Below, piece by piece: positions 1 to 64,000 of a stretch of 64,000 nucleotides of DNA. This DNA is from Rathayibacter sp. VKM Ac-2804. GTDB taxonomy: Bacteria; Actinomycetota; Actinomycetes; Actinomycetales; Microbacteriaceae. The stretch covers positions 3,410,001-3,474,000 of the forward strand of contig NZ_CP047420.1 in assembly GCF_009866655.1 (NCBI RefSeq), written 5' to 3'. The position numbers were made by a program, and so were the translations under genes. The number at the start of each line of letters is the position of its first letter. Within the stretch, counting starts at the first letter, position 1. The notes beneath the pieces were generated by a model that worked only from the letters and a program-made list of their open reading frames with translations, was not told where the DNA came from and did no database searches.

Positions 1-2160
1 GTGAGCCAGCTCGGCTTCCTGACCGTCGCGGTCGGCTTCGGCTCGCGCGACGCGGCGCTCGCCGGGCTCACCCTGCTGATCGGCCACGCGCTGTTCAAGG
101 CGCTCCTGTTCCTCGCCGTCGGCATCGTCGACCACCGCGCCGGCACCCGCGACCTGCGCAAGCTCAGCGGTCTCGGCCGCCAGGCGCCGGTGCTCGCGGG
201 CGCCGCGCTGCTCGGCGTGCTCTCGATGGCCGGCATCCCGCCGCTGCTCGGCTTCGTCGCCAAGGAGGCGGTCTTCACCAGCCTGCTGTCCGCGATCGAG
301 CAGGGCTCGTTCTGGGCCTGGGTCGCGCTGATCGGACTCGTGCTCGGCTCGATCCTCACCGTCGCCTATTCGGCCCGCTTCTTCTGGGGCGCGTTCGCCC
401 GCAAGAAGGGCCTCGAGGACACCCACCTCCACGCGGAGCCGTGGACCTTCACCGCACCCACCGTCGTCCTCGCCGTCGTGAGCGTCGTCGGCGGCATCGG
501 CGCGTCCCTCCTCGACCCGCTGGTCGCGGTGTACGCGGACACGCTCCCCTACGGCGCCCCCGACGCCGACCCGCAGCTCGCCGCGGCGGCCGAGGAGTCC
601 GACCACGGCGGCTACCACCTCGCGCTCTGGCACGGCTTCGAGCCGGCCCTCGCGCTCAGCGCCCTGGTCATCGCGATCGGCCTGCTGCTCTTCGCGAAGC
701 GGATCGCGGTCGCGCGGATCCAGTCCCGGGTCCCGAACACGATCGACTCCGCCGAGGGCTACTGGGCGACCGTCCGCTGGCTCGACCGCGTCGCCAGCAC
801 GGTCACCGAGTTCGTCCAGCGCGGCTCGCTCCCCCGCTACCTGACGGTGATCTTCGCGGTCTTCGTCCTCGGCGTCGGCGGCGCCGCGGCGCTGAACCGC
901 ACCTGGCCCGGCGACCTCGTCTTCTGGGACTCGCCCGGCCAGCTCGCCGTCGCCGCCGTGATGATCCTCGCGGCGATCCTCTGCGCCGTCGCGCGCAACC
1001 GCGTCGCCGCCGTGCTGCTCGCCGGCGCCACCGGCTACGGGATGGTCGCCCTCTTCGCGATCCAGGGCGCCCCGGACCTCGCGCTCACCCAGGCGCTGAT
1101 CGAGACGATCACGCTGGTCGTCTTCGTCCTCGTGCTGCGCCGCCTCCCCACCCGGATCGCGCAGAAGCACCAGCCGATGCGCAAGCGCCTGCGCGCGGTC
1201 ATCGGCATCGCGGTCGGAGCGGTCATGGCCCTCGCCGCGACGATCGCCCTCGGCGCCCGCACCGCGACCCCGATCTCCGTCGACCTCCCCCGCCTCGCGT
1301 ACGAGGAGGGCAAGGGCCGCAACATCGTCAACGTCCTGCTCGTCGACATCCGAGCCTGGGACACCATGGGCGAGATCTCCGTGCTCGTCGTGGTCGCCAC
1401 CGGTGTCGCGAGCCTGATCTTCCTCTCCAGCCGGGCCGGCGGCGCCCCGCGTCTCGAGCACCCGACCGCCGCCGACCGCGAGGAGCGGGCGACCGACCTC
1501 ACCGCGCCCTCGGCCGACGCGGAGAAGACCGGCGACCGCGGCTCCTGGCTGGTCGCCGGCCGGACGCTCCGCCCCGAGAACCGCTCGATCGTGCTCGAGG
1601 TGCTGGTGCGCCTGCTCTTCCACCCCGCGATGATCGTCTCGGTCTACCTGCTCTTCACCGGTCACAACACCCCGGGTGGAGGCTTCGCGGGCGGTCTGCT
1701 CGCCGGTCTCGCACTCGTCGCGCGCTACCTCGCCGGCGGCCGGTTCGAGCTCGGCGAGGCCGCGCCGATCGACGCGGGCAAGGTCCTCGGCCTCGGCCTG
1801 CTCTTCGCGGTCGGCACCGCCGTCTCCTCGCTCGCCTTCGGCCTCGAGGTGCTCGAGTCGAGCTGGCTCGACCTCTACCTTCCCGTCCTCGGCGAGCTGC
1901 ACCTGGGCACCTCCACCCTCTTCGACATCGGCGTGTACCTGATCGTGATCGGCCTGACCCTCGACATCCTCCGCAGCCTCGGCGGCGAGGTCGACCGCCA
2001 CGGCGAGGAGGCCGAGCAGGGCGACCCCTCGGGCGACGGCGTCACCCACTCGACCGACAGCACCCCCGGACCCGGCGCCGGCACGGTCGACGGCCTCGAG
2101 ACCAAGCTGCCGACCGGGTCGACCGTCGTCGGCGGACCGGGCAGGGGGGACGAAGCATGA
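1..2160 (+). CDS. mrpA: Mrp antiporter subunit A/B fusion, 5' end missing
   Basis: Large membrane subunit of the Mrp-type multisubunit Na+/H+ antiporter. The visible 719 residues begin inside the NuoL-like proton channel domain: the first residues SQLGFLT match the internal (T)VSQLG motif of that family, so the GTG at base 1 is an internal valine codon and the true start lies upstream of the window. Further on are the channel motif VAKEAVF, a DUF4040-like helix pair (about residues 315-380, with QGAPDLALTQ) and an MrpB domain (about residues 525-660, with FTGHNTPGGGFAGG). Fusion of MrpA and MrpB is known in this family and explains why no separate mrpB follows. The stop overlaps the mrpC start by 4 nt (ATGA), so the genes are translationally coupled. 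Identification is firm; only the 5' end is unknown. Confidence 0.93.
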   Translation: MSQLGFLTVAVGFGSRDAALAGLTLLIGHALFKALLFLAVGIVDHRAGTRDLRKLSGLGRQAPVLAGAALLGVLSMAGIPPLLGFVAKEAVFTSLLSAIEQGSFWAWVALIGLVLGSILTVAYSARFFWGAFARKKGLEDTHLHAEPWTFTAPTVVLAVVSVVGGIGASLLDPLVAVYADTLPYGAPDADPQLAAAAEESDHGGYHLALWHGFEPALALSALVIAIGLLLFAKRIAVARIQSRVPNTIDSAEGYWATVRWLDRVASTVTEFVQRGSLPRYLTVIFAVFVLGVGGAAALNRTWPGDLVFWDSPGQLAVAAVMILAAILCAVARNRVAAVLLAGATGYGMVALFAIQGAPDLALTQALIETITLVVFVLVLRRLPTRIAQKHQPMRKRLRAVIGIAVGAVMALAATIALGARTATPISVDLPRLAYEEGKGRNIVNVLLVDIRAWDTMGEISVLVVVATGVASLIFLSSRAGGAPRLEHPTAADREERATDLTAPSADAEKTGDRGSWLVAGRTLRPENRSIVLEVLVRLLFHPAMIVSVYLLFTGHNTPGGGFAGGLLAGLALVARYLAGGRFELGEAAPIDAGKVLGLGLLFAVGTAVSSLAFGLEVLESSWLDLYLPVLGELHLGTSTLFDIGVYLIVIGLTLDILRSLGGEVDRHGEEAEQGDPSGDGVTHSTDSTPGPGAGTVDGLETKLPTGSTVVGGPGRGDEA

Positions 2161-2657
2161 GCATCACCCTCGTCCTCGTCGTCGTGATGGCGGTGATGTA
2201 CGCGGCGGGCGTCTACCAGATGCTCGAGCGCAGCCTCACCCGGATCCTGATCGGCTTCCTCCTGGTCGGCAACGCGACGAACATCCTGATCCTGCTGATG
2301 GCGGGCCGCTCGGGAGAGGCGCCGTTCGTCACCGATGACGGCCGCTCCTACGAGCAGATCGCCGAGGAGATGGCCGACCCGCTGCCGCAGGCGCTGATCC
2401 TGACGGCGATCGTGATCACCTTCGGAGTGTCCGCCTTCCTCCTCGCGATGATCTACCGGCGCTGGCGCCTCGCCAACGCCGACCAGGTCGAGGACGACGA
2501 GAACGACGCCTCCGTCCGCGCGGACGCGGCCGGCATCTCGGCCCAGACCACCGCCGACGACCGGGCCCTGGACGTGCTGCTCGAGTCCAGCGACGAGGGC
2601 ACCGCCTCGAAGCACGCGGAGAGCGCCATGACCGACGACAGGAAGGAGGACCGATGA
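2157..2657 (+). CDS. mrpC: Mrp antiporter subunit C
   Basis: NuoK-like small membrane subunit of the Mrp antiporter. It has three predicted membrane helices (about residues 3-20, 29-47 and 80-103) and the family motif GNATNILIL followed by DPLPQALILTAIVI, equivalent to the NuoK core. The protein is 166 residues, longer than the usual 110-120, because of an acidic hydrophilic C-terminal tail of about 55 residues. A strong GGGGGGA ribosome site lies just before the ATG at 2157, which overlaps the mrpA stop. Its own stop overlaps the mrpD start by 4 nt. Confidence 0.93.
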   Translation: MSITLVLVVVMAVMYAAGVYQMLERSLTRILIGFLLVGNATNILILLMAGRSGEAPFVTDDGRSYEQIAEEMADPLPQALILTAIVITFGVSAFLLAMIYRRWRLANADQVEDDENDASVRADAAGISAQTTADDRALDVLLESSDEGTASKHAESAMTDDRKEDR

Positions 2658-4249
2658 ACGTGCTGATCCCCCTCGTCGTCACCCTCCCCCTGCTGGGAGC
2701 CGCCGTCGCGCTCGTGCTCGGCCGGCACCGCCGCGCGCAGATCACGGTCAACATCGTCACGCTGTCGACGGTGCTCGTGATCTCCTCCGTGCTGCTCGTC
2801 CTCGTCCTCACCGGCCAGGAGGGCGGCAGCGCCGTCTACGTGGGCGGCTGGGAGCCGCCGTGGGGCATCGTGCTGGTCGTCGATCCGCTCGCCGCCCTGA
2901 TGCTCGTGATCACCTCGGTCACGCTGCTCGGCGTCCTGCTGTTCTCGGTCGGCCAGGGCCTGGTCGACGGCAACCGCGAGACGCCGGTCACGATCTTCCA
3001 CCCGACCTATCTGATCCTCTCGGCGGGCATCCTCAACGCCTTCGTCGCGGGCGACCTCTTCAACCTCTACGTCGGCTTCGAGATCCTGCTCGCGGCGAGC
3101 TACGTGCTGATCACCCTCGGCGGCACCGCGCCGCGGATCCGGGCGGGCACGACCTACGTGGTCGTCAGCCTGGTCTCGAGCGTGTTCTTCCTCTCCGCGA
3201 TCGGCCTGCTCTACGGCGCCACCGGCACCGTCAACATGGCGCAGCTGTCGATCCGGATCGCCGAGCTGCCCGCCGACGTCCAGCTGGTGCTGCACGTGGT
3301 GCTGCTGCTGGGCTTCGGGATCAAGGCCGCGGTCTTCCCGCTGTCGTTCTGGCTGCCCGACTCCTATCCCACCGCTCCGGCGCCGGTCACGGCCGTGTTC
3401 GCCGGCCTGCTCACCAAGGTCGGCGTCTACGCGCTGATCCGCACCGAGACGCTGCTCTTCCCGGGCGGCAGGCTCACCGAGGTGCTGATGGTGGTCGCGC
3501 TGCTGACGCTGATCGTCGGCATCCTCGGCGCCGTCGCGCAGGCGGACATCAAGCGGATGCTCTCCTTCACGCTGGTCTCGCACATCGGCTACATGGTCTT
3601 CGGCATCGCGATCGGCACGGAGGCGGGCTACGCCGCGACGATCTTCTACGTGATCCACCACATCACCGTGCAGACCACGCTCTTCCTCGCGACCGGGCTG
3701 ATCGAGCGCGTCGGCGGCACCACGTCGATCCTCCGGCTCGGCGGGCTGCTGAAGGCCTCGCCGCTGCTGGCGCTTCTCTATTTCATCCCCGCGATGAACC
3801 TCGGCGGCATCCCGCCGTTCACCGGCTTCCTCGGCAAGGTCGGCCTCTTCGTCGCCGGCACCGAGTCGGCTGCGGACCAGCCCTCCTGGCTGATCTGGGC
3901 GGTCATCGCCGCGGGCGCCGTCACCTCGCTGCTCACCCTCTACGCCGTCGCCCGCGTCTGGAACATGGCGTTCTGGCGCCGCCAGGAGGAGGTGCCCGGC
4001 TACGAGTCCCCGCTGATCGACCAGCTGCAGGAGGACCCGCACGACACCGGCACCGTCCGCACGCGGCACTCGCCGCCGATGATGGTCCTCGCGACCGCCG
4101 GCATGGTCGTCTTCGGCGTGGGCCTGACGATCGCCGCCGGTCCGCTCTACGACGCCAGCGAGCGAGCCGCCGCCGCGGTCGCCGATCCCTCCACCTACAT
4201 CGCCACCGTCTACCGCGACTCGTCCTTCGGAGAGGAGGGCCCCCGATGA
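2654..4249 (+). CDS. mrpD: Mrp antiporter subunit D
   Basis: NuoN/NuoL-type proton-translocating membrane subunit, 531 residues, full length for the family. Around 14 hydrophobic helices are visible, with the channel motifs GDLFNLYVGFE, KAAVFPLSFWLPDSYPTAP and QADIKRMLSFTLVSHIGYM, including the buried lysines and the conserved glutamate of the family. The start ATG at 2654 follows AGGAGG and overlaps the mrpC stop. It is the fourth coupled gene of the operon and acts in the cytoplasmic membrane together with MrpA. Confidence 0.95.
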   Translation: MNVLIPLVVTLPLLGAAVALVLGRHRRAQITVNIVTLSTVLVISSVLLVLVLTGQEGGSAVYVGGWEPPWGIVLVVDPLAALMLVITSVTLLGVLLFSVGQGLVDGNRETPVTIFHPTYLILSAGILNAFVAGDLFNLYVGFEILLAASYVLITLGGTAPRIRAGTTYVVVSLVSSVFFLSAIGLLYGATGTVNMAQLSIRIAELPADVQLVLHVVLLLGFGIKAAVFPLSFWLPDSYPTAPAPVTAVFAGLLTKVGVYALIRTETLLFPGGRLTEVLMVVALLTLIVGILGAVAQADIKRMLSFTLVSHIGYMVFGIAIGTEAGYAATIFYVIHHITVQTTLFLATGLIERVGGTTSILRLGGLLKASPLLALLYFIPAMNLGGIPPFTGFLGKVGLFVAGTESAADQPSWLIWAVIAAGAVTSLLTLYAVARVWNMAFWRRQEEVPGYESPLIDQLQEDPHDTGTVRTRHSPPMMVLATAGMVVFGVGLTIAAGPLYDASERAAAAVADPSTYIATVYRDSSFGEEGPR

Positions 4250-4818
4250 GCCCCCGCCGCCGCGTCGACTTCTGGAACCGGTTCGCGATGTTCGTGACCC
4301 TGGTCGGCATCTGGGTGCTGCTCTGGGACGACGTCTCGGTGCTCTCGATCGTCTCGGGCTTCCTCGTCGCGCTGATCATCACCCGCGTCTTCTACCTGCC
4401 GCCGGTGGAGTTCTCGAACCGGGTGAACCCCTGGCACCTGCTGGTCTTCCTGCTGCGCCTCGCGCTCGACATCGCGGTCGCGTCCGTCCGCGTCTCGTAC
4501 CAGATCCTCACCCTGCCGGTCCCGGTGCGCAACGCGATCGTCGCCGTGCACCTGCGCAGCCGCTCCGAGGGGATGCTGGTCTGGACCACCGAGGCCGTCT
4601 CGCTCGTGCCCGGCTCGCTCGTGATCGACGTCGACCCCCAGCTGAACGTCCTCTACCTGCACGTCCTCGGCGTCACCCACGACGAGGGCCACCGGATCGA
4701 CGAGGTCCGCCGCACGGTCCTGCGCACCGAGGCGCGCATCGTCCGGGCGATCGGCTCGCGCGAGGACGTCGCCCGGGTCGGCGAGCCGCTGGGCGAGGAC
4801 GCGGGGGTGCTCCGATGA
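4246..4818 (+). CDS. mrpE: Mrp antiporter subunit E
   Basis: Small membrane subunit of the Mrp complex, 190 residues. It has two or three N-terminal helices followed by a soluble domain carrying the typical MrpE stretch around EGMLVWTTEAVSLVPGS and LNVLYLHVL. The ATG at 4246 overlaps the mrpD stop (ATGA), and the last codons overlap the mrpF start at 4815. MrpE is needed for assembly or full activity of the antiporter in characterised systems. It is somewhat longer than the usual 160 residues because of an extended C-terminus. Confidence 0.92.
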   Translation: MSPRRRVDFWNRFAMFVTLVGIWVLLWDDVSVLSIVSGFLVALIITRVFYLPPVEFSNRVNPWHLLVFLLRLALDIAVASVRVSYQILTLPVPVRNAIVAVHLRSRSEGMLVWTTEAVSLVPGSLVIDVDPQLNVLYLHVLGVTHDEGHRIDEVRRTVLRTEARIVRAIGSREDVARVGEPLGEDAGVLR

Positions 4819-5081
4819 TCGACTGGCTCGTCTGGATCCTGGTGCCGATCTTCGGCGCGGCCGCCCTGCTCGCGCTCGTGCGCATCCTGATCGGCCCGTC
4901 GGTGCTGGACCGCGTGGTCGCCGCCGACGTGCTCGTGGCGACGATCCTCTGCGGCCTCGGCGCCGAGATGGCGATCAACCACCACGCGACGACGCTGCCG
5001 GTCGCGCTCGGGCTCGCGCTGTTCGCGGTCTTCGGCTCGATCAGCGTCGCCAAGTTCATGGCCAACCGCGAGGAGGACTGA
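4815..5081 (+). CDS. mrpF: Mrp antiporter subunit F
   Basis: Short three-helix membrane protein of 88 residues, the usual size for MrpF/MnhF. The motif RILIGPSVLDRVVAADV is characteristic of the family, followed by a helix ending in FGSISVAKF. The ATG overlaps the mrpE stop by 4 nt (ATGA), and one base separates its stop from the mrpG start. It is part of the small-subunit half of the antiporter. Confidence 0.93.
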   Translation: MIDWLVWILVPIFGAAALLALVRILIGPSVLDRVVAADVLVATILCGLGAEMAINHHATTLPVALGLALFAVFGSISVAKFMANREED

Positions 5082-5082
5082 C

Positions 5083-5535
5083 ATGGACGTCTTCTTCGAC
5101 GTCGTCACCGCCGTGCTCGTCATCGTCGGCGGACTGCTCTCGCTGATCGCCGCGATCGGGCTGCTCCGCTTCGGCGATCTGCTCTCCCGGATGCACGCGG
5201 GCACGAAACCTCAGGTGCTCGGCATCATCTGCGTGATGCTCGCCGTCGCGATCCGGAACCCCGGCTTCGCCGCCGCGGGCACCGTCGTCCTCGTGATCGG
5301 CTTCCAGCTGCTGACCGTGCCGATCTCGGCGCACATGGTGGGTCGCGCGGCCTACCGGGCCGAGGCGGTCTCCACCGGCTACCTCGTCTCGGACGAGCTC
5401 GCCGACGCCGTCCAGCGCGCGGACGACGCCTCGCGTGCGACGGGCCCGGAGACGGCGCACGCCTCGGACGAGGCCGCCGAGCGCTCGAGCGCCCCGCAGC
5501 CCGAGGACGAGGACGGCCCGGCCGCGACGGCCTAG
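5083..5535 (+). CDS. mrpG: Mrp antiporter subunit G
   Basis: Three-helix MrpG/MnhG subunit, 150 residues, with the family signature IGLLRFGDLLSRMHAGTKP near residues 25-44. The core ends near residue 110; the last 40 residues are an acidic, alanine-rich tail not needed by the fold. It is the last gene of the operon. Its stop codon overlaps the stop of a small convergent gene on the minus strand, so the two transcripts must overlap here. Confidence 0.92.
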   Translation: MDVFFDVVTAVLVIVGGLLSLIAAIGLLRFGDLLSRMHAGTKPQVLGIICVMLAVAIRNPGFAAAGTVVLVIGFQLLTVPISAHMVGRAAYRAEAVSTGYLVSDELADAVQRADDASRATGPETAHASDEAAERSSAPQPEDEDGPAATA

Positions 5536-5681
5536 CCCCCGGTCATCGTGCGGAGCGCGAAGCCGCCGACGGCGAGCGTCACCGCGAACAGCCCGCCGAC
5601 GAGCAGCACCAGCAGCGGCACCACCCAGAGCAGGGCCCTTCGGCGTCGGGTGCGGGCGGCTTCGGGGGTCTCTTCGCTCAC
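5532..5681 (-). CDS. small single-span membrane protein, unknown function
   Basis: A 49-residue open frame with a charged N-terminus (SEETPEAARTRRRR) followed by one strong hydrophobic helix (LLWVVPLLVLLVGGLFAV) and a short tail; this is the layout of a small membrane protein. Support for a real gene comes from its start: a TAGGGT hexamer lies exactly 6 nt upstream of the GTG, the same leaderless promoter arrangement seen at many genes of this window. It converges on mrpG and shares a divergent promoter region with the alpha-glucosidase. No family was recognised. Confidence 0.6.
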   Translation of the reverse strand: MSEETPEAARTRRRRALLWVVPLLVLLVGGLFAVTLAVGGFALRTMTGG

Positions 5682-5687
5682 CCGTCG

Positions 5688-5693
5688 ACCCTA
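5688..5693 (-). promoter_or_regulatory. leaderless -10 box for small membrane protein
   Basis: TAGGGT on the minus strand, 6 nt before the GTG at 5681; supports that tiny gene and its start. Confidence 0.55.
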
Positions 5694-5739
5694 GGCCAGA
5701 CGGGCGCCCCGCCGGGCCGGCCTGCTCCGGGCCGCCCGC

Positions 5740-5745
5740 TACCCT
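5740..5745 (+). promoter_or_regulatory. leaderless -10 box for alpha-glucosidase
   Basis: TACCCT ends 7 nt before the ATG at 5753, and no ribosome site is present. The expected transcript starts at or next to the start codon. Confidence 0.6.
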
Positions 5746-5752
5746 TGATGCC

Positions 5753-7498
5753 ATGACCCTGGACTCCGCTCTCTCCGGCGCGCCCGAGAACTCCTCCGCG
5801 CCCGAGAACTCCCCCGTCTCGTTCCCGGAGGCGGCCGACCGGCCCGGCGCGGAGTGGTGGCGCACCGCGGTCATCTACCAGATCTACCCGCGCTCCTTCG
5901 CAGACGCCGACGGCGACGGCATCGGCGACCTCCCCGGCATCACCTCGCGGCTCGACAGCCTCGCCGAGCTCGGCATCGACGCGATCTGGCTCTCCCCCTT
6001 CATGACCTCGCCGCAGAAGGACGCCGGCTACGACGTCGCCGACTACTGCGACGTCGACCCGCTGTTCGGCTCGCTGGCCGACTTCGACGCGATGCTCGCC
6101 CGCGCCCACGCTCTCGGGATCCGCGTGATCGTCGACCTCGTCCCCAACCACTCCTCGAGCGCGCACCGCTGGTTCCAGGCCGCGCTGGCCGCTCCCGCCG
6201 GCAGTGACGAGCGCGCCCGCTACCTCTTCCGCGACGGCCGCGGCGCCTCGGGCGAGCTGCCGCCGAACAACTGGGAGTCGGTCTTCGGCGGCCCCGCCTG
6301 GACGCGCGTCACCGAGCCCGACGGCGCGCCCGGCCAGTGGTACCTGCACCTCTTCGACACCTCGCAGCCCGACTTCGACTGGACGGACAACTGGGTGCGC
6401 GAGCGCTTCCGCGAGGTCCTGCGCTTCTGGCTCGACCGCGGCGTCGACGGCTTCCGCGTCGACGTGGCGCACGGGATGATCAAGGCCGAGGGCCTGCCCG
6501 ACTACACCCCGCCCGCCGACAGCGGCTCGATGGGCGGCGTGGCGCCGGGCGACGACGCCGAGCCCGTCACCGCTCCCTACTGGGCGCAGGACGGCGTGCA
6601 CGAGATCTACCGCGACTGGCACGCGCTGCTCGCCGAGTACCCGGCCGACCGCGTGCTCTGCGCGGAGGCGTGGGTGCAGCCGCTCTCGAAGCTCGCCCGC
6701 TGGGTGCGCCCCGACGAGATGCATCAGGCCTTCAACTTCGCCTACCTCGAGACGCCGTGGGCCGGGCCCGCGCTGCGCGACATCATCGACTCCTCGCTGA
6801 GCTCGTTCGCCGCGGTCGGCGCGCCCTCGACCTGGGTGCTCTCGAACCACGACGTCGTGCGCCACGCGAGCCGCCTGGCCCTGACCGCCGACAACCCGCA
6901 GGGCTACGGCATCGGCCCGCGCACGCCCGGCCTGCCCGACCCGGTGCTCGGCCTCCGCCGCGCGCGGGCCGCGACGGCGCTGATGCTCGCGCTGCCCGGC
7001 TCCGCCTACGTCTACCAGGGCGAGGAGCTCGGCCTGCCCGAGGCGATCGACCTGCCCGACGCGGCACGTCAGGACCCGACCTGGTTCCGCACGAACGGCG
7101 AGCGCTACGGCCGCGACGGCTGCCGGGTGCCGCTGCCCTGGGAGGCGGAGGCGCCCGCGTACGGCTTCAACGACTCCGGCGACTCCTGGCTCCCCCAGCC
7201 GGGCGACTGGGCGCCGTTCGCGCGCGACCGCCAGGTCGGCGTCGAGGGGTCGACGCTCGAGCTCTACCGGGCGCTGCTCGCGGTGCGCCGCGCGGAGGAC
7301 CTCGGCTCGGGCGCGATCGAGTGGCTCGAGGGCTACCCGGAGGAGGTCGTGGCGTTCCGCAACGGCGACCTCACCGTGATCGCCAACACCGGCTCGTCGC
7401 TGGTGGAGCTCCCGGTCGGCACGGTCGTGCTCTCCTCGGAGGAGCTGCACGAGCCGGCCCTGCCGGGCGACACGACGGTCTGGCTGCGCGAGGGCTGA
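5753..7498 (+). CDS. GH13 alpha-glucosidase (oligo-1,6-glucosidase/maltase type)
   Basis: Cytoplasmic glycoside hydrolase family 13 enzyme of 581 residues that should release glucose from short alpha-glucosides such as maltose or isomaltose. The N-terminal WWRTAVIYQIYPRSF is typical. The four GH13 regions are intact: DLVPNH (near 128), GFRVDVAHG with nucleophile D237, CAEAW with acid/base E305, and SNHD with D367. No signal peptide is seen; the first 30 residues are a low-complexity lead. The start ATG is fixed by a TACCCT -10 box 7 nt upstream (leaderless). The gene stands alone, and which alpha linkage it prefers cannot be read from the sequence. Confidence 0.88.
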   Translation: MTLDSALSGAPENSSAPENSPVSFPEAADRPGAEWWRTAVIYQIYPRSFADADGDGIGDLPGITSRLDSLAELGIDAIWLSPFMTSPQKDAGYDVADYCDVDPLFGSLADFDAMLARAHALGIRVIVDLVPNHSSSAHRWFQAALAAPAGSDERARYLFRDGRGASGELPPNNWESVFGGPAWTRVTEPDGAPGQWYLHLFDTSQPDFDWTDNWVRERFREVLRFWLDRGVDGFRVDVAHGMIKAEGLPDYTPPADSGSMGGVAPGDDAEPVTAPYWAQDGVHEIYRDWHALLAEYPADRVLCAEAWVQPLSKLARWVRPDEMHQAFNFAYLETPWAGPALRDIIDSSLSSFAAVGAPSTWVLSNHDVVRHASRLALTADNPQGYGIGPRTPGLPDPVLGLRRARAATALMLALPGSAYVYQGEELGLPEAIDLPDAARQDPTWFRTNGERYGRDGCRVPLPWEAEAPAYGFNDSGDSWLPQPGDWAPFARDRQVGVEGSTLELYRALLAVRRAEDLGSGAIEWLEGYPEEVVAFRNGDLTVIANTGSSLVELPVGTVVLSSEELHEPALPGDTTVWLREG

Positions 7499-7512
7499 CG
7501 TCCGGCTCCAGG

Positions 7513-7597
7513 GTTCGATCTGCAGGCGATCGGCCGCCGCGGGCTGCGCTCCTGCGGCGGAACGGGCGCTCGGGCGTGGATCGCCTGCAGATCGAAC
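7513..7597. repeat. 19-bp perfect inverted repeat between convergent genes
   Basis: Arms 7513-7531 and 7579-7597 (GTTCGATCTGCAGGCGATC and its exact complement) are separated by 47 nt. It sits in the only free space between the alpha-glucosidase and the M23 peptidase, which converge here. It could act as a bidirectional terminator or be a member of a dispersed repeat family different from the CATGCTGGTCGAG family. Confidence 0.75.
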
Positions 7598-7621
7598 GGG
7601 AGCAGGCGGGCGGGAGGCGGC

Positions 7622-8575
7622 TCAGCGCCCGGCGTTCGCCTTCAGCCAGAGGTAGGAGTCGACCTTGGTCACGCCGTCGAGGCGGATCTCGAAGTGCAGG
7701 TGCGGCCCGGTCGACATGCCGGTCGTGCCGACGAGGCCGAGCAGCTGGCCGACCTTGACCGGGTCGCCCTCGTTGACCGCCGCGGTGCCGTGCTGCATGT
7801 GCGCGTAGACGCTCGAGACGAGCTGGCCGTCGATCTCGTGGTCGACGATGACGTGCACGCCCAGCGAGCCCTCGCCGTCGATCACGGTGCGGACCACGCC
7901 GTCGGCGATCGCCTGGATCGGCGAGCCGTTCCCCGGGTTGAAGTCGGTCCCGCCGTGGTTGACCGAGCAGCCCGCGCAGTTGCGGTAGCCGAAGCGGTCG
8001 CCCACCGGCACGCCGACCGCGAAGGGCCACTGGATCGAGGCGTTCGGGTCGTTGGTGAAGCCCGCGTCGGAGGTGCGGCCGATGGCGGCGATGTCCGTCT
8101 GGGTCTTGCGCTCCTGCACGCCGAAGCCGTCGCGGGCGACGGTCTCCGCGCTGACCTCGCCGGTCGTGAACGACTGCGCGCCGCGGTCGACGGTGCCGCC
8201 GGGCGCGACGACGAGGTTCTGCGCCTGCACGTCCTCGGCGGTGAGGAGCGACGTGGCCGGCAGCGAGGTCGCGGCCACCATCGCGGCGACGAACGAGAGC
8301 GCGACGAGCCCGCCGATGCGGCGGCTCGAGCGCACCGGCCGCAGCGGCGCGACCCGGGGAGCCGAGACGGGCGAGGGCGGCGTGGAGCGGACGGAGGCGA
8401 CGCGGAGCTCGGCGTCGCGCAGGTCGGCCGCACCGACGGCCACTCCCTCGGCCTGCGCATCGGCGGCGAGGGCCTGGGCGCGCTCGCGCTCACGCAGCTC
8501 GCGACGGGTGAGGGGTGGGAGGGATTCGCCGGGGGTCGATGCGGAGGCAGCGGGCAAAGGCGAATCGGGGCTCAC
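7622..8575 (-). CDS. M23 family metallopeptidase, membrane-anchored
   Basis: Predicted cell-wall endopeptidase of the lysostaphin/LytM type, 317 residues. A cytoplasmic N-terminus rich in charged residues is followed by one membrane helix (about residues 88-112, GGLVALSFVAAMVAAT) and an extracytoplasmic C-terminal M23 domain. The zinc site is intact: NHGGTD gives H204 and D208, and GPHLHFEI gives H292 and H294. The start is GTG at 8575; the preceding region has only a weak ribosome site. It probably cleaves peptide cross-links in peptidoglycan, but the C-terminal domain could also be regulatory. Confidence 0.88.
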   Translation of the reverse strand: MSPDSPLPAASASTPGESLPPLTRRELRERERAQALAADAQAEGVAVGAADLRDAELRVASVRSTPPSPVSAPRVAPLRPVRSSRRIGGLVALSFVAAMVAATSLPATSLLTAEDVQAQNLVVAPGGTVDRGAQSFTTGEVSAETVARDGFGVQERKTQTDIAAIGRTSDAGFTNDPNASIQWPFAVGVPVGDRFGYRNCAGCSVNHGGTDFNPGNGSPIQAIADGVVRTVIDGEGSLGVHVIVDHEIDGQLVSSVYAHMQHGTAAVNEGDPVKVGQLLGLVGTTGMSTGPHLHFEIRLDGVTKVDSYLWLKANAGR

Positions 8576-8824
8576 GAAATCCGGATCTTCCGTCGGGGGC
8601 AGGGGACGAGGGGCGCTCCGCCAGGGAGTCGAAGCGCTTCTCGGGGATCCGCGACCGCATCCTGTGCGAATGTCACGAATTCATAAAGGATAACCACGGA
8701 CTCCCGATCCGGCCAGAGCGGGTCGCCTCGAGGCCGGATCCTCGTCGTCCGGTCCGCGCGCGGCGCTCGGATCCTGCGCGATCATGCGCGCGCATGCACC
8801 GACTCCGCGCGGAGTCGGCTCCGC
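8576..8824. other. intergenic region upstream of the M23 gene, no gene seen
   Basis: Contains an AT-richer patch (about 8676-8695) that, read on the minus strand, holds TATCCT and could be the promoter of the M23 gene with a leader of about 110 nt. No known riboswitch was recognised. Near 8783-8796 there is a 14-bp palindrome (CATGCGC and its complement). Confidence 0.4.
8799..8818 (-). terminator. hairpin downstream of inositol monophosphatase gene
   Basis: A perfect 20-bp palindrome (half-site CCGACTCCGC) begins 6 nt after the stop of the minus-strand gene ending at 8825. There is no U-tract, as is usual in such GC-rich genomes; terminator function is inferred from position and symmetry. 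Confidence 0.45.
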
Positions 8825-9637
8825 TCACACCTCGTCGGCCCGCAGCCGGCGCAGAAGGGCTTCGAGCTCGCTGAAGATCGGCTCGGGGGCCGCGATCAGC
8901 AGGCCGTTGCCCGCGGGCCGGCCGTCGAAGCCGGCGACGACGGCTCCCGCCTCCTCCGCGACGAGGGCGCCGGCCGCGAGATCCCAGGGGTTCAGCCCGC
9001 GCTCGTAGTAGGCGTTCAGCGACCCGGAGGCGACCGAGCAGAGGTCGAGCGCCGCCGAGCCGATGCGGCGGATGTCGCGGACCGAGCCGAGCAGCTCCTG
9101 GACCACGGCGCCCTGCCGCATCCGGCGCGCGGCGTCGTAGCCGAAGCCCGTGCCGACCAGCGCCAGCGAGAGCGAGGCGGGCGGAGTGACGTGCAGCGCG
9201 ACCCCGTCCCGCTCGGCCCCGCCACCCCGGCTCGCGGTGTAGACCTCGCCCGTCGCGCCGTTCACCACCGCTCCGGCGAGCGCCGTCCAGGTCTCGGGCT
9301 CCGGCTCGCCCTCGACCACGGCGATGCTGACCGCGTAGGAGGGGATGCCGTAGAGGTAGTTGACCGTGCCGTCGATGGGATCGACGACCCAGGTGAGTCC
9401 GCTCGTCCCGCCGCCCGCGCCCGACTCCTCGCCGAGGAAGCCGTCGTCCGGCCGGGCCTCGCTTAGGCGGCGGCGGATCAGCTGCTCGACCTCGCGGTCG
9501 GCCGCCGTCACCACGTCCTCCGGCGACGACTTCGACGCGGCGATCTCGACCCCGTCCTGGCGGCGCTGCCGCGCGAGGTGCGCCGCCTCGACGGCGATCG
9601 AGCGGGCGATGGCGAGGAGGGAGGCGTGGGCGCTCAT
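8825..9637 (-). CDS. inositol monophosphatase family protein
   Basis: Mg2+-dependent, Li+-sensitive phosphatase fold, 270 residues, the usual length. Metal-binding motifs are present: GEESG, WVVDPIDGTVNY and, near the C-terminus, NPWDLAAGALVAEEAG. The substrate may be myo-inositol phosphate (mycothiol or phosphoinositide supply), histidinol phosphate or 3'-phosphoadenylate; sequence alone does not decide. The ATG at 9637 is preceded by a TAGGCT box at 6 nt, so it is probably leaderless. It is divergent from the NmrA-like gene at 9708. Confidence 0.88.
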   Translation of the reverse strand: MSAHASLLAIARSIAVEAAHLARQRRQDGVEIAASKSSPEDVVTAADREVEQLIRRRLSEARPDDGFLGEESGAGGGTSGLTWVVDPIDGTVNYLYGIPSYAVSIAVVEGEPEPETWTALAGAVVNGATGEVYTASRGGGAERDGVALHVTPPASLSLALVGTGFGYDAARRMRQGAVVQELLGSVRDIRRIGSAALDLCSVASGSLNAYYERGLNPWDLAAGALVAEEAGAVVAGFDGRPAGNGLLIAAPEPIFSELEALLRRLRADEV

Positions 9638-9643
9638 GCGTCC

Positions 9644-9649
9644 AGCCTA
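9644..9649 (-). promoter_or_regulatory. leaderless -10 box for inositol monophosphatase gene
   Basis: TAGGCT on the minus strand, 6 nt before the ATG at 9637. Confidence 0.6.
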
Positions 9650-9695
9650 GGGACCGGGCGGTCAGACGGGGCAGACGGCGACCGGGCCCGCGGAG

Positions 9696-9701
9696 GATCA
9701 T
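9696..9701 (+). promoter_or_regulatory. possible variant -10 box for NmrA-like gene
   Basis: GATCAT lies 6 nt before the ATG at 9708. It deviates from TAnnnT but has the same spacing; a very similar GATGAT stands 6 nt before menC. Confidence 0.35.
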
Positions 9702-9707
9702 GGGGGC

Positions 9708-10592
9708 ATGAGCGCCGCCGTGACCCTTCAGCCCCCGATCGCCGTGACCGGAGCCACCGGGGCGGTGGGCGGCCGCGTCGCGCGTCTGCTCGCCGAGGCC
9801 GGCCTCCCCCTCCGCCTCCTCGCCCGCGACCCCGCCCGAGCGCCCGAGCTGCCGGGGGCGACGGCGGTCCGCTCCTCCTTCACCGATCCGGGCGACGCGC
9901 TCGACGGCGTCCGCCTGCTGCTGATGGTGTCGGCGGCCGAGAACGAGGACCGGCTCGCCGAGCACCTCTCGATGGTCGCGGCCGCCGCCGCCGCGGGCGT
10001 CGAGCACGTCGTCTACACGTCCTTCGCCGGCGCCTCCCCCACCGCGACCTTCACGCTCGCGCGCGACCACGCCGCGACGGAGGAGGCGATCCGCGCGTCC
10101 GGCATGGCCTGGACGTTCCTCCGCGACAACCTCTACCTCGACTTCGTCCCCGCGATGCTCGGCGACGACGGCGCGATCCGCGGCCCGGCCGGGAGCGGGC
10201 GCGCCGCGATCGTGGCCCGCGAGGACGTCGCCCGTGCCGCCGCCGCGATCCTGCGCGCCCCGGAGGAGCACCGCGGCGCGACCTACGAGCTGACCGGCCC
10301 CGAGGCCCTCACCTTCGACGAGATCGCCGCGGTCCTCACCGCCGCCGGCCGCCCCGCGGTCTTCGTCGACGAGACCCTCGAGGAGGCGCGTGCCTCCCGC
10401 CGCCGCTGGAACGCCCCCGACTGGCAGCTCGACGCCTGGATCAGCACCTACACCGCCGTCGCCGCCGGCGAGATGCAGCACGTCTCCGGCGACGTCGAGC
10501 GCCTGACGGGCCGCGCCCCGCTCTCCCTCGCGCAGTTCCTCGCGGCGTCGCGACCAGCACGCGGGCAGGGCGCTTCATCGGCCGCGCAGTGA
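9708..10592 (+). CDS. NAD(P)H-binding protein, NmrA/QorB-like atypical SDR
   Basis: Rossmann-fold protein of 294 residues. The N-terminal dinucleotide motif GATGAVG (about residues 15-21) is that of the NmrA/quinone oxidoreductase 2 branch of atypical short-chain dehydrogenases, followed by VVYTSFAGASP, FLRDNLYLDF and the C-terminal ATYELTGPEALT stretch typical of these proteins. No YxxxK catalytic pair is seen, as expected for the branch. It may reduce quinones or act as a redox sensor; no partner gene is adjacent. The ATG at 9708 is the only sensible start. The last codons run into a short direct repeat just before the palindromic elements. Confidence 0.8.
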   Translation: MSAAVTLQPPIAVTGATGAVGGRVARLLAEAGLPLRLLARDPARAPELPGATAVRSSFTDPGDALDGVRLLLMVSAAENEDRLAEHLSMVAAAAAAGVEHVVYTSFAGASPTATFTLARDHAATEEAIRASGMAWTFLRDNLYLDFVPAMLGDDGAIRGPAGSGRAAIVAREDVARAAAAILRAPEEHRGATYELTGPEALTFDEIAAVLTAAGRPAVFVDETLEEARASRRRWNAPDWQLDAWISTYTAVAAGEMQHVSGDVERLTGRAPLSLAQFLAASRPARGQGASSAAQ

Positions 10593-10618
10593 TCGGCCGC
10601 GCAGCGGACGGCCCTTCC

Positions 10619-10748
10619 CATGCTGGTCGAGTAGCGCCACAGGCGCGTATCGAGACCTGCCGTCATCAGCAGGGCGGATCTGCAGACTCATCCTGCTGAC
10701 GTGGGTGGATCTCGATACGCCCGCTGCGCGGGCTGCTCGATCAGCATG
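10619..10748. repeat. palindromic intergenic element 1 (130 bp)
   Basis: Begins CATGCTGGTCGAG and ends CTCGATCAGCATG, near-perfect 13-bp terminal inverted repeats. Inside, two sub-hairpins flank a centre with ATCTGCAGA, and the outer halves carry CGTATCGAGACC and GGATCTCGATACG. The unit is almost palindromic over its full length. Confidence 0.85.
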
Positions 10749-10765
10749 AAGGGCGCCTGCCTGCA

Positions 10766-10895
10766 CATGCTGGTCGAGTAGCCGCGGCACGCGGCGTATC
10801 GAGACCTCCGTGATCAGCACGGCGGGTCTGCAGACTCGACTGCGGACGCAGGTGGATCTCGATACGCCCGCTGCGCGGGCTCCTCGATCAGCATG
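10766..10895. repeat. palindromic intergenic element 2 (130 bp)
   Basis: Same length, termini and central GTCTGCAGAC as element 1, starting 18 nt after it. The inner hairpin in the right half is GCCCGC-TGC-GCGGGC. Confidence 0.85.
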
Positions 10896-10953
10896 AGCAC
10901 TGAGCGCCGCGGCGGACGAGCAGCAGTCGACCGCGCGGCGGACGGCCCTCCTC

Positions 10954-10993
10954 GTGCTGGTCGAGCAGCGCCGCAGGCGCGTATCGAGACCCA
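10954..10993. repeat. palindromic intergenic element 3, left half only
   Basis: Matches the left 40 bp of element 1 (GTGCTGGTCGAG through GTATCGAGACCCAC), then stops. The flank upstream is also shared with element 1. Confidence 0.75.
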
Positions 10994-11020
10994 CGCGCGC
11001 GAAGGACCGGGAGACGGAGG

Positions 11021-11059
11021 AAGCCCCGCTCGCCGCCTCGGGAGGCTGGTGCGGGGCTT
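11021..11059 (-). terminator. terminator of tRNA-Tyr
   Basis: AAGCCCCGC at 11021-11029 pairs with GCGGGGCTT at 11051-11059; the loop contains a second small stem (GCCTC/GAGGC). It lies 30 nt downstream of the tRNA on the minus strand. Confidence 0.65.
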
Positions 11060-11089
11060 CGATCGTGCAGTCGTTCGGTCTCGATGCTG

Positions 11090-11171
11090 TGGCGAGTGAG
11101 GGATTCGAACCCCCGAAGGCTACGCCGTCTGATTTACAGTCAGATCCCTTTGGCCGCTAGGGTAACTCGCC
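11090..11171 (-). tRNA. tRNA-Tyr (anticodon GTA)
   Basis: On the minus strand the gene starts GGCGAGTTACCC and ends GGTTCGAATCCC then ACTCGCC plus discriminator A. The acceptor stem GGCGAGT/ACTCGCC pairs perfectly. The anticodon loop CTGTAAA carries GTA and is flanked by a GATCTGA-type stem. The long variable arm (about 13-15 nt around GGCGTAGCC) is that of a class II tRNA, as bacterial tRNA-Tyr has. CCA is not encoded. Confidence 0.96.
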
Positions 11172-11255
11172 GTCGCGCACCCGACCGGGAGTCGTGCTCT
11201 CGACCGAAGGCGCTGGACAAGGATACCCACGCGCTCCCCGGATCGGAAATCGGCG

Positions 11256-11993
11256 TCAGCCCGCCGCCGCCGCGTACCGGGAGGCCGCCTCGGCGACCTT
11301 GCCCGCGTAGCTCGTCGCCGGGTTGTAGGCCGCGATCGCGTCGCGCCAGCCGGACTGCGTGGTGAGGTCGCCGCCCGCCTGGCAGAGGTACCGCGCGGCC
11401 GTGACCGCCTGCTGGTCGACGTTCTGCGGGTCCCAGCCGGTCGACGCCCAGCGCATCCAGGTGGCGGGGATGATCTGCAGCGGCCCCATCGCGCGGTCGG
11501 TCTCCGGATCGCCGTCGAGCGCGCCGCCGTCGTTGTCCTCGACGCGGTCGAACTGCGTGCCGTCCAGCGAGGGGCCGTAGATGGGCTCGGTCGGTCGCCC
11601 GTCCTCACCCAGCTCGCCGCCGAAGATCGTTCCGTGCCGGCTCTCGACGTAGCCGATGCCGGCGAGCGTCGCCCAGTCGAGCCCGCAGCCGGGGTCGACC
11701 GAGGAGGTCAGCAGCGCCGCGCCCGCGTAGGCGGTGAGCGCCCGCACCGGGATCCCGCTGCCCTCGGCGGTGCCGGCGAGCCAGTCGCCGCTCGTGAGCC
11801 GCCGGACGGGCGTCGCCGCCGTCTCGTCCGGATCCTCGAGCAGTGCCGGGTCGGCTGCGGCGGGCGCGGCGGCGGCCGGCGGCACGGTCACCAGTCCGTC
11901 CTCGTACTCCACCGCGGGCTCCGCGGGACGGGTGCAGCCGACGAGCACGAGGCCGACGAGCGGCAGGATCAGCAGGGCGGGGAGGCGGCGCAC
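11256..11993 (-). CDS. lytic murein transglycosylase lipoprotein
   Basis: A 245-residue exported protein. The N-terminal hydrophobic segment ends in the lipobox LVGC (Cys about residue 20), so it should be lipid-anchored outside the membrane. After a proline/alanine linker comes a transglycosylase domain of the MltB/SLT type: [10 protein letters not shown] with the probable catalytic glutamate, [11 protein letters not shown], and the C-terminal [11 protein letters not shown]. It should cleave glycan strands of peptidoglycan, like the resuscitation-type hydrolases of actinobacteria. The start is GTG at 11993; a TACGAA hexamer 6 nt upstream is only a weak promoter match. Confidence 0.86.
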
Positions 11994-12046
11994 GGTCCCT
12001 TCGTACCAGGCGCGCCTCCGGATCCGCCCCGCCGGGGCGCGAAAGC

Positions 12047-12052
12047 TAAGCT
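12047..12052 (+). promoter_or_regulatory. leaderless -10 box for yajQ
   Basis: TAAGCT ends 7 nt before the ATG at 12060; no ribosome site is needed for a leaderless message. Confidence 0.6.
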
Positions 12053-12059
12053 CGAAGGC

Positions 12060-12548
12060 ATGGCAGATTCAACGTTCGACGTCGTCAGCAAGGTCGACAA
12101 GATGGAGGCGGACAACGCCCTCAACCAGGCCCACAAGGAGGTCGAGCAGCGCTACGACTTCAAGAACGTCGGCGCCTCGATCGCCTGGAGCGGCGAGAAG
12201 ATCCTGATCAAGGCGAACACCGAGGAGCGGGCGAACGCCATCCTCGACGTCTTCCAGACCAAGCTGATCAAGCGCGGCATCAGCCTCAAGAGCCTCGACT
12301 CGGGCGAGCCCTTCGCCTCGGGCAAGGAGTACCGGATCGAGTCCACGCTCAAGGACGGCATCGACCAGGAGCAGGCGAAGAAGATCAACAAGCTGATCCG
12401 CGACGAGGCGCCCAAGTCGGTCAAGTCGCAGATCCAGGGCGACGAGCTGCGCGTCTCGTCGAAGAGCCGCGACGACCTCCAGGCGACGATGGCGCTGCTG
12501 CGCGGGGCCGACCTCGACCTCGACCTCCAGTTCGTCAACTTCCGCTGA
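12060..12548 (+). CDS. YajQ family cyclic-di-GMP-binding-type protein
   Basis: Full-length 162-residue YajQ/DUF520 protein with the family start [10 protein letters not shown] and repeats of the two-domain fold ([30 protein letters not shown] and the C-terminal LQFVNFR). In Xanthomonas and Pseudomonas the family binds cyclic di-GMP and controls gene expression; other members bind nucleotides or tRNA. Whether this one binds c-di-GMP is inference. It is followed after 3 nt by the Nudix gene, so the two form an operon. Confidence 0.92.
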
Positions 12549-12551
12549 GGG

Positions 12552-13229
12552 ATGTCGCACTCCGAGAGCACGCCGACCCGCCCCGGCATCGACGCCCCCG
12601 ACGCGCGGGGCCGCACCGGCCTCGACCGCGAGGGCCACGACCTCACCGGCAACCCCGACGTCGTCGTGAAGTCGGTGACCCTCCTCTCCAGCCACTGGTA
12701 CGTCCTGCGCACCACCGAGTTCGAGTACCGCCACCGCGACGGCCGCTGGACCACCGAGCACCGCGAGACCTACGACCGCGGCAACGGCGCGGCCGTGCTG
12801 CTCTACGATCTCGAGGCGCGTTCCGTCGTGCTGGTACGCCAGTTCCGCTACCCCACCTATGTCAACGGCAACCTCGACGGCATGCTGCTCGAGGTGCCGG
12901 CGGGGCTCCTCGACGAGGACGGTCCGGAGGAGGGCGCGCGCCGCGAGGCGTCGGAGGAGACCGGCCTCGAGGTCGGCCGGCTCGAGCACGTCTTCGACGC
13001 GTTCATGAGCCCCGGCTCGATCACCGAGATGCTGCACTTCTACGCCGGGCCCTACCGCGCCGGCTCGAGCGACGGCGTCTACGCCGGACTCGCCGACGAG
13101 GGCGAGGACACCGAGCTGGTCGAGCTGTCCTTCGACGAGGCGCTCGCGCAGATCGGCGTCCAGATCATCGACGCGAAGACGATCATGCTGCTGCAGTGGG
13201 CGGCTCTGAGCGGCCCGTTCTCGCGCTGA
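12552..13229 (+). CDS. NudK-like Nudix hydrolase (GDP-mannose/ADP-ribose pyrophosphatase type)
   Basis: A 225-residue protein with a Nudix box in the form PAGLLDEDGPEEGARREASEE. The spacing before RExxEExG is one residue shorter than in ADP-ribose pyrophosphatases and equals that of the GDP-mannose hydrolase NudK; the following AFMSPGSITEMLHFY also resembles NudK. The core is preceded by about 45 polar residues not typical for the family. It should hydrolyse a nucleoside diphosphate sugar. It is the second gene of the yajQ operon, with its ATG 3 nt after the yajQ stop. Confidence 0.84.
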   Translation: MSHSESTPTRPGIDAPDARGRTGLDREGHDLTGNPDVVVKSVTLLSSHWYVLRTTEFEYRHRDGRWTTEHRETYDRGNGAAVLLYDLEARSVVLVRQFRYPTYVNGNLDGMLLEVPAGLLDEDGPEEGARREASEETGLEVGRLEHVFDAFMSPGSITEMLHFYAGPYRAGSSDGVYAGLADEGEDTELVELSFDEALAQIGVQIIDAKTIMLLQWAALSGPFSR

Positions 13230-13269
13230 CGCCGGGCGCACCAGCAGAGGCTCTCCGGAGGCCGTCCCG

Positions 13270-15552
<2,283 letters not shown>

Positions 15553-15580
15553 GCGGTCTCCGTCCGTCAGCGGTGCCCGA

Positions 15581-15586
15581 ATCCTA
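15581..15586 (-). promoter_or_regulatory. -10 box for UvrA-like gene
   Basis: TAGGAT on the minus strand, 28 nt before the ATG at 15552, giving a short leader that contains the GGAGA ribosome site. Confidence 0.5.
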
Positions 15587-15615
15587 GGGGAGCCCTCCGA
15601 CATCCGGGAGACGCC

Positions 15616-15647
15616 GAAGGGCCCCCGGATCGCTCCGAGGGCCCTTC
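15616..15647 (-). terminator. terminator after FprA-type reductase gene
   Basis: Arms GAAGGGCCC (15616-15624) and GGGCCCTTC (15639-15647) pair perfectly, with an inner CGGA/TCCG stem. It starts 14 nt downstream of the stop at 15661 and just upstream of the UvrA-like promoter. Confidence 0.7.
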
Positions 15648-15660
15648 CGACGGACGCGCC

Positions 15661-17028
15661 TCAGCTCGAGACGGTCTCGCCGCGCGAGATCGATATCATG
15701 TCCTCGCGCGGGACGACCTTGACGCGGACGCGGCCCTGCGGAGCGCCGAGCGCCTGCTCGTGCTCGTCGAGGCGGTGCCAGCCGTCGAGGTCGGTGTAGG
15801 CGACGCCGCGCTCCTCGAGCAGGGCGACGACCGCCGACTCCTCGGGGTGAGCCGGGGTCCACCAGGACGCCTGGTCGTTGAGCACGTGCCCGACGGTCTC
15901 CATCGCATCCGACTTGGTGTGGCCGATGAGGCCGACCGGTCCGCGCTTGATCCAGCCCGTGGCGTAGACGCCGTGCACCGGCTCGTCGTGGTCGTCGAGC
16001 ACCTGGCCCTCGCGGTTCGGGATCACACCGCGCATCTCGTCGAACGGCAGGCCGTCCAGCGGGGAGCCGAAGTAGCCGACGGCGCGGTAGACGGCCTGGA
16101 CAGCGATCTCGCGGATCTCGCCGGTGCCGCGGGTGCCGCCCTCGCCGTCCGGCTCGGTGCGCTCGTAGCGGATGGCCGACACGCGGCCGGTGCCGTCGTC
16201 GACGAGCTCGAGCGGCTTGGCCCAGAAGTGCAGGTGCAGGCGGCGCGAGGCCGAGCCGACCTCGCGGGTGCGCCACTGGTTCAGCACCCGGTTGATCACC
16301 ATGACCTGCTTGTTGGTGTCGATGGCCGCCTGCGAGGCGGGGTCGAGCACGAAGTCCTCGTCGGCGACGATCATGTCGACGTCGCGCAGCTCGCCGAGCT
16401 CGCGCAGCTCGAGCGGGGTGAACTTGACCTGCGCCGGGCCGCGGCGGCCGAAGACGTGCACGTCGGTGACGGGCGAGGCGGCCAGCGCGTCGTAGACGTT
16501 CGGCGGCACCTCGGTGGGCAGGAGGTCCTCGGCGTGCTTGGCGAGCATCCGCGAGACGTCGAGCGCCACGTTGCCGTTGCCGATGACGGCGACGGAGGAG
16601 GCCTCGAGCGGCCAGGTGCGCGGCACGTCGGGGTGGCCGTCGAACCAGCTGACGAAGTCGGCGGCGCCGTACGAGCCCTCGAGCTCGACGCCGGGGACGT
16701 CGAGCGGGGCGTCGCGGATCGCCCCGGTCGAGAAGATGACCGCGTTGTAGTGCCGCTTGAGGTCCTCGAGCGTGATGTCGGTGCCGAAGTGCACGTTGCC
16801 GAAGATCCGGATGTCGCCGCGGTCGAGCACCTCGCGGAGCGCCGTGATGATGCCCTTGATCCGCGGGTGGTCCGGTGCGACGCCGTAGCGGACGAGGCCG
16901 TAGGGCGCCGGCAGGTGCTCGAACAGATCGATCGAGACGTCGTACTTCTTCTCGGCCTTGATCATGAGGTCGGCGGCGTAGATGCCCGCGGGACCCGCGC
17001 CGACGATGGCCAGCCTGAGCTTGGTCAT
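15661..17028 (-). CDS. FprA-type ferredoxin/adrenodoxin--NADP+ reductase
   Basis: FAD-dependent NADP+ reductase of the adrenodoxin reductase family, 455 residues. The FAD motif VGAGPAGIYAA begins at residue 9, followed by the family hallmark YGLVRYGVAPDHPRIK. The NADP domain carries VAVIGNGNVALDVSRML and HVFGRRGPAQVKFT, and the C-terminal region has ATGWIKRGPVGLIGHTKSDA. It moves electrons between NADPH and ferredoxin, for example for cytochrome P450s or Fe-S proteins. AGGAGG stands before the ATG at 17028. It lies 79 nt downstream of the polyprenyl synthase gene on the same strand and ends at a strong hairpin. Confidence 0.92.
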   Translation of the reverse strand: MTKLRLAIVGAGPAGIYAADLMIKAEKKYDVSIDLFEHLPAPYGLVRYGVAPDHPRIKGIITALREVLDRGDIRIFGNVHFGTDITLEDLKRHYNAVIFSTGAIRDAPLDVPGVELEGSYGAADFVSWFDGHPDVPRTWPLEASSVAVIGNGNVALDVSRMLAKHAEDLLPTEVPPNVYDALAASPVTDVHVFGRRGPAQVKFTPLELRELGELRDVDMIVADEDFVLDPASQAAIDTNKQVMVINRVLNQWRTREVGSASRRLHLHFWAKPLELVDDGTGRVSAIRYERTEPDGEGGTRGTGEIREIAVQAVYRAVGYFGSPLDGLPFDEMRGVIPNREGQVLDDHDEPVHGVYATGWIKRGPVGLIGHTKSDAMETVGHVLNDQASWWTPAHPEESAVVALLEERGVAYTDLDGWHRLDEHEQALGAPQGRVRVKVVPREDMISISRGETVSS

Positions 17029-17107
17029 TGCATTCCTCCTGCCGGGGCGCCGAGGCGCGTCTCCGGACTCATTCCTGCGGCGCTCGAACGCGCCGCGACG
17101 ATCGGGG

Positions 17108-18196
17108 TCAGCCGTTGCGGTCGACGACCGTGTCCGCGAAGCGCGTGAGCGCCTTGCGGACCGGCCCGTCGGGCAGCGGAGAGAGGGCGGCGACGGCCTC
17201 GTCGGCCCAGCGGTGGGCCTCGGCGAGGGTCTGCGCCGTCACGGGGTGGTCGCGCAGCTGCGCGATGGCGTCGGAGATGTCGGCGCTCTGCTCGTCGGTG
17301 TGCGCGATCGCGTCGTTGGTGCGGCTGACGTAGCTCTCGATGCGCGCGAGCAGGACGGCCGCATCGCGGTCGGTCGAGGCCCGCTCGCGCAGACGCAGGA
17401 TCGGCAGCGTCGAGACGCCGGCGCGGATGTCGGTGCCCGGGTTCTTGCCTGTCTCCTCCGGCTGCGGCGACAGGTCGATGACGTCGTCGACGATCTGGAA
17501 GGCGACGCCGATCTTCTCGCCGAAGACGCGCACCGCCTCCTCGAAGGGAGCGGGCGCCTCGGAGAAGACGACGCCGGTGCGCGCGGCGGCGGCGATCAGC
17601 GAGCCGGTCTTGTCCGCCAGGACCCCGAGGTAGTGCTCGACCGGGTCCTCGCCCTCACCCGGGCCGACGGTCTCGTGCAGCTGGCCGAGCACGAGGCGCT
17701 CGAAGGTGTCGGTCTGCAGGCGGATCGCGCGCTCGCCGAGCTCGGTCATCAGCTGGTTCGCCCGCGCGAAGAGCAGGTCGCCGGTGAGGATCGCGACGTT
17801 GTTGCCCCAGACGGTCTGCGCCGAGGGCACGCCGCGGCGCTTCTCCGCCTCGTCCATGACGTCGTCGTGGTACAGCGAGCCGAGGTGGGTGATCTCGATG
17901 GCCTGCGCGGCGCTGAGCACCTCGGGGGTGTTGCCCCGGCCGAGCTGCGCCGTGAGCAGGGTGAGCATCGGCCGCACCCGCTTGCCGCCGGCCTCGAGCA
18001 GGTAGCGCGTCGACACGTCCGCGACCGCGTCCGCGAACGAGAGCTGCTGGACCATGCCGGCCTCGACCCGTTCGAGCCCGTCGTCGATGCTGCGGGCGAG
18101 GGCGCGGTCCGGCGCGGTCGAGAAGATGCGCTCGGAGAGGCCGAGCTGCGCCGTCAGAGACGGACTGCGGCGGGCGACGGGCGCACTGGCGTTCAC
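17108..18196 (-). CDS. polyprenyl diphosphate synthase (menaquinone side chain)
   Basis: Trans-prenyltransferase that elongates isoprenoid chains, 362 residues. Both aspartate-rich motifs are present: HDDVMD (the shorter DDxxD) followed by RRGVPSAQTVWGN, and IVDDVIDLS in the second half. GGKRVRPML near residue 70 is also typical. The neighbouring menG, menF and menD genes suggest it makes the menaquinone tail (heptaprenyl to decaprenyl; length unknown). The chosen GTG at 18196 has TAGGGT 6 nt upstream, so it is probably leaderless; a TTG at 18202 in the same frame is the alternative. Confidence 0.88.
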   Translation of the reverse strand: MNASAPVARRSPSLTAQLGLSERIFSTAPDRALARSIDDGLERVEAGMVQQLSFADAVADVSTRYLLEAGGKRVRPMLTLLTAQLGRGNTPEVLSAAQAIEITHLGSLYHDDVMDEAEKRRGVPSAQTVWGNNVAILTGDLLFARANQLMTELGERAIRLQTDTFERLVLGQLHETVGPGEGEDPVEHYLGVLADKTGSLIAAAARTGVVFSEAPAPFEEAVRVFGEKIGVAFQIVDDVIDLSPQPEETGKNPGTDIRAGVSTLPILRLRERASTDRDAAVLLARIESYVSRTNDAIAHTDEQSADISDAIAQLRDHPVTAQTLAEAHRWADEAVAALSPLPDGPVRKALTRFADTVVDRNG

Positions 18197-18202
18197 ACTC
18201 AA

Positions 18203-18208
18203 ACCCTA
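18203..18208 (-). promoter_or_regulatory. leaderless -10 box for polyprenyl synthase gene
   Basis: TAGGGT on the minus strand, 6 nt before the GTG at 18196; decides between GTG and the TTG two codons upstream. Confidence 0.6.
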
Positions 18209-18240
18209 ACGTCTCGGCCCGGCAGGCCCCTGGGCGCGCA

Positions 18241-18954
18241 TCAGGTCGCCGCGATCGGCTTGACCCCGCGGTGCAGGGCCACGATGCCGGCGGTGAGGTC
18301 GCGGTAGGCGACGCGCTCGAAGCCGGCGGCGCGGAGCCAGCCGGCCACGACCTTCTGCTCGGGCCAGGCGCGGATGGAGTCGCCGAGATAGTCGTACGCC
18401 GGGTCGTTCGAGGAGGCGAGGCCGACGATCACGGGCATGACCTTCGTCAGGTAGAAGTCGTAGGCGGCGGCGAGGGGCTTCAGCGGCGGGGTCGAGAACT
18501 CGCAGATCACGACACGGCCACCGGGCTTCACGACGCGGAAGAACTCGGCGAGCGCCGTCCGCGGCTCGGCGACGTTGCGCAGGCCGAAGGAGATGGTGAC
18601 CGCGTCGAAGGACTCGTCCTCGAAGGGGAGCTTCATGGCGTCGGCCAGGACGAACTCGATGAGCTCGTTCTCGGCGTGCCGGCGACGGCCGACCGAGATC
18701 ATCCCGCGGGAGAAGTCGGCCGCGACGACCTGCGCCCCCGAGCGCGCGAGCGAGGCGCTCGAGGTGCCGGTGCCGGCCGCGACGTCGAGGATCCGCTCGC
18801 CCGGCGCCGGGTTGACGGCGCGGGTCGTGGCGATCCGCCAGAGGTGGTCGTTGCCGACGGACAGGACGGTGTTCGTCAGGTCGTAGGCGGGCGCCACCGT
18901 GTCGAACATGGCAGCGACCTCGTCGGGCCGCTTGGTGAGGTCTGCCTTTGTCAC
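18241..18954 (-). CDS. menG: demethylmenaquinone methyltransferase
   Basis: SAM-dependent C-methyltransferase of the UbiE/MenG family that performs the last step of menaquinone synthesis, 237 residues. The SAM site reads ILDVAAGTGTSS, and the family motifs YDLTN, FGLRNV, ADAMKLPFEDESFDAV and GGRVVICEFSTP are intact. The GTG at 18954 was chosen because TAGACT lies 8 nt upstream and because family members start at TKADLxKxPxEVA; an ATG two codons earlier (18960) is also in frame. It is divergent from menF and followed by the polyprenyl synthase gene. Confidence 0.92.
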   Translation of the reverse strand: MTKADLTKRPDEVAAMFDTVAPAYDLTNTVLSVGNDHLWRIATTRAVNPAPGERILDVAAGTGTSSASLARSGAQVVAADFSRGMISVGRRRHAENELIEFVLADAMKLPFEDESFDAVTISFGLRNVAEPRTALAEFFRVVKPGGRVVICEFSTPPLKPLAAAYDFYLTKVMPVIVGLASSNDPAYDYLGDSIRAWPEQKVVAGWLRAAGFERVAYRDLTAGIVALHRGVKPIAAT

Positions 18955-18962
18955 GATCATCG

Positions 18963-18968
18963 AGTCTA
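18963..18968 (-). promoter_or_regulatory. leaderless -10 box for menG
   Basis: TAGACT on the minus strand, 8 nt before the GTG at 18954. Confidence 0.55.
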
Positions 18969-19190
18969 GGGCGAGGAGCGGGGCGGCGGCTGTGCATCGC
19001 CCGCCCTTGCACATCCGCTCAGACGACCACCGCCGGCCGGAGGACGAGCCGGGAGGAGAAGGGGCGGGCGGAGGTGCCGGGGCCGCCTTGCTCCGCCTAG
19101 CTGCGGCGGCCCCGGACGAGGAAACGGTAGCAGCGGGCCCCCGGGTGAGGGGCGCTGCGGCGCACAACGTCTCGCTTTCCAGCGCGGGCG

Positions 19191-19196
19191 TACTGT
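19191..19196 (+). promoter_or_regulatory. leaderless -10 box for menF
   Basis: TACTGT ends 6 nt before the GTG at 19203, in the menG-menF divergent region. Confidence 0.5.
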
Positions 19197-19202
19197 GGAG
19201 CA

Positions 19203-20453
19203 GTGACATCGACCGGGGCCGGGGCTCCTCCCCTCCACGCCGAGACGACTCCGCTCGACGGCCCGCAGGAGCTGCTCCCCCGCGTGGATCCGCGGCGTCC
19301 GCTGCTCTGGCAGCGTGGCGGGGCCGGCCTGGCCGGGCTCGGCGAGGCGCTGCGGCTCGAGTTCTCCGGCCCGGACCGCATCCGTGAGGCCTCGGCCGCG
19401 TGGCGCGAACTGTCGGCCTCGGCCGTCGTCGCGGATCCGCTCGGCGTCCCCGGCACGGGGCTCGTGGCCTTCGGCGCCTTCGCGTTCTCGAGCCGGTCGA
19501 GCGCCCGCAGCGTCCTCATCGTCCCCCGCGTCGTGATCGGCTCCCGCGGCGGACGGTCCTGGCTGACCCGCATCGGCACCGCCGACCGGTCGACGGCTTC
19601 GCCGCGCGTCCCCGACTCGGTTTCGTACGGCGACGAGTACCGGCTCCCCCTCCTCCCCGGTGCGATGACGCCCGACGCCTACCGCGCCGCCGTCGCGTCG
19701 GCCGTCGGCACGATCCGCTCGGGCGCGCTCGAGAAGGTCGTGCTCGCCCGCGATCTGCAGGGACGGCTCCCCCGCGACGCCGACCGCCGCCGCCTGCTGC
19801 GCGATCTCGCCGACGGCTACCCCGACTGCTGGACCTTCTCGGTCGACGGCTTCCTCGGCGCCAGCCCGGAGACACTGGTCGGCGTGGACCACGGCGCGAT
19901 CACGGCGCGCGTCCTCGCCGGTACCAGCGCTCGCGGCGGCGACGCGGAGGAGGACGCCGCGATCGCGCGCGCACTCCTCGCCAGCGCGAAGGACCGCTCC
20001 GAGCACGCCTTCGCGATCGCCAGCCTCCTCCGCGAGCTGCGCCCGCACACCGGCTCGCTCTCCACCACCCCCGAGCCCTTCGCGCTCGAGCTGCCGAACC
20101 TGTGGCACCTCGCGACCGACGTGCGCGGCACGCTCGACGACGGCTCCACCGCGCTCGACCTCGTCGACGCCCTGCACCCGACGGCGGCCGTCGCCGGCAC
20201 CCCGACCGATCGGGCGCTGGATCTGCTCGAGGAGCTCGAGCCGTTCGACCGCGGCCGCTACGCCGGTCCGGTGGGCTGGATCGACGGCAACGGCGACGGC
20301 GAGTGGGCCGTGGGGCTGCGCAGCGCCCAGGTCTCGGCCGACGGCGCCGTCACCGCGTGGGCAGGCGCGGGCATCGTCGCCGACAGCGACCCGGACGCGG
20401 AGCTCGCGGAGACCGGGATGAAGTTCCGCCCGATCCTCGACGCGCTGGGCTGA
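19203..20453 (+). CDS. menF: isochorismate synthase
   Basis: Chorismate-using enzyme of the MenF/EntC family that opens the menaquinone pathway, 416 residues. The C-terminal catalytic domain shows EKVVLARD (the base lysine), LGASPETLV, RVLAGTSARG, SAKDRSEHAF, FDRGRYAGPVGW and AGAGIVADSDP, all hallmarks of the family. The context (menG divergent, menD convergent) favours menaquinone over siderophore synthesis. The start is a GTG with a leaderless promoter. Its stop is 26 nt from the stop of menD. Confidence 0.92.
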   Translation: MTSTGAGAPPLHAETTPLDGPQELLPRVDPRRPLLWQRGGAGLAGLGEALRLEFSGPDRIREASAAWRELSASAVVADPLGVPGTGLVAFGAFAFSSRSSARSVLIVPRVVIGSRGGRSWLTRIGTADRSTASPRVPDSVSYGDEYRLPLLPGAMTPDAYRAAVASAVGTIRSGALEKVVLARDLQGRLPRDADRRRLLRDLADGYPDCWTFSVDGFLGASPETLVGVDHGAITARVLAGTSARGGDAEEDAAIARALLASAKDRSEHAFAIASLLRELRPHTGSLSTTPEPFALELPNLWHLATDVRGTLDDGSTALDLVDALHPTAAVAGTPTDRALDLLEELEPFDRGRYAGPVGWIDGNGDGEWAVGLRSAQVSADGAVTAWAGAGIVADSDPDAELAETGMKFRPILDALG

Positions 20454-20479
20454 CCGGTGCTCGTCCCTCCGGGCCGGCG

Positions 20480-22195
20480 CTAGCGCTCGAGCGCGATCTC
20501 GACGATGCCGGGGCCCTCGCCGGGCGAGGTGAGGGCCTGCTCCAGCTCGCCGCGGGTGGCGACGAGGCGGTGCGACCAGCCGTAGGCCCTCGCCAGCGCG
20601 GCGATGTCGACGGTCTGCGGCGTGAACTGCACGCGGTCGAAGGCGTCGGGCGCCGAACTGGTCGCGACCTCGAGGCCGTCGAAGATGGTGCCGCCGCCGT
20701 CGTTCACCACGACCAGCTGCACCCGGGGCCGGCGCTCGCCCGGGGCGAGCAGCAGTCCGCCCGCCTCGTGCAGGAGGGTGAGGTCGCCGAGGACGACGCG
20801 GGTGGCGCCGCCCGAGCCCGCGTCGCCGGACTGCGAGGCGACGGCGATGCCGAGCGCGGTCGAGACCGTGCCGTCGATGCCGGCGAGCCCGCGGTTGGAG
20901 TGGACGGTGATCCGCTTGCCGGGCAGCGAGCCGTCCGCGACGCGGATGAGGCGCGAGGCGCCGAAGAGCAGGCGGTCGTGCGGCCAGGTGACGCGCCAGA
21001 CCGCCGCGACGACGAACTCGCGGGTGAGCGCTGCGCGGATCGCGGTGAGGGCGTTGCGGGCGTAGCCGCGGCGGTCCTCGATCGACATCGAGCCGCCGTC
21101 GGGCGCCTCGGGGATCGCGTCCGGATCGGCGTCGGCCAGGAGCGCTCGGCTCGCCGACACCCAGGTGCCGGCCCAGGCGCGCTCGGACCGCTCGGGACGC
21201 GGAGAGCCCTCGGGGCGGACGACCGCGAGGGCGCGGACGCTGCGCGCGCGACGGCCGGGGTTGTAGAACTCGCGGCGTCCGCGGTCGACGACGATCACCT
21301 CGACGTCCTCGCGGCGCAGGAGCTCCGGGACCTCGCGGGACAGCGTGGGGTGACCGAGGACGATCGCGCGACGCACCCGGCCGCCGAACTCGGGCTCGGC
21401 GAGGAGCCGGCGCCAGGCGACGACCAGCTGCGGCCCGAAGCGGGCGCCCGAGGAGACCTCGGCGAGCAGCGGCCAGTCGCCGGCGCGGGCGAGAGCCTCG
21501 GCCTCGGCTCCCGCCTTGTCGCCGGCGATGACGACGGTGAGGGGCTCGAGCGGTCCGGCCGTGATCGTCTCCGGAGCGACGACGACGTCGTCCGGTGCAG
21601 GTGCGGCGGATCCCGCGGCCGGCACGTCGAAGGCCGGGAGGCGCGAGGACAGCGGGTCGCGGAAGGCCAGGTTGAGGTGCACGGGACCGCCGGGACGCAG
21701 CGCGGCCGCGTAGGCGCGGTCGGCGAGCGCGCAGGCCGACTCCGCCGTCGACAGCGCGTCGGGCGCGGCGACGTCCTCGAAGAGGCGGACGGCCCGGCCG
21801 AACAGCTCGACCTGGTCGGTGGTCTGGTTGGAGCGGATGCCGCGCAGCTCGCCGGGACGATCGGCGGTGAGCACGATCATCGGCACGTCGGACGCGTCGG
21901 CCTCGAGCACGGCGGGGTGGAGGTTCGCGGTCGCGGTGCCGGAGGTGGTGATCAGGAGTGCGGGCACACCGGTCTCGAGAGCGAGCCCGAGGGCGAGGAA
22001 CCCGGCCGAGCGCTCATCGATGCGGACGTGCAGACGGATGCCGCCGCGGGTCTCGAGCTCGGCCGCGACGAGGGCGAGCGCCTGCGAGCGGGAGCCGGGA
22101 GAGACGACGACGTCGCGGACTCCGAGCGCGACGAAGCGGGAGAGGAGGTCGACCGCGGAACGGGTGGAGGGGGCGACCGGAGCCGCGTCAGGCAT
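20480..22195 (-). CDS. menD: SEPHCHC synthase (MenD)
   Basis: Thiamine diphosphate enzyme that joins 2-oxoglutarate to isochorismate, the first committed step of menaquinone synthesis, 571 residues. The N-terminal Pyr domain shows VVSPGSRSQALALVAA and HVRIDERSAGFLALGLA with the catalytic glutamate region; the C-terminal PP domain holds GDLTLLHEAGG and VNDGGGTIFDGLE. Its ATG overlaps by 8 nt the end of the upstream PLDc_N-like membrane gene, so it depends on that message. No separate promoter is visible. Confidence 0.94.
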   Translation of the reverse strand: MPDAAPVAPSTRSAVDLLSRFVALGVRDVVVSPGSRSQALALVAAELETRGGIRLHVRIDERSAGFLALGLALETGVPALLITTSGTATANLHPAVLEADASDVPMIVLTADRPGELRGIRSNQTTDQVELFGRAVRLFEDVAAPDALSTAESACALADRAYAAALRPGGPVHLNLAFRDPLSSRLPAFDVPAAGSAAPAPDDVVVAPETITAGPLEPLTVVIAGDKAGAEAEALARAGDWPLLAEVSSGARFGPQLVVAWRRLLAEPEFGGRVRRAIVLGHPTLSREVPELLRREDVEVIVVDRGRREFYNPGRRARSVRALAVVRPEGSPRPERSERAWAGTWVSASRALLADADPDAIPEAPDGGSMSIEDRRGYARNALTAIRAALTREFVVAAVWRVTWPHDRLLFGASRLIRVADGSLPGKRITVHSNRGLAGIDGTVSTALGIAVASQSGDAGSGGATRVVLGDLTLLHEAGGLLLAPGERRPRVQLVVVNDGGGTIFDGLEVATSSAPDAFDRVQFTPQTVDIAALARAYGWSHRLVATRGELEQALTSPGEGPGIVEIALER

Positions 22196-22559
22196 CCCGA
22201 CGGCCGGTGCCGTCCGACTCGCCGGAGTCGTCGAGATCGGCGAGGTCGCGCTCGAGCTGGGCGATGCGCTCGGCCTGCTCGCGCTCCTTCTCGGGGTCGC
22301 GCTCGCGGCGGAGGGTGCCGAGGAAGTCGGGGTCGTCGTCCGGGGCCGTGAAGCGGCGGTCGTCGGAGCGCTGCTTGCGCGGGCGGCCGATCCAGAACCA
22401 GAGGCCGGCGCCGATGATCGGCAGGAGGAGGACCACGAGGACCCACGACCACTTGGGGATCGCGCGCACCGCGTGGCGGTTGCTCAGGGCGACGTCGATC
22501 ACGGTGTAGACCGTGAAGACGGCGAGGGCCACGAGCAGGCCGATGAACAGGCGGATCAT
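22188..22559 (-). CDS. PLDc_N-domain small membrane protein, coupled to menD
   Basis: Protein of 123 residues with two membrane helices (about residues 3-22 and 35-53). WSWVLVVLLLPIIGAGLWFWIGRP is the typical phospholipase-D-nuclease N-terminal (PLDc_N) segment, without any PLD catalytic domain. The C-terminal half is charged and likely coiled coil (EKEREQAERIAQLERDL). The ATG at 22559 has TACACT 7 nt upstream. The stop overlaps menD, so it is the first gene of a two-gene operon with menD; a role at the membrane for menaquinone synthesis is possible but unproven. Confidence 0.82.
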   Translation of the reverse strand: MIRLFIGLLVALAVFTVYTVIDVALSNRHAVRAIPKWSWVLVVLLLPIIGAGLWFWIGRPRKQRSDDRRFTAPDDDPDFLGTLRRERDPEKEREQAERIAQLERDLADLDDSGESDGTGRRDA

Positions 22560-22566
22560 GGTGTCC

Positions 22567-22572
22567 AGTGTA
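22567..22572 (-). promoter_or_regulatory. leaderless -10 box for PLDc_N-menD operon
   Basis: TACACT on the minus strand, 7 nt before the ATG at 22559. It faces the equally arranged promoter of the DUF4229 gene 90 nt away. Confidence 0.6.
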
Positions 22573-22659
22573 CGTCCGGGGTCCTCGAAGGAACCGGGCG
22601 CACGGATGCTGGACAGGGAGCTCCCGGGGTGCTCACGGACGCGCATGCGGGGGCCGACG

Positions 22660-22665
22660 TACACT
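22660..22665 (+). promoter_or_regulatory. leaderless -10 box for DUF4229 gene
   Basis: TACACT ends 6 nt before the GTG at 22672. Confidence 0.6.
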
Positions 22666-22671
22666 TGCCCG

Positions 22672-22977
22672 GTGAAACTGAGCCGCGCGGTCGTCGTCTA
22701 CTCGCTCCTGCGTCTGGCCATGTTCGCCGGCGTCTTCGTGCTGGTGTACCTGCCGGCGCGCTCCTTCGTCGACTCCGAGCTGACCGCGGCCGTGACCGCC
22801 GGCTTCGTCGCCGCCATCGCGAGCATGTCGCTCTCCTACATCGTGCTGCGCAAGCCCCGCGAGCGCATCGCCGAGGCGATCTACCAGCGCCGCAAGGACG
22901 TCCCGCGCACGCCGACCGACGACGACATCGAGGACGCCGCGGTCGACGCGGCCCGCGACGGGCGCCCCGGCGCCTGA
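22672..22977 (+). CDS. DUF4229 family two-helix membrane protein
   Basis: A 101-residue protein with two membrane helices (about residues 7-27 and 38-58) and a charged cytoplasmic tail. LSYIVLRKPRERIAEAIYQRR after the second helix is the signature of the actinobacterial DUF4229 family, which has no known function. It is often found near men genes in actinobacteria and here is divergent from the PLDc_N-menD pair. The GTG start is fixed by the leaderless promoter. A palindromic element follows 37 nt after the stop. Confidence 0.82.
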   Translation: MKLSRAVVVYSLLRLAMFAGVFVLVYLPARSFVDSELTAAVTAGFVAAIASMSLSYIVLRKPRERIAEAIYQRRKDVPRTPTDDDIEDAAVDAARDGRPGA

Positions 22978-23014
22978 CCCCGCCACTCGCGGAGCCCGCG
23001 CAGCGGGCGCCCTT

Positions 23015-23141
23015 TGCTGATCGAGTAGCGCGCGCAGCGCGCGTATCGAGATCCACCACCGTCGGCACGGTGGTCTGCAGACGCGGCGTCTCGGTGATGG
23101 AGGGTCTCGATACGCCCCTGCGGGGCTACTCGACCAGCATG
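23015..23141. repeat. palindromic intergenic element 4 (127 bp)
   Basis: From TGCTGATCGAGTAG to CTCGACCAGCATG, with GTATCGAGATCC and GGTCTCGATACG inside and a central GGTCTGCAGAC. It sits between the convergent DUF4229 and menA genes. Confidence 0.85.
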
Positions 23142-23150
23142 AGGGGTTGG

Positions 23151-24110
23151 TCAGAAGGCGAGGGCTGCGCCGAGGATCGCGGCGTAGGCGAGGCCGCTCA
23201 GGCTGGTCAGCTGCAGGGCGAGGATGAGCTCCTTCGCCGTGCGCGCGGTCAGCGTGATGAGGATGGCCGGCAGGACCGCCAGCAGGACGAAGAGCGTGAG
23301 CCAGGCCAGCGGGTAGAACAGCGCGAGCACCACCGCGATGCCGAACGGCACCAGCACGAAGGCGCTGTACATCGCCCGCGCGATGGTCGGACCGACGACG
23401 ACCGCGAGGGTCCGCTTGCCGGAGAGGCGGTCCGTCGGGATGTCGCGGATGTTGTTGACCATCAGCACCGCGCAGGCGAACAGGCCCGCGGCGACGGCGC
23501 CGAGCCAGGACTCCTGGTTCGCGCGGCCGATCTGCACGAACGTGGTGCCGACGGTGGCGACGAGTCCGAAGAAGACGAAGACGAAGAGCTCGCCGAGGCC
23601 GAGGTACCCGTAGGGACGCCGGCCGCCGGTGTAGAACCAGGCGGCGGCGATCGCGGCGGCCCCGATGATCAGGAACCACCAGAAGCCGGACAGCACCGTG
23701 AGCACGAGGCCCGCGACGCCCGCGATGCCGAAGAAGACCAGCGCGACCGTGAGGACGGCGCGGGGCTTCGCGGCTCCGGATCCGGTGAGGCGGGAGGGGC
23801 CGACGCGGTTCGCGTCCGTGCCGCGGATGCCGTCGGAGTAGTCGTTGGCGTAGTTGACGCCGATCTGCAGCGCGAGCGAGACGACGAGGCAGAGCAGGGC
23901 GCGCACCCAGTGCCAGCCCTCGTCCGTCACCTGGGTGGCCCCGGTGCCGATCAGGACGGGGGCGATGGCGAGCGGGAGGGTCCGCAGCCGCGCTCCGGCG
24001 ATCCACTCGCGCGGGCCGGCGGGCTCGACGACGACGCGGCGGGGGTCGCCGCCGGGGCGACCGCTCCGGGGCTTCGCCGACGGCTTCTTCTTGCGACTCG
24101 AACTCGACAC
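23151..24110 (-). CDS. menA: 1,4-dihydroxy-2-naphthoate polyprenyltransferase
   Basis: Integral membrane UbiA-type prenyltransferase that attaches the polyprenyl chain to the naphthoate ring, 319 residues with eight or nine membrane helices. The Mg-diphosphate motifs are intact: NYANDYSDGIRGTDANRVGP and NNIRDIPTDRLSGKRTLAV. A positively charged N-terminus of about 30 residues (SSSSRKKKPSAKP) precedes the first helix. The GTG at 24110 has TAGGAT 7 nt upstream (leaderless). It is the last gene of the menB-menE-menA row but has its own promoter. Confidence 0.93.
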   Translation of the reverse strand: MSSSSRKKKPSAKPRSGRPGGDPRRVVVEPAGPREWIAGARLRTLPLAIAPVLIGTGATQVTDEGWHWVRALLCLVVSLALQIGVNYANDYSDGIRGTDANRVGPSRLTGSGAAKPRAVLTVALVFFGIAGVAGLVLTVLSGFWWFLIIGAAAIAAAWFYTGGRRPYGYLGLGELFVFVFFGLVATVGTTFVQIGRANQESWLGAVAAGLFACAVLMVNNIRDIPTDRLSGKRTLAVVVGPTIARAMYSAFVLVPFGIAVVLALFYPLAWLTLFVLLAVLPAILITLTARTAKELILALQLTSLSGLAYAAILGAALAF

Positions 24111-24117
24111 GGAGGGA

Positions 24118-24123
24118 ATCCTA
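24118..24123 (-). promoter_or_regulatory. leaderless -10 box for menA
   Basis: TAGGAT on the minus strand, 7 nt before the GTG at 24110. Confidence 0.6.
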
Positions 24124-24199
24124 CCGAGTGGGCCGTGCCGCTCCCCCGGCGTCGGCCGTCCGGCGAAGCGTCGTTCCCCGCCCCCGTCCGGGCCCGTCG

Positions 24200-25354
24200 T
24201 CAGACCTCTCCGGCCGCCGCGAGGGTCTCGAGCGCCCGGCGGTCGGGCTTCCCCGAGGCGAGCAGTGGGATCTCCGCGACGGCGAGCACCGCCGCCGGAC
24301 CGGCCGCGCGCCCGAGCCGCTCCACGACAGCGGAGCGCAGCCGGGCCAGGTCGACGTCCGGGGCCTCCGTCGCGACCACCGGCACCTCGCCCCACTGCGC
24401 ATCCGGCCGGCGCACCACCACCGCGTCGGGCAGGAGCCCGTCGCGCAGCACCCGCTCGACCGCGTCCAGCGAGACCTTCTCCCCGCCCGAGACGATCACC
24501 CGGTCGAGGCGGCCGGTGACACTCAGTCGGCCGTCCTCGACGACGCCGGCGTCGCCGGTGCGGTACCAGCGCTCGCCGTCGAGCGAGACGAAGGCGGCGG
24601 CGCTGCGCTCCGCGTCGAGTCCGCCGTCCGCGTCGAGGTAGCCCTCCGCGAGGGTCGGACCGCCGAGGAGGACCTGGCCGTCGACGACGCGCATCCGCAC
24701 GTCGCGCAGCGGGACGCCGTCGTAGACGCAGCCGCCGGCGGTCTCGCTCGAGCCGTAGGTGAGCCGGATCCGCACGCCGAGCGCTGCCGCCCGCTCGCGC
24801 AGCGCCTGCGGGGTCGACTGGCCGCCGATCAGCAGCGCGTCGAAGGAGGCGAGGACCGCGGCCTCGGCGGGGTCGCTCTCGGCGAGGTCGAGCAGCCGCG
24901 CGAGCTGCACGGGGACGAGGGACGAGTAGCGCCGCTCCCCCGCCGGCATCGTGCGCGCGAGCGCGAGGAAGGCGGCGGCGTCGAAGGCGCCGGCGGGGAG
25001 CACGACGGGGTCGGCGTCGGCGGTCAGCGAGCGCACCAGCACCTGCACGCCCGCCACGTAGTGGGTGGGCAGGCAGAGCAGCCAGCGGCCGGGACCGCCG
25101 AGCTCGGCGAGTGTCGCGGAGGCGCTGGTGAGCAGGGCGGAGGTGCTGAGCGCGACCCGCTTGGGCGGGCCGGACGAGCCGGAGGTCTCGACGACGACGG
25201 CGACGCGCTGCGGCACGACCGCGTCCGCCTCGGGCTCGGACTCCCTCGCCGGGGGCCCGATCCGCACGGCGGGGCCGCTGCCGTCGAGCGCCGCGCGCAG
25301 GGCGATCAGCACCTTCTCCGGAGCGGGATCGACGGAGGCGAGCGGGCGGGTCAT
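24200..25354 (-). CDS. menE: o-succinylbenzoate--CoA ligase
   Basis: AMP-forming acyl-CoA ligase that activates o-succinylbenzoate, 384 residues, a compact MenE typical of actinobacteria. Motifs: the P-loop-like ETSGSSGPPKRVALS, the adenylate motif TYGSSETAGGCVY, RTGDAG, RLDRVIVSGGEKVSL and the C-terminal catalytic lysine in SGKPDRRAL. It lies 31 nt downstream of menB on the same strand, so co-transcription is likely. The start ATG at 25354 is the first in frame. Confidence 0.92.
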   Translation of the reverse strand: MTRPLASVDPAPEKVLIALRAALDGSGPAVRIGPPARESEPEADAVVPQRVAVVVETSGSSGPPKRVALSTSALLTSASATLAELGGPGRWLLCLPTHYVAGVQVLVRSLTADADPVVLPAGAFDAAAFLALARTMPAGERRYSSLVPVQLARLLDLAESDPAEAAVLASFDALLIGGQSTPQALRERAAALGVRIRLTYGSSETAGGCVYDGVPLRDVRMRVVDGQVLLGGPTLAEGYLDADGGLDAERSAAAFVSLDGERWYRTGDAGVVEDGRLSVTGRLDRVIVSGGEKVSLDAVERVLRDGLLPDAVVVRRPDAQWGEVPVVATEAPDVDLARLRSAVVERLGRAAGPAAVLAVAEIPLLASGKPDRRALETLAAAGEV

Positions 25355-25385
25355 CGCCCGGCCGCCGGAACCGGAGCCGCCACGG

Positions 25386-26297
<912 letters not shown>

Positions 26298-26304
26298 GGC
26301 CTCG

Positions 26305-26310
26305 ACCCTA
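26305..26310 (-). promoter_or_regulatory. leaderless -10 box for menB
   Basis: TAGGGT on the minus strand, 7 nt before the ATG at 26297. Confidence 0.6.
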
Positions 26311-26349
26311 CTGTCGAGGGCTGGGGGCAGGATCGGTCCCGCTGCACCC

Positions 26350-26450
26350 TGCTGGTCGAGCAGTCCGCAGGGCGTATCGAGACCCGACCTCCACACTCGA
26401 GACGACGTGGATCTCGAGACGCCCGCTGCGCGGGCTGCTCGATCAGCATG
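26350..26450. repeat. palindromic intergenic element 5 (101 bp, short form)
   Basis: Same ends as the longer elements (TGCTGGTCGAG and CTCGATCAGCATG) but with the centre shortened by about 30 bp. It lies upstream of menB and downstream of dps, which run in the same direction. Confidence 0.8.
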
Positions 26451-26503
26451 AGATGCGCCCGCTCCGCACGCTCCTGCGTCGGCGGGCATCCCGGAGACGC
26501 GAA

Positions 26504-26531
26504 GAGGGACCCCGCGGTGGCGGGGTCCCTC
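26504..26531 (-). terminator. terminator of dps
   Basis: Perfect 11-bp stem GAGGGACCCCG (26504-26514) and CGGGGTCCCTC (26521-26531) with a 6-nt loop, starting 20 nt after the dps stop. It is the strongest hairpin in the window. Confidence 0.8.
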
Positions 26532-26550
26532 GACGGGTGGTGCGCTGGTG

Positions 26551-27096
26551 CTACTTCGCGGCGGAGGTGGTGCGGTTCTCGGCCGACACCATCCAGGCGT
26601 ACTGCTCCAGGCTCTGGATGATCGCGTGGAGGAGGTCGGCGCTCGTCGGGTCCTCGTCGTCCACCTGGTCGTGCACCTCGCGCATGGTGGCGGCGGTGTT
26701 CTCGAGGCGGATGGTGACGAGGTCGACGGTCTCGGCGGTGTCGATCTCGCCGTGCGGGTACTCCGGCAGCGTGGTCGTCGCGGCGACGGTGTCGCTGCGG
26801 CCGTCCGGGATGCCGTGCAGCGCGCGCATGCGCTCGGCGATGTCGTCGCTGAACTCGCGCGCGGCCTCGATGATCTCGTCGAGCTGGAGGTGGAGATCGC
26901 GGAAGTTCTTGCCGACGACGTTCCAGTGGGCCTGCTTGCCCTGGACGTGCAGCTCGATCAGGTCGACGAGGACGATCTGGAGGCTGTCGAGCAGCTCCTT
27001 GGAGGCCTTGAAGCCCTTCTCGGCGTTCTGGCGGCGGCTGGTCTTCGCTCCGGAGCCCGCGGGGGCTTCGACGTGGCGTTCGAGGGTGGTGGTCAT
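26551..27096 (-). CDS. dps: Dps family DNA-binding/ferritin-like protein
   Basis: Mini-ferritin of 181 residues that should form a dodecamer, oxidise Fe(II) with peroxide and protect DNA. Ferroxidase ligands appear in KQAHWNVVGKNFRDLHLQLDE (His, then Asp and Glu after about 12 residues). A basic, disordered N-terminus (ERHVEAPAGSGAKTSRRQ) could bind DNA, as in mycobacterial Dps. The ATG at 27096 follows AGAAAGGAACGG. It is monocistronic and ends at a perfect 11-bp hairpin. Confidence 0.92.
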   Translation of the reverse strand: MTTTLERHVEAPAGSGAKTSRRQNAEKGFKASKELLDSLQIVLVDLIELHVQGKQAHWNVVGKNFRDLHLQLDEIIEAAREFSDDIAERMRALHGIPDGRSDTVAATTTLPEYPHGEIDTAETVDLVTIRLENTAATMREVHDQVDDEDPTSADLLHAIIQSLEQYAWMVSAENRTTSAAK

Positions 27097-27217
27097 GGAC
27101 CGTTCCTTTCTCTGACAGTGCCGGGATGCGGAAAACCCGACTTCGAGTGTGACTCATGGGGCTGGACGTCACCCGGACGCACACGGTGCGCGCCCTGGAC
27201 GACGCCGGGACAGGGGG

Positions 27218-28018
27218 CTAGATCGTGGCGACCGAGCCGGAGTCGACGCGGTAGTTCGAGCCGTTCACGAACGAGGCGCGCTCGGAGCAGAGGAACGCGA
27301 TGACGGCGGCCACCTCCTCGGGCCGGCCCCGTCGCTTCAACTCCAGGTACGGCCGCTCCTCGTCGAGGAAGGACGAGATCGCCTCCTCCTTCGAGGTGCC
27401 GTTCTCGTCGGCGCGCTTGTCCATCATCGCGTCGGTCATCGGCGTGTGGATGAAGGCCGGCGAGACGGCGTTCACGAGCAGGCCCTCGAGGGCGTACGAG
27501 CGGGAGAGGCCCTTGGCGAGCGCCAGCACGCCGGCCTTCGCGGCGCAGTACGGCAGCTCGTCGTCGTAGGGCTGCACCGCGTCCTCGGAGGCGGTGAGCA
27601 CGAGGCGGCCCCAGCCTCCGGAGCGCAGATCGGGCAGGAACTCGCGGACCAGGCGGACGGGACCGAGCAGGTCGGTCTCGATCGTGCTGGTCCAGCCCTC
27701 GTCGTCGATCTCGTGGAACAGGCCCTGAGCGCCGGTGACTCCCGCGCACTGCACGAGGATGTCGATCTCGCCGACGGCCGCGGCCGTCCGCTCGTGCAGG
27801 GCGGCGAGCTCGGACTCGCTCGTGACGTCGGCGGCGAAGGCGTGCAGGGTGCCGTCCGCGGCGCCGAGGCGGGCGGCGGCCTCGTCGAGCTTCCCCTGGT
27901 CCTTGTCGCTGAGGACGACGGTGACGCCCTCCGCGAGCAGGAGCTGGGCGGTGTGCCAGCCGATGCCGGAGTCGCCGCCCGTGACGAGGGCGGTGCGCCC
28001 GGAGATGCCGAGGTCCAT
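27218..28018 (-). CDS. short-chain dehydrogenase (glucose 1-dehydrogenase-like)
   Basis: Classical SDR of 266 residues: the cofactor motif TGGDSGIG (the GGDSGIG variant), an NNAG-equivalent QCAGV, and the catalytic YCAAK after a serine in TASEDAVQ. The C-terminus has SPAFIHTPM and NYRVDSGSVATI. A ribosome site AGAAGGG precedes the ATG at 28018. It lies 84 nt downstream of the SMP-30 lactonase gene on the same strand, which is itself overlapped by a GH15 glucosidase gene. This order suggests oxidation of a sugar to its lactone, but the substrate is inference. Confidence 0.82.
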   Translation of the reverse strand: MDLGISGRTALVTGGDSGIGWHTAQLLLAEGVTVVLSDKDQGKLDEAAARLGAADGTLHAFAADVTSESELAALHERTAAAVGEIDILVQCAGVTGAQGLFHEIDDEGWTSTIETDLLGPVRLVREFLPDLRSGGWGRLVLTASEDAVQPYDDELPYCAAKAGVLALAKGLSRSYALEGLLVNAVSPAFIHTPMTDAMMDKRADENGTSKEEAISSFLDEERPYLELKRRGRPEEVAAVIAFLCSERASFVNGSNYRVDSGSVATI

Positions 28019-28102
28019 CAGTGCTGTTCCCTTCTCACGACCCCGGCTGCGCGGAGCGCGCCGAGGTGATGACTCCGGTCTACGCGGCCCCGCCGGAGCC
28101 CC

Positions 28103-28975
28103 TCAACCCGCTTGCGCGAACGCGTTCGCGGGTCTACCGCGCGTGGACGTGCCGATCGCGAAGACCGCGCCGGAGAGCGGAGCGTCGCGCAGCTGCTGCT
28201 CCTCGAGGTTCTCCCGCGCGGTGCCGACGAAGAGGGTCGCGCCGTCGGGGCCGCCGAAGGCGACGCCCGTGACGTTCGGCGCCGGGATCGCGATCTCCTC
28301 GAGCAGCTCGCCGGCGGCGCTCCAGTGCAGCACCGCGCCCTCGCCGTTGGCCCCGGCCCAGAAGCCGCCGTCGACGTCGAGCGCGAGCCCGTCGAACGCG
28401 CGTCCGGTGAGGAACGGCTCGGGCTCGCCGAGCTCGTCACCCGGTCCGTAGGCGGCGCTGTAGACCGTCGAGGCAGCGGTGTCGGTGAAGTAGAACGTGC
28501 GGCCGTCGTCGGACCACTCGAACCCGTTCGCGACGCCGAAGCCGCCGAGCAGCGTCTCGAGCGCGCCGTCCGCGTCGATCCGGTAGAGCGCGGCGTCCGG
28601 CTCGCCCGTCGTGAGGTTCATCGATCCCGCCACGAAGCGGCCGAACGGATCGCACTTGCCCTCGTTCATCCGCAGGCCCGCGTGCACGTGCTCGATCGGA
28701 GCGAGCTCCCGGGTGACGGCGAAGCACTCGTCGAGCAGGACCACCCGGTCGCCCAGCGCGGCGACGAAGCCGCCGCCGCTGACCGGCTGGAAGGAGCCGA
28801 GCGGCGCCTCCACGGCGACCACACGGTCGTCCGAGCCGTCGACCGCTCCGTCCCAGGCGCTCACGTGCACGGTGCCGGTCGAGATGTCGGCCCAGTGCAA
28901 CCGCCCGCGGTGCCAGAACGGGCTCTCGACGAGGATCGCGCCGGTGTCGCGGAAGACCCGCGCCTCGAGGCCCAT
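28103..28975 (-). CDS. SMP-30/gluconolactonase family lactonase
   Basis: Six-bladed beta-propeller lactonase of 290 residues. Typical motifs: [15 protein letters not shown] at the N-terminus (metal-binding glutamate), [29 protein letters not shown] (asparagine and aspartate ligands) and [14 protein letters not shown]. It should open an aldonolactone. The ATG at 28975 overlaps the stop of the GH15 gene (TGATG), so the two are translationally coupled, and the SDR gene follows. Confidence 0.88.
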
Positions 28976-30783
28976 CAGCGCCCTCCGACCTTCTCGGGGG
29001 CCAGCTCCTCGATCGTGATCGCGGCGTTGATCAGCGCGAGGTGGCTGAGGCCCTGCGGCAGGTTGCCCCAGAAGGCCAGGTCGTCGACGGCCACCATCTC
29101 GGACATGATCCCGACGTCGTTCGGGACGGTCGCGACCAGCTCGTCCATCAGCGCGATCGCCTCGTCGTGGCGGCCGACGCAGGCGAGCGCGCCGGCGAGC
29201 CAGAACGAGCAGGCGACGAAGGGGTGCTCCTCCGCCTCCATGCCGGAGTAGCGGAACAGCAGCGCGCCCCGACCCAGCTCCTTCACCAGCGCGTCGATCG
29301 TCGAGATCATCCGCTCGCCGCGCTCGTAGCCGCTCGGCGCGTGCAGCAGGACGGAGGCGTCCAGCTCCTCGGTGCCCGGGTACATCACGTAGGAGCCGAG
29401 CTCCTCGGACCAGCAGTTCTCCTCGATCCAGTCGCGGATCCGGTCGCGCTCGAAGCGCCAGCGGTCCGGACTGCCCGCCACCTGGCCGAGCTCGGCGAGG
29501 TGCACGGCGGCGTCGAGCGCCTGCCAGCAGCCCATCTTCGACGAGGTGTAGTGCTGCTCCTCCTCGAGCTCCCACATGCCCGCGTCGCGGTTGCGCCAGA
29601 GGTCGCAGGTGGTGTCCGCGACGCGCGCGAGCAGCCGGCCGGTCTCGATGTCGAGGACGTTGCCCTCGTCGACGTAGATGCGGCAGATGTCGAAGAGATC
29701 GCCGAAGACGCCGAGCTGCAGCTGGTTCTGCGCGCCGTTGCCGGCGACGACCGGGCCGATCCCCGCGTAGCCCGGGACGTCGTACTCGCTCAGCTCCGTC
29801 GGCAGCGAGCCGTCGAGGCCGTAGAAGATGTGCAGGTCGGGGCCGTGCTCCTTGATCGTGCGCAGCAGCCAGGAGAGCGCGGCGTGCGTCTCCTCGCGCA
29901 GCCCGAAGCGGACCAGCGCGTGCGCCGTGTACGCGGCGTCGCGCACCCAGGCGAAGCGGTAGTCCCAGTTCTTGCCGCCGTTGGGCGACTCGGGGAGGGA
30001 CGTGGTGGCCGCGGCGGCGATCGCTCCGGTGGGCGAGTAGATCAGCAGCTTGAGGGCGAGCGCGCTGCGCTGCACCGCGCCGGCCCAGGGACCGTCGTAG
30101 GAGAACTCGTCGGACCAGGACTGCCAGCTGGCGAGCGTGCGGTCGATGCCGCGGTCGACGTTCACGGCGACCGGGAAGTGCAGGGGCTCGTCGTGCGTCG
30201 CGGAGACGACCAGGACGTGCCGCTCGCCGCCCGCCGTCGCGACGAAGCCGCCGGCCAGCTCGTCGCCGGCGCCGGAGGGCGCGCTGTCGTCGACGGGCCC
30301 GTGGTCCTTGCCGGTGACGCCGATGGTAATGTCGCCCGCGCGGATCAGCGAGCGGCCGTCCGCGTTCTGGATCCACGGCGAGAAGGTGCCGAGGCCGGTG
30401 CCGGGGCGGACGACCCAGCGCATCCGCACCTCGCCCTCGGTGCACTCGATGCGGCGCGCGAGCTCGGCCCACGGGAGCCGGCCGGCGATCCCCGTCACGA
30501 GTGCGTCGGTCACCGTCACGGTGCCGGACTCGGTGGTGAAGGTGGTCTCGAGCACGTTCGTGTCGTCCACGTAGCGGCGGGTCGTCTCCGCGGGCTCCTC
30601 CGGCGCGAGCTCGATGCAGCCGCCGGTCTTCGCGTCGACGAGCGCCGCGAACGCCGGGATCGAGCCGAGGTCGGGGACCGGCAGCCAGTCGACGCTGCCG
30701 TCGCTCGCGATCAGCGCGACCGTCCTCCCGTCGCCGATCGCCGCGTAGTCGCGCAGGGGTCTGGTCGCTCGGGGTTGGGCCAT
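28975..30783 (-). CDS. glycoside hydrolase family 15 protein (trehalase/glucoamylase type)
   Basis: A 602-residue intracellular GH15 enzyme. The N-terminal DUF5911/trehalase-like domain ([23 protein letters not shown]) precedes an (alpha/alpha)6 barrel with [39 protein letters not shown] (catalytic glutamate region) and [21 protein letters not shown]. Mycobacterial proteins of this type are trehalases; others are glucoamylases. The ATG has TAGCGT 6 nt upstream (leaderless). It heads a row with the lactonase and SDR genes. Confidence 0.9.
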
Positions 30784-30789
30784 GCCCTC

Positions 30790-30795
30790 ACGCTA
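30790..30795 (-). promoter_or_regulatory. leaderless -10 box for GH15-lactonase genes
   Basis: TAGCGT on the minus strand, 6 nt before the ATG at 30783. Confidence 0.6.
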
Positions 30796-30857
30796 GGCGG
30801 CGCACGGGCGATCGGCTCGGGCTTGCGGGGTCACCGCGATCCCGGTACCGACGCGGG

Positions 30858-31775
30858 TCAGGTCGCCGCGACTCCGCCGTACGCCTGCATGCGCTCGGTG
30901 AACTCGGCCCGGTCGCCCTCCTCGAGGATCGAGTTGGCGTAGCCGGCGAGGAAGGCTCCGCTGTCCGGCGGGGTGAGCCCGACGTCGTCGAGCATCCGCT
31001 CGACCTCTCCGGTGCTGTCGGCGCCGAGATCGACGAGGCCGATCTCGATCGCGGGCACGTCCTCGACCGTGGAGTAGGCGGTGACGATCCACAGCGCGGC
31101 CCCCGCCTCCTCGTCGCTCAGACCGCCCTCGTACTCGTAGCCGACCTCCGACCACTCCGCCGGGGTGTCGGCGACGTCCACGGCATCGAAGCCCAGCGGA
31201 GCGACCGCCGCGGTGAAGACGTCGACGACCGCCTGCTTGGCGGCGTCGGAGCCGAGGTCCGCGTCGGCGTAGCTCGTGGCCGAGATGTAGTCGTAGAGGA
31301 GGGACGGCCCGCCGTAGCCGTTCTCGGAGCGCTCGTAGTACTCGTCGTCGGCCGAGGTCCAGCCGTCCAGGACGGTGGCCTCGATGGCGGAGACGGCCGC
31401 CTCGGACTGCGCGATCGCGGTCTCGGCGGACGGCTGCGCGAGGACGAGGGCGGCGTCGCCGTCCTGGTAGCCGGGGTAGTCGTAGAGCGGGTCGGCCGGG
31501 TCGCCGCTGTCCGGGCCCTCGGTCGCCTCGCCGAACGGCTCGTCGGTGAAGCCGGGCGCCGCCGTCGGCAGGGCGTCGGCGGTCGCGTCGATCGCCGTGC
31601 CCAGGCCGAGCGCGAGCAGCGTGCCGAGCACGCCGGTGTAGACGACGCCGACGACGATGCTCGTGCCGAGCGCGATCCAGCCGCCGGTGCCGAGCGGCCG
31701 GGGGCGGGGCGCCCCGGGGACACCGGACGGAGCCGCCGGGCTCGTCGGGGGCGGGCTCACGGGTACCTGGCTCAT
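30858..31775 (-). CDS. membrane-anchored protein of unknown function
   Basis: A 305-residue protein not assigned to a family. A proline-rich cytoplasmic start (QVPVSPPPTSPAAPSG) leads to one membrane helix (about residues 32-60, GWIALGTSIVVGVVYTGVLG). The rest is acidic and extracytoplasmic, with many tyrosines (PADPLYDYPGYQDGD, DDEYYERSENGYGG). No catalytic motif is seen. The ATG at 31775 follows GGAGGG; a much longer open frame upstream is not credible because it runs antisense through the next gene. It is divergent from another exported protein. Confidence 0.72.
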   Translation of the reverse strand: MSQVPVSPPPTSPAAPSGVPGAPRPRPLGTGGWIALGTSIVVGVVYTGVLGTLLALGLGTAIDATADALPTAAPGFTDEPFGEATEGPDSGDPADPLYDYPGYQDGDAALVLAQPSAETAIAQSEAAVSAIEATVLDGWTSADDEYYERSENGYGGPSLLYDYISATSYADADLGSDAAKQAVVDVFTAAVAPLGFDAVDVADTPAEWSEVGYEYEGGLSDEEAGAALWIVTAYSTVEDVPAIEIGLVDLGADSTGEVERMLDDVGLTPPDSGAFLAGYANSILEEGDRAEFTERMQAYGGVAAT

Positions 31776-31925
31776 CGCGTCCCTCCGGGGTCGAGCGTCG
31801 TCGACGCCAGTCTCGCACGGGCCGGGCCACCGGCCGTCGGCGCCGATCCTCCCCTGGGCACGCGGCGCTCCGTGTGCCACGCTGGCCCCGCGCGCCGGAG
31901 ACGACCGGCCGCGGTGGGAGGCGTC

Positions 31926-32489
31926 GTGAACCGGATCGAAGCGGGCTTCGGGACGGTGGTCGGCGTGATCGCCGTCGGAGCGATGGCGGCACTCGCGTCC
32001 GTCGCCGGCGCGGGAGGCGCTCGGGAGGCGGAGGCCGCCGCGCAGACGGTCGTCGTCACCGCGTCCGACCCGGCCGCCGACGCACTCGCGGACATCGAGA
32101 TCTGGAGCACGCCGGCCGCCGACGCGCCGGCCGCTCCGACGGGCGCGCCGATCGACTCCGCCGAGGCCGCGATCGCCGTCGTGCGCCCGCTCGAGGGCCC
32201 GGGCGTCGATGCGGGCAGCGAGCGGGCCGTCCGGGTCAGCGCCGACTCCGTCTACGGCGAGAACGGCTCGCTGCGGGCCTCGGGACAGGTGATCGCGGCT
32301 CCTCCCGGCCTCGCTCCCGAGGACTCGCTCTGGCTCGTCGGCTACACCGGTGAGATGCCGGCGCCCTTCGGCGTCATCGACCTCACGCTCGACCACCTCG
32401 TGCTCACGATCGACGCCGCGACCGGCCACGTGCTCAGCAGCGGGGGCGGCGAGGGCGGGCTGCCCGCGGTCTTCGACGACGCGGGCTGA
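31926..32489 (+). CDS. putative secreted protein, unknown function
   Basis: A 187-residue protein with an N-terminal hydrophobic segment (about residues 8-28, TVVGVIAVGAMAALASVAG) that looks like a signal peptide or anchor, followed by an alanine-rich acidic region. The second half (WLVGYTGEMPAPFGVIDLT, VLTIDAATGHVLS) resembles a small beta domain of the kind that ends in a PepSY-like strand, but no family was recognised. The start GTG at 31926 follows GGGAGG. It is divergent from the membrane protein at 30858-31775 and 46 nt before menC. Confidence 0.68.
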   Translation: MNRIEAGFGTVVGVIAVGAMAALASVAGAGGAREAEAAAQTVVVTASDPAADALADIEIWSTPAADAPAAPTGAPIDSAEAAIAVVRPLEGPGVDAGSERAVRVSADSVYGENGSLRASGQVIAAPPGLAPEDSLWLVGYTGEMPAPFGVIDLTLDHLVLTIDAATGHVLSSGGGEGGLPAVFDDAG

Positions 32490-32523
32490 GCGCCGCCCGT
32501 CCCGGCCCGCTCCCGCGGCGGAG

Positions 32524-32529
32524 GATGAT
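32524..32529 (+). promoter_or_regulatory. possible variant -10 box for menC
   Basis: GATGAT ends 6 nt before the ATG at 32536; same spacing as the TAnnnT boxes and very like the GATCAT before 9708. Confidence 0.35.
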
Positions 32530-32535
32530 GGCGGG

Positions 32536-33549
32536 ATGGACGATGTCGTGCCTCCCGCTCCCCCGCTCCCCGCTCCCCTGCCCTCGCTCGGCGAGGTCGA
32601 CGCCGGACTGCACGTCGTCGCGCTGCCGCTGCGCACGCGCTTCCGCGGGGTCGAGCACCGCGAGATCGCCCTGGTCCGCGGGCCGGAGGGCTGGACCGAG
32701 TTCTCCCCGTTCCTCGAGTACGGACCCGCGGAGTCGGCCGCCTGGCTGCGCGCCGCCCTCGACTACGGCTGGAGCGAGCAGCCCGCCCCGCTGCGCGACC
32801 GCATCCCGGTGAACGCGACCGTGCCGGCCGTGGACCCGGACGAGGTCGCCGCGATCCTCGCGAGCTACCACGGCTGCCGCACCGCCAAGGTGAAGGTCGC
32901 CGAGCGCGGGCAGACCCTCGCCGACGACGTGGCGCGGGTCGCCGAGGTGCGCCGGGTGCTCGGACCGGAGGGGCGGATCCGCGTGGACGCGAACGGCGGC
33001 TGGAACGTCGACGAGGCGGAGCACGCGGTGCACGCCCTCGCCTCCGCCGACCTCGAGTACGTCGAGCAGCCGTGCGCGAGCGTCGACGAGCTCGCCGATC
33101 TGCGCCGCCGGGTGAAGTGGATGGGCATCCCCGTCGCCGCCGACGAGAGCGTGCGGAAGGCCGCGGATCCGCTCGCCGTCGCCCGCGCCGGAGCCGCCGA
33201 CCTGCTCGTGGTGAAGGCCCAGCCGCTCGGCGGGGTGCGGCGGGCGCTGGATCTCGTCGCCGAGGCGGGACTGCCCGCGGTGGTCTCGAGCGCGCTGGAC
33301 AGCTCGGTGGGGCTGGCGATGGGAGCGGCGCTCGCCGCGGCACTGCCCGAGCTGCCCTACGACTGCGGCCTCGGCACGGCCTCGCTGCTCGCCGCGGACG
33401 TCACCGAGCGGCCGCTGCGGCCGGTCGACGGCGCGATCCCGGTCGAGCGGGTCGAGGTGTCCGAGCCGCTGCTGCTGCGCCATGCGGTCTCGCCGGAGCG
33501 GCTGGACTGGTGGCGCGACCGCCTCCGCGAGACGTGGGCGCTGCTCTGA
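32536..33549 (+). CDS. menC: o-succinylbenzoate synthase
   Basis: Enolase-superfamily dehydratase of the menaquinone pathway, 337 residues, MenC type II of actinobacteria. Catalytic features: KVKVAERG (base lysine), RIRVDANGGWN (first metal aspartate), LEYVEQPC (glutamate), PVAADES (third metal ligand) and LVVKAQPLGG (second lysine). It supplies o-succinylbenzoate to MenE although it lies 7 kb from the other men genes. The start ATG at 32536 is the first after a short gap; a proline-rich stretch precedes the domain. It converges on the ltnD-like gene. Confidence 0.92.
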   Translation: MDDVVPPAPPLPAPLPSLGEVDAGLHVVALPLRTRFRGVEHREIALVRGPEGWTEFSPFLEYGPAESAAWLRAALDYGWSEQPAPLRDRIPVNATVPAVDPDEVAAILASYHGCRTAKVKVAERGQTLADDVARVAEVRRVLGPEGRIRVDANGGWNVDEAEHAVHALASADLEYVEQPCASVDELADLRRRVKWMGIPVAADESVRKAADPLAVARAGAADLLVVKAQPLGGVRRALDLVAEAGLPAVVSSALDSSVGLAMGAALAAALPELPYDCGLGTASLLAADVTERPLRPVDGAIPVERVEVSEPLLLRHAVSPERLDWWRDRLRETWALL

Positions 33550-33604
33550 GCCACTGCGGACTGGTGCGCCCCGGCTGAGGCGCTCCGGCCCGCCCCGCCC
33601 CTGA

Positions 33605-34531
33605 TCAGGCGGGCGGCACGAGCACCGAGATGACGGCGGAGTCGTCGGCCGCCGCGAGGCCCTGCGCCGCGCCGAGCAGGAACAGCTGCTCGGCCGCGGC
33701 GGCGACCGGGGTGGCCAGCCCGGCCGCGCGCGCGGCGGTCGTGACGATCCCGAGGTCCTTGACGAAGATGTCGAGGCGGCTCAGCACCTCGGCCCCGCCC
33801 TCGTCGCCGGCCTGCAGCATCCGCGGGCCGCGGTTGCCGAGCATGAACGAGCCGGCCGCACCGGCGGACAGCGTCTCGAGCGTGGCAGCCGGGTCGAGGC
33901 CGAGCTTCGCGGCCAGCGCGAGCGCCTCCGCTCCGGCGGCGATGTGCACGCCGCAGAGCAGCTGGTTGACGGTCTTGAAGGCCTGGCCGTCGCCCGGGCG
34001 GTCGCCGATGACGCTGAGGGTCGAGGCGAGCAGGTCGAGCACGGGGCGGGCCTGCTCGCGGGCGGCGGGGGTCGCGCCGACGACGATCAGCAGGTCGCCC
34101 GCCCCCGCCCGCACCGGTCCGCCGCTGAGCGGGGCGTCGACGAGATCGACCCCGTGCTCGGCGAGCGCCGCCGCGACGTCGGTCACCTCGGCGATGCCGA
34201 CCGTGCTGGTCATGATGACGACCGAGCCCTGGCGGAGCGCGGTCGCGATGCCCTCGGATCCGGCGCCGCCGAAGAGCACCTCGCGCAGCTGAGCGCCGTT
34301 GCGGACGGCGAGCAGCGTCGCATCGGCGCCCGCGACCGCCTCTCGGGCCGAGCCGAACGGCGTGATCCCGGCCTCACGGGCCAGCGCGAGCCGCGGCTCG
34401 GCGATGTCGAAGCCGTGCACGGTCAGCGAGCCCGCCAGGCGGGTCGCCATCGGCAGGCCCATCGCGCCGAGTCCGAGGACGGCGACGGTGTACTCGGGGG
34501 CGGGGGCGGGGGCGGTGTCGGGTGCGGTCAC
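33605..34531 (-). CDS. NAD-dependent dehydrogenase, LtnD/beta-hydroxyacid type
   Basis: A 308-residue member of the 3-hydroxyisobutyrate/L-threonate dehydrogenase family. The cofactor motif GLGAMGLPMA is near residue 20, the substrate motif DAPLSGGPVRAGAG follows, the catalytic lysine lies in KTVNQLLCG, and FVKDLGI is in the C-terminal domain. The GTG at 34531 follows GGAGGACCCC. Its position 39 nt downstream of an OtnK-type kinase gene is that of L-threonate dehydrogenase (LtnD), which oxidises L-threonate or D-erythronate-type acids before phosphorylation. Substrate by context only. Confidence 0.85.
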   Translation of the reverse strand: MTAPDTAPAPAPEYTVAVLGLGAMGLPMATRLAGSLTVHGFDIAEPRLALAREAGITPFGSAREAVAGADATLLAVRNGAQLREVLFGGAGSEGIATALRQGSVVIMTSTVGIAEVTDVAAALAEHGVDLVDAPLSGGPVRAGAGDLLIVVGATPAAREQARPVLDLLASTLSVIGDRPGDGQAFKTVNQLLCGVHIAAGAEALALAAKLGLDPAATLETLSAGAAGSFMLGNRGPRMLQAGDEGGAEVLSRLDIFVKDLGIVTTAARAAGLATPVAAAAEQLFLLGAAQGLAAADDSAVISVLVPPA

Positions 34532-34570
34532 GGGGTCCTCCAGGGGATCGGGGCGGATGCGGATGCGCGG

Positions 34571-35998
34571 TCAGAGCGCGGGAGCGCGGAGCGTCGCGGC
34601 GACCTGCGCGAGCGACTCGTCGTCGCCGACGTTGCCGGCGAAGACGATGTAGGGGATGCCCGTGGCCGGCCCCTCGACCGGCTCCCAGAGCGAGACCAGG
34701 CCGGGCAGCATCGGGCCCCGCACGATCGCGCGCCGGATGCCGAGGCCCTCCGAGGCGACGTCGCTCGAGGTGATGCCGCCCTTCGCGATGACGAAGCGCG
34801 GGCGGACGCGGGCGAGCACGCCCTGCACCACGGTGACGACGGCCGCCGAGACGCGCCGCGAGATGTCGAGGCTCTCCTGCGGGTCGTCGGTGCGGCGGAG
34901 CGAGCGGCTGGTGTGCACGGCGACGTCGCCGTCCGCGAGGGCCGCGACCGCCGCCTCGACGAGCTCGGCGAGGTGCGCCGGCGCGCGCTCGGGGTCGACG
35001 GCGCGGTCGACGTCGATCTCGAGCGTCGCGCGGAGCGAGCCGGTGGCCGCGAGCCGCGCCAGCTGCCGCGAGGTGAGGCCGACGTGCGAGCCGACGACGA
35101 CGAGGCCGCCGCGCGCCCGCGCGTCCGCGTCGGCTCCGCTCGGGAAGACCTCTTCCGCGGTGAGCGGCGGGTGCACCTCCTGGCCGATGCGCGCCCGGAC
35201 GAACGGCGGACCGACCCGGTAGAGCACGCGGAGCCCGGCCTCCTCCGCCTGCGCGAGACCGAGGGCCAGCAGCCGCAGGTCGTCCTCGGTGACGGCGTCG
35301 ACGACGACGGGCACGCCGCCGCGGAGCGGAGCGAGGACGGCGGCCACGGCGTCGGCACCGGCGCGGATCGTGTCGAGCCCGAGGGCGACGACCTCCGCGG
35401 CCGGCCGGCGCCCGCCGGTCTTCTCCTCCACCCACTCGCGCAGGTCGGAGTGGGCGTAGCCGAACGTCGAGTCGCGGGCGAACTCGGTCTCGGCGACCGG
35501 CTGCAGCCCCTCCTCGCCGCGCATGTAGTGGACGCCGCCGATCGTCACTCGGCCCGCGTCGGGGAACGCGGGCACCAGGAGCACGGCATCCACCGCGCCG
35601 TCGAGGGCGTCCGTGATGGTGTCCGTCTCGAGCGGGAAGTGCCCGCGGAGCGTCGAGTCGCCGCGGCTGACGAAGGCGACCGGCACGTCGAGGGAGCGGG
35701 CGGCGGCGAGCGCGCCGGCGACGATCGCGCGGTTGCGCTCGGCGGCGTGCTCGGGTGCGAGGCTCCGGGTGTTGCTGAGGACGTACACGGCGGGCGCGCC
35801 GGTGGCGAGCGCCCAGCGGAGGTCCTCCTCCGCCCAGCTGGTCAGCACCGGCAGGTCGGCGACGGACTGCGTGCCGGTCGGATCGTCGTCCAGCACCACG
35901 AGGACGGGCGTGCGCTCCGTCCGCGTGCGGGCGACGGCGGCGGCCTCGACCGGCACCTGCGCGGGGTACTGCTGCAGCAGCGTCGTCTCCGAGATCAC
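34571..35998 (-). CDS. four-carbon acid sugar kinase (OtnK/DUF1537 family)
   Basis: Kinase of 475 residues with both DUF1537 domains. The N-terminal half has VLDDDPTGTQSVADLPV and SRGDSTLRGHFP; the C-terminal half has VGSHVGLTSRQ, AKGGITSSDVASEGLG, VFAGNVGDD and other nucleotide-binding glycines. Family members phosphorylate 3-oxo-tetronates made by LtnD. The GTG at 35998 follows GAAGGAG with 5 nt spacing. A palindromic GATATC region just upstream is a likely operator for the neighbouring GntR protein. The aldolase (OtnC) that would complete the pathway is not in this cluster. Confidence 0.88.
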   Translation of the reverse strand: MISETTLLQQYPAQVPVEAAAVARTRTERTPVLVVLDDDPTGTQSVADLPVLTSWAEEDLRWALATGAPAVYVLSNTRSLAPEHAAERNRAIVAGALAAARSLDVPVAFVSRGDSTLRGHFPLETDTITDALDGAVDAVLLVPAFPDAGRVTIGGVHYMRGEEGLQPVAETEFARDSTFGYAHSDLREWVEEKTGGRRPAAEVVALGLDTIRAGADAVAAVLAPLRGGVPVVVDAVTEDDLRLLALGLAQAEEAGLRVLYRVGPPFVRARIGQEVHPPLTAEEVFPSGADADARARGGLVVVGSHVGLTSRQLARLAATGSLRATLEIDVDRAVDPERAPAHLAELVEAAVAALADGDVAVHTSRSLRRTDDPQESLDISRRVSAAVVTVVQGVLARVRPRFVIAKGGITSSDVASEGLGIRRAIVRGPMLPGLVSLWEPVEGPATGIPYIVFAGNVGDDESLAQVAATLRAPAL

Positions 35999-36018
35999 CG
36001 GTACTCCTTCGTCCTGGG

Positions 36019-36036
36019 GTATCAGATATCTTACAA
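36019..36036. promoter_or_regulatory. putative GntR/FCD operator upstream of otnK-like gene
   Basis: The 18-bp stretch centred on GATATC (half-sites near TTGTAAGAT and GTATCAGAT) is imperfectly symmetric and AT-rich in a GC-rich background. It lies 20-38 nt before the kinase start, between that gene and its likely regulator. Confidence 0.45.
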
Positions 36037-36095
36037 GTAGCCCGACGTGCGCGGAAGAGCGAGCACGGATCGAGCGGCACATCCAGCGCCACCCC

Positions 36096-36141
36096 TGCTG
36101 ATCGAGCAGCCCGCGCGGCGGGCGCATCGAGATCCACCACC
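36096..36141. repeat. palindromic intergenic element, left half (46 bp)
   Basis: Starts TGCTGATCGAGCAG and runs to GCATCGAGATCCACCACC, the left half of the family; no right half follows. It lies between the GntR gene and the kinase gene. Confidence 0.75.
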
Positions 36142-36157
36142 GCAGCCGGCCGGCCGC

Positions 36158-36874
36158 CTAGTCGGAGGAGTCGTCGGCGGAGAGCACGTAGCGGCGCAGG
36201 TCCTCGGCCGTCTGGGCGATGTGGTCGGCCATCGCGGCGCGGGAGGCGTCCGCGTCGCCGGCCCGGATCGCCTCGAGCACCGCGCGGTGCTTGACCAGGG
36301 CGTTCCGCTGGATCTGCACGAGCGCGGAGGTCTGCTCGCGCTCCGTCCGCATCACCTTGGCGAGCGGCGCGAAGACGGCGGCGACGAAGACGTTGCCGGT
36401 CGCGGCGAGGATCACGTCGTGGAAGGCGATGTCGGCGGCGACGAACGCGGCCAGGTCGCCGCTCTCGTGCGCGGCGGTCATCCGCTCGAGCTCCTCCTCC
36501 AGCCGCGCGAGATCGGCGTCGGTGCGGCGGACAGCGGCGAGCGCCGAGGCGCCGGTCTCGATCATCTCCCGCACCTCGATCAGGTGCAGCGACGCGGCGG
36601 CGGAGTCGACGCCCGACGCGGTCGCGCGCAGGATCGGCTCGAGATCGCTCCAGCGGGCGACCGGGTTCACCGTGCCGCGCTTGCCCCGGCGCGCATCGAT
36701 GACGTTCAGGCCCTGCAGGCGACCGAGCGCCTCGCGCATCGTCGCCCGGCTCACGTCGTGCGCGAGCGCCAGCTCGCCCTCGCTCGGCAGCTCGGAGCCG
36801 ATCGGGATGCGGCCGGCGACGATCTCGTCGAGCAGCGCGTCGGCCACGGTGGCGACGAGGGACGGACGCGGCAC
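36158..36874 (-). CDS. GntR family transcriptional regulator, FCD domain
   Basis: FadR-type regulator of 238 residues. The N-terminal winged helix includes PIGSELPSEGELALAHDVSRATMREALGRL, the standard GntR recognition region. The C-terminal FCD ligand domain has IEVREMIETGASALAA, DIAFHDVILAATGN and KHRAVLEAI, which include metal-ligand histidines and an aspartate. The start is GTG at 36874 after GAGGAGG. It lies directly upstream of the kinase and dehydrogenase genes and divergent from a nucleoside hydrolase, so either may be its target. Confidence 0.88.
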   Translation of the reverse strand: MPRPSLVATVADALLDEIVAGRIPIGSELPSEGELALAHDVSRATMREALGRLQGLNVIDARRGKRGTVNPVARWSDLEPILRATASGVDSAAASLHLIEVREMIETGASALAAVRRTDADLARLEEELERMTAAHESGDLAAFVAADIAFHDVILAATGNVFVAAVFAPLAKVMRTEREQTSALVQIQRNALVKHRAVLEAIRAGDADASRAAMADHIAQTAEDLRRYVLSADDSSD

Positions 36875-36921
36875 GGGCCCCTCCTCGTCTCGAGCACCGG
36901 CCGGGCGGCGGGCACCGGTTC

Positions 36922-36927
36922 AGGCTA
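36922..36927 (-). promoter_or_regulatory. -10 box for GntR gene
   Basis: TAGCCT on the minus strand, 47 nt before the GTG at 36874; gives a leader with a GAGGAGG ribosome site. Confidence 0.45.
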
Positions 36928-37022
36928 CCCGCGGTCGGGGCGGCGCCGCCGGAGGGCCAGAATGGATCTGCTCCGGCCGCCGATGCCCGCCGCACCCCTC
37001 CCCCTTCGAGCATCGGAGTCCC

Positions 37023-37976
37023 GTGACCGCACCCACCGTCCCCGTCTTCCTCGACTGCGACACCGGCATCGACGACTCCCTCGCCCTGGCCTACCTGCTG
37101 CGCTCGCCGCTCGCCGACCTCGTCGGCATCAGCACCGTCAGCGGCAACACCGACGCCCGCCAGGCCGCCGTGAACAGCCTGGGCCTCCTCGCCCTCGCCG
37201 GGCGCACCGACGTCCCCGTCGCGGTCGGCGCGCACGACTTCCTCGAGGAGCCCTACTCCGGCGGGTCCCCGCACGTGCACGGCGAGAACGGCATCGGCGG
37301 CGTGCTGCTGCCCGCCGGCGCGGAGCCGGTCGACGAGGACCCCGCGGACCTGCTGCTCCGCCTCGCCCGCGAGCACGAGGGCGAGCTGCGGCTGATCGCG
37401 ATCGGCCCGCTGACGAACCTGGCGCTCGCGCTGCGGAAGCACCCCGAGCTGCCGTCGCTCCTGCACTCCGTCACGGTGATGGGCGGCGCCGGGCTGGCGC
37501 CGGGCAATGTGACCGCGGTCGCCGAGGCGAACATCTGGCACGACCCGGCCGCCGCGGCCGAGGTCGTGGCCGCGGACTGGGACCTCACGCTCGTCCCGCT
37601 GGACGTGACGATGAAGCACCTCCTGGACGAGGAGCAGCGCGACGTCCTGATCCGCTCCGCCGACCCGCTGGCGTCCGCGATCGGGCACGCGCTCGACTAC
37701 TACTTCGACTTCTACGTCGGCCACTTCGGCGATCGCACGGCCGCGCTGCACGACCCGATGGCCGCCGCCATCGCCGTCGGCGCCCTCGAGCTCACCTCGG
37801 CCCCGCGCGTCCCCGTCGAGGTCGACACCTCCTTCGGCCCCGGCCGCGGCCAGACCCTCCCCGACCTCCGCGGCCTCTACCGCGACATGCACCCCGAGGG
37901 CGCCCGCACCCGCTTCGTCCTGTCGCTCGCCGCGCCGTTCGCGCCGCACCTGATCGACGTGATCACGGGCGCCTGA
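37023..37976 (+). CDS. inosine/uridine-preferring nucleoside hydrolase family protein
   Basis: Ca2+-dependent N-ribohydrolase of 317 residues. The metal site DCDTGIDDSLA is at the N-terminus (about residues 10-20), followed by GISTVSGNTDARQAA, VHGENGIGG, IAIGPLTNLA, VMGGA and HDPMAAA near the C-terminus with the fourth ligand. It cleaves nucleosides to base and ribose in salvage; the preferred base is not readable. The GTG at 37023 follows CGGAG. It is divergent from the GntR gene and followed by an unusually repeat-rich gene-free region. Confidence 0.88.
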   Translation: MTAPTVPVFLDCDTGIDDSLALAYLLRSPLADLVGISTVSGNTDARQAAVNSLGLLALAGRTDVPVAVGAHDFLEEPYSGGSPHVHGENGIGGVLLPAGAEPVDEDPADLLLRLAREHEGELRLIAIGPLTNLALALRKHPELPSLLHSVTVMGGAGLAPGNVTAVAEANIWHDPAAAAEVVAADWDLTLVPLDVTMKHLLDEEQRDVLIRSADPLASAIGHALDYYFDFYVGHFGDRTAALHDPMAAAIAVGALELTSAPRVPVEVDTSFGPGRGQTLPDLRGLYRDMHPEGARTRFVLSLAAPFAPHLIDVITGA

Positions 37977-38000
37977 CCGGATCCGCTGCGCTGCTCACCC

Positions 38001-38080
38001 GCTGCCGAGCAGTCCGCTCCCCGCGGCGCATCGAGGTCCACCACTTCTCGCAGGCCGCTGAGGGGCTGCTCGACCGGCAA
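38001..38080. repeat. degenerate palindromic intergenic element (about 80 bp)
   Basis: GAGCAGTCCGC, GCATCGAGGTCCACCAC and, at the right, GGGGCTGCTCGACCGGCAAGG match parts of the family, with many substitutions; appears to be a decayed copy. Confidence 0.55.
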
Positions 38081-38295
38081 GGGTGCGGATGCGCGTGCTC
38101 GCCCCAGCGAGTGGACCCGGAAAGGGGCCCGGCGCATCCGCAGGACCCGATCCGAGTCCACTCGCGGGAGCGGCCGCCGTCGACTGGACGCGAGCGGGGC
38201 CCTGCGCGCTGCGCAGACCCCGTTCCCGGTCGGGTCGATGGGCGGAGGAGCGACCCGACGACCACCCACTGATCCACGTGGGTCTCGTCAGGTCC

Positions 38296-38320
38296 CGAGG
38301 AGCTGCTCGACCAGCAAAGG
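38296..38320. repeat. palindromic intergenic element, right-end fragment
   Basis: GAGGAGCTGCTCGACCAGCA matches the right end of the family only. Confidence 0.5.
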
Positions 38321-38352
38321 GGTAGGACGGCCTCGTAGACCGCGGACACCCG

Positions 38353-38478
38353 TGCTGATCGAGGAGCCCGCGCAGCGCGCGCATCGAGATCCACCCGTGT
38401 CAGAAGACGGGCCGGCAGACCACCGTGCTGACAACGGCGGATCTCGATACGCCCCTGCGGGGCTACTCGACCAGCATG
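38353..38478. repeat. palindromic intergenic element 6 (126 bp)
   Basis: From TGCTGATCGAGGAG through GCATCGAGATCCACC, then GGATCTCGATACGCC and CTCGACCAGCATG. The centre is degenerate (GGCAGACC) compared with elements 1, 2 and 4. Confidence 0.82.
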
Positions 38479-38528
38479 CAGGGGCGGGGCATCCGCCTGC
38501 TCCGATCCTCCGGAAGTCCGCCGAAGCC

Positions 38529-38744
38529 GCTCGTCGCGCAGCGACGGTCGTGTTCCCGAAGGCTCGTCGCGCAGCGACGGCTGTGCGCCTGGAGGCTCGT
38601 CGCGCAAGGACGGCCCTGCTCCCGAGGCTCGTCGCGCAGCGACGGCTGTGCTCCCGAAGGCTCGTCGCACAGCGACGGCCCTGCTCCCGAGGCTCGTCGC
38701 GGAGCAACGGCTGTGCTCCCGGAGGCTCGTCGCGCAGCGACGGC
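38529..38744. repeat. seven tandem 32-33 bp hairpin units
   Basis: Units start at 38529, 38562, 38595, 38627, 38660, 38692 and 38725. Each begins GCTCGTCGCGCAGCGACGG or a 1-2 base variant and continues with a GCTGTGCTCCCGA-like spacer. CGTCGC-GCA-GCGACG is a 6-bp hairpin in most units. Unit length alternates between 32 and 33 bp, so it is not maintained as a reading frame. Confidence 0.85.
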
Positions 38745-38870
38745 CCCCGCCCCCCGTCAGTACCGATCTGCGGGTGCTGGTGGGTGTGATCGCAAGGCGG
38801 AGGAGTGGTGCGTGGCGGCGCCACGGACCGCGACGACAACGCCGCGAGCGCGCCCGCCAGCGCCCGCAGA

Positions 38871-39932
38871 TCACATGCCGGTGTCGAGGCCGGAGTAGGC
38901 GTGGAGCCCCTTGAAGAAGACGTTGACGACGCCGAAGTTGAACATGACGGCGGAGAAGCCGATGATCGCGAGCCAGGCGGAGGGGGTGCCGCGCCAGCCG
39001 CGGGTGGCGCGGGCGTGGATGTAGCCGGCGTAGATGGTCCAGATGATGAAGGTCCAGACCTCCTTGGTGTCCCAGCCCCAGTAGCGGCCCCACGCCTTCT
39101 CGGCCCAGACGGCGCCGGCGATGAGGGTGAAGGTCCAGAGGATGAAGCCGATGATCGTGACGCGGTAGGCGAGGTTCTCGAGGGTCAGCGAGCTGGGCAG
39201 GGTACGCAGGAAGCGGAGGACCGAGGGGGCGCTCTCGCCGCTGGTCTCCCTCCGCGACTGGAGCAGCTGGGTGACGGAGAGCGCGAAGCCGAGGGCGAAG
39301 AAGGCGGTGCCGAGGATCGCGACGAGCACGTGGATGACGAGCCAGTACGACTGGAGTGCCGGCGGCAGCGGGACGACGTCGACGTAGTAGTTGACGGTCG
39401 CGACGCCGAGGAGCACCAGGACGAGGCCGGTGATGAACGCGCCGAGGAAGCGGAGGTCCCAGCGCAGCTGCACGGCGAGGAAGACGCCGATGATGAGGAC
39501 GGTCCCGGTGATCGAGAACTCGTACATGTTGGCCCACGGCACGCGGCCGGCGGCGATGCCGCGGAGGACGGTCGCGCCGAGGTGCAGGACGAAGGCGAGG
39601 AGGGTGAGCGAGAAGCCGATCCGCATGGCCTTGGAGCGGGACGGAGCGTTGTAGACCTCGTCCTCGACGCGGCTGCCGAGGCGGGAGAGCGTCGCTGTGC
39701 GGCCGTTGCCCCCGGCGGAGGCGGAGGCGACGGTGGCCCTGCCGCTCGCGGCGCGGTCGGCGGCGGCGCTCGAGGCGACCTTCTCGGCCTCGCGGACGAC
39801 CTCGATCGAGTCGCCGTCGGCGACCGACGAGCGCCGGGCCAGGTCGATGGCGAAGAAGATGAAGGCCAGGGCGTAGATGCCCATGGCGGAGTAGAGGCAC
39901 AGCACCGAGTACTGCGAGAGGGTCTCGATCAC
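38871..39932 (-). CDS. ccsB: cytochrome c biogenesis protein CcsB (ResC type)
   Basis: Haem-handling membrane component of cytochrome c maturation system II, 353 residues with about eight membrane helices. The WWD-type signature is KAWGRYWGWDTKEVWTF, preceded by WANMYEFS and LVIHVLVAILG with conserved histidines, and followed by YIHARATRGWRG. A hydrophilic insert of about 70 residues lies after the first helix. The GTG at 39932 is preceded by TACCCT at 6 nt (leaderless) and matches family starts (ETLSQYS); the longer ATG frame from 39977 is rejected. It acts with ResB to deliver haem outside the membrane. Confidence 0.92.
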   Translation of the reverse strand: MIETLSQYSVLCLYSAMGIYALAFIFFAIDLARRSSVADGDSIEVVREAEKVASSAAADRAASGRATVASASAGGNGRTATLSRLGSRVEDEVYNAPSRSKAMRIGFSLTLLAFVLHLGATVLRGIAAGRVPWANMYEFSITGTVLIIGVFLAVQLRWDLRFLGAFITGLVLVLLGVATVNYYVDVVPLPPALQSYWLVIHVLVAILGTAFFALGFALSVTQLLQSRRETSGESAPSVLRFLRTLPSSLTLENLAYRVTIIGFILWTFTLIAGAVWAEKAWGRYWGWDTKEVWTFIIWTIYAGYIHARATRGWRGTPSAWLAIIGFSAVMFNFGVVNVFFKGLHAYSGLDTGM

Positions 39933-39938
39933 TCCTCC

Positions 39939-39944
39939 AGGGTA
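39939..39944 (-). promoter_or_regulatory. leaderless -10 box for ccsB
   Basis: TACCCT on the minus strand, 6 nt before the GTG at 39932. The GGAGGA lying between it and the start is too close to serve as a normal ribosome site. Confidence 0.55.
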
Positions 39945-40021
39945 AGCGACGGTGCCGTGAGGCGCCCCTGCACACATGCACAGGTTGGATCACTTGACCG
40001 CGGCCACCGCGGAGTCCGGTC

Positions 40022-40063
40022 CCGGCCGGCGTCAGGGCCGGCCGGCGTCAGGGCCGGCCGGCG

Positions 40064-40069
<6 letters not shown>
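40022..40069. repeat. three tandem 16-bp repeats over the resB stop codon
   Basis: CCGGCCGGCGTCAGGG is present three times in perfect tandem (40022-40069). The TGA stop of resB lies in the last copy (40064-40066); the other copies sit between resB and ccsB. Confidence 0.85.
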
Positions 40070-41762
<1,693 letters not shown>

Positions 41763-41785
<23 letters not shown>

Positions 41786-42503
41786 TGATCACCTCGAAGA
41801 GTGCTCCGTAGACGAGGGTGTTCCACAGGCCCGTGACCATCAGGACTCCGATCAGGACGAGGGCGACGCCGCCGGCGATGTTGATCGCGCGGATGTGGCG
41901 CTTGACGAACGCGAGGGTGGTGGTGACCCAGCTGAAGCCGAACGCCACCAGGAGGAAGGGGATGCCGAGCCCGAGGCAGTAGACGACCGTCAGCAGCGCA
42001 CCGCGCCAGGGCGATCCGGCGCCGTAGCTCAGGGCGAGGATCGAGGTCAGCGTCGGGCCGAGGCAGGGGGTCCAGCCGACGCCGAAGACGATGCCGAGCA
42101 GCGGGGCGCCGATCAGTCCGGTCGCCGGGCGGAAGCCGGGCCGGAGCGTGCGCTGCAGGAAGGAGAGCTGGCCGATGAAGACCAGCCCCATCGCGATCAC
42201 GAAGACGCCGAGCACGCGGGTGATGACGTCGCCGTAGGCGCGCAGCCAGAAGCCGACCGAGCCGGCGGCGACCCCGAAGAGCACGAAGACCAGCGAGAAG
42301 CCGAGCACGAACAGCAGCACGCCCAGCACGACCCGGCGGCGTCCGCGGGCGGCGCGCTCGCCGGCGTCGGTGAAGCCGCCGACGTAGGCGAGGTACCCCG
42401 GCACGAGCGGGAGCACGCAGGGCGACGCGAACGAGACGAGCCCGGCCAGCAGCGCGATCGGCACCGCGAGGAGGAGCTGGCCGCTGATGACGACCTCGCT
42501 CAC
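41763..42503 (-). CDS. ccdA: thiol:disulfide interchange/cytochrome c biogenesis protein CcdA
   Basis: Six-helix membrane protein of 246 residues that carries reducing equivalents across the membrane to keep apocytochrome cysteines reduced. The two conserved cysteines are in FASPCVLPLVPGYLAYVGG and GVGWTPCLGPTLTS. The GTG at 42503 is 4 nt after the resA stop. Its stop lies 23 nt inside resB. It passes electrons to ResA. Confidence 0.93.
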
Positions 42504-42507
42504 CGCG

Positions 42508-43098
42508 CTACTCCGACTCCGCGAGCGTGTCGCCCACGAGCGTCGAGAGGATCGACGCCTCCTGCAGCTGGCCGAGGATGCGCGAGGCGACCCGGCCCTC
42601 CCTGTCGAGGACGATCGTGGTGGGCACCGCGTTCGGCGGGACATCGCCGGTGAAGGCGAGCTGCACCGAGGAGTCGGTGTCGACGATGGAGGGGTAGCTG
42701 ATGCCGTAGTCGGCGGCGAAGCTTGCGGCCGTCGGCGCCTGGTCGCGCACGTTGACGCCGACGAACGAGACGTCCTGGCCCTCGAACTCGGTGTTGACCG
42801 CCTGGAGGTCGGCGGCCTCGGCGCGGCAGGGAGCGCAGCTGGCGTACCAGAAGTTGACGACGACGACCTGGCCGGCGAGGTCGGCCGAGTCGATGGTCGC
42901 GCCGTCCTCGTCGGTCCCGGTGAACTCGATCGTCTCGCCCCGCTGGTCGACCGGCACCTCCGTGATCGTGCCGTCGCCCGAGATGAAGCCGTTGTTGGTG
43001 CCCTGCCGGTAGTCCTCGGCGAGCTTGTCGCGGGTGCAGCCGCTCAGCGCGAGGGCGCCGACGAGCACGAGCACGCCGAGCGCGCGGGTCCGGCGCAT
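42508..43098 (-). CDS. resA: TlpA/ResA-type thioredoxin lipoprotein
   Basis: Extracytoplasmic thioredoxin-fold lipoprotein of 196 residues that reduces apocytochrome c. The signal peptide ends in the lipobox LSGC (Cys about residue 21). The redox motif is CAPC (C88 and C91) in NFWYASCAPCR, with the cis-proline loop VPTTIVLD. The ATG overlaps the stop of the upstream phosphatase (TGATG), and ccdA follows after 4 nt. Confidence 0.93.
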   Translation of the reverse strand: MRRTRALGVLVLVGALALSGCTRDKLAEDYRQGTNNGFISGDGTITEVPVDQRGETIEFTGTDEDGATIDSADLAGQVVVVNFWYASCAPCRAEAADLQAVNTEFEGQDVSFVGVNVRDQAPTAASFAADYGISYPSIVDTDSSVQLAFTGDVPPNAVPTTIVLDREGRVASRILGQLQEASILSTLVGDTLAESE

Positions 43099-43742
43099 CA
43101 GACCGCTCCGACGTCGGTGGCGAGGCCCTGGAGGCCGGCCGCCGGGTCGGAGTAGCCGACCTCGACGAAGCGGTCGCCCCGGCGCTCGAAGGTGGTGATG
43201 CTCGAGAGCGCGCAGCGGCGCTTGCGCGGATCGTGGAAGAGCTTCTCCCCCGCGATCGCGCGGTGGGTCGTCCAGATCGGCAGCTGGTGGCTGACGAGCG
43301 CAGCGTCGCCGGAGGCAGTGCCCTGCCAGGCGGACTCGAGCGCCGCGTACATCCGCGCCGAGATGGAGAGGTAGGGCTCGCCCCAGCTGGGCTCGAAGGG
43401 GTTGCGGAGCAGCGGCCAGCTGCGCGGGTCCTTGAGTGCCGAGTTGCGGGCGGCGACGCGCTTGCCCTCGAAGCGGTTGGTCGGCTCGATCAGGCGCTCG
43501 TCGGTGACGATCTCGAGCTCGAAGGCCTGCGAGATCGGCTGGGCCGACTCCTGCGTGCGCTGCAGCGGCGAGGCGAAGAGAGCGGTGACGGGGCGGCGGC
43601 GCTCGAGCAGGTCGTCGGCGGCGGCGCGCGCCATCCGGTTGCCCAGGTCCGAGAGCCGGAAGTGCGGGAGTCGCCCGTAGAGGACCCGGTCGGGGTTGAA
43701 GACCTCGCCGTGCCGCACGAGATGGATCTGATCGGCAACCAC
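43098..43742 (-). CDS. histidine phosphatase family protein (GpmB-like)
   Basis: Cytoplasmic phosphatase of the phosphoglycerate mutase fold, 214 residues from the chosen start. LVRHGEV contains the nucleophilic histidine; FASPLQRTQESA and ALVSHQLPIWTTHR give the other active-site residues. In actinobacteria a gene of this type often leads the resA-ccdA-resB-ccsB row, as here, but its substrate is unknown. The GTG at 43742 was chosen because TACACT lies 8 nt upstream; TTG at 43751 and GTG at 43805 are in-frame alternatives. Confidence 0.85.
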   Translation of the reverse strand: MVADQIHLVRHGEVFNPDRVLYGRLPHFRLSDLGNRMARAAADDLLERRRPVTALFASPLQRTQESAQPISQAFELEIVTDERLIEPTNRFEGKRVAARNSALKDPRSWPLLRNPFEPSWGEPYLSISARMYAALESAWQGTASGDAALVSHQLPIWTTHRAIAGEKLFHDPRKRRCALSSITTFERRGDRFVEVGYSDPAAGLQGLATDVGAV

Positions 43743-43750
43743 GAGCGTCA

Positions 43751-43756
43751 AGTGTA
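43751..43756 (-). promoter_or_regulatory. leaderless -10 box for the cytochrome c maturation operon
   Basis: TACACT on the minus strand, 8 nt before the GTG at 43742. Confidence 0.5.
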
Positions 43757-43833
43757 CGGAACGCCGCGTGGAGGAACGCCGGGAATAGGGACGGCCGATC
43801 CGCACCTCTGCCGAGCTCGGCTGGAGCGGCCGG

Positions 43834-44598
43834 TCAGCGCCGCGCGCTCACCGCCGCGGAGAGCCGCCGCACGAGCGAGCCGGGCAGGTGGCGGACCACG
43901 CTGATCGGCACGCCGAACCGCCAGGAGGGGATCGAGACGACCGAGCCGCGCGCCACGTCGCCCAGGAACTCCTCGACCACCGCGTCCGCGTCCAGCCAGA
44001 GGAAGGAGGGGATGGAGGCGGTGTCCATCGCCGCGCGCTCGTGGAACTCGGTGCGCACCCAGCCCGGGCAGAGCGCGGCGGCCCGCACGCCGCTGCCGCG
44101 CAGCTCCACCGCCAGCGACTGGGTGAAGGCCGTCGCCCAGGCCTTGATCGCCGAGTACGGCCCGAGGTGCACGAAGCCGGCGACGCTCGACACGGTGAGG
44201 ATCGCCCCGCGCCCGCGGCCGACCATCGCCTGCGCGGCGGCGCCGGAGAGCACGGACACGGAGCGGACCATCACCTCGAACGCCTCGTCCTGCGCCGCGA
44301 CGTCGGGCTCGGCGAAGCTGCCGTCGATCCCGAAGCCGGCGTTGTTGACCAGCACCCGGACGGGCCGCTCGGGGTCGACGAGCCGGACGCGCACCCGCTC
44401 GACGTCGTCGCGGTCGGAGAGGTCGGCGGGCAGCACCTCGACCTGCGGGGCGCCGAGCGCGCGGAAGGCGGCGGCCGCCTCCTCGAGCCGGCCCCGGTCG
44501 CGCGCGACGAGGACGAGGTCGAAGCCCCGTCGGGCGAAGGCGCGCGCGAACGCGGCGCCGATGCCGGTGGACGCTCCGGTGATCAGTGCGGTGCTCAT
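43834..44598 (-). CDS. SDR family oxidoreductase
   Basis: Classical short-chain dehydrogenase of 254 residues with TGASTGIG, NNAGFG, a catalytic serine in VSSVAG and YSAIK. The C-terminal part (SFLWLDADAVVEEFLGDVARG) is like the DltE/YqjQ-type SDRs of unknown substrate. TAGCGT lies 7 nt before the ATG (leaderless). It stands between the cytochrome c operon and an ABC exporter without obvious link to either. Confidence 0.85.
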   Translation of the reverse strand: MSTALITGASTGIGAAFARAFARRGFDLVLVARDRGRLEEAAAAFRALGAPQVEVLPADLSDRDDVERVRVRLVDPERPVRVLVNNAGFGIDGSFAEPDVAAQDEAFEVMVRSVSVLSGAAAQAMVGRGRGAILTVSSVAGFVHLGPYSAIKAWATAFTQSLAVELRGSGVRAAALCPGWVRTEFHERAAMDTASIPSFLWLDADAVVEEFLGDVARGSVVSIPSWRFGVPISVVRHLPGSLVRRLSAAVSARR

Positions 44599-44605
44599 GC
44601 GGGCG

Positions 44606-44611
44606 ACGCTA
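44606..44611 (-). promoter_or_regulatory. leaderless -10 box for SDR gene
   Basis: TAGCGT on the minus strand, 7 nt before the ATG at 44598. It overlaps the stop codon of the ABC ATPase gene. Confidence 0.55.
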
Positions 44612-45322
44612 CCGCGCCGCGGACCGCCGGCCCTCCGGCACCGCGGCGCCTGCCTCGCCGGCCGACAGCCGCCCGTCCCGCATCGTCGCCACGCGATCCA
44701 GCCGCGGGAGGTGCGCCTCCTCGTGCGTCACCAGGAGCGTCGCCGTCCCGCGCTCGCGCGTGAGGCGGACGATCAGGTCGATGATCGCCGTGCCGCGCTC
44801 GGTGTCCAGAGCGCTCGTCGGCTCGTCGACCAGCAGCACCGACGGCGCGTTCATCAGCGCGCGGGCGATGTTCACCCGCTGCCGCTGACCGCCCGAGAGC
44901 TGCGCCGGGCGGGCGTGGGCGCGGTCGGCGAGACCGACCTCCGTGAGCAGCTCGTCCGCCCGCGCCGACGCCGAGCTCCGCCGCTTGTCGCCGAGCCGGT
45001 CCATCACCAGCAGCTGCTCGCGGGCCGTCAGCGCCGGCAGCAGGTTCGCCTGCTGGAAGACGATCCCGATCCGCGAGCGGCGCAGCCGTGCCGCCCCCGC
45101 GCGGGACAGCCGCGACACGTCGTCGCCGTCGATCAGCACACGGCCCGAGTCCGGGCGGATCAGCGTCGCCGCCAGCGCGAGCAGGCTGGACTTGCCGGAG
45201 CCGCTCGGGCCCGTCAGCCCGGTCACGGTGCCCGGGCGGCAGTCGAGGTCGGCCCGGTCGACGGCGGTGAGGCGCGAACCGCCGTCGTCGAAGGTGAGGG
45301 TGGCGTCCCGCAGTTCGATCAT
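44609..45322 (-). CDS. ABC transporter ATP-binding protein (LolD/DevA type)
   Basis: Cytoplasmic ATPase of 237 residues for the FtsX-type permease encoded just upstream. Walker A GPSGSGKSSLL, Q-loop IVFQQANLLPALT, signature LSGGQRQRVNIARAL, Walker B LLVDEPTSALD and the H-loop THEEAHL are intact. The ATG overlaps the permease stop by 4 nt. The family exports lipids, peptides or drugs, or works as a mechanotransmitter; the divergent two-component system may control it. Confidence 0.92.
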   Translation of the reverse strand: MIELRDATLTFDDGGSRLTAVDRADLDCRPGTVTGLTGPSGSGKSSLLALAATLIRPDSGRVLIDGDDVSRLSRAGAARLRRSRIGIVFQQANLLPALTAREQLLVMDRLGDKRRSSASARADELLTEVGLADRAHARPAQLSGGQRQRVNIARALMNAPSVLLVDEPTSALDTERGTAIIDLIVRLTRERGTATLLVTHEEAHLPRLDRVATMRDGRLSAGEAGAAVPEGRRSAAR

Positions 45323-46371
45323 CGTGCGCTCCCGAGGGCGGTGAGGGGGTCGGTGGAGACGACGGTGCGCAGGGCCGCGGCGGCGCCGAGCAGTCCCAGC
45401 GCGATCATCAGGGCGACCGGGACCAGCGTGGTCACGGGGCTGAGCAGGAACGGCAGGGCCGAGCCGGCGAGCGAGCCGAGCCCGAGCACCGCGAGCAGCC
45501 CCGCGCCCGTCCCCGCGATCAGCACGACGAGGGCCTGGCCGAGGGCGTCCCGGAGCAGTGAGGGTGTCGACGCGCCGAGGGCCTTGAGCACGGCGATGTC
45601 GCCGGAGCGCTGCATCGTCCAGACCGTGAAGAACGCTCCGACGACGAGCGCGGCGATCCCGAAGAGCATCGCGACCATCAGCAGCAGCGAGCCGATCTCG
45701 GACCGGAACGAGCCGATCGCGGTGAGCGCGGCGAGCGGAGCCCGAGCGATCGTGCCGGTCGCCGCCTCCCCCGCCGCCCAGTCCGGCGAGCCGCGCACCG
45801 CGAGGACGGTCGCGTCGGCCGGCGTGCCGAGCGAGGCCGCGAGCGCTCGCCAGGCGGCGAGCGGGAGGCGGACCACGGGGGTGTGGCTGTACCAGTCGTC
45901 GCCGCCGATCGAGGAGACGACGGCGGAGGTGCCCGCGATGCGCACGGCGTCGCCGACTCCGACGCCGAGCGCTTTCGCCGCGGGAGCCGAGAGCGCGATG
46001 CCGCCCGGGTCGGCCGAAGCCCCGAGCGCCGCGTCGACGCCGAGGACGGCGACCGCGACGCGCGCTCCGTCCGCCTCCGCCCGGGCCTGCAGCACGCCGA
46101 GCGGCTCGACGGAGACGACTCCCGGGAGCGCCGCCCACTCCGCCTCCTGCTGCGCGGTGACCGCGGAGTCGGCGAACGAGGGCGCGTCGTCCCCGGCCGA
46201 GAAGACGAGCCGGTCGGCGGGCACGCCGAGGACCGCCGAGACGTTCTGCAGGGCCAGCCCGCCGGTCAGCCCGGAGAGGAACCCCACCAGGAGGGTGAGC
46301 AGCGCGACCACCGCGCCGATGAGCAGGAATCGGCCGCGAGCGGAACGCAGCTCGCGCCAGGCGACGAACAC
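45319..46371 (-). CDS. FtsX-like ABC transporter permease (MacB/DevC type)
   Basis: Membrane protein of 350 residues with four helices: one N-terminal (GRFLLIGAVVALLTLLVGF), a large extracytoplasmic domain of about 190 residues, then three in the FtsX domain (SLLLMVAMLFGIAALVVGAFF, VVLIAGTGAGLLAVLGLG, VALMIALGLLGAAAALR). The layout matches the DevC/MacB class. The GTG at 46371 follows GGAGG. It is divergent from the histidine kinase gene; a 9-bp inverted repeat lies between the two. Confidence 0.88.
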   Translation of the reverse strand: MFVAWRELRSARGRFLLIGAVVALLTLLVGFLSGLTGGLALQNVSAVLGVPADRLVFSAGDDAPSFADSAVTAQQEAEWAALPGVVSVEPLGVLQARAEADGARVAVAVLGVDAALGASADPGGIALSAPAAKALGVGVGDAVRIAGTSAVVSSIGGDDWYSHTPVVRLPLAAWRALAASLGTPADATVLAVRGSPDWAAGEAATGTIARAPLAALTAIGSFRSEIGSLLLMVAMLFGIAALVVGAFFTVWTMQRSGDIAVLKALGASTPSLLRDALGQALVVLIAGTGAGLLAVLGLGSLAGSALPFLLSPVTTLVPVALMIALGLLGAAAALRTVVSTDPLTALGSAR

Positions 46372-46441
46372 GGGGACCTCCAGGGAGTCGATGCCGCGGG
46401 ATCGGCGGCCCCTCCAGCCTGGAAGCGGCGCGGATCCGGCG

Positions 46442-46509
46442 CATCGTGCGGTCGACCGGGGGCGCCGCCCGCTCTTCGAGGGACGGCCGCCTCCTCCTTT
46501 CGCACGATG
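46442..46509. promoter_or_regulatory. widely spaced inverted repeat between permease and kinase genes
   Basis: CATCGTGCG (46442-46450) and CGCACGATG (46501-46509) are exact complements 50 nt apart. One arm lies just upstream of the kinase -10 box, the other towards the permease gene. A binding site for the NarL-type regulator encoded here is a reasonable guess. Confidence 0.4.
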
Positions 46510-46529
46510 ACAGGCAGCCCCGCGGTGCG

Positions 46530-46535
46530 TAGCGT
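46530..46535 (+). promoter_or_regulatory. leaderless -10 box for histidine kinase
   Basis: TAGCGT ends 6 nt before the GTG at 46542. Confidence 0.55.
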
Positions 46536-46541
46536 TCCCCC

Positions 46542-47708
46542 GTGCCGCACACCCCGCTCGCCCCCGTCCTGACGGGACTGCGCGCGGGACTGCACCTCCT
46601 GGTCGGCGGTCTGCTCGCCCTCGTCGCCGTGCGCACGCTCGTCGAGCCCGGCCCGCGCACTCCGGCGGTGCTCCTGCTCTGCCTCCTCCTGCTCGCCGCG
46701 TACCTCGCCGGGCCGCGCTGGACGGCCCGCTCGCGGCGCCGCGGGAGGCTGCGGCTCGCGGGAGTGACGCTCGCCTGGGCCGCACTCGTCCTGCTCGAGT
46801 CCGACGCCGCCTACCTCGCGTTCCCGCTGTTCTTCCTGGCGATGCACGTGCTGCCCCCACGGGCGGCGGTCGCCGCGGTGCTCGGCCTCACGGGCATCGC
46901 CGTCGCGGCCCTCGGCTGGGACGACCGGTGGAGCATCGGCGGGGTCGTCGGCCCGGTGATCGCCGCCGGCATCGCGATCCTGATCGGCCTCGCCGCGCGC
47001 GCCCTCGCCCGGGAGGCGCGCGAGCGGGAGGAGCTGCTCGCCGAGCTCCTCGCCACCCGCGACCGGCTCGGTGCGAGCGAGCGCGCGGCCGCCGTCGCCG
47101 AGGAGCGCTCGCGGCTGGCCCGCGAGATCCACGACACCGTCGCGCAGGGTCTGTCGAGCATCCAGATGCTGCTGCACGCGGCCGAGCGCGCCGACCCGGG
47201 GCGACCGGGGATCGAGCACGTCCGCCTCGCCCGGGAGACCGCCGCGGCCGATCTGGACGAGACGCGGCGCTTCATCCGCGAGCTCGCCCCGCCGGCTCTC
47301 GACAGCGAGAGCATCGACGGAGCGCTGCGGCGACTGGCCGGCACGCACTGGGAGCGCTCGGGCGTCGTCGTGACGGTCGACGCCGAGGACGGTCGCGCCC
47401 TGTCGATGCAGACGCAGACGGCGCTGCTCCGGCTCGCCCAGGGCGCGGTCGCGAACGCGCTGCAGCACTCGGGAGCGAGCACGGTCGCGCTGACGCTCCG
47501 CAGCGACGGGCGCACCGCCCGTCTCGAGATCGCGGACGACGGGGCCGGGTTCGATCCCGAGGCGGCCGCCCCCTCAGCGCGGCCGGACTCCTTCGGCCTG
47601 CGGGCGATGCGCGAGCGGGCCGAGCAGCTCGGCGGGCGGCTGGAGGTCGAGTCGTCGCCGGCCGGCACGACGGTCCGCGCCGAGCTCCCCGCCGGCGGCA
47701 CCCCGTGA
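46542..47708 (+). CDS. sensor histidine kinase, NarL/DesK class (HisKA_3)
   Basis: Membrane kinase of 388 residues. Four to five hydrophobic helices fill the first 155 residues with only short loops, so the sensor is probably in the membrane. The dimerisation domain carries REIHDTVAQGLSSIQ with phosphoacceptor H197, and the HATPase domain has QGAVANALQHSGAS, DDGAGFDP and FGLRAMRERA. The start is a leaderless GTG. It overlaps the response regulator gene by 4 nt (GTGA) and is divergent from the ABC exporter. Confidence 0.92.
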   Translation: MPHTPLAPVLTGLRAGLHLLVGGLLALVAVRTLVEPGPRTPAVLLLCLLLLAAYLAGPRWTARSRRRGRLRLAGVTLAWAALVLLESDAAYLAFPLFFLAMHVLPPRAAVAAVLGLTGIAVAALGWDDRWSIGGVVGPVIAAGIAILIGLAARALAREAREREELLAELLATRDRLGASERAAAVAEERSRLAREIHDTVAQGLSSIQMLLHAAERADPGRPGIEHVRLARETAAADLDETRRFIRELAPPALDSESIDGALRRLAGTHWERSGVVVTVDAEDGRALSMQTQTALLRLAQGAVANALQHSGASTVALTLRSDGRTARLEIADDGAGFDPEAAAPSARPDSFGLRAMRERAEQLGGRLEVESSPAGTTVRAELPAGGTP

Positions 47709-48328
47709 TCCGCGTCCTCCTCGTCGACGACCACCCGATCGTCCGCACCGGGCTGCGCGCGCTGATCGCCGCGGACCCGGGTCTGACCGTGGTCGGCGAG
47801 GCCGGCTCCCCCGCGGAGGCGATCAGCGCCGCCGCCCGCCTGCACCCGGACGTGGTGCTGATGGACCTGCGCTTCGGCGCCGACCGCGAGACCGGCGTCG
47901 ACGCGACGCGGGCGCTGCGCTCCTCAGCCGCGCCGCCCTCCGTCCTCGTCCTCACGACCTACGACACCGACGCGGACATCCTGGGCGCGGTGGAGGCCGG
48001 CGCGAGCGGCTACCTGCTCAAGGACGCGCCGCCGGAGGAGCTGCTCGCCGCGATCCGCGCTGCCGCCGCCGGCGAGAGCGCGCTCGCCCCCGCCGTCGCC
48101 GCGCGGCTGTTCGAGCGCCTCCGCTCCCCCGCGCCGCGGCTCAGCGCCCGCGAGACCGAGGTGCTCGCCCTCGTCGCCCAGGGCCTCAGCAACACCGAGG
48201 TCGCCGCCCGGCTGTTCGTGACCGAGACCACCGTCAAATCGCACCTCGCGCACGTGTTCGCGAAGCTCGGCGTCACCTCCCGCACCGCGGCGGTCTCGGC
48301 CGCGCGCCGCTCGGGCGTGCTGCGCTGA
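47705..48328 (+). CDS. NarL/LuxR family response regulator
   Basis: Two-domain regulator of 207 residues. The receiver has the acidic pair D8/D9, phosphoacceptor D54 in VVLMDLRFG, a threonine in VLTTYDTD and K in YLLKDA. The C-terminal LuxR HTH reads LSARETEVLALVAQGLSNTEVAARL then TTVKSHLAHVFAKLG. It is translated in coupling with the kinase and probably regulates the divergent exporter genes or its own operon. Confidence 0.93.
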   Translation: MIRVLLVDDHPIVRTGLRALIAADPGLTVVGEAGSPAEAISAAARLHPDVVLMDLRFGADRETGVDATRALRSSAAPPSVLVLTTYDTDADILGAVEAGASGYLLKDAPPEELLAAIRAAAAGESALAPAVAARLFERLRSPAPRLSARETEVLALVAQGLSNTEVAARLFVTETTVKSHLAHVFAKLGVTSRTAAVSAARRSGVLR

Positions 48329-48349
48329 CCCCCCGGCGGACCCCGCGGG

Positions 48350-48355
48350 TAGACT
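48350..48355 (+). promoter_or_regulatory. leaderless -10 box for aspS
   Basis: TAGACT ends 8 nt before the GTG at 48364, right behind the response regulator gene. Confidence 0.55.
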
Positions 48356-48363
48356 CCCCTACC

Positions 48364-49719
<1,356 letters not shown>

Positions 49720-49732
49720 GGCATGGCGGGCC

Positions 49733-49773
49733 GGGGTCTCGATTCGCCGCTGCGCGGCTACTCGACCAGCATG
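49733..49773. repeat. palindromic intergenic element, right half (41 bp)
   Basis: GGGTCTCGATTCGCC-GCTGCGCGGC and CTCGACCAGCATG; the right half of the family, 14 nt after the aspS stop. Confidence 0.75.
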
Positions 49774-49820
49774 AAGGTGCGCACGGGTTCACTTCGCGCT
49801 GCACGCGCGGGCGTCCGTCT

Positions 49821-49920
49821 CATGCTGATCGAGTAGCCCTCGCAGAGGGCGTATCGAGATCCACCCGCTCGCAGGACGGCGGATCTCGATACGCCGCTCC
49901 GCGCCTACTCGACCAGCATG
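49821..49920. repeat. palindromic intergenic element 8 (100 bp, short form)
   Basis: CATGCTGATCGAG to CTCGACCAGCATG, with short centre; the right end stops 11 nt before the stop codon of the membrane protein on the minus strand. Confidence 0.82.
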
Positions 49921-49930
49921 TGGAGCCGCG

Positions 49931-50281
49931 TCAGCGGGGCAGGCGCTCGTACGGCACGCGGCGGCTCAGCCAGCCGAGCACGCCGGCGACGGCGGCCGCG
50001 ACCGTCGCAGGCACGAGCAGCAGCCAGAGCGCCGAGGTCACGGCGACCAGCGCGAGCGCCACCGCGGCGACCCCCGCGCCGATCGCGAAGTTCCAGCGCA
50101 CGTCGGTCACCACCCCGGCCTCCGGCCGCGCCCACAGCACGACGAGCGCCGTCGCGATCGGGCCGAGGAACAGCCCGAGCACGAACCAGCGCCAGCGCGA
50201 GCGCCCCTTCTGCTCGGCGAGACCGGCCGTGACGATCGCGAGAGCGAACCAGAGCCAACCGGAGCCTTGGGTGAGTGTCAT
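49931..50281 (-). CDS. small four-helix membrane protein, unknown function
   Basis: Protein of 116 residues with three or four hydrophobic segments (for example WLWFALAIVTAGLAEQKGRSRWRWFVLG). The turn EQKGRSRWRWFVLGLFLGPIATALV resembles small PLDc_N/holin-like proteins that surround a Gly-Pro turn, but I cannot assign a family. The ATG at 50281 has TAGGCT 6 nt upstream, lying on the tetR stop codon. It is followed by palindromic repeats. Confidence 0.7.
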   Translation of the reverse strand: MTLTQGSGWLWFALAIVTAGLAEQKGRSRWRWFVLGLFLGPIATALVVLWARPEAGVVTDVRWNFAIGAGVAAVALALVAVTSALWLLLVPATVAAAVAGVLGWLSRRVPYERLPR

Positions 50282-50287
50282 GCCCGG

Positions 50288-50293
50288 AGCCTA
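50288..50293 (-). promoter_or_regulatory. leaderless -10 box for small membrane protein
   Basis: TAGGCT on the minus strand, 6 nt before the ATG at 50281; its last three bases overlap the tetR stop codon TAG. Confidence 0.55.
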
Positions 50294-50905
50294 CGGCGCG
50301 GGCAGGATCATGAGGTCGAGGTAGTCGGTCAGGCAGGCCACCATGTCGACCGCGTCGTTGTCCAGCAGCCACTGCAGCTGGATGCCGTCCCAGAGCGCGA
50401 TGATCGAGGCGGCGACCCGGTCCGGATCCGCCCCCTCGCGCAGCCGCCCCTCGGCACGCAGCTCGCGGAGCTGCCCGGCGTAGTCCGCGCGCAGCCGCTG
50501 GAAGCGCGAGGCGAAGAAGTCGCGCCCCGGATGCTCGTCCGTCGTCGACTCCCCGCAGAGCACCGCGTAGAGCTCGATCACGCCGGGCGCCGTCTCGTTG
50601 TAGCGGGTCTGGCGCACGATCCCCTCGACGAGCCCCTCCTCCGGATCGACGGGCGTCGAGCCGTCGCCGGTGATCAGGTCGCGGTGCCGCAGCACGGCCA
50701 GGAGCAGATCCGTCTTCGACGGGAAGTAGTGCAGCAGGCTCGTCTGGCTGAGCCCGACCCGGTCGGCGACGTCCTGCAGCGAGCCGCGAGCGTAGCCGCG
50801 GGCCGCGAAGACCGCGTGCGCCGCCTCGATGATCGCGCGCCGGCGCTCGGCCGACTTCGCATAGGGACCGCGGCGGGTGCTGCGGGCGGGGGTCGCCTCC
50901 GTCAT
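50291..50905 (-). CDS. TetR family transcriptional regulator
   Basis: Protein of 204 residues with an N-terminal TetR HTH (RRRAIIEAAHAVFAARGYARGSLQDVADRVGLSQTSLLHYFPSKTDLL) and an all-helical ligand domain of normal length with LWDGIQLQWLLD. The ATG at 50905 follows GAGGAGCGG. It is divergent from the sugar ABC importer/beta-galactosidase operon; a perfect 10-bp inverted repeat between them is the likely operator, so it should repress that operon (and itself) until a sugar or its product binds. Confidence 0.9.
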   Translation of the reverse strand: MTEATPARSTRRGPYAKSAERRRAIIEAAHAVFAARGYARGSLQDVADRVGLSQTSLLHYFPSKTDLLLAVLRHRDLITGDGSTPVDPEEGLVEGIVRQTRYNETAPGVIELYAVLCGESTTDEHPGRDFFASRFQRLRADYAGQLRELRAEGRLREGADPDRVAASIIALWDGIQLQWLLDNDAVDMVACLTDYLDLMILPAP

Positions 50906-50997
50906 CAGCCGCTCCTCGCCCTCGAAGTGCCGGCTGCGCAGCCGGTCGATCGCCCAGCGTAGCGCGCGCTCGGAGCGACCCGGCGGCGCCGGCTGCC

Positions 50998-51021
50998 AAT
51001 TTCGAGTAAGCACTCGAAATT
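50998..51021. promoter_or_regulatory. TetR operator in front of the lacZ operon
   Basis: AATTTCGAGT (50998-51007) and ACTCGAAATT (51012-51021) are perfect complements around AAGC. It is one of the few AT-rich stretches nearby and ends 4 nt before the -10 box TAGCGT, so a bound dimer would block RNA polymerase. Confidence 0.75.
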
Positions 51022-51025
51022 GTGG

Positions 51026-51031
51026 TAGCGT
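51026..51031 (+). promoter_or_regulatory. -10 box of the sugar ABC/lacZ operon
   Basis: TAGCGT, 55 nt before the ATG at 51087, giving a leader with GAGGGA before the start. Confidence 0.5.
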
Positions 51032-51086
51032 CCCGATCAGCCGGGCGGACTGGTCCCGGACTCCACCACGATGAAGTGAGGGAAAC

Positions 51087-52421
51087 ATGCACCCGTTCAC
51101 ACGACGGCAGCTGCTCGCCGCGGGCCTCGGCACCGCGGCACTCGGCGGCCTGACCGCCTGCGCGACGCCCGGCACCGTGTCGGTCAACGCCGGCGCGGCG
51201 ATCCCGGCGGCCACCGGCCCCGTCCGGCTCCAGTACTGGGCCTGGCTCAAGGACCTGCAGAAGGTCTGCGACGTCTGGAACGCCTCGCACCCCGAGATCC
51301 AGGTCGACGCGGTCTGGATCCCCGGCGGCAACGCCGGCGGCTATCAGAAGCTCTACTCGGCCCTCGCGGCCGGCGGCGGCCCCGACCTCGGCCAGGTCGA
51401 GATGCGCTCGCTCCCCGAGTTCCTGCTCGTCAACGGCCTCGTCGACCTCAACCGCTACGGCGCCGAGGACTACGCCGACCTGTACGACCCCACGCTCTGG
51501 GGCCAGGTCAGCTACACCGGCGGCGTCTACGGGATCCCGCAGGACAGCGGCCCGATGGCGTTGTTCTACCAGCCCGAGATCTTCGACAGCGTCGGCGCCG
51601 AGACGCCCACCACCTGGGACGACTGGGCCGCGGTCGCGACCGAGCTGCGCGGCGTCGACTCCTACATCGACTGCTTCCCGCTCGCCGACGCGTCCGTCTT
51701 CGCGGCCTTCGCGACGCAGGCCGGCGCGCAGTGGCTGAAGGCGGAGGAGGACGGCTGGGTCATCGACATGACCGACGAGGCGACGACGAAGGTCGCGTCC
51801 TTCTTCGACACCGCGATCGACCAGGACCTGGTCGAGGTCGGCTACGGCGCCTACTCCCCCGCGTGGTTCGCGGCCGCCGCGAACGGCGGGATCGCCTCCT
51901 GCACGACGGCGAGCTGGGGCGACGCGCTGATCGAGGGCGTCAGCGGCGGTGCCGGCAAGTGGCGCGCGGCGCCGATGCCGGTCTGGGAGGGCACGGGCTA
52001 CGGCTCGAGCTTCCTCGGCGGCTCGACGGCGGCCGTCTTCGCCAACAGCAGGCATCCGAAGGAGGCGCTCGAGTTCGCCGTCTGGATGACCACCTCGCAG
52101 GAGGGCATCGACGCGATGATCGCCAACAGCGGCATCGGCTGGTCCCCGGCGGTCGGCGAGATCGGCTCGGTCCGCAAGGGCCCGAGCGAGTTCTTCAGCG
52201 GGCAGAACTACAACGAGGACGTCTTCGTCCCCGCCGCGACGGAGCAGAACCCGGACTGGTCCTGGTGGCCGGTCACGCAGCAGTCGTTCAACATCCTCAG
52301 CGACGGATTCCGGAAGAAGGCGTCCGGGACCACCCTCGTCGACGCCGTGGCGCAGGCGGAGCAGCAGATCATCACGGTCTTCCAGAACAAGGGCCTCAGC
52401 ATCAGGAAGGCCTCCGCATGA
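51087..52421 (+). CDS. sugar ABC transporter substrate-binding lipoprotein
   Basis: Family 1 extracellular solute-binding protein, 444 residues. RRQLLAAGLGTAALGGLTAC has a twin-arginine-like start and the lipobox LTAC (Cys about residue 25). The mature part has YWAWLKDLQKVCDVWNASHP, the GGNAGGYQKLYSALAAGGGPDL segment of disaccharide binders, and TTWDDWAAVATEL. First gene of the operon; it overlaps the next by 4 nt. With the beta-galactosidase at the end of the operon, beta-galactosides are a plausible ligand. Confidence 0.92.
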   Translation: MHPFTRRQLLAAGLGTAALGGLTACATPGTVSVNAGAAIPAATGPVRLQYWAWLKDLQKVCDVWNASHPEIQVDAVWIPGGNAGGYQKLYSALAAGGGPDLGQVEMRSLPEFLLVNGLVDLNRYGAEDYADLYDPTLWGQVSYTGGVYGIPQDSGPMALFYQPEIFDSVGAETPTTWDDWAAVATELRGVDSYIDCFPLADASVFAAFATQAGAQWLKAEEDGWVIDMTDEATTKVASFFDTAIDQDLVEVGYGAYSPAWFAAAANGGIASCTTASWGDALIEGVSGGAGKWRAAPMPVWEGTGYGSSFLGGSTAAVFANSRHPKEALEFAVWMTTSQEGIDAMIANSGIGWSPAVGEIGSVRKGPSEFFSGQNYNEDVFVPAATEQNPDWSWWPVTQQSFNILSDGFRKKASGTTLVDAVAQAEQQIITVFQNKGLSIRKASA

Positions 52422-53371
52422 CCACCACGACCTCCCCCGCCGCCGCCGCGGTCGCCGCCACCTCGAAGGCGCCCGGCGCCTCGAAGCGGAGCCGCGCGGT
52501 CACCCGCGCCCCGTGGATCCTGCTCGCGCCCTTCCTCGCGCTCTTCGTCCTCACCTTCATCATCCCGATCGTCGTCGCCATCGGCTCGAGCTTCACGAGG
52601 GTGACCCGCTCGGGCCTCTTCGGCGAGGCGGGCGTGACCAGCGGCTTCGCCGGCTTCGACAACTACGCCCAGGCCCTCGCCGACGGCAACTTCATCGCCT
52701 CGATCGGCCGGATGTTCCTCTTCGGCATCGTGCAGGTGCCGATCATGATCGCGCTGTGCACGGTGCTCGCGCTGATGCTCGAGTCCGCGTCCGCGCGCTT
52801 CCCGGGCTTCTTCCGTGCCGCCTACTTCCTGCCCTACGGCGTGCCCGGCGTCATCGCCACGATCCTGTGGTCGTTCCTCTACGTGCCCGGGCTCAGCCCG
52901 ATCATCGACGCAGCGAACGTGGTCGGCCTCGACCCCGACTTCCTCGGCGCGAACTCGGTGCTCTGGTCGATCGCGAACATCTCGCTGTGGAGCTACACCG
53001 GCTACAACATGCTGATCATCGTCGCTCAGCTGAAGTCGATCCCGGTCGAGCTGTACGAGGCCGCGAAGGTCGACGGAGCCTCCACCTGGCGGGTCGCACG
53101 CAGCATCCAGCTGCCGCTCATCCGCCCGGCCCTCGTGCTCACGACGATCTTCTCGATCATCGGCACGCTCCAGCTCTTCGCCGAGGCGCAGGTGCTGAAG
53201 ACGGTCGCGCCCGCGATCGACAGCCAGTACACGCCGAACCTCAGCGCGTACACCACCGCCTTCGCCTACAACGACTACAACGTCGCCGCCGCGCAGGCCG
53301 TGCTGATCGCGCTCGTCGCGTTCGCCCTCTCCTTCACGTTCCTCTCGATCTCGAACAGGAAGTCCTCATGA
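52418..53371 (+). CDS. sugar ABC transporter permease (MalF type)
   Basis: Inner membrane permease of 317 residues with six helices after an alanine/threonine-rich N-terminus. The EAA loop is ELYEAAKVDGASTWRVARSIQLPLIRP, which contacts the ATPase. The start ATG overlaps the binding-protein stop (ATGA) and its own stop overlaps the next permease. It forms the channel together with the following MalG-type protein. Confidence 0.93.
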   Translation: MTTTTSPAAAAVAATSKAPGASKRSRAVTRAPWILLAPFLALFVLTFIIPIVVAIGSSFTRVTRSGLFGEAGVTSGFAGFDNYAQALADGNFIASIGRMFLFGIVQVPIMIALCTVLALMLESASARFPGFFRAAYFLPYGVPGVIATILWSFLYVPGLSPIIDAANVVGLDPDFLGANSVLWSIANISLWSYTGYNMLIIVAQLKSIPVELYEAAKVDGASTWRVARSIQLPLIRPALVLTTIFSIIGTLQLFAEAQVLKTVAPAIDSQYTPNLSAYTTAFAYNDYNVAAAQAVLIALVAFALSFTFLSISNRKSS

Positions 53372-54309
53372 GCACGACGGAGCGCGCCACCGCCGATGCG
53401 CCCACGACCACCGGCATCGTCACCGCCGACCGGCCCGCGAAGGCCGGCCGCGGCCCCGACCGCTCGGCCGGGCGCAACCGCGCCTCGACGATCATCGTCA
53501 CCGCGATCCTCGTCGTCGTCGCGGTCTACTTCCTGATCCCGGTCTACTGGGTCGTCGTCGCCGCGACGAAGACCACGGGCGACCTCTTCGCCACCTACGG
53601 CTTCTGGTTCGCGCCGACCTTCGCGCTCTGGGACAACCTGGGCCAGGTGCTGACCTACGACGGCGGCATCTTCGTCCGCTGGTTCCTCAACTCCGTGCTC
53701 TACGCCGGCGTCGGCGCTCTGCTCGCGACCTACCTCGCGGCCGCGGGCGGCTACGCGCTGGCGAAGTACGAGTTCACGGGCAGCAGACTCGTCTTCGGCA
53801 CGATCCTCGCGGGCGTCCTCGTCCCCGGGACCGCCACCGCGCTCCCGCTGTTCCTGCTCTTCAGCCAGATGGGCATCGCGAACACCTACTGGAGTGTGCT
53901 GATCCCCTCGCTGGTCTCGCCCTTCGGCCTGTTCCTCTGCCGGATCTACGCGCAGGCGACGGTCGACACGGCCATCATCGAGGCGGCCAGGATCGACGGC
54001 GCGAGCGAGCTGCGGATCTTCCACACCCTCGGGCTGCGGATCCTCACCCCGGCGCTGGTCACCGTGTTCCTCTTCCAGCTGGTCGGGATCTGGAACAACT
54101 ACTTCCTGCCGCTCGTGATGCTCTCCGACACCGAGCTCTTCCCGATCACCCTCGGCCTGAACAACTGGCTCAGCCAGGTGGACCGGCTGCCCGAGTTCTA
54201 CGAGCTCACGACCGGCGGCGTCCTGCTGTCGATCATCCCGCTCGCCATCGCCATGATCGTGCTGCAGCGCTTCTGGCGCGGCGGCCTGACCGAAGGATCC
54301 GTGAAGTGA
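53368..54309 (+). CDS. sugar ABC transporter permease (MalG type)
   Basis: Second permease, 313 residues, six helices, with the EAA motif IIEAARIDGASELRIFHTLGLRILTP. The polar N-terminus of about 35 residues is longer than usual. No ATPase gene is present in the operon; as in many actinobacteria, a shared MsiK-type ATPase elsewhere probably energises the transporter. The ATG at 53368 overlaps the previous stop, and the stop overlaps lacZ. Confidence 0.93.
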   Translation: MSTTERATADAPTTTGIVTADRPAKAGRGPDRSAGRNRASTIIVTAILVVVAVYFLIPVYWVVVAATKTTGDLFATYGFWFAPTFALWDNLGQVLTYDGGIFVRWFLNSVLYAGVGALLATYLAAAGGYALAKYEFTGSRLVFGTILAGVLVPGTATALPLFLLFSQMGIANTYWSVLIPSLVSPFGLFLCRIYAQATVDTAIIEAARIDGASELRIFHTLGLRILTPALVTVFLFQLVGIWNNYFLPLVMLSDTELFPITLGLNNWLSQVDRLPEFYELTTGGVLLSIIPLAIAMIVLQRFWRGGLTEGSVK

Positions 54310-57300
54310 CCCTCGCCCCGACGTCCTCCCACTACCTCGCCGACACCGGCCCCGGCTCCGGCCGGCGCCGCGCCGCCCGCTCGTGGCTGCACTCCGACGC
54401 CCCGACGCTCCCGCTCGACGGGGACTGGCGCTTCCGCCTGCTCCCCGCCGCGCCGGGGACGCCCGGCGGTGCCGACGCGCTGCCCGAGGGCGAGGGGGTG
54501 GACGACGTCGGGGCGGAGTCCTTCGACGACTCCGGCTGGGACGTCCTGCCCGTCCCGTCGCACTGGGTCCTCCAGGGCGACGGCCGCTACGGGCTCCCCG
54601 CCTACACCAACGTGCAGTTCCCCTTCCCGACCGAGCCGCCGTTCGTCCCGGACGAGAACCCGACCGGCGACCACCGCCGCACCTTCGAGCTCCCGGAGTC
54701 GTTCGCCGGCGCCGAGGCGGTCGTGCTCCGCTTCGACGGCGTCGAGTCGCGCTACCGCGTCTGGGTCAACGGCGTCGAGATCGGCATCGGCTCCGGCAGC
54801 CGCCTCGCGCAGGAGTTCGACGTCACCGAGGTCGTGCGGCCCGGCGAGAACCTCGTCGTCGTCCGCGTGCACCAGTGGTCGGCGGCCAGCTACGTCGAGG
54901 ACCAGGACCAGTGGTGGCTGCCGGGGATCTTCCGCTCCGTGCACCTGATCGCCCGCCCGGTCGGCGGCGTCGAGGACGTCTTCGTGCGCGCCTCCTTCGC
55001 CGCCGGCGCGGGCCGGATCGAGACCGAGCTGACGGCCGGTGACGCGGCCTTCCCGGTCACCCTCCGCGTCCCCGAGCTCGGCATCGAGACGGTCTGGGCG
55101 AGCGCCGGCGAGGTCGGCCCGATCGAGGTCCCGGCCGTCGAGCCGTGGTCGGCGGAGGCGCCCCGGCTCTACGACGCCGAGGTCTCCTCCTCGGGCGAGA
55201 CGGTCTCGCTCCGCCTCGGCTTCCGCACGATCGAGATCCGAGGGGACCGCTTCCTCGTCAACGGCGAGCGCGTCGTCTTCCACGGCGTCAACCGCCACGA
55301 GACGCACCCCGACCGCGGCCGCGCCTTCGACGAGGAGTTCGCCCGCGCGGACCTCGCGATGATGAAGCGGTTCAACGTCAACGCGATCCGCACCAGCCAC
55401 TACCCGCCGCACCCGCGCCTGCTCGACCTCGCCGACGAGCTGGGCTTCTGGGTGATCCTCGAGTGCGACCTCGAGACCCACGGCTTCGAGCGCTACGGCT
55501 GGGCCGGCAACCCCAGCGACCACCCGGCCTGGCGCGAGGCGTACCTCGACCGGATCGAGCGCACCGTCGAGCGCGACAAGAACCATCCGAGCATCGTGAT
55601 CTGGTCGCTCGGCAACGAGGCCGGCACCGGGGCGAACCTCGCCGCGATGTCGGCGTGGGTGCACGGCCGCGACCCCGAGCGCCCCGTGCACTACGAGGGC
55701 GACTACACCGGTGCCTACACCGACGTGTACTCGCGGATGTACTCGTCGATCCCCGAGACCGAGCAGATCGGCCGCGACGACTCGCGGTCGCCGCTGCTCG
55801 GCTGCACGGCCGGCGAGTCCGCGCGCCAGCGCTCGAAGCCGTTCCTGCTCTGCGAGTACGTGCACGCGATGGGCAACGGCCCCGGAGCGATCGGCCAGTA
55901 CGAGGACCTCGTCGACCGCTACCCGCGGCTGCACGGCGGCTTCGTCTGGGAGTGGCGCGACCACGGACTGCGCGCCCGCACTCCCGAGGGCGTCGAGTAC
56001 TACGCCTACGGCGGCGACTTCGGCGAGGTCGTGCACGACGGCAACTTCGTGATGGACGGCATGGTCCTCTCCGACGGCACGCCGAGCCCGGGGCTGTTCG
56101 AGTGGAAGCAGATCGTGGCGCCGGTGCGCGTCACGGTCGAGCTCGACGCCGTGCTGATCGAGAACCGGCGGCACGACGCGTCGACCGCCGACCTGCGCTT
56201 CGAGTGGCGGGTCGAGCTCGACGGGCGGATCACCGCGGAGGGCGTGCTCGACGCTCCGGCGATCGCGGCGGGCGACTCCGCTCGCGTGGCGCTGCCGGCG
56301 CTCGACGTGCCGACCGGCGGCGAGGCGTGGCTGAGCGTCGACGCGGTCCTCGCGTCGAGCACGGTCTGGGCCGAGGAGGGGCACGTGCTCTCCACCGGTC
56401 AGCGCCGGCTCTCCGCGCCGGCACCCGTCCCCGCCTGGGCGCGCTCGCCCCGCGACGGCGCGCCCGTCGAGGGCGCCCTGGGCCTCGCGAGCTTCCGCAA
56501 CGGGCGGCTCACCGCCCTGGCCGGGCTGGCGGTCGACGGCCCGCGCGCCGAGCTCTGGCGCGCGCCGACCGACAACGACGAGGGCGACGGCTTCCCCGCG
56601 TACACGGACGGCGACCCGTACACCGGCAACGGCAACGGCGTGCCCGCGCCGTCCTCCGCGAGTCGCTGGCGCGAGGCGGGCCTGGACCGCCTCGTCGGCC
56701 GCGTCGAGTCGGTCGACACCTCGTCGGGCGTCCGCCGGCGGACCCGCTGGTCGGCCGCCGACCTCGATGCGGCGCTCCTCGTCGAGGAGCAGTGGAGCAC
56801 CGACGGCGACGCGGTCGTCCTGCGCGTCGACCTGGTGCCGACCCGCGGCTGGGGCTCGGTCTGGCCGCGGCTCGGCGTCCGGCTCGACCTCCCGGCCTCG
56901 GTCGACGGCGCCGAGTGGTTCGGCACCGGTCCGCGGGAGTCGTACCCGGACAGCCTCCGCGCCGCCCGGGTCGGCCGCTTCTCCGCCGGCATCGACGAGC
57001 TGAAGACGGAGTACGCGCGCCCGCAGGAGAACGGGCACCGCAGCGCCGTCCGCGAGCTGGTCCTCCGCGAGGGCGGGACCGATCGCCTCCGCATCGAGGC
57101 GGCGCCCGACCTGCACGGCCGGCTCCCCGGCTTCACGCTCGCGCGCCACACCGCGCACGAGCTGACCGCCGCCGGGCACCCGCACGAGCTGCCCGCCTCC
57201 ACCCGCTCGGTGCTCACGATCGACGCCGCCCAGCACGGCCTCGGCTCGCGCGCCTGCGGCCCGGACGTCTGGCCGGACTTCCAGCTGCGCCCGGAGGCTC

Positions 57301-57335
57301 GCACCATCCTGCTGCGCTTCACCGCGGCCGGCTGA
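54306..57335 (+). CDS. lacZ: GH2 beta-galactosidase
   Basis: Large glycoside hydrolase of 1009 residues, full LacZ length, no signal peptide. It has the N-terminal sugar-binding and immunoglobulin-like domains, then a TIM barrel with VNRHETHPDRGR, IRTSHYPPHPRLL, acid/base E438 in SLGNEAGTG and nucleophile E517 in LLCEYVHAMGNGPG; the C-terminal domain has ELWRAPTDND and TGPRESYPDS. It should cleave beta-galactosides imported by the adjoining transporter. The GTG start overlaps the permease stop. Palindromic repeats follow the stop. Confidence 0.95.
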   Translation: MTLAPTSSHYLADTGPGSGRRRAARSWLHSDAPTLPLDGDWRFRLLPAAPGTPGGADALPEGEGVDDVGAESFDDSGWDVLPVPSHWVLQGDGRYGLPAYTNVQFPFPTEPPFVPDENPTGDHRRTFELPESFAGAEAVVLRFDGVESRYRVWVNGVEIGIGSGSRLAQEFDVTEVVRPGENLVVVRVHQWSAASYVEDQDQWWLPGIFRSVHLIARPVGGVEDVFVRASFAAGAGRIETELTAGDAAFPVTLRVPELGIETVWASAGEVGPIEVPAVEPWSAEAPRLYDAEVSSSGETVSLRLGFRTIEIRGDRFLVNGERVVFHGVNRHETHPDRGRAFDEEFARADLAMMKRFNVNAIRTSHYPPHPRLLDLADELGFWVILECDLETHGFERYGWAGNPSDHPAWREAYLDRIERTVERDKNHPSIVIWSLGNEAGTGANLAAMSAWVHGRDPERPVHYEGDYTGAYTDVYSRMYSSIPETEQIGRDDSRSPLLGCTAGESARQRSKPFLLCEYVHAMGNGPGAIGQYEDLVDRYPRLHGGFVWEWRDHGLRARTPEGVEYYAYGGDFGEVVHDGNFVMDGMVLSDGTPSPGLFEWKQIVAPVRVTVELDAVLIENRRHDASTADLRFEWRVELDGRITAEGVLDAPAIAAGDSARVALPALDVPTGGEAWLSVDAVLASSTVWAEEGHVLSTGQRRLSAPAPVPAWARSPRDGAPVEGALGLASFRNGRLTALAGLAVDGPRAELWRAPTDNDEGDGFPAYTDGDPYTGNGNGVPAPSSASRWREAGLDRLVGRVESVDTSSGVRRRTRWSAADLDAALLVEEQWSTDGDAVVLRVDLVPTRGWGSVWPRLGVRLDLPASVDGAEWFGTGPRESYPDSLRAARVGRFSAGIDELKTEYARPQENGHRSAVRELVLREGGTDRLRIEAAPDLHGRLPGFTLARHTAHELTAAGHPHELPASTRSVLTIDAAQHGLGSRACGPDVWPDFQLRPEARTILLRFTAAG

Positions 57336-57340
57336 CAGAC

Positions 57341-57382
57341 GGCGGGTCTCGATACGCCCTCCGGGCTACTCGACCAGCAAGG
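57341..57382. repeat. palindromic intergenic element, right half (42 bp)
   Basis: GGCGGGTCTCGATACGCC through CTCGACCAGCAAGG, 5 nt after the lacZ stop; a right half of the family. Confidence 0.75.
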
Positions 57383-57427
57383 AAGGACGGCTGCGCCGCG
57401 CCGCCTCGGAGCAGGCGCCCGCATCCC

Positions 57428-57555
57428 TGCTGATCGAGGAGCCCGCGCGGCGGGCGCATCGAGATCCACCACCGTCAGCACCCGGGTCTGCAGACCCGCC
57501 CTGCTGAGGACGGCGGGTCTCGGCACGCCCCCGCGGGGGCTGCTCGACCAGCACG
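57428..57555. repeat. palindromic intergenic element 10 (128 bp)
   Basis: TGCTGATCGAGGAG to CTGCTCGACCAGCACG, with centre GGGTCTGCAGACCC (a perfect palindrome) and GCATCGAGATCC/GGTCTCGGCACG in the halves. Confidence 0.85.
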
Positions 57556-57659
57556 GGGGCGCGCATCCGCCGACGCCCTCTTCCGGACATGTCCGCTAGC
57601 GGCGCTTGCGGTGGGTGGGTGCCACTCCGGACACTGGGTCCTGCCTGGTCGGCGCAGAA

Positions 57660-57698
57660 CGACCACTCGGGGCGACCCGAACCCTCCCCGAGTGGTCG
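57660..57698. terminator. 13-bp hairpin between convergent genes
   Basis: CGACCACTCGGGG (57660-57672) pairs perfectly with CCCCGAGTGGTCG (57686-57698), with a 13-nt loop. It lies 50 nt downstream of the regulator gene on the minus strand and could serve both strands. Confidence 0.65.
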
Positions 57699-57747
57699 GG
57701 ACCCTTCCCGGCACCTGGGCCGCGAAGCGCGGACGAGACCTGCGCCG

Positions 57748-58713
57748 CTAGACCTCGGCCGGTCCGTCCGGGGCCGCTCGGCCCCCCTCCGCCGACCAGG
57801 CTGCTCCCAGCGCGAACAGCGTGGGCGCTCCGTAGTGCTCCATCGCCGCCGAGATCCGGCGCCGGCCCGTGCGCGGGTTGATCCCCAGCCGGTGCGACGC
57901 CGCCTCGAGGGTCATGCCCGTCCGCATCAGGCGGAGCAGCGGCGTCCAGCTCTGCTCGGCCGTGCCGACCGGCAGCGCCCGCCGCCACAGCTCCTCGAAG
58001 TACGCGCTGACCAGCCCGGCCAGCGCCTCGTGCCGCACACCCAGCACGCTCGTCGGCCGGGTCTCGCCCCACTCGAACGGCACCGCCAGGTACTCGCCGT
58101 CGACCCAGAACCAGCTCGGCATCGTCTCGAGCAGGCGGTACTCCACGCCCGCCTTCTGATACGCCTCGATCCGCGCGAGCACGCGAGGATCGCGCACTCC
58201 CTCCGCGGGGATGATGACGCGCACCCGGTCCTTCGCGGCGAGCGCCTGGCCGAAGCGCTGAGCCCGCTCGGTCGGCGGATCGAGGAAGCGCTCGACGTCC
58301 GGGAGCACCGCGATCAGCGTCCCGGAGTCGCTGCGGACGAGGTCGAACCAGAGATCCTCCGACGCGTGCGGCCCGTGGCGCAGCAGCGTGGGGACGAGAT
58401 CGTCCGCCGCGGCGCCGACCGACCACGCTCCGAGTAGCGACGGCAGGTCTCCGATCAGGCGCTCGATGCCGTCCAGCGCGTCGAGGGTGGCGCGGCGGGC
58501 CGCCACGGTGTGCTGGAGCACGGTGTCCGCCGCCCAGTCGGCGGGCGGGACGTAGCCGATCTCGTCGCCCTCCCCGGCGAGGAGGCCGAGGCCGCGGAAC
58601 CGGTCGACGGCGGTGCGCACGTCGGCCGGGTCCAGGTGGACGAGCTCGGCGGCCGCCGCGATCGTCCGGGGACGGCCGCGATACAGGGCCGCGATCAGAC
58701 TGTCGTCGCGCAC
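57748..58713 (-). CDS. LuxR-type/TrmB-like transcriptional regulator
   Basis: Protein of 321 residues with two likely DNA-binding regions: an N-terminal winged-helix-like segment (IAAAAELVHLDPADVRTAVDRFRGLGLL, about residues 17-45) and a C-terminal LuxR-like HTH (LLRLMRTGMTLEAASHRLGINPRTGRRRISAAME). The middle has a phospholipase-D-like or ligand domain (VRVIIPAEGVRDPRVLARIEAYQKAGVEYRLLETMPSWFWVDGEYLAVP). Actinobacterial LuxR regulators of this layout are common and uncharacterised. The start GTG at 58713 has no clear ribosome site. It lies downstream of the repeat-rich surface protein. Confidence 0.75.
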   Translation of the reverse strand: MRDDSLIAALYRGRPRTIAAAAELVHLDPADVRTAVDRFRGLGLLAGEGDEIGYVPPADWAADTVLQHTVAARRATLDALDGIERLIGDLPSLLGAWSVGAAADDLVPTLLRHGPHASEDLWFDLVRSDSGTLIAVLPDVERFLDPPTERAQRFGQALAAKDRVRVIIPAEGVRDPRVLARIEAYQKAGVEYRLLETMPSWFWVDGEYLAVPFEWGETRPTSVLGVRHEALAGLVSAYFEELWRRALPVGTAEQSWTPLLRLMRTGMTLEAASHRLGINPRTGRRRISAAMEHYGAPTLFALGAAWSAEGGRAAPDGPAEV

Positions 58714-58789
58714 CGGGGTCCCGTGCCCGTCACCGGCTGCCGGCGGCCGCGGTCCCGCCGGAGCGGGGGCGTCGCGGCGGAGGAGCGCC

Positions 58790-60448
58790 TCACTGCTCGG
58801 TCGGGTGCGGCAGCGGCCCGCCGATGAGCAGGTCGTCGTTCTCGCGGCGGCGGCGCAGGACGACGGCGGTGACGAGTCCGGCGATCAGCAGCGCGACGAG
58901 CACGCCCGCTCCGATGGTGAGGCCGACCCCGGCCGAGAGCCCGCCGGTGCTGGCGGCCGCCGGCGGCACGGCGCCCGCCTTCGCGGAGGTGATGGCGATG
59001 CCGCAGACCTGCGCGGCGTCGGGGGCCGTCGCGGTCGAGCCCTCCCCCGGGTAGGCGACGGTGACCGCGGCGGTGCGCTTGCTGACCGAGCCGACCGCGA
59101 CGAGGCAGTAGACCTCGGCCGTGGGTTCCGCGACGATCGCGTCGCCGAGGTCGAGGTCGGACCAGCCGAGTGCGTCGACGCGGACCGAGAGGTCACCGGC
59201 CGCGAGGTCCGCCTGGACGCCGGCGGTCGTGAAGGCGCCCACCGTGACGCTCTCGACCGGGCCGAAGCCCCAGACCGCTCCGCGCGGCGTGGCCGCCTCG
59301 GAGCTGGAGGCCTCGCGCGGCTCGACGAGGATGCCGGGAGCGGAGGAGGCGATCAGAGCGAACGTCGTGGTCGCCGACGAGCCGCGGTCACCCGAGATCG
59401 TCACCGTGTAGGTGCCGATGGAGAGGAGCGCGGCGGTCGGCACGGTGGCCGATCCGGTGCTGGTCGTCTCGCCGTCCTGGCGGTTCTCGACGGTCAGCGG
59501 GGTCTCGGTGCCGGCCGGCGCCTTGAGCGTCGCGGTGGCGTTCTCCTCGCGCTGGAATCCGGCGTAGGCGACGCCGACTCCGTAGAAGCGGGCCAGATCG
59601 ACGGTGAGCGCGCCGGGGTCGACGCCGGCGTCACGGGTCAGGAACACCGAGACGGCGGGGCCGCCGGCGGTCTCGGTCCCGGGGACGGGAGCCGCGGCGG
59701 GGTCGGCCGCGGAGGTCGAGAGCAGGGTCCGTCCGGGCGCGGAGGCGCGGGGCGGCGTCGCGCCGGCCTCGGTCGTCGTGGTGCCGCCGGCGGTGCCGCT
59801 GCCGCCGCCGGTCGAGCCGGAGTTGGACCCGCCGGTGCTGCCGCCGCCGGTCGAGCCGCCGCCCGTGCTGCTGCCGCCGGTCGAGCCCCCGCCCGTGGAG
59901 CCGCCGCCGGTCGATCCACCACCCGTGGAGCCGCCGCCGGTCGATCCACCACCCGTGGACCCGCCGCCGGTCGATCCACCACCGGTGGACCCGCCACCGG
60001 TGGAGCCGCCACCCGTGGAGCCGCCACCCGTGCCGGGCGACGGGTTGCCACCGCCCGTTCCGGGGCTCTCGTTGCCGCCGGTACCAGGGTTGCCTGCCCC
60101 AGTTCCGGGAATCTCCGGGTTGGGCGCACTCGGCGGGTCTTCGGGCGGAATCCCTCCGACAGGCGGAGGAGTGTCCTCGGGCGCCGGGGCCGGGACCGGC
60201 GTCAACTCCGGCTCTCCGCCACCGGATGTCGGCTCAGGCGACGGAGCCGGTACTTCTTCGGTCGGCGGCGTCTCGACGGGAGACGGAGCTTCCGTCGGCA
60301 CCGGCGCCGCGACGCTCGTCGACGGGTCGTCGGGCAGGTTCTCGGCCTGAGCCGACGCGGGCAGCGCGAGCCCGGCGAGGAGCAGGGCGAGCGTGAGCGC
60401 GGAGGCCGTGGAGCGGCGACGCTGCTGCAGCAGACGCTGTCGAGACAT
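58790..60448 (-). CDS. secreted surface protein with Ser-Thr-Gly repeats and C-terminal anchor
   Basis: Protein of 552 residues. The signal peptide (about residues 1-35, LTLALLLAGLALPASAQA) is followed by a proline/threonine/glutamate-rich stretch and a low-complexity region of about 14 GGGST-type pentapeptides (residues 137-206). A folded part (about 220-500) has no recognised family. One membrane helix near the C-terminus (GLTIGAGVLVALLIAGLVTAVVL) and an RRRREN stop-transfer follow; no LPXTG sortase motif was found. The ATG at 60448 follows GGGGAGGAACATCC. Likely a membrane-anchored wall protein. Confidence 0.78.
   Translation of the reverse strand: MSRQRLLQQRRRSTASALTLALLLAGLALPASAQAENLPDDPSTSVAAPVPTEAPSPVETPPTEEVPAPSPEPTSGGGEPELTPVPAPAPEDTPPPVGGIPPEDPPSAPNPEIPGTGAGNPGTGGNESPGTGGGNPSPGTGGGSTGGGSTGGGSTGGGSTGGGSTGGGSTGGGSTGGGSTGGGSTGGGSTGGSSTGGGSTGGGSTGGSNSGSTGGGSGTAGGTTTTEAGATPPRASAPGRTLLSTSAADPAAAPVPGTETAGGPAVSVFLTRDAGVDPGALTVDLARFYGVGVAYAGFQREENATATLKAPAGTETPLTVENRQDGETTSTGSATVPTAALLSIGTYTVTISGDRGSSATTTFALIASSAPGILVEPREASSSEAATPRGAVWGFGPVESVTVGAFTTAGVQADLAAGDLSVRVDALGWSDLDLGDAIVAEPTAEVYCLVAVGSVSKRTAAVTVAYPGEGSTATAPDAAQVCGIAITSAKAGAVPPAAASTGGLSAGVGLTIGAGVLVALLIAGLVTAVVLRRRRENDDLLIGGPLPHPTEQ
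59830..60040. repeat. 15-bp coding repeat (GGGST pentapeptides)
   Basis: About 14 imperfect 15-bp units encode the GGGST/GGSST stretch of the surface protein; the unit is roughly GGTGGATCGACCGGC on the coding strand. Such arrays tend to vary in copy number between strains. Confidence 0.8.
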
Positions 60449-60615
60449 GGATGTTCCTCCCCGCGAGACGCCGAACGCACCCCGAACGTGGGGAGCGAGC
60501 CTCCCCGTGAAGAGACTATGCGCGATCCGCGAGCGCTCGAGGGAACTCCAGTCCCCCATCCGAGGGGCCTTCTACAACATTCCGATCACGGCGGATCCGC
60601 GGGTTCGCGCGGGGA

Positions 60616-60882
60616 TCAGGCGCGCTCGAGCAGCGCCCGGCGCAGTCGATCCGGATCGACGCGCCAATAGGTGTGCACGCGCCCGTCGAGGAGCACGACC
60701 GGGATCTCCTCGACGAACCGCTCGTGCAGCTCCGCGTCGTCGAGGATCGAGGCCTCGGCGAGCGAGACGTCCGGAGCGCCGGGGACGTCGGCGAGCTCGG
60801 CCAGGACCTGCTGGACCACGGTGCGAGCGTCGTCGCAGAGGTGGCAGCCCGGCTTGCCCACGAGAGTCAGCGCGACGTCCAT
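60616..60882 (-). CDS. glutaredoxin family protein (DUF836 type)
   Basis: Small thioredoxin-fold protein of 88 residues. VGKPGCHLCDDA carries the redox pair C13/C16, and IPVVLLDGRVHTYWRVD provides the cis-proline loop and C-terminal strand typical of the DUF836/glutaredoxin-like family. The ATG has TAAACT 6 nt upstream (leaderless). In actinobacteria such genes sit near redox-sensing regulators; here it is between a surface protein gene and bS22. Confidence 0.85.
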   Translation of the reverse strand: MDVALTLVGKPGCHLCDDARTVVQQVLAELADVPGAPDVSLAEASILDDAELHERFVEEIPVVLLDGRVHTYWRVDPDRLRRALLERA

Positions 60883-60888
60883 CCGCCC

Positions 60889-60894
60889 AGTTTA
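60889..60894 (-). promoter_or_regulatory. leaderless -10 box for glutaredoxin-like gene
   Basis: TAAACT on the minus strand, 6 nt before the ATG at 60882. Confidence 0.6.
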
Positions 60895-60944
60895 GCCGGG
60901 GCGGTCACGGACGACGCGGGGGGTCGACGCCCCCGGAACGCAGA

Positions 60945-60976
60945 CGAGCGCCCGACCCCAGAGGGGCGGACGCTCG
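60945..60976 (-). terminator. terminator of bS22
   Basis: CGAGCG, CCG and CCCC on the left pair with GGGG, CGG and CGCTCG on the right with single mismatches, 20 nt downstream of the bS22 stop. A second G/C hairpin (about 60917-60935) follows. Confidence 0.6.
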
Positions 60977-60995
60977 AAGGGGAAGAGGCGCGAGC

Positions 60996-61094
60996 CTACT
61001 TCTTGTTGCGACGCTGGTGACGAGTCTTGCGAAGCAGCTTGCGGTGCTTCTTCTTCGCCATACGCTTGCGACGCTTCTTGATGACAGAACCCAC
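60996..61094 (-). CDS. 30S ribosomal protein bS22 (AURKAIP1/COX24-type, 32 residues)
   Basis: A 32-residue, extremely basic protein: GSVIKKRRKRMAKKKHRKLL, then RKTRHQRRNKK. It matches the small actinobacterial ribosomal protein bS22 seen at the decoding region of mycobacterial 30S subunits. GTG start at 61094 after GAGGT; TAG stop. It is too short for most gene callers. It ends at a hairpin and lies between the glutaredoxin-like and ArsR-type genes; the message probably starts further upstream in the AT-richer stretch near 61141-61175. Confidence 0.92.
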   Translation of the reverse strand: MGSVIKKRRKRMAKKKHRKLLRKTRHQRRNKK

Positions 61095-61233
61095 GAAGAC
61101 CTCACAACGTTCAGGGGGTCGACCGCCCGACGGACGGCCGCTTACGAAAAACTGGCTCCCGCGAGCTTACACGACGCGGCCCCCGCCGAGGATCCGCGCC
61201 CGAGGTCCCGCTCGGACGAGCCGCGCGACCTCC

Positions 61234-61683
61234 TCACTTGCGGATGCGCAGCGCCTCCGCGACCTTCGTCGCCCCCTCGCTCACGCCGCGCTGGATGTCC
61301 TGCACGACCGCGCTGACCTGGTGCGTCCGCTCGGCGAGCGCCCGGCCGAGCGACTCGGCTCGAGCGGCCGCCGCCGCGTCGAGCACGGCGGCGCCGTCGT
61401 CGGCCTCGTCCGCGGCGCCGAAGGGCAGCAGCCAGTCCTCGACGGCGACGAGCGGCGCGTACTGCAGCGCGTAGATGCGGTGCTGCCCGCTCTCGCGGAC
61501 GGTGACGAGCCCCGCCTCGCGCAGCACCTTCAGGTGCTTGGACACCGTCGGCTGGCTGAGCTCGAGCTTCGCGACGATGCGCGAGACGCTCATGCCGCCC
61601 GCGCCCTCGACCCGCTGCTCCAGCAGGAGGGAGAGGATGTCGCGGCGGGTGCCGTCCGCGATCACCGCGAAGATGTCAGCCAT
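61234..61683 (-). CDS. ArsR-type winged-helix regulator
   Basis: Protein of 149 residues starting ADIFAVIADGTRRDILSLLLEQ, the standard ArsR N-terminus, with the recognition helix in ELSQPTVSKHLKVLREAGLVTVRESGQHRIY. No metal-binding cysteine motif (CxC) is seen, so the signal is not obviously a metal. The tail of about 70 residues (DGAAVLDAAAAARAESLGRALAERTHQVSAVVQD) is helical. The ATG at 61683 has TACCCT 6 nt upstream; the longer frame to 61794 is rejected. It is divergent from trkH. Confidence 0.88.
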   Translation of the reverse strand: MADIFAVIADGTRRDILSLLLEQRVEGAGGMSVSRIVAKLELSQPTVSKHLKVLREAGLVTVRESGQHRIYALQYAPLVAVEDWLLPFGAADEADDGAAVLDAAAAARAESLGRALAERTHQVSAVVQDIQRGVSEGATKVAEALRIRK

Positions 61684-61689
61684 GTGCCC

Positions 61690-61695
61690 AGGGTA
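61690..61695 (-). promoter_or_regulatory. leaderless -10 box for ArsR-type gene
   Basis: TACCCT on the minus strand, 6 nt before the ATG at 61683. Confidence 0.6.
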
Positions 61696-61788
61696 GTCAG
61701 CGCCCTGCGCGCGGGGCAGGGTGTCGCCCGTGCGTATGCCCCGCAGCGCATGGCGTACCGGCGACCCGGGCGCCGACCGCCGAGCGGG

Positions 61789-61794
61789 TAGCAT
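61789..61794 (+). promoter_or_regulatory. -10 box for trkH-trkA
   Basis: TAGCAT, 26 nt before the GTG at 61821, leaving a short leader with GTGGAGGG. Confidence 0.45.
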
Positions 61795-61820
61795 GGCCGC
61801 GATCGAGTGGAGGGCCCGCC

Positions 61821-63275
61821 GTGGTGGTTCGGCAGCAGTTCCGCAGCCCCGTGGGCGTCTCGCCGGCCTCGCCGTGGTCGAGCTTCGCCCGGGCGCGCGA
61901 CCTCGTCGACGACTTCGCCGGCCGCTCGCCGTCGCGCTTCGCGATCATGATCTTCTCGGCGCTGATCCTCGTCTTCACCCTGCTCTTCTCGCTGCCGGTG
62001 TCGAGCACGACCGGCGCCGTCACCCCGCTGCACGACGCCTTCTTCACCGCGATGTCGGTCATCTGCGTCACCGGTCTCGCCACGGTGGACATGGCCACGC
62101 ACTGGTCGGCGTTCGGGCACTCGATCGTCTTCATCGGCGTGAACATCGGCGCGCTCGGCGTGCTGACGCTGGCGTCGATCATGGGCCTGGCCATCTCGCG
62201 CCGGCTGGGGCTGCGCGCCAAGCTGATGGCCGCGAGCGACTCGAACCCGCTCCGCATCCACTCCGGACCCGTCGCCGAGGGCCAGGCCGTGCGGCTCGGC
62301 GAGATCGGCGGCCTGCTCGCCACGGTCGCGATCAGCGCTGCCGTGATCGAGATCGTGGTCGCCCTGCTCCTCTTCCCGCGGATGCTGATCGACGGCATCC
62401 CGGTCGGCGAGGCGATCTGGCACTCCTTCTACTACTCGGCGATGGCGTTCACGAACACCGGCTTCGCCCCGAACGCCGCGGGCCTCACGCCGTTCGAGGA
62501 CGACTACTGGTTCCTCGGGATCCTGATGATCGGCGTCTTCCTCGGCTCGATCGGCTTCCCCGTGATCTACGCGTTCTCGCGCGGCTGGCGGCGACCGCGC
62601 AAGTGGTCGGTGCACGTCAAGCTCACGCTGGTCACGTCGCTGATCCTGCTCGTCGCGGGAGCCGTGCTCTACATCGTGCTCGAGTTCGACAATCCGACGA
62701 CCTTCGGCACCCTCGACGCGGGCGACACCGTCTTCCAGTCCTTCTTCCTGTCGACGATGACGCGCTCGGGCGGGTTCTCGACGATCTCGATCCCCGACCT
62801 CAACGGCTCCAGCCTGCTCGTCACCGACATGCTGATGTTCATCGGCGGCGGCTCGGCCTCGACGGCCGGCGGGATCAAGGTGACCACGCTCGCGATCCTC
62901 TTCCTCGCCGCGTTCGCCGAGGCGCGCGGCAACAACGACATGGAGGCGTTCGGCCGCCGGATCCCCAACGACGTGCTGCGCCTCGCGGTCTCGGTCGTGC
63001 TCTGGGGCGCCACCACCGTCGCCGTCTCCTCGGTCCTGATCCTGCACATCACCAAGGCGTCGCTGGACCACGTCCTCTTCGACGTGATCTCGGCGTTCGC
63101 CACCTCCGGCCTGTCGACCGGGCTCACCGCCGAGCTGCCGACGTCGGGTGTCTACGTGATGGCGCTGACGATGTTCATGGGCCGCGTTGGTACCGTGACT
63201 CTCGCTGCCGCGCTCGCCGCGAGCCAGCGCAGGCAGTTGTTCAGACGACCGGAAGAGAGGCCCATCGTTGGTTGA
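61821..63275 (+). CDS. TrkH/KtrB-type potassium transporter channel subunit
   Basis: Potassium uptake membrane protein of 484 residues, with four pore repeats. Selectivity-filter segments are recognisable: VICVTGLAT, SAMAFTNTGFAPN, STMTRSGGFST and FATSGLSTGLT. About eight main helices plus pore helices are visible. The GTG at 61821 follows GGAGGG. The stop overlaps the trkA-type gene, so channel and gate are made together. KtrB (often Na+-dependent) versus TrkH cannot be decided from the sequence alone. Confidence 0.92.
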   Translation: MVVRQQFRSPVGVSPASPWSSFARARDLVDDFAGRSPSRFAIMIFSALILVFTLLFSLPVSSTTGAVTPLHDAFFTAMSVICVTGLATVDMATHWSAFGHSIVFIGVNIGALGVLTLASIMGLAISRRLGLRAKLMAASDSNPLRIHSGPVAEGQAVRLGEIGGLLATVAISAAVIEIVVALLLFPRMLIDGIPVGEAIWHSFYYSAMAFTNTGFAPNAAGLTPFEDDYWFLGILMIGVFLGSIGFPVIYAFSRGWRRPRKWSVHVKLTLVTSLILLVAGAVLYIVLEFDNPTTFGTLDAGDTVFQSFFLSTMTRSGGFSTISIPDLNGSSLLVTDMLMFIGGGSASTAGGIKVTTLAILFLAAFAEARGNNDMEAFGRRIPNDVLRLAVSVVLWGATTVAVSSVLILHITKASLDHVLFDVISAFATSGLSTGLTAELPTSGVYVMALTMFMGRVGTVTLAAALAASQRRQLFRRPEERPIVG

Positions 63276-63939
63276 CCGCATCAGGTACGACGCCCCGGTG
63301 CTGGTGATCGGCCTCGGTCGCTTCGGTGCCGCCACGGCCGGCCAGCTCGACCGCCTCGACCGCGAGGTGCTCGCGATCGACGCCGACGCCGGACTCGTGC
63401 AGAAGTGGTCGGAGCGGGTCACCCACGCGGTCCAGGCCGACGCCCGCTCGCTCGACGCCCTCGCCCAGATCGGCGCGCAGGACTTCCAGGTCGCCGTCGT
63501 CGCCGTCGGCTCCTCGATCGAGGCGTCCGTGCTGATCACCGCGAACCTCGTCGACCTCAAGATCCCGCAGATCTGGGCCAAGGCGATCTCGCGCTCGCAC
63601 GGCAAGATCCTGGAGCGGATCGGCGCGAACCACGTGATCTACCCCGAGGCCGAGGCGGGCGAGCGCGTCGCGCACCTGGTCTCGGGCCGCATGCTCGACT
63701 TCATCGAGTTCGACGACGACTTCGTGCTCGCCAAGATGTACCCGCCGAAGCCGATCCGCGGCCTGACCCTCACCGAGTCGGGCGTGCGCCGCAAGCACCG
63801 CGTCACCGTCGTCGGCGTGAAGAGCCCGGGCAAGCCGTTCACCTACGCGACCGAGCAGACCGTCGTCTCCAACCACGACCTCATCGTCGTCAGCGGCACC
63901 CCCACCGACATCGAGCGCTTCGCGGCCCTGGGCTCCTGA
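63268..63939 (+). CDS. TrkA/KtrA-type potassium channel regulatory subunit
   Basis: Cytoplasmic RCK gating protein of 223 residues. The N-terminal Rossmann domain has VIGLGRFGAATAGQL (nucleotide-binding glycines) and ends its strand at AIDAD; the C-terminal RCK_C domain (LTLTESGVRRKHRVTVVGVK to HDLIVVSG) may bind ATP or c-di-AMP. The length is that of KtrA/CglK. TTG start at 63268 after GAGAGG, 8 nt inside trkH. The pair should control K+ influx. Confidence 0.92.
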   Translation: MVDRIRYDAPVLVIGLGRFGAATAGQLDRLDREVLAIDADAGLVQKWSERVTHAVQADARSLDALAQIGAQDFQVAVVAVGSSIEASVLITANLVDLKIPQIWAKAISRSHGKILERIGANHVIYPEAEAGERVAHLVSGRMLDFIEFDDDFVLAKMYPPKPIRGLTLTESGVRRKHRVTVVGVKSPGKPFTYATEQTVVSNHDLIVVSGTPTDIERFAALGS

Positions 63940-63953
63940 CCCCCTCTGCGAGA

Positions 63954-64000
63954 TGCCACTTCGGTACGCCTCGCACGGCGTGTCGCGTACCCGAGTGGCA
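63954..64000. repeat. inverted repeat after trkA, cut by the window edge
   Basis: TGCCACTTCGGTACGC (63954-63969) and GCGTACCCGAGTGGCA (63985-64000) are complementary at 14 of 16 positions, with a 15-nt loop. It begins 14 nt after the trkA stop. It may be the trkHA terminator or a piece of another repeat family. Confidence 0.65.

Follow-up and report, generated by a model that had tools for sequence, protein, structure and literature searches.

A stretch of 64,000 nucleotides of the Rathayibacter sp. VKM Ac-2804 genome, referred to here as the window, carries a family of short palindromic repeats. The question raised by this locus is what kind of element these repeats are and which enzyme could move them.

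Copies in the Window

An earlier sequence-only reading of this DNA had listed seven full copies. A profile was made from the alignment of these copies and run on the window with nhmmer, and all seven were recovered in place (E 1e-33 to 1e-19). The extra halves and decayed copies mentioned by that reading are also there, as five solo or decayed halves. A full copy has two halves, L and R, separated by a spacer mostly of long or short class. The Rfam search of the window gave one tRNA and nothing else.

10619..10748, + strand: full copy, long class; L 10621-10657 (+), R 10708-10746 (-), spacer 50 bp; convergent gap
10766..10895, + strand: full copy, long class; L 10768-10806 (+), R 10855-10893 (-), spacer 48 bp
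10955..10991, + strand: solo L hairpin, extending the alternating cluster
23015..23141, - strand: full copy, long class; R 23015-23053 (+), L 23103-23139 (-), spacer 49 bp; the end of gene 23151-24110 (-) is 11 bp away
26350..26450, + strand: full copy with a 25-bp spacer; L 26350-26384 (+), R 26410-26448 (-)
36096..36134, + strand: solo R hairpin, co-directional genes on either side
38269..38316, - strand: decayed half, weak match (nhmmer E 0.0025)
38353..38478, - strand: full copy, long class; R 38353-38391 (+), L 38440-38476 (-), spacer 48 bp; convergent gap
49735..49771, - strand: solo L hairpin, 15 bp past the stop of gene 48364-49719
49821..49920, - strand: full copy, short class; R 49823-49861 (+), L 49882-49918 (-), spacer 20 bp
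57345..57379, - strand: solo L hairpin, 9 bp past the stop of gene 54306-57335
57428..57555, - strand: full copy, long class; R 57428-57466 (+), L 57516-57553 (-), spacer 49 bp

Hairpins of the same superfamily lie in the gap behind orthologues of gene 48364-49719 at 4 of 80 genome loci (Rathayibacter, Mycetocola, and Agromyces), namely, L132 4364-4470, L144 4501-4551, L149 4349, and L188 4386.

Structure of the Repeat Unit

The conserved object that is repeated is the half, which is a hairpin by itself, with the consensus TGCTG[G/A]TC-GA-GTA-apical stem-GTA-TC-GA-GA[C/T]C; its length of 35-41 nt agrees with the imperfect hairpin of 20-40 nt expected of REP/BIME elements. There are two types of half, L (GGTC/GACC) and R (GATC/GATC), related by a compensatory pair, and this difference is systematic between both halves of one copy. 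A GTAG (or GNAG) is kept between the foot and the apical stem, that is, inside the hairpin. Covariation of the stem was evaluated in 61 distinct halves. The window and 20 stretches of 20 kb, evenly spaced over this genome, had supplied 109 halves, of which only distinct sequences with intact ends and a length of 35, 37, or 39 nt were kept. Of the stem cells, 96.6% were paired, and double changes occurred in 81 as compared with 21.5 in shuffles. None of 500 shuffles equalled the covariation score, and in slid-register controls the pairing was down to 22-46%.

All seven full copies folded better than every one of their own 200 shuffles (z -5.6 to -7.9), which agrees with their earlier description as long palindromes, but the real unit is the half hairpin and L and R differ. 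The common ends described for the copies were also found: allowing at most 2 mismatches, the end motif is present 43 times versus 4.2 expected, and 0 of 100 dinucleotide shuffles had as many. The leading CA is inconstant, being found before TGC.. in 69 of the 99 halves. At locus L011 (8319-8417) there is a small tandem of truncated halves, formed by three near-identical head-to-tail hairpin units of ~31 bp each.

Pairing of the Halves

Thirty-five head-to-head pairs were found in 464 kb, 29 of them with L and R as partners. The spacer was of 18-20 bp in 12 pairs and of 48-50 bp in 18, the other five being outside these ranges (16, 25, 55, 62, and 72 bp). The alternating orientation with defined spacers by which REP/BIME elements are recognized is therefore seen in 30 of the 35 pairs. 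The sizes of ~130 and ~100 bp noticed before are in this way refined to two spacer classes, and the block GTCTGCAGAC, described as often central, is present but is tied to the long spacer class, of which it is a feature. Head-to-head halves with set spacers are the architecture of BIMEs and REPINs. We regard the repeats as very probably actinobacterial REP/BIME elements, in which one L and one R hairpin, oppositely oriented, make up a BIME of ~100 or ~128 bp.

Number and Placement in the Genome

The genome was sampled in 20 evenly spaced stretches of 20 kb (400 kb), counting halves at E <= 1e-4. The sample contained 91 halves, which extrapolates to about 930 in the 4.09 Mb of this Rathayibacter genome. 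A strict pattern gave 355 exact matches genome-wide, a looser one 502, and the reversed control 0, which places the family beyond the 100 copies per genome that REPs exceed. The density to which the sequence-only reading called attention is real, but the family is genome-wide, and the window, with 18 halves at the same threshold in 64 kb, is slightly above the sample.

The placement is extragenic: none of the 109 half midpoints was inside a called gene, with a coding fraction of 0.85 and genes called by a codon-usage caller made for this analysis. This strong intergenic bias, together with the covariation and the spacers, supports the earlier suggestion of extragenic elements like REP/BIMEs or MITEs. 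The halves form 46 clusters, 22 in convergent gaps, 17 in co-directional and 4 in divergent ones, and 3 at stretch ends. The 41 convergent gaps of at least 60 bp account for 19% of the sequence in all gaps this long, as compared with 22 of the 43 placed clusters. The median distance to the flanking stop codon was 40 bp (61 distances) and that to the start was 108 bp (25 distances).

Occupied and Empty Sites in Relatives

The sites were compared with those of seven syntenic relatives of the genus Rathayibacter, and syntenic gaps filled in some relatives were empty in others. Empty sites, proposed beforehand as a check of mobility, thus exist. The gap 26298-26550, where copy 26350..26450 is located, has no scored half in G003, G006, G007, and G011 (it is 2.1 kb longer in G006), and the gap 22978-23150 has none in G003, G006, and G010. 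The gap 13230-13269 is empty here and holds four halves in G007 and three in G005; the gap 20454-20479, also empty here, holds two in G011, two in G006, and, according to the alignment, one in G003. The REP-free convergent gaps of G003, G006, G010, and G011 orthologous to 13230-13269, 22978-23150, and 49720-49930 of the window carry other long palindromes (such as gagggaacccc..ggggttccctc), possibly two-way terminators.

The closest relative is G014, with aligned blocks mostly 89-97% identical. Both genomes have in common 15 element-bearing gaps; ten more could not be aligned, and one gap is occupied only in G014, within a 3.3-kb length difference. No clean new site was seen in comparison with G014, which counts against mobilisation by the candidate enzyme proposed below. 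This relative has 102 halves versus 52 in this genome, and 59 versus 32 at the common gaps. A tandem of four roughly 207-bp units in G014 has one half at that place here, the site 49821-49920 has a short spacer here and the long class in the orthologous copy of G014, and the arrays reach eight halves. The arrays grow in place. The short target duplications named as a further sign of mobility did not appear, with no excess at 2-8 bp in the 29 pairs checked.

Search for a REP Transposase

The RAYT/Y1 domain PF01797, also suggested as something to look for, had no match in the 15 genomes of Rathayibacter, this one included, and was present in 3 of the 60 genomes searched overall. RAYT/Y1 was dropped as mobiliser on the basis of its absence from these 15 genomes. 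Passages of a survey name only IS200-type members of the superfamily of PF01797 in Actinobacteridae (PMC6006769). REPs of the CGTC class are described in passages of another paper as having no dedicated transposase (PMC3733652), and therefore RAYT-less REPs exist.

A DUF222-HNH Gene with Hairpin Ends

In all examined stretches, including those of this genome (G000), we looked for genes with halves within 350 bp on both sides. Eight genes were obtained, and four of them are of one family, DUF222 plus HNH: a pair in this genome and a pair at the corresponding places in G014. The link was not predicted beforehand, which counts against it; it came from this search and was then tested on other copies and other genera.

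This genome has 14 PF02720 genes and G014 has 16. Both ends are present in 6 of the 14 and in 4 of the 16, a minority that counts against a mobilising role. In the flanked genes a + hairpin of L type (degenerate in L218 and L227) is located 153-154 bp before the called start, and an R hairpin is located 7-10 bp past the stop. The called starts are GTG in many copies and the database protein P0001 (434 aa) begins 36 bp upstream, so that 154 bp from the called start is about 118 bp from the database ATG. Among the remaining PF02720 genes of the two genomes, some retain a single end of this kind or carry altered ends, the flanks of L048 and L044 are free of halves, and in L212, L213, and L214 halves occur downstream only, in another arrangement. 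L231 (frame not recovered), L230 (overlong frame), and L232 and L236 (cut at contig ends) were counted as lacking the two-ended arrangement.

The ungapped identity of seven paralogues of this genome falls from 0.8-1.0 close to the start to 0.4-0.6 across the L half and ~0.3 beyond it. Past the stop it was ~0.3 from 10 bp on, a low value due to the spacers of 7-10 bp, which shift the R halves out of register; in the printed sequences the R half is common to the copies and the DNA beyond is unrelated. The oriented geometry was exclusive to the two DUF222 genes among 522 genes in 664 kb of this genome (0 of the 520 others). Beside the R half, the BIME consensus (16 long BIMEs) resembles the last part of the DUF222-HNH reading frame, stop codon included (13 gene copies). 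At locus 1 (G000:3531007) the gene is present in G000 and G014, BIMEs without gene are present in G007 and G006, and G003 has a DUF222 gene without R end, which counts against a mobilising role. At locus 2 (G000:3649439) the gene is again present in G000 and G014, with BIMEs in G007. G005 and most of G011 were not judgeable at these loci.

The L-DUF222-HNH-R copies have the terminal inverted repeats that a MITE would have in common with a gene-bearing element. The search for a transposase element with the same ends thus led to a multi-copy gene-bearing unit, but its gene is DUF222-HNH and no known transposase, DUF222 and HNH being the only domains reported for the protein. The N-terminal part resembles ParB/Noc DNA-binding domains in a fold comparison (Foldseek E 0.13); the domain is helical, and for helical domains a Z score of this size can be due to chance, which counts against the proposal. 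The paralogues are 74-87% identical to the query protein and no recent burst is visible, which also counts against mobilisation. A third kind of end may exist, ggatctacttggaagaga..cgca before CATG, or ..tacgtactaggtgatctttcct.., replacing the R or L half; the copies with other end sequences are L222 (G000), L224, L226, and L239 (G014) at the 3′ end and L223 (G014) at the 5′ end. The 5′ flank of L226 is a chimaeric junction, in which the left side and part of the centre of a BIME are fused to sequence from upstream of a DUF222 gene.

DUF222 Genes in Other Lineages

Of 60 genomes searched, 46 have DUF222-HNH genes, the largest number in a single genome being 28 matches. A first test looked negative: searched with model R1, the 30 best-scoring PF02720 loci yielded four matches, spread over three loci. 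The reason is that the top-scoring members are mostly of other subfamilies; that these loci are mostly devoid of hairpin ends counts against a mobilising role. In a single-locus inverted-repeat test of 30 loci, 27 were below z 4, L037 had z 12.7, L047 had z 4.2, and one had no gene match. In 27 loci outside Rathayibacter, L285 was strong, L267 and L289 were weak, and two had flanks too short; outside the genus, most single loci show no such ends.

Within the genus, three of the 15 DUF222 loci looked at in G003 have an L half 137-138 bp upstream (L290, L291, and L294), and L291 and L292 have an opposite-strand L half about 60 bp downstream, most others having none. Three further genomes count against mobilisation by DUF222-HNH: G011, where 0 of 6 DUF222 loci examined show the arrangement despite 360 REPs; G026, with 29 hairpin matches and no DUF222 in a genome 82% complete; and G004, where model R1 has no match despite 20 DUF222 genes. 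In G008 (Rathayibacter) another hairpin-like repeat (gctgattgagcctgccgaaatc..) lies shortly behind several DUF222 genes (L310-L317).

A second dispersed repeat, GGTC[C/A]CTGAGC[C/T]TGTCGAAG, a hairpin repeat different from that of Rathayibacter, was found beside DUF222 genes of other Microbacteriaceae genera. It is located 92-94 bp before the DUF222 start in 6 of 7 copies in G478 and 5 of 5 in G545, and 190-211 bp before it in 5 of 5 copies in G559. All copies examined in these three genomes except L342 have an inverted copy of the repeat past the stop. These loci were picked after the positive result of L285 and represent 7 of 11, 5 of 13, and 5 of 11 of the DUF222 matches of G478, G545, and G559, respectively. 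The exact core of the second repeat has 583 matches in G478, 367 in G545, 279 in G559, and 142 in G035, and the poor genomes have 9 (G008), 1 (G557), or 0 (the other ten of 16). G035 has nine DUF222 matches, and the repeat is within about 430 bp in 7 of 8 among the matches listed. In G557 the pattern of the first repeat is matched 136 times, and in 2 of 5 DUF222 copies one such repeat is located 8 bp past the stop, on the strand opposite to that of Rathayibacter. In G015, G572, and G506 neither repeat occurs in number and the paralogues have no common inverted flanks, so flanking goes with repeat abundance. This is the outcome expected of a matched pair of protein and repeat. An abundance of repeats would also favour it through chance proximity, but distances this close to fixed argue against such an origin. 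In an actinobacterium of another order (G270, C1:166665-383008), 156 matches to the foot pattern were seen, some of them in tandem arrays of ~168-bp period.

Proposed Mechanism and Alternatives

Taking these results into account, we lean on balance towards DUF222-HNH proteins as the mobilisers of these REPs, and we infer their action on the hairpins and all catalytic steps. Mobilisation in trans, as the sequence-only reading had proposed, is our preferred reading too, and it is likewise inferred. The long form of the element would be an L hairpin, about 118 bp, a DUF222-HNH gene (434 codons), 7-10 bp, and an R hairpin, with several per genome, and the BIME would be its gene-less relative with the two ends joined. 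The ParB/Noc-like N-terminal domain would bind the palindromic ends and the C-terminal HNH nuclease would nick or cut there. End-bearing segments, gene-carrying or gene-less and served in trans, would then be copied or transferred to new sites outside genes, mostly past stop codons, and local duplication would enlarge the arrays. More tentatively, and with slightly less than even confidence, the multi-copy DUF222-HNH proteins may represent a novel type of mobilising enzyme, in which a ParB-like reader of palindromes is joined to an HNH nuclease and which moves REP-bounded segments with or without genes, the proteins of each lineage being matched to its own hairpins.

A less probable but live rival is that the REPs spread by other means (e.g., a lost RAYT) and are the targets of a homing DUF222-HNH, which would cut the BIME spacers and copy itself in. 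The HNH domain suits this explanation, a fixed position inside the BIME spacer would likewise yield a fixed geometry, BIMEs with and without gene are alternatives at two loci, and the DUF222 gene of G003 at locus 1 adjoins BIMEs and has no R end. However, DUF222 genes of G478, G545, G559, and G557 are linked in a like way to the repeats of those genomes, the distances being different, and no intact BIME spacer was seen split by the gene. Somewhat less probable still is that the mover is unknown or extinct and that a DUF222-HNH gene, once enclosed by L and R, was passively duplicated through recombination between dispersed REPs. RAYT-less REPs such as the CGTC class, as described in passages of PMC3733652, are a precedent for it, enclosure has many chances in REP-rich genomes, and the association concerns a minority of DUF222 genes, but it recurs with at least one other repeat family, in other genera and at fixed distances, and none of the 520 other genes shows the arrangement.

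We give very little credit to the idea that the elements are immobile and selected as two-way terminators, mRNA 3′-end structures, or nucleoid sites kept at gene ends. The stem covariation, the convergent placement (22 of 43 clusters versus 19% of intergenic bases), and the median of 40 bp to the stop are what such a function would explain; against it, separate terminator-like hairpins adjoin the element in 26298-26550, relatives keep the same genes with no elements at the sites, and the arrays have up to eight halves. A secondary effect of the elements on transcription may exist.

Comparison with Known Systems

By comparison with the REP/BIME/REPIN systems with RAYT, as described in PMC2817692, PMC3116915, and PMC3733652, the family has in common short imperfect hairpins in hundreds of extragenic copies with alternating orientation, two hairpin types with defined spacers, and a hairpin-flanked partner gene. 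It differs in that no Y1/RAYT was found in the 15 Rathayibacter genomes, the partner being a multi-copy DUF222-HNH with its own ends, and in that GTAG, though conserved, is inside the hairpin and not at its end as in the GTAG REPs. The CGTC-tagged REPs also have no dedicated transposase, and the passages on them name no Rathayibacter family (PMC3733652); the Rathayibacter sequence is different and a candidate partner gene was found. The system is one of RAYT-less REPs with a concrete candidate enzyme. As in the MITEs of DDE insertion sequences, there are gene-less palindromes with the terminal inverted repeats of a gene-bearing element, but here the target duplication is absent, the partner protein has no reported transposase domain, and the ends are structured hairpins that are also found singly. 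The REP13E12 (13E12) repeats of mycobacteria are likewise multi-copy DUF222-HNH units listed as repetitive elements, although hairpin ends and gene-less derivatives are not mentioned in the passages of that source (PMC10589994), and the mycobacterial copies were compared by description alone.

In a full-text literature search, with most subscription journals outside it, no paper on a link between REPs and DUF222-HNH was found. No mover is known for RAYT-less REPs, nor, to our knowledge, a job for DUF222-HNH genes. Tying the two together would address both gaps, the missing mover and the missing role of the gene, and gives testable enzyme-hairpin pairs across genera. If this is true, DUF222-HNH would be the counterpart of RAYT in actinobacteria, made of unrelated parts.
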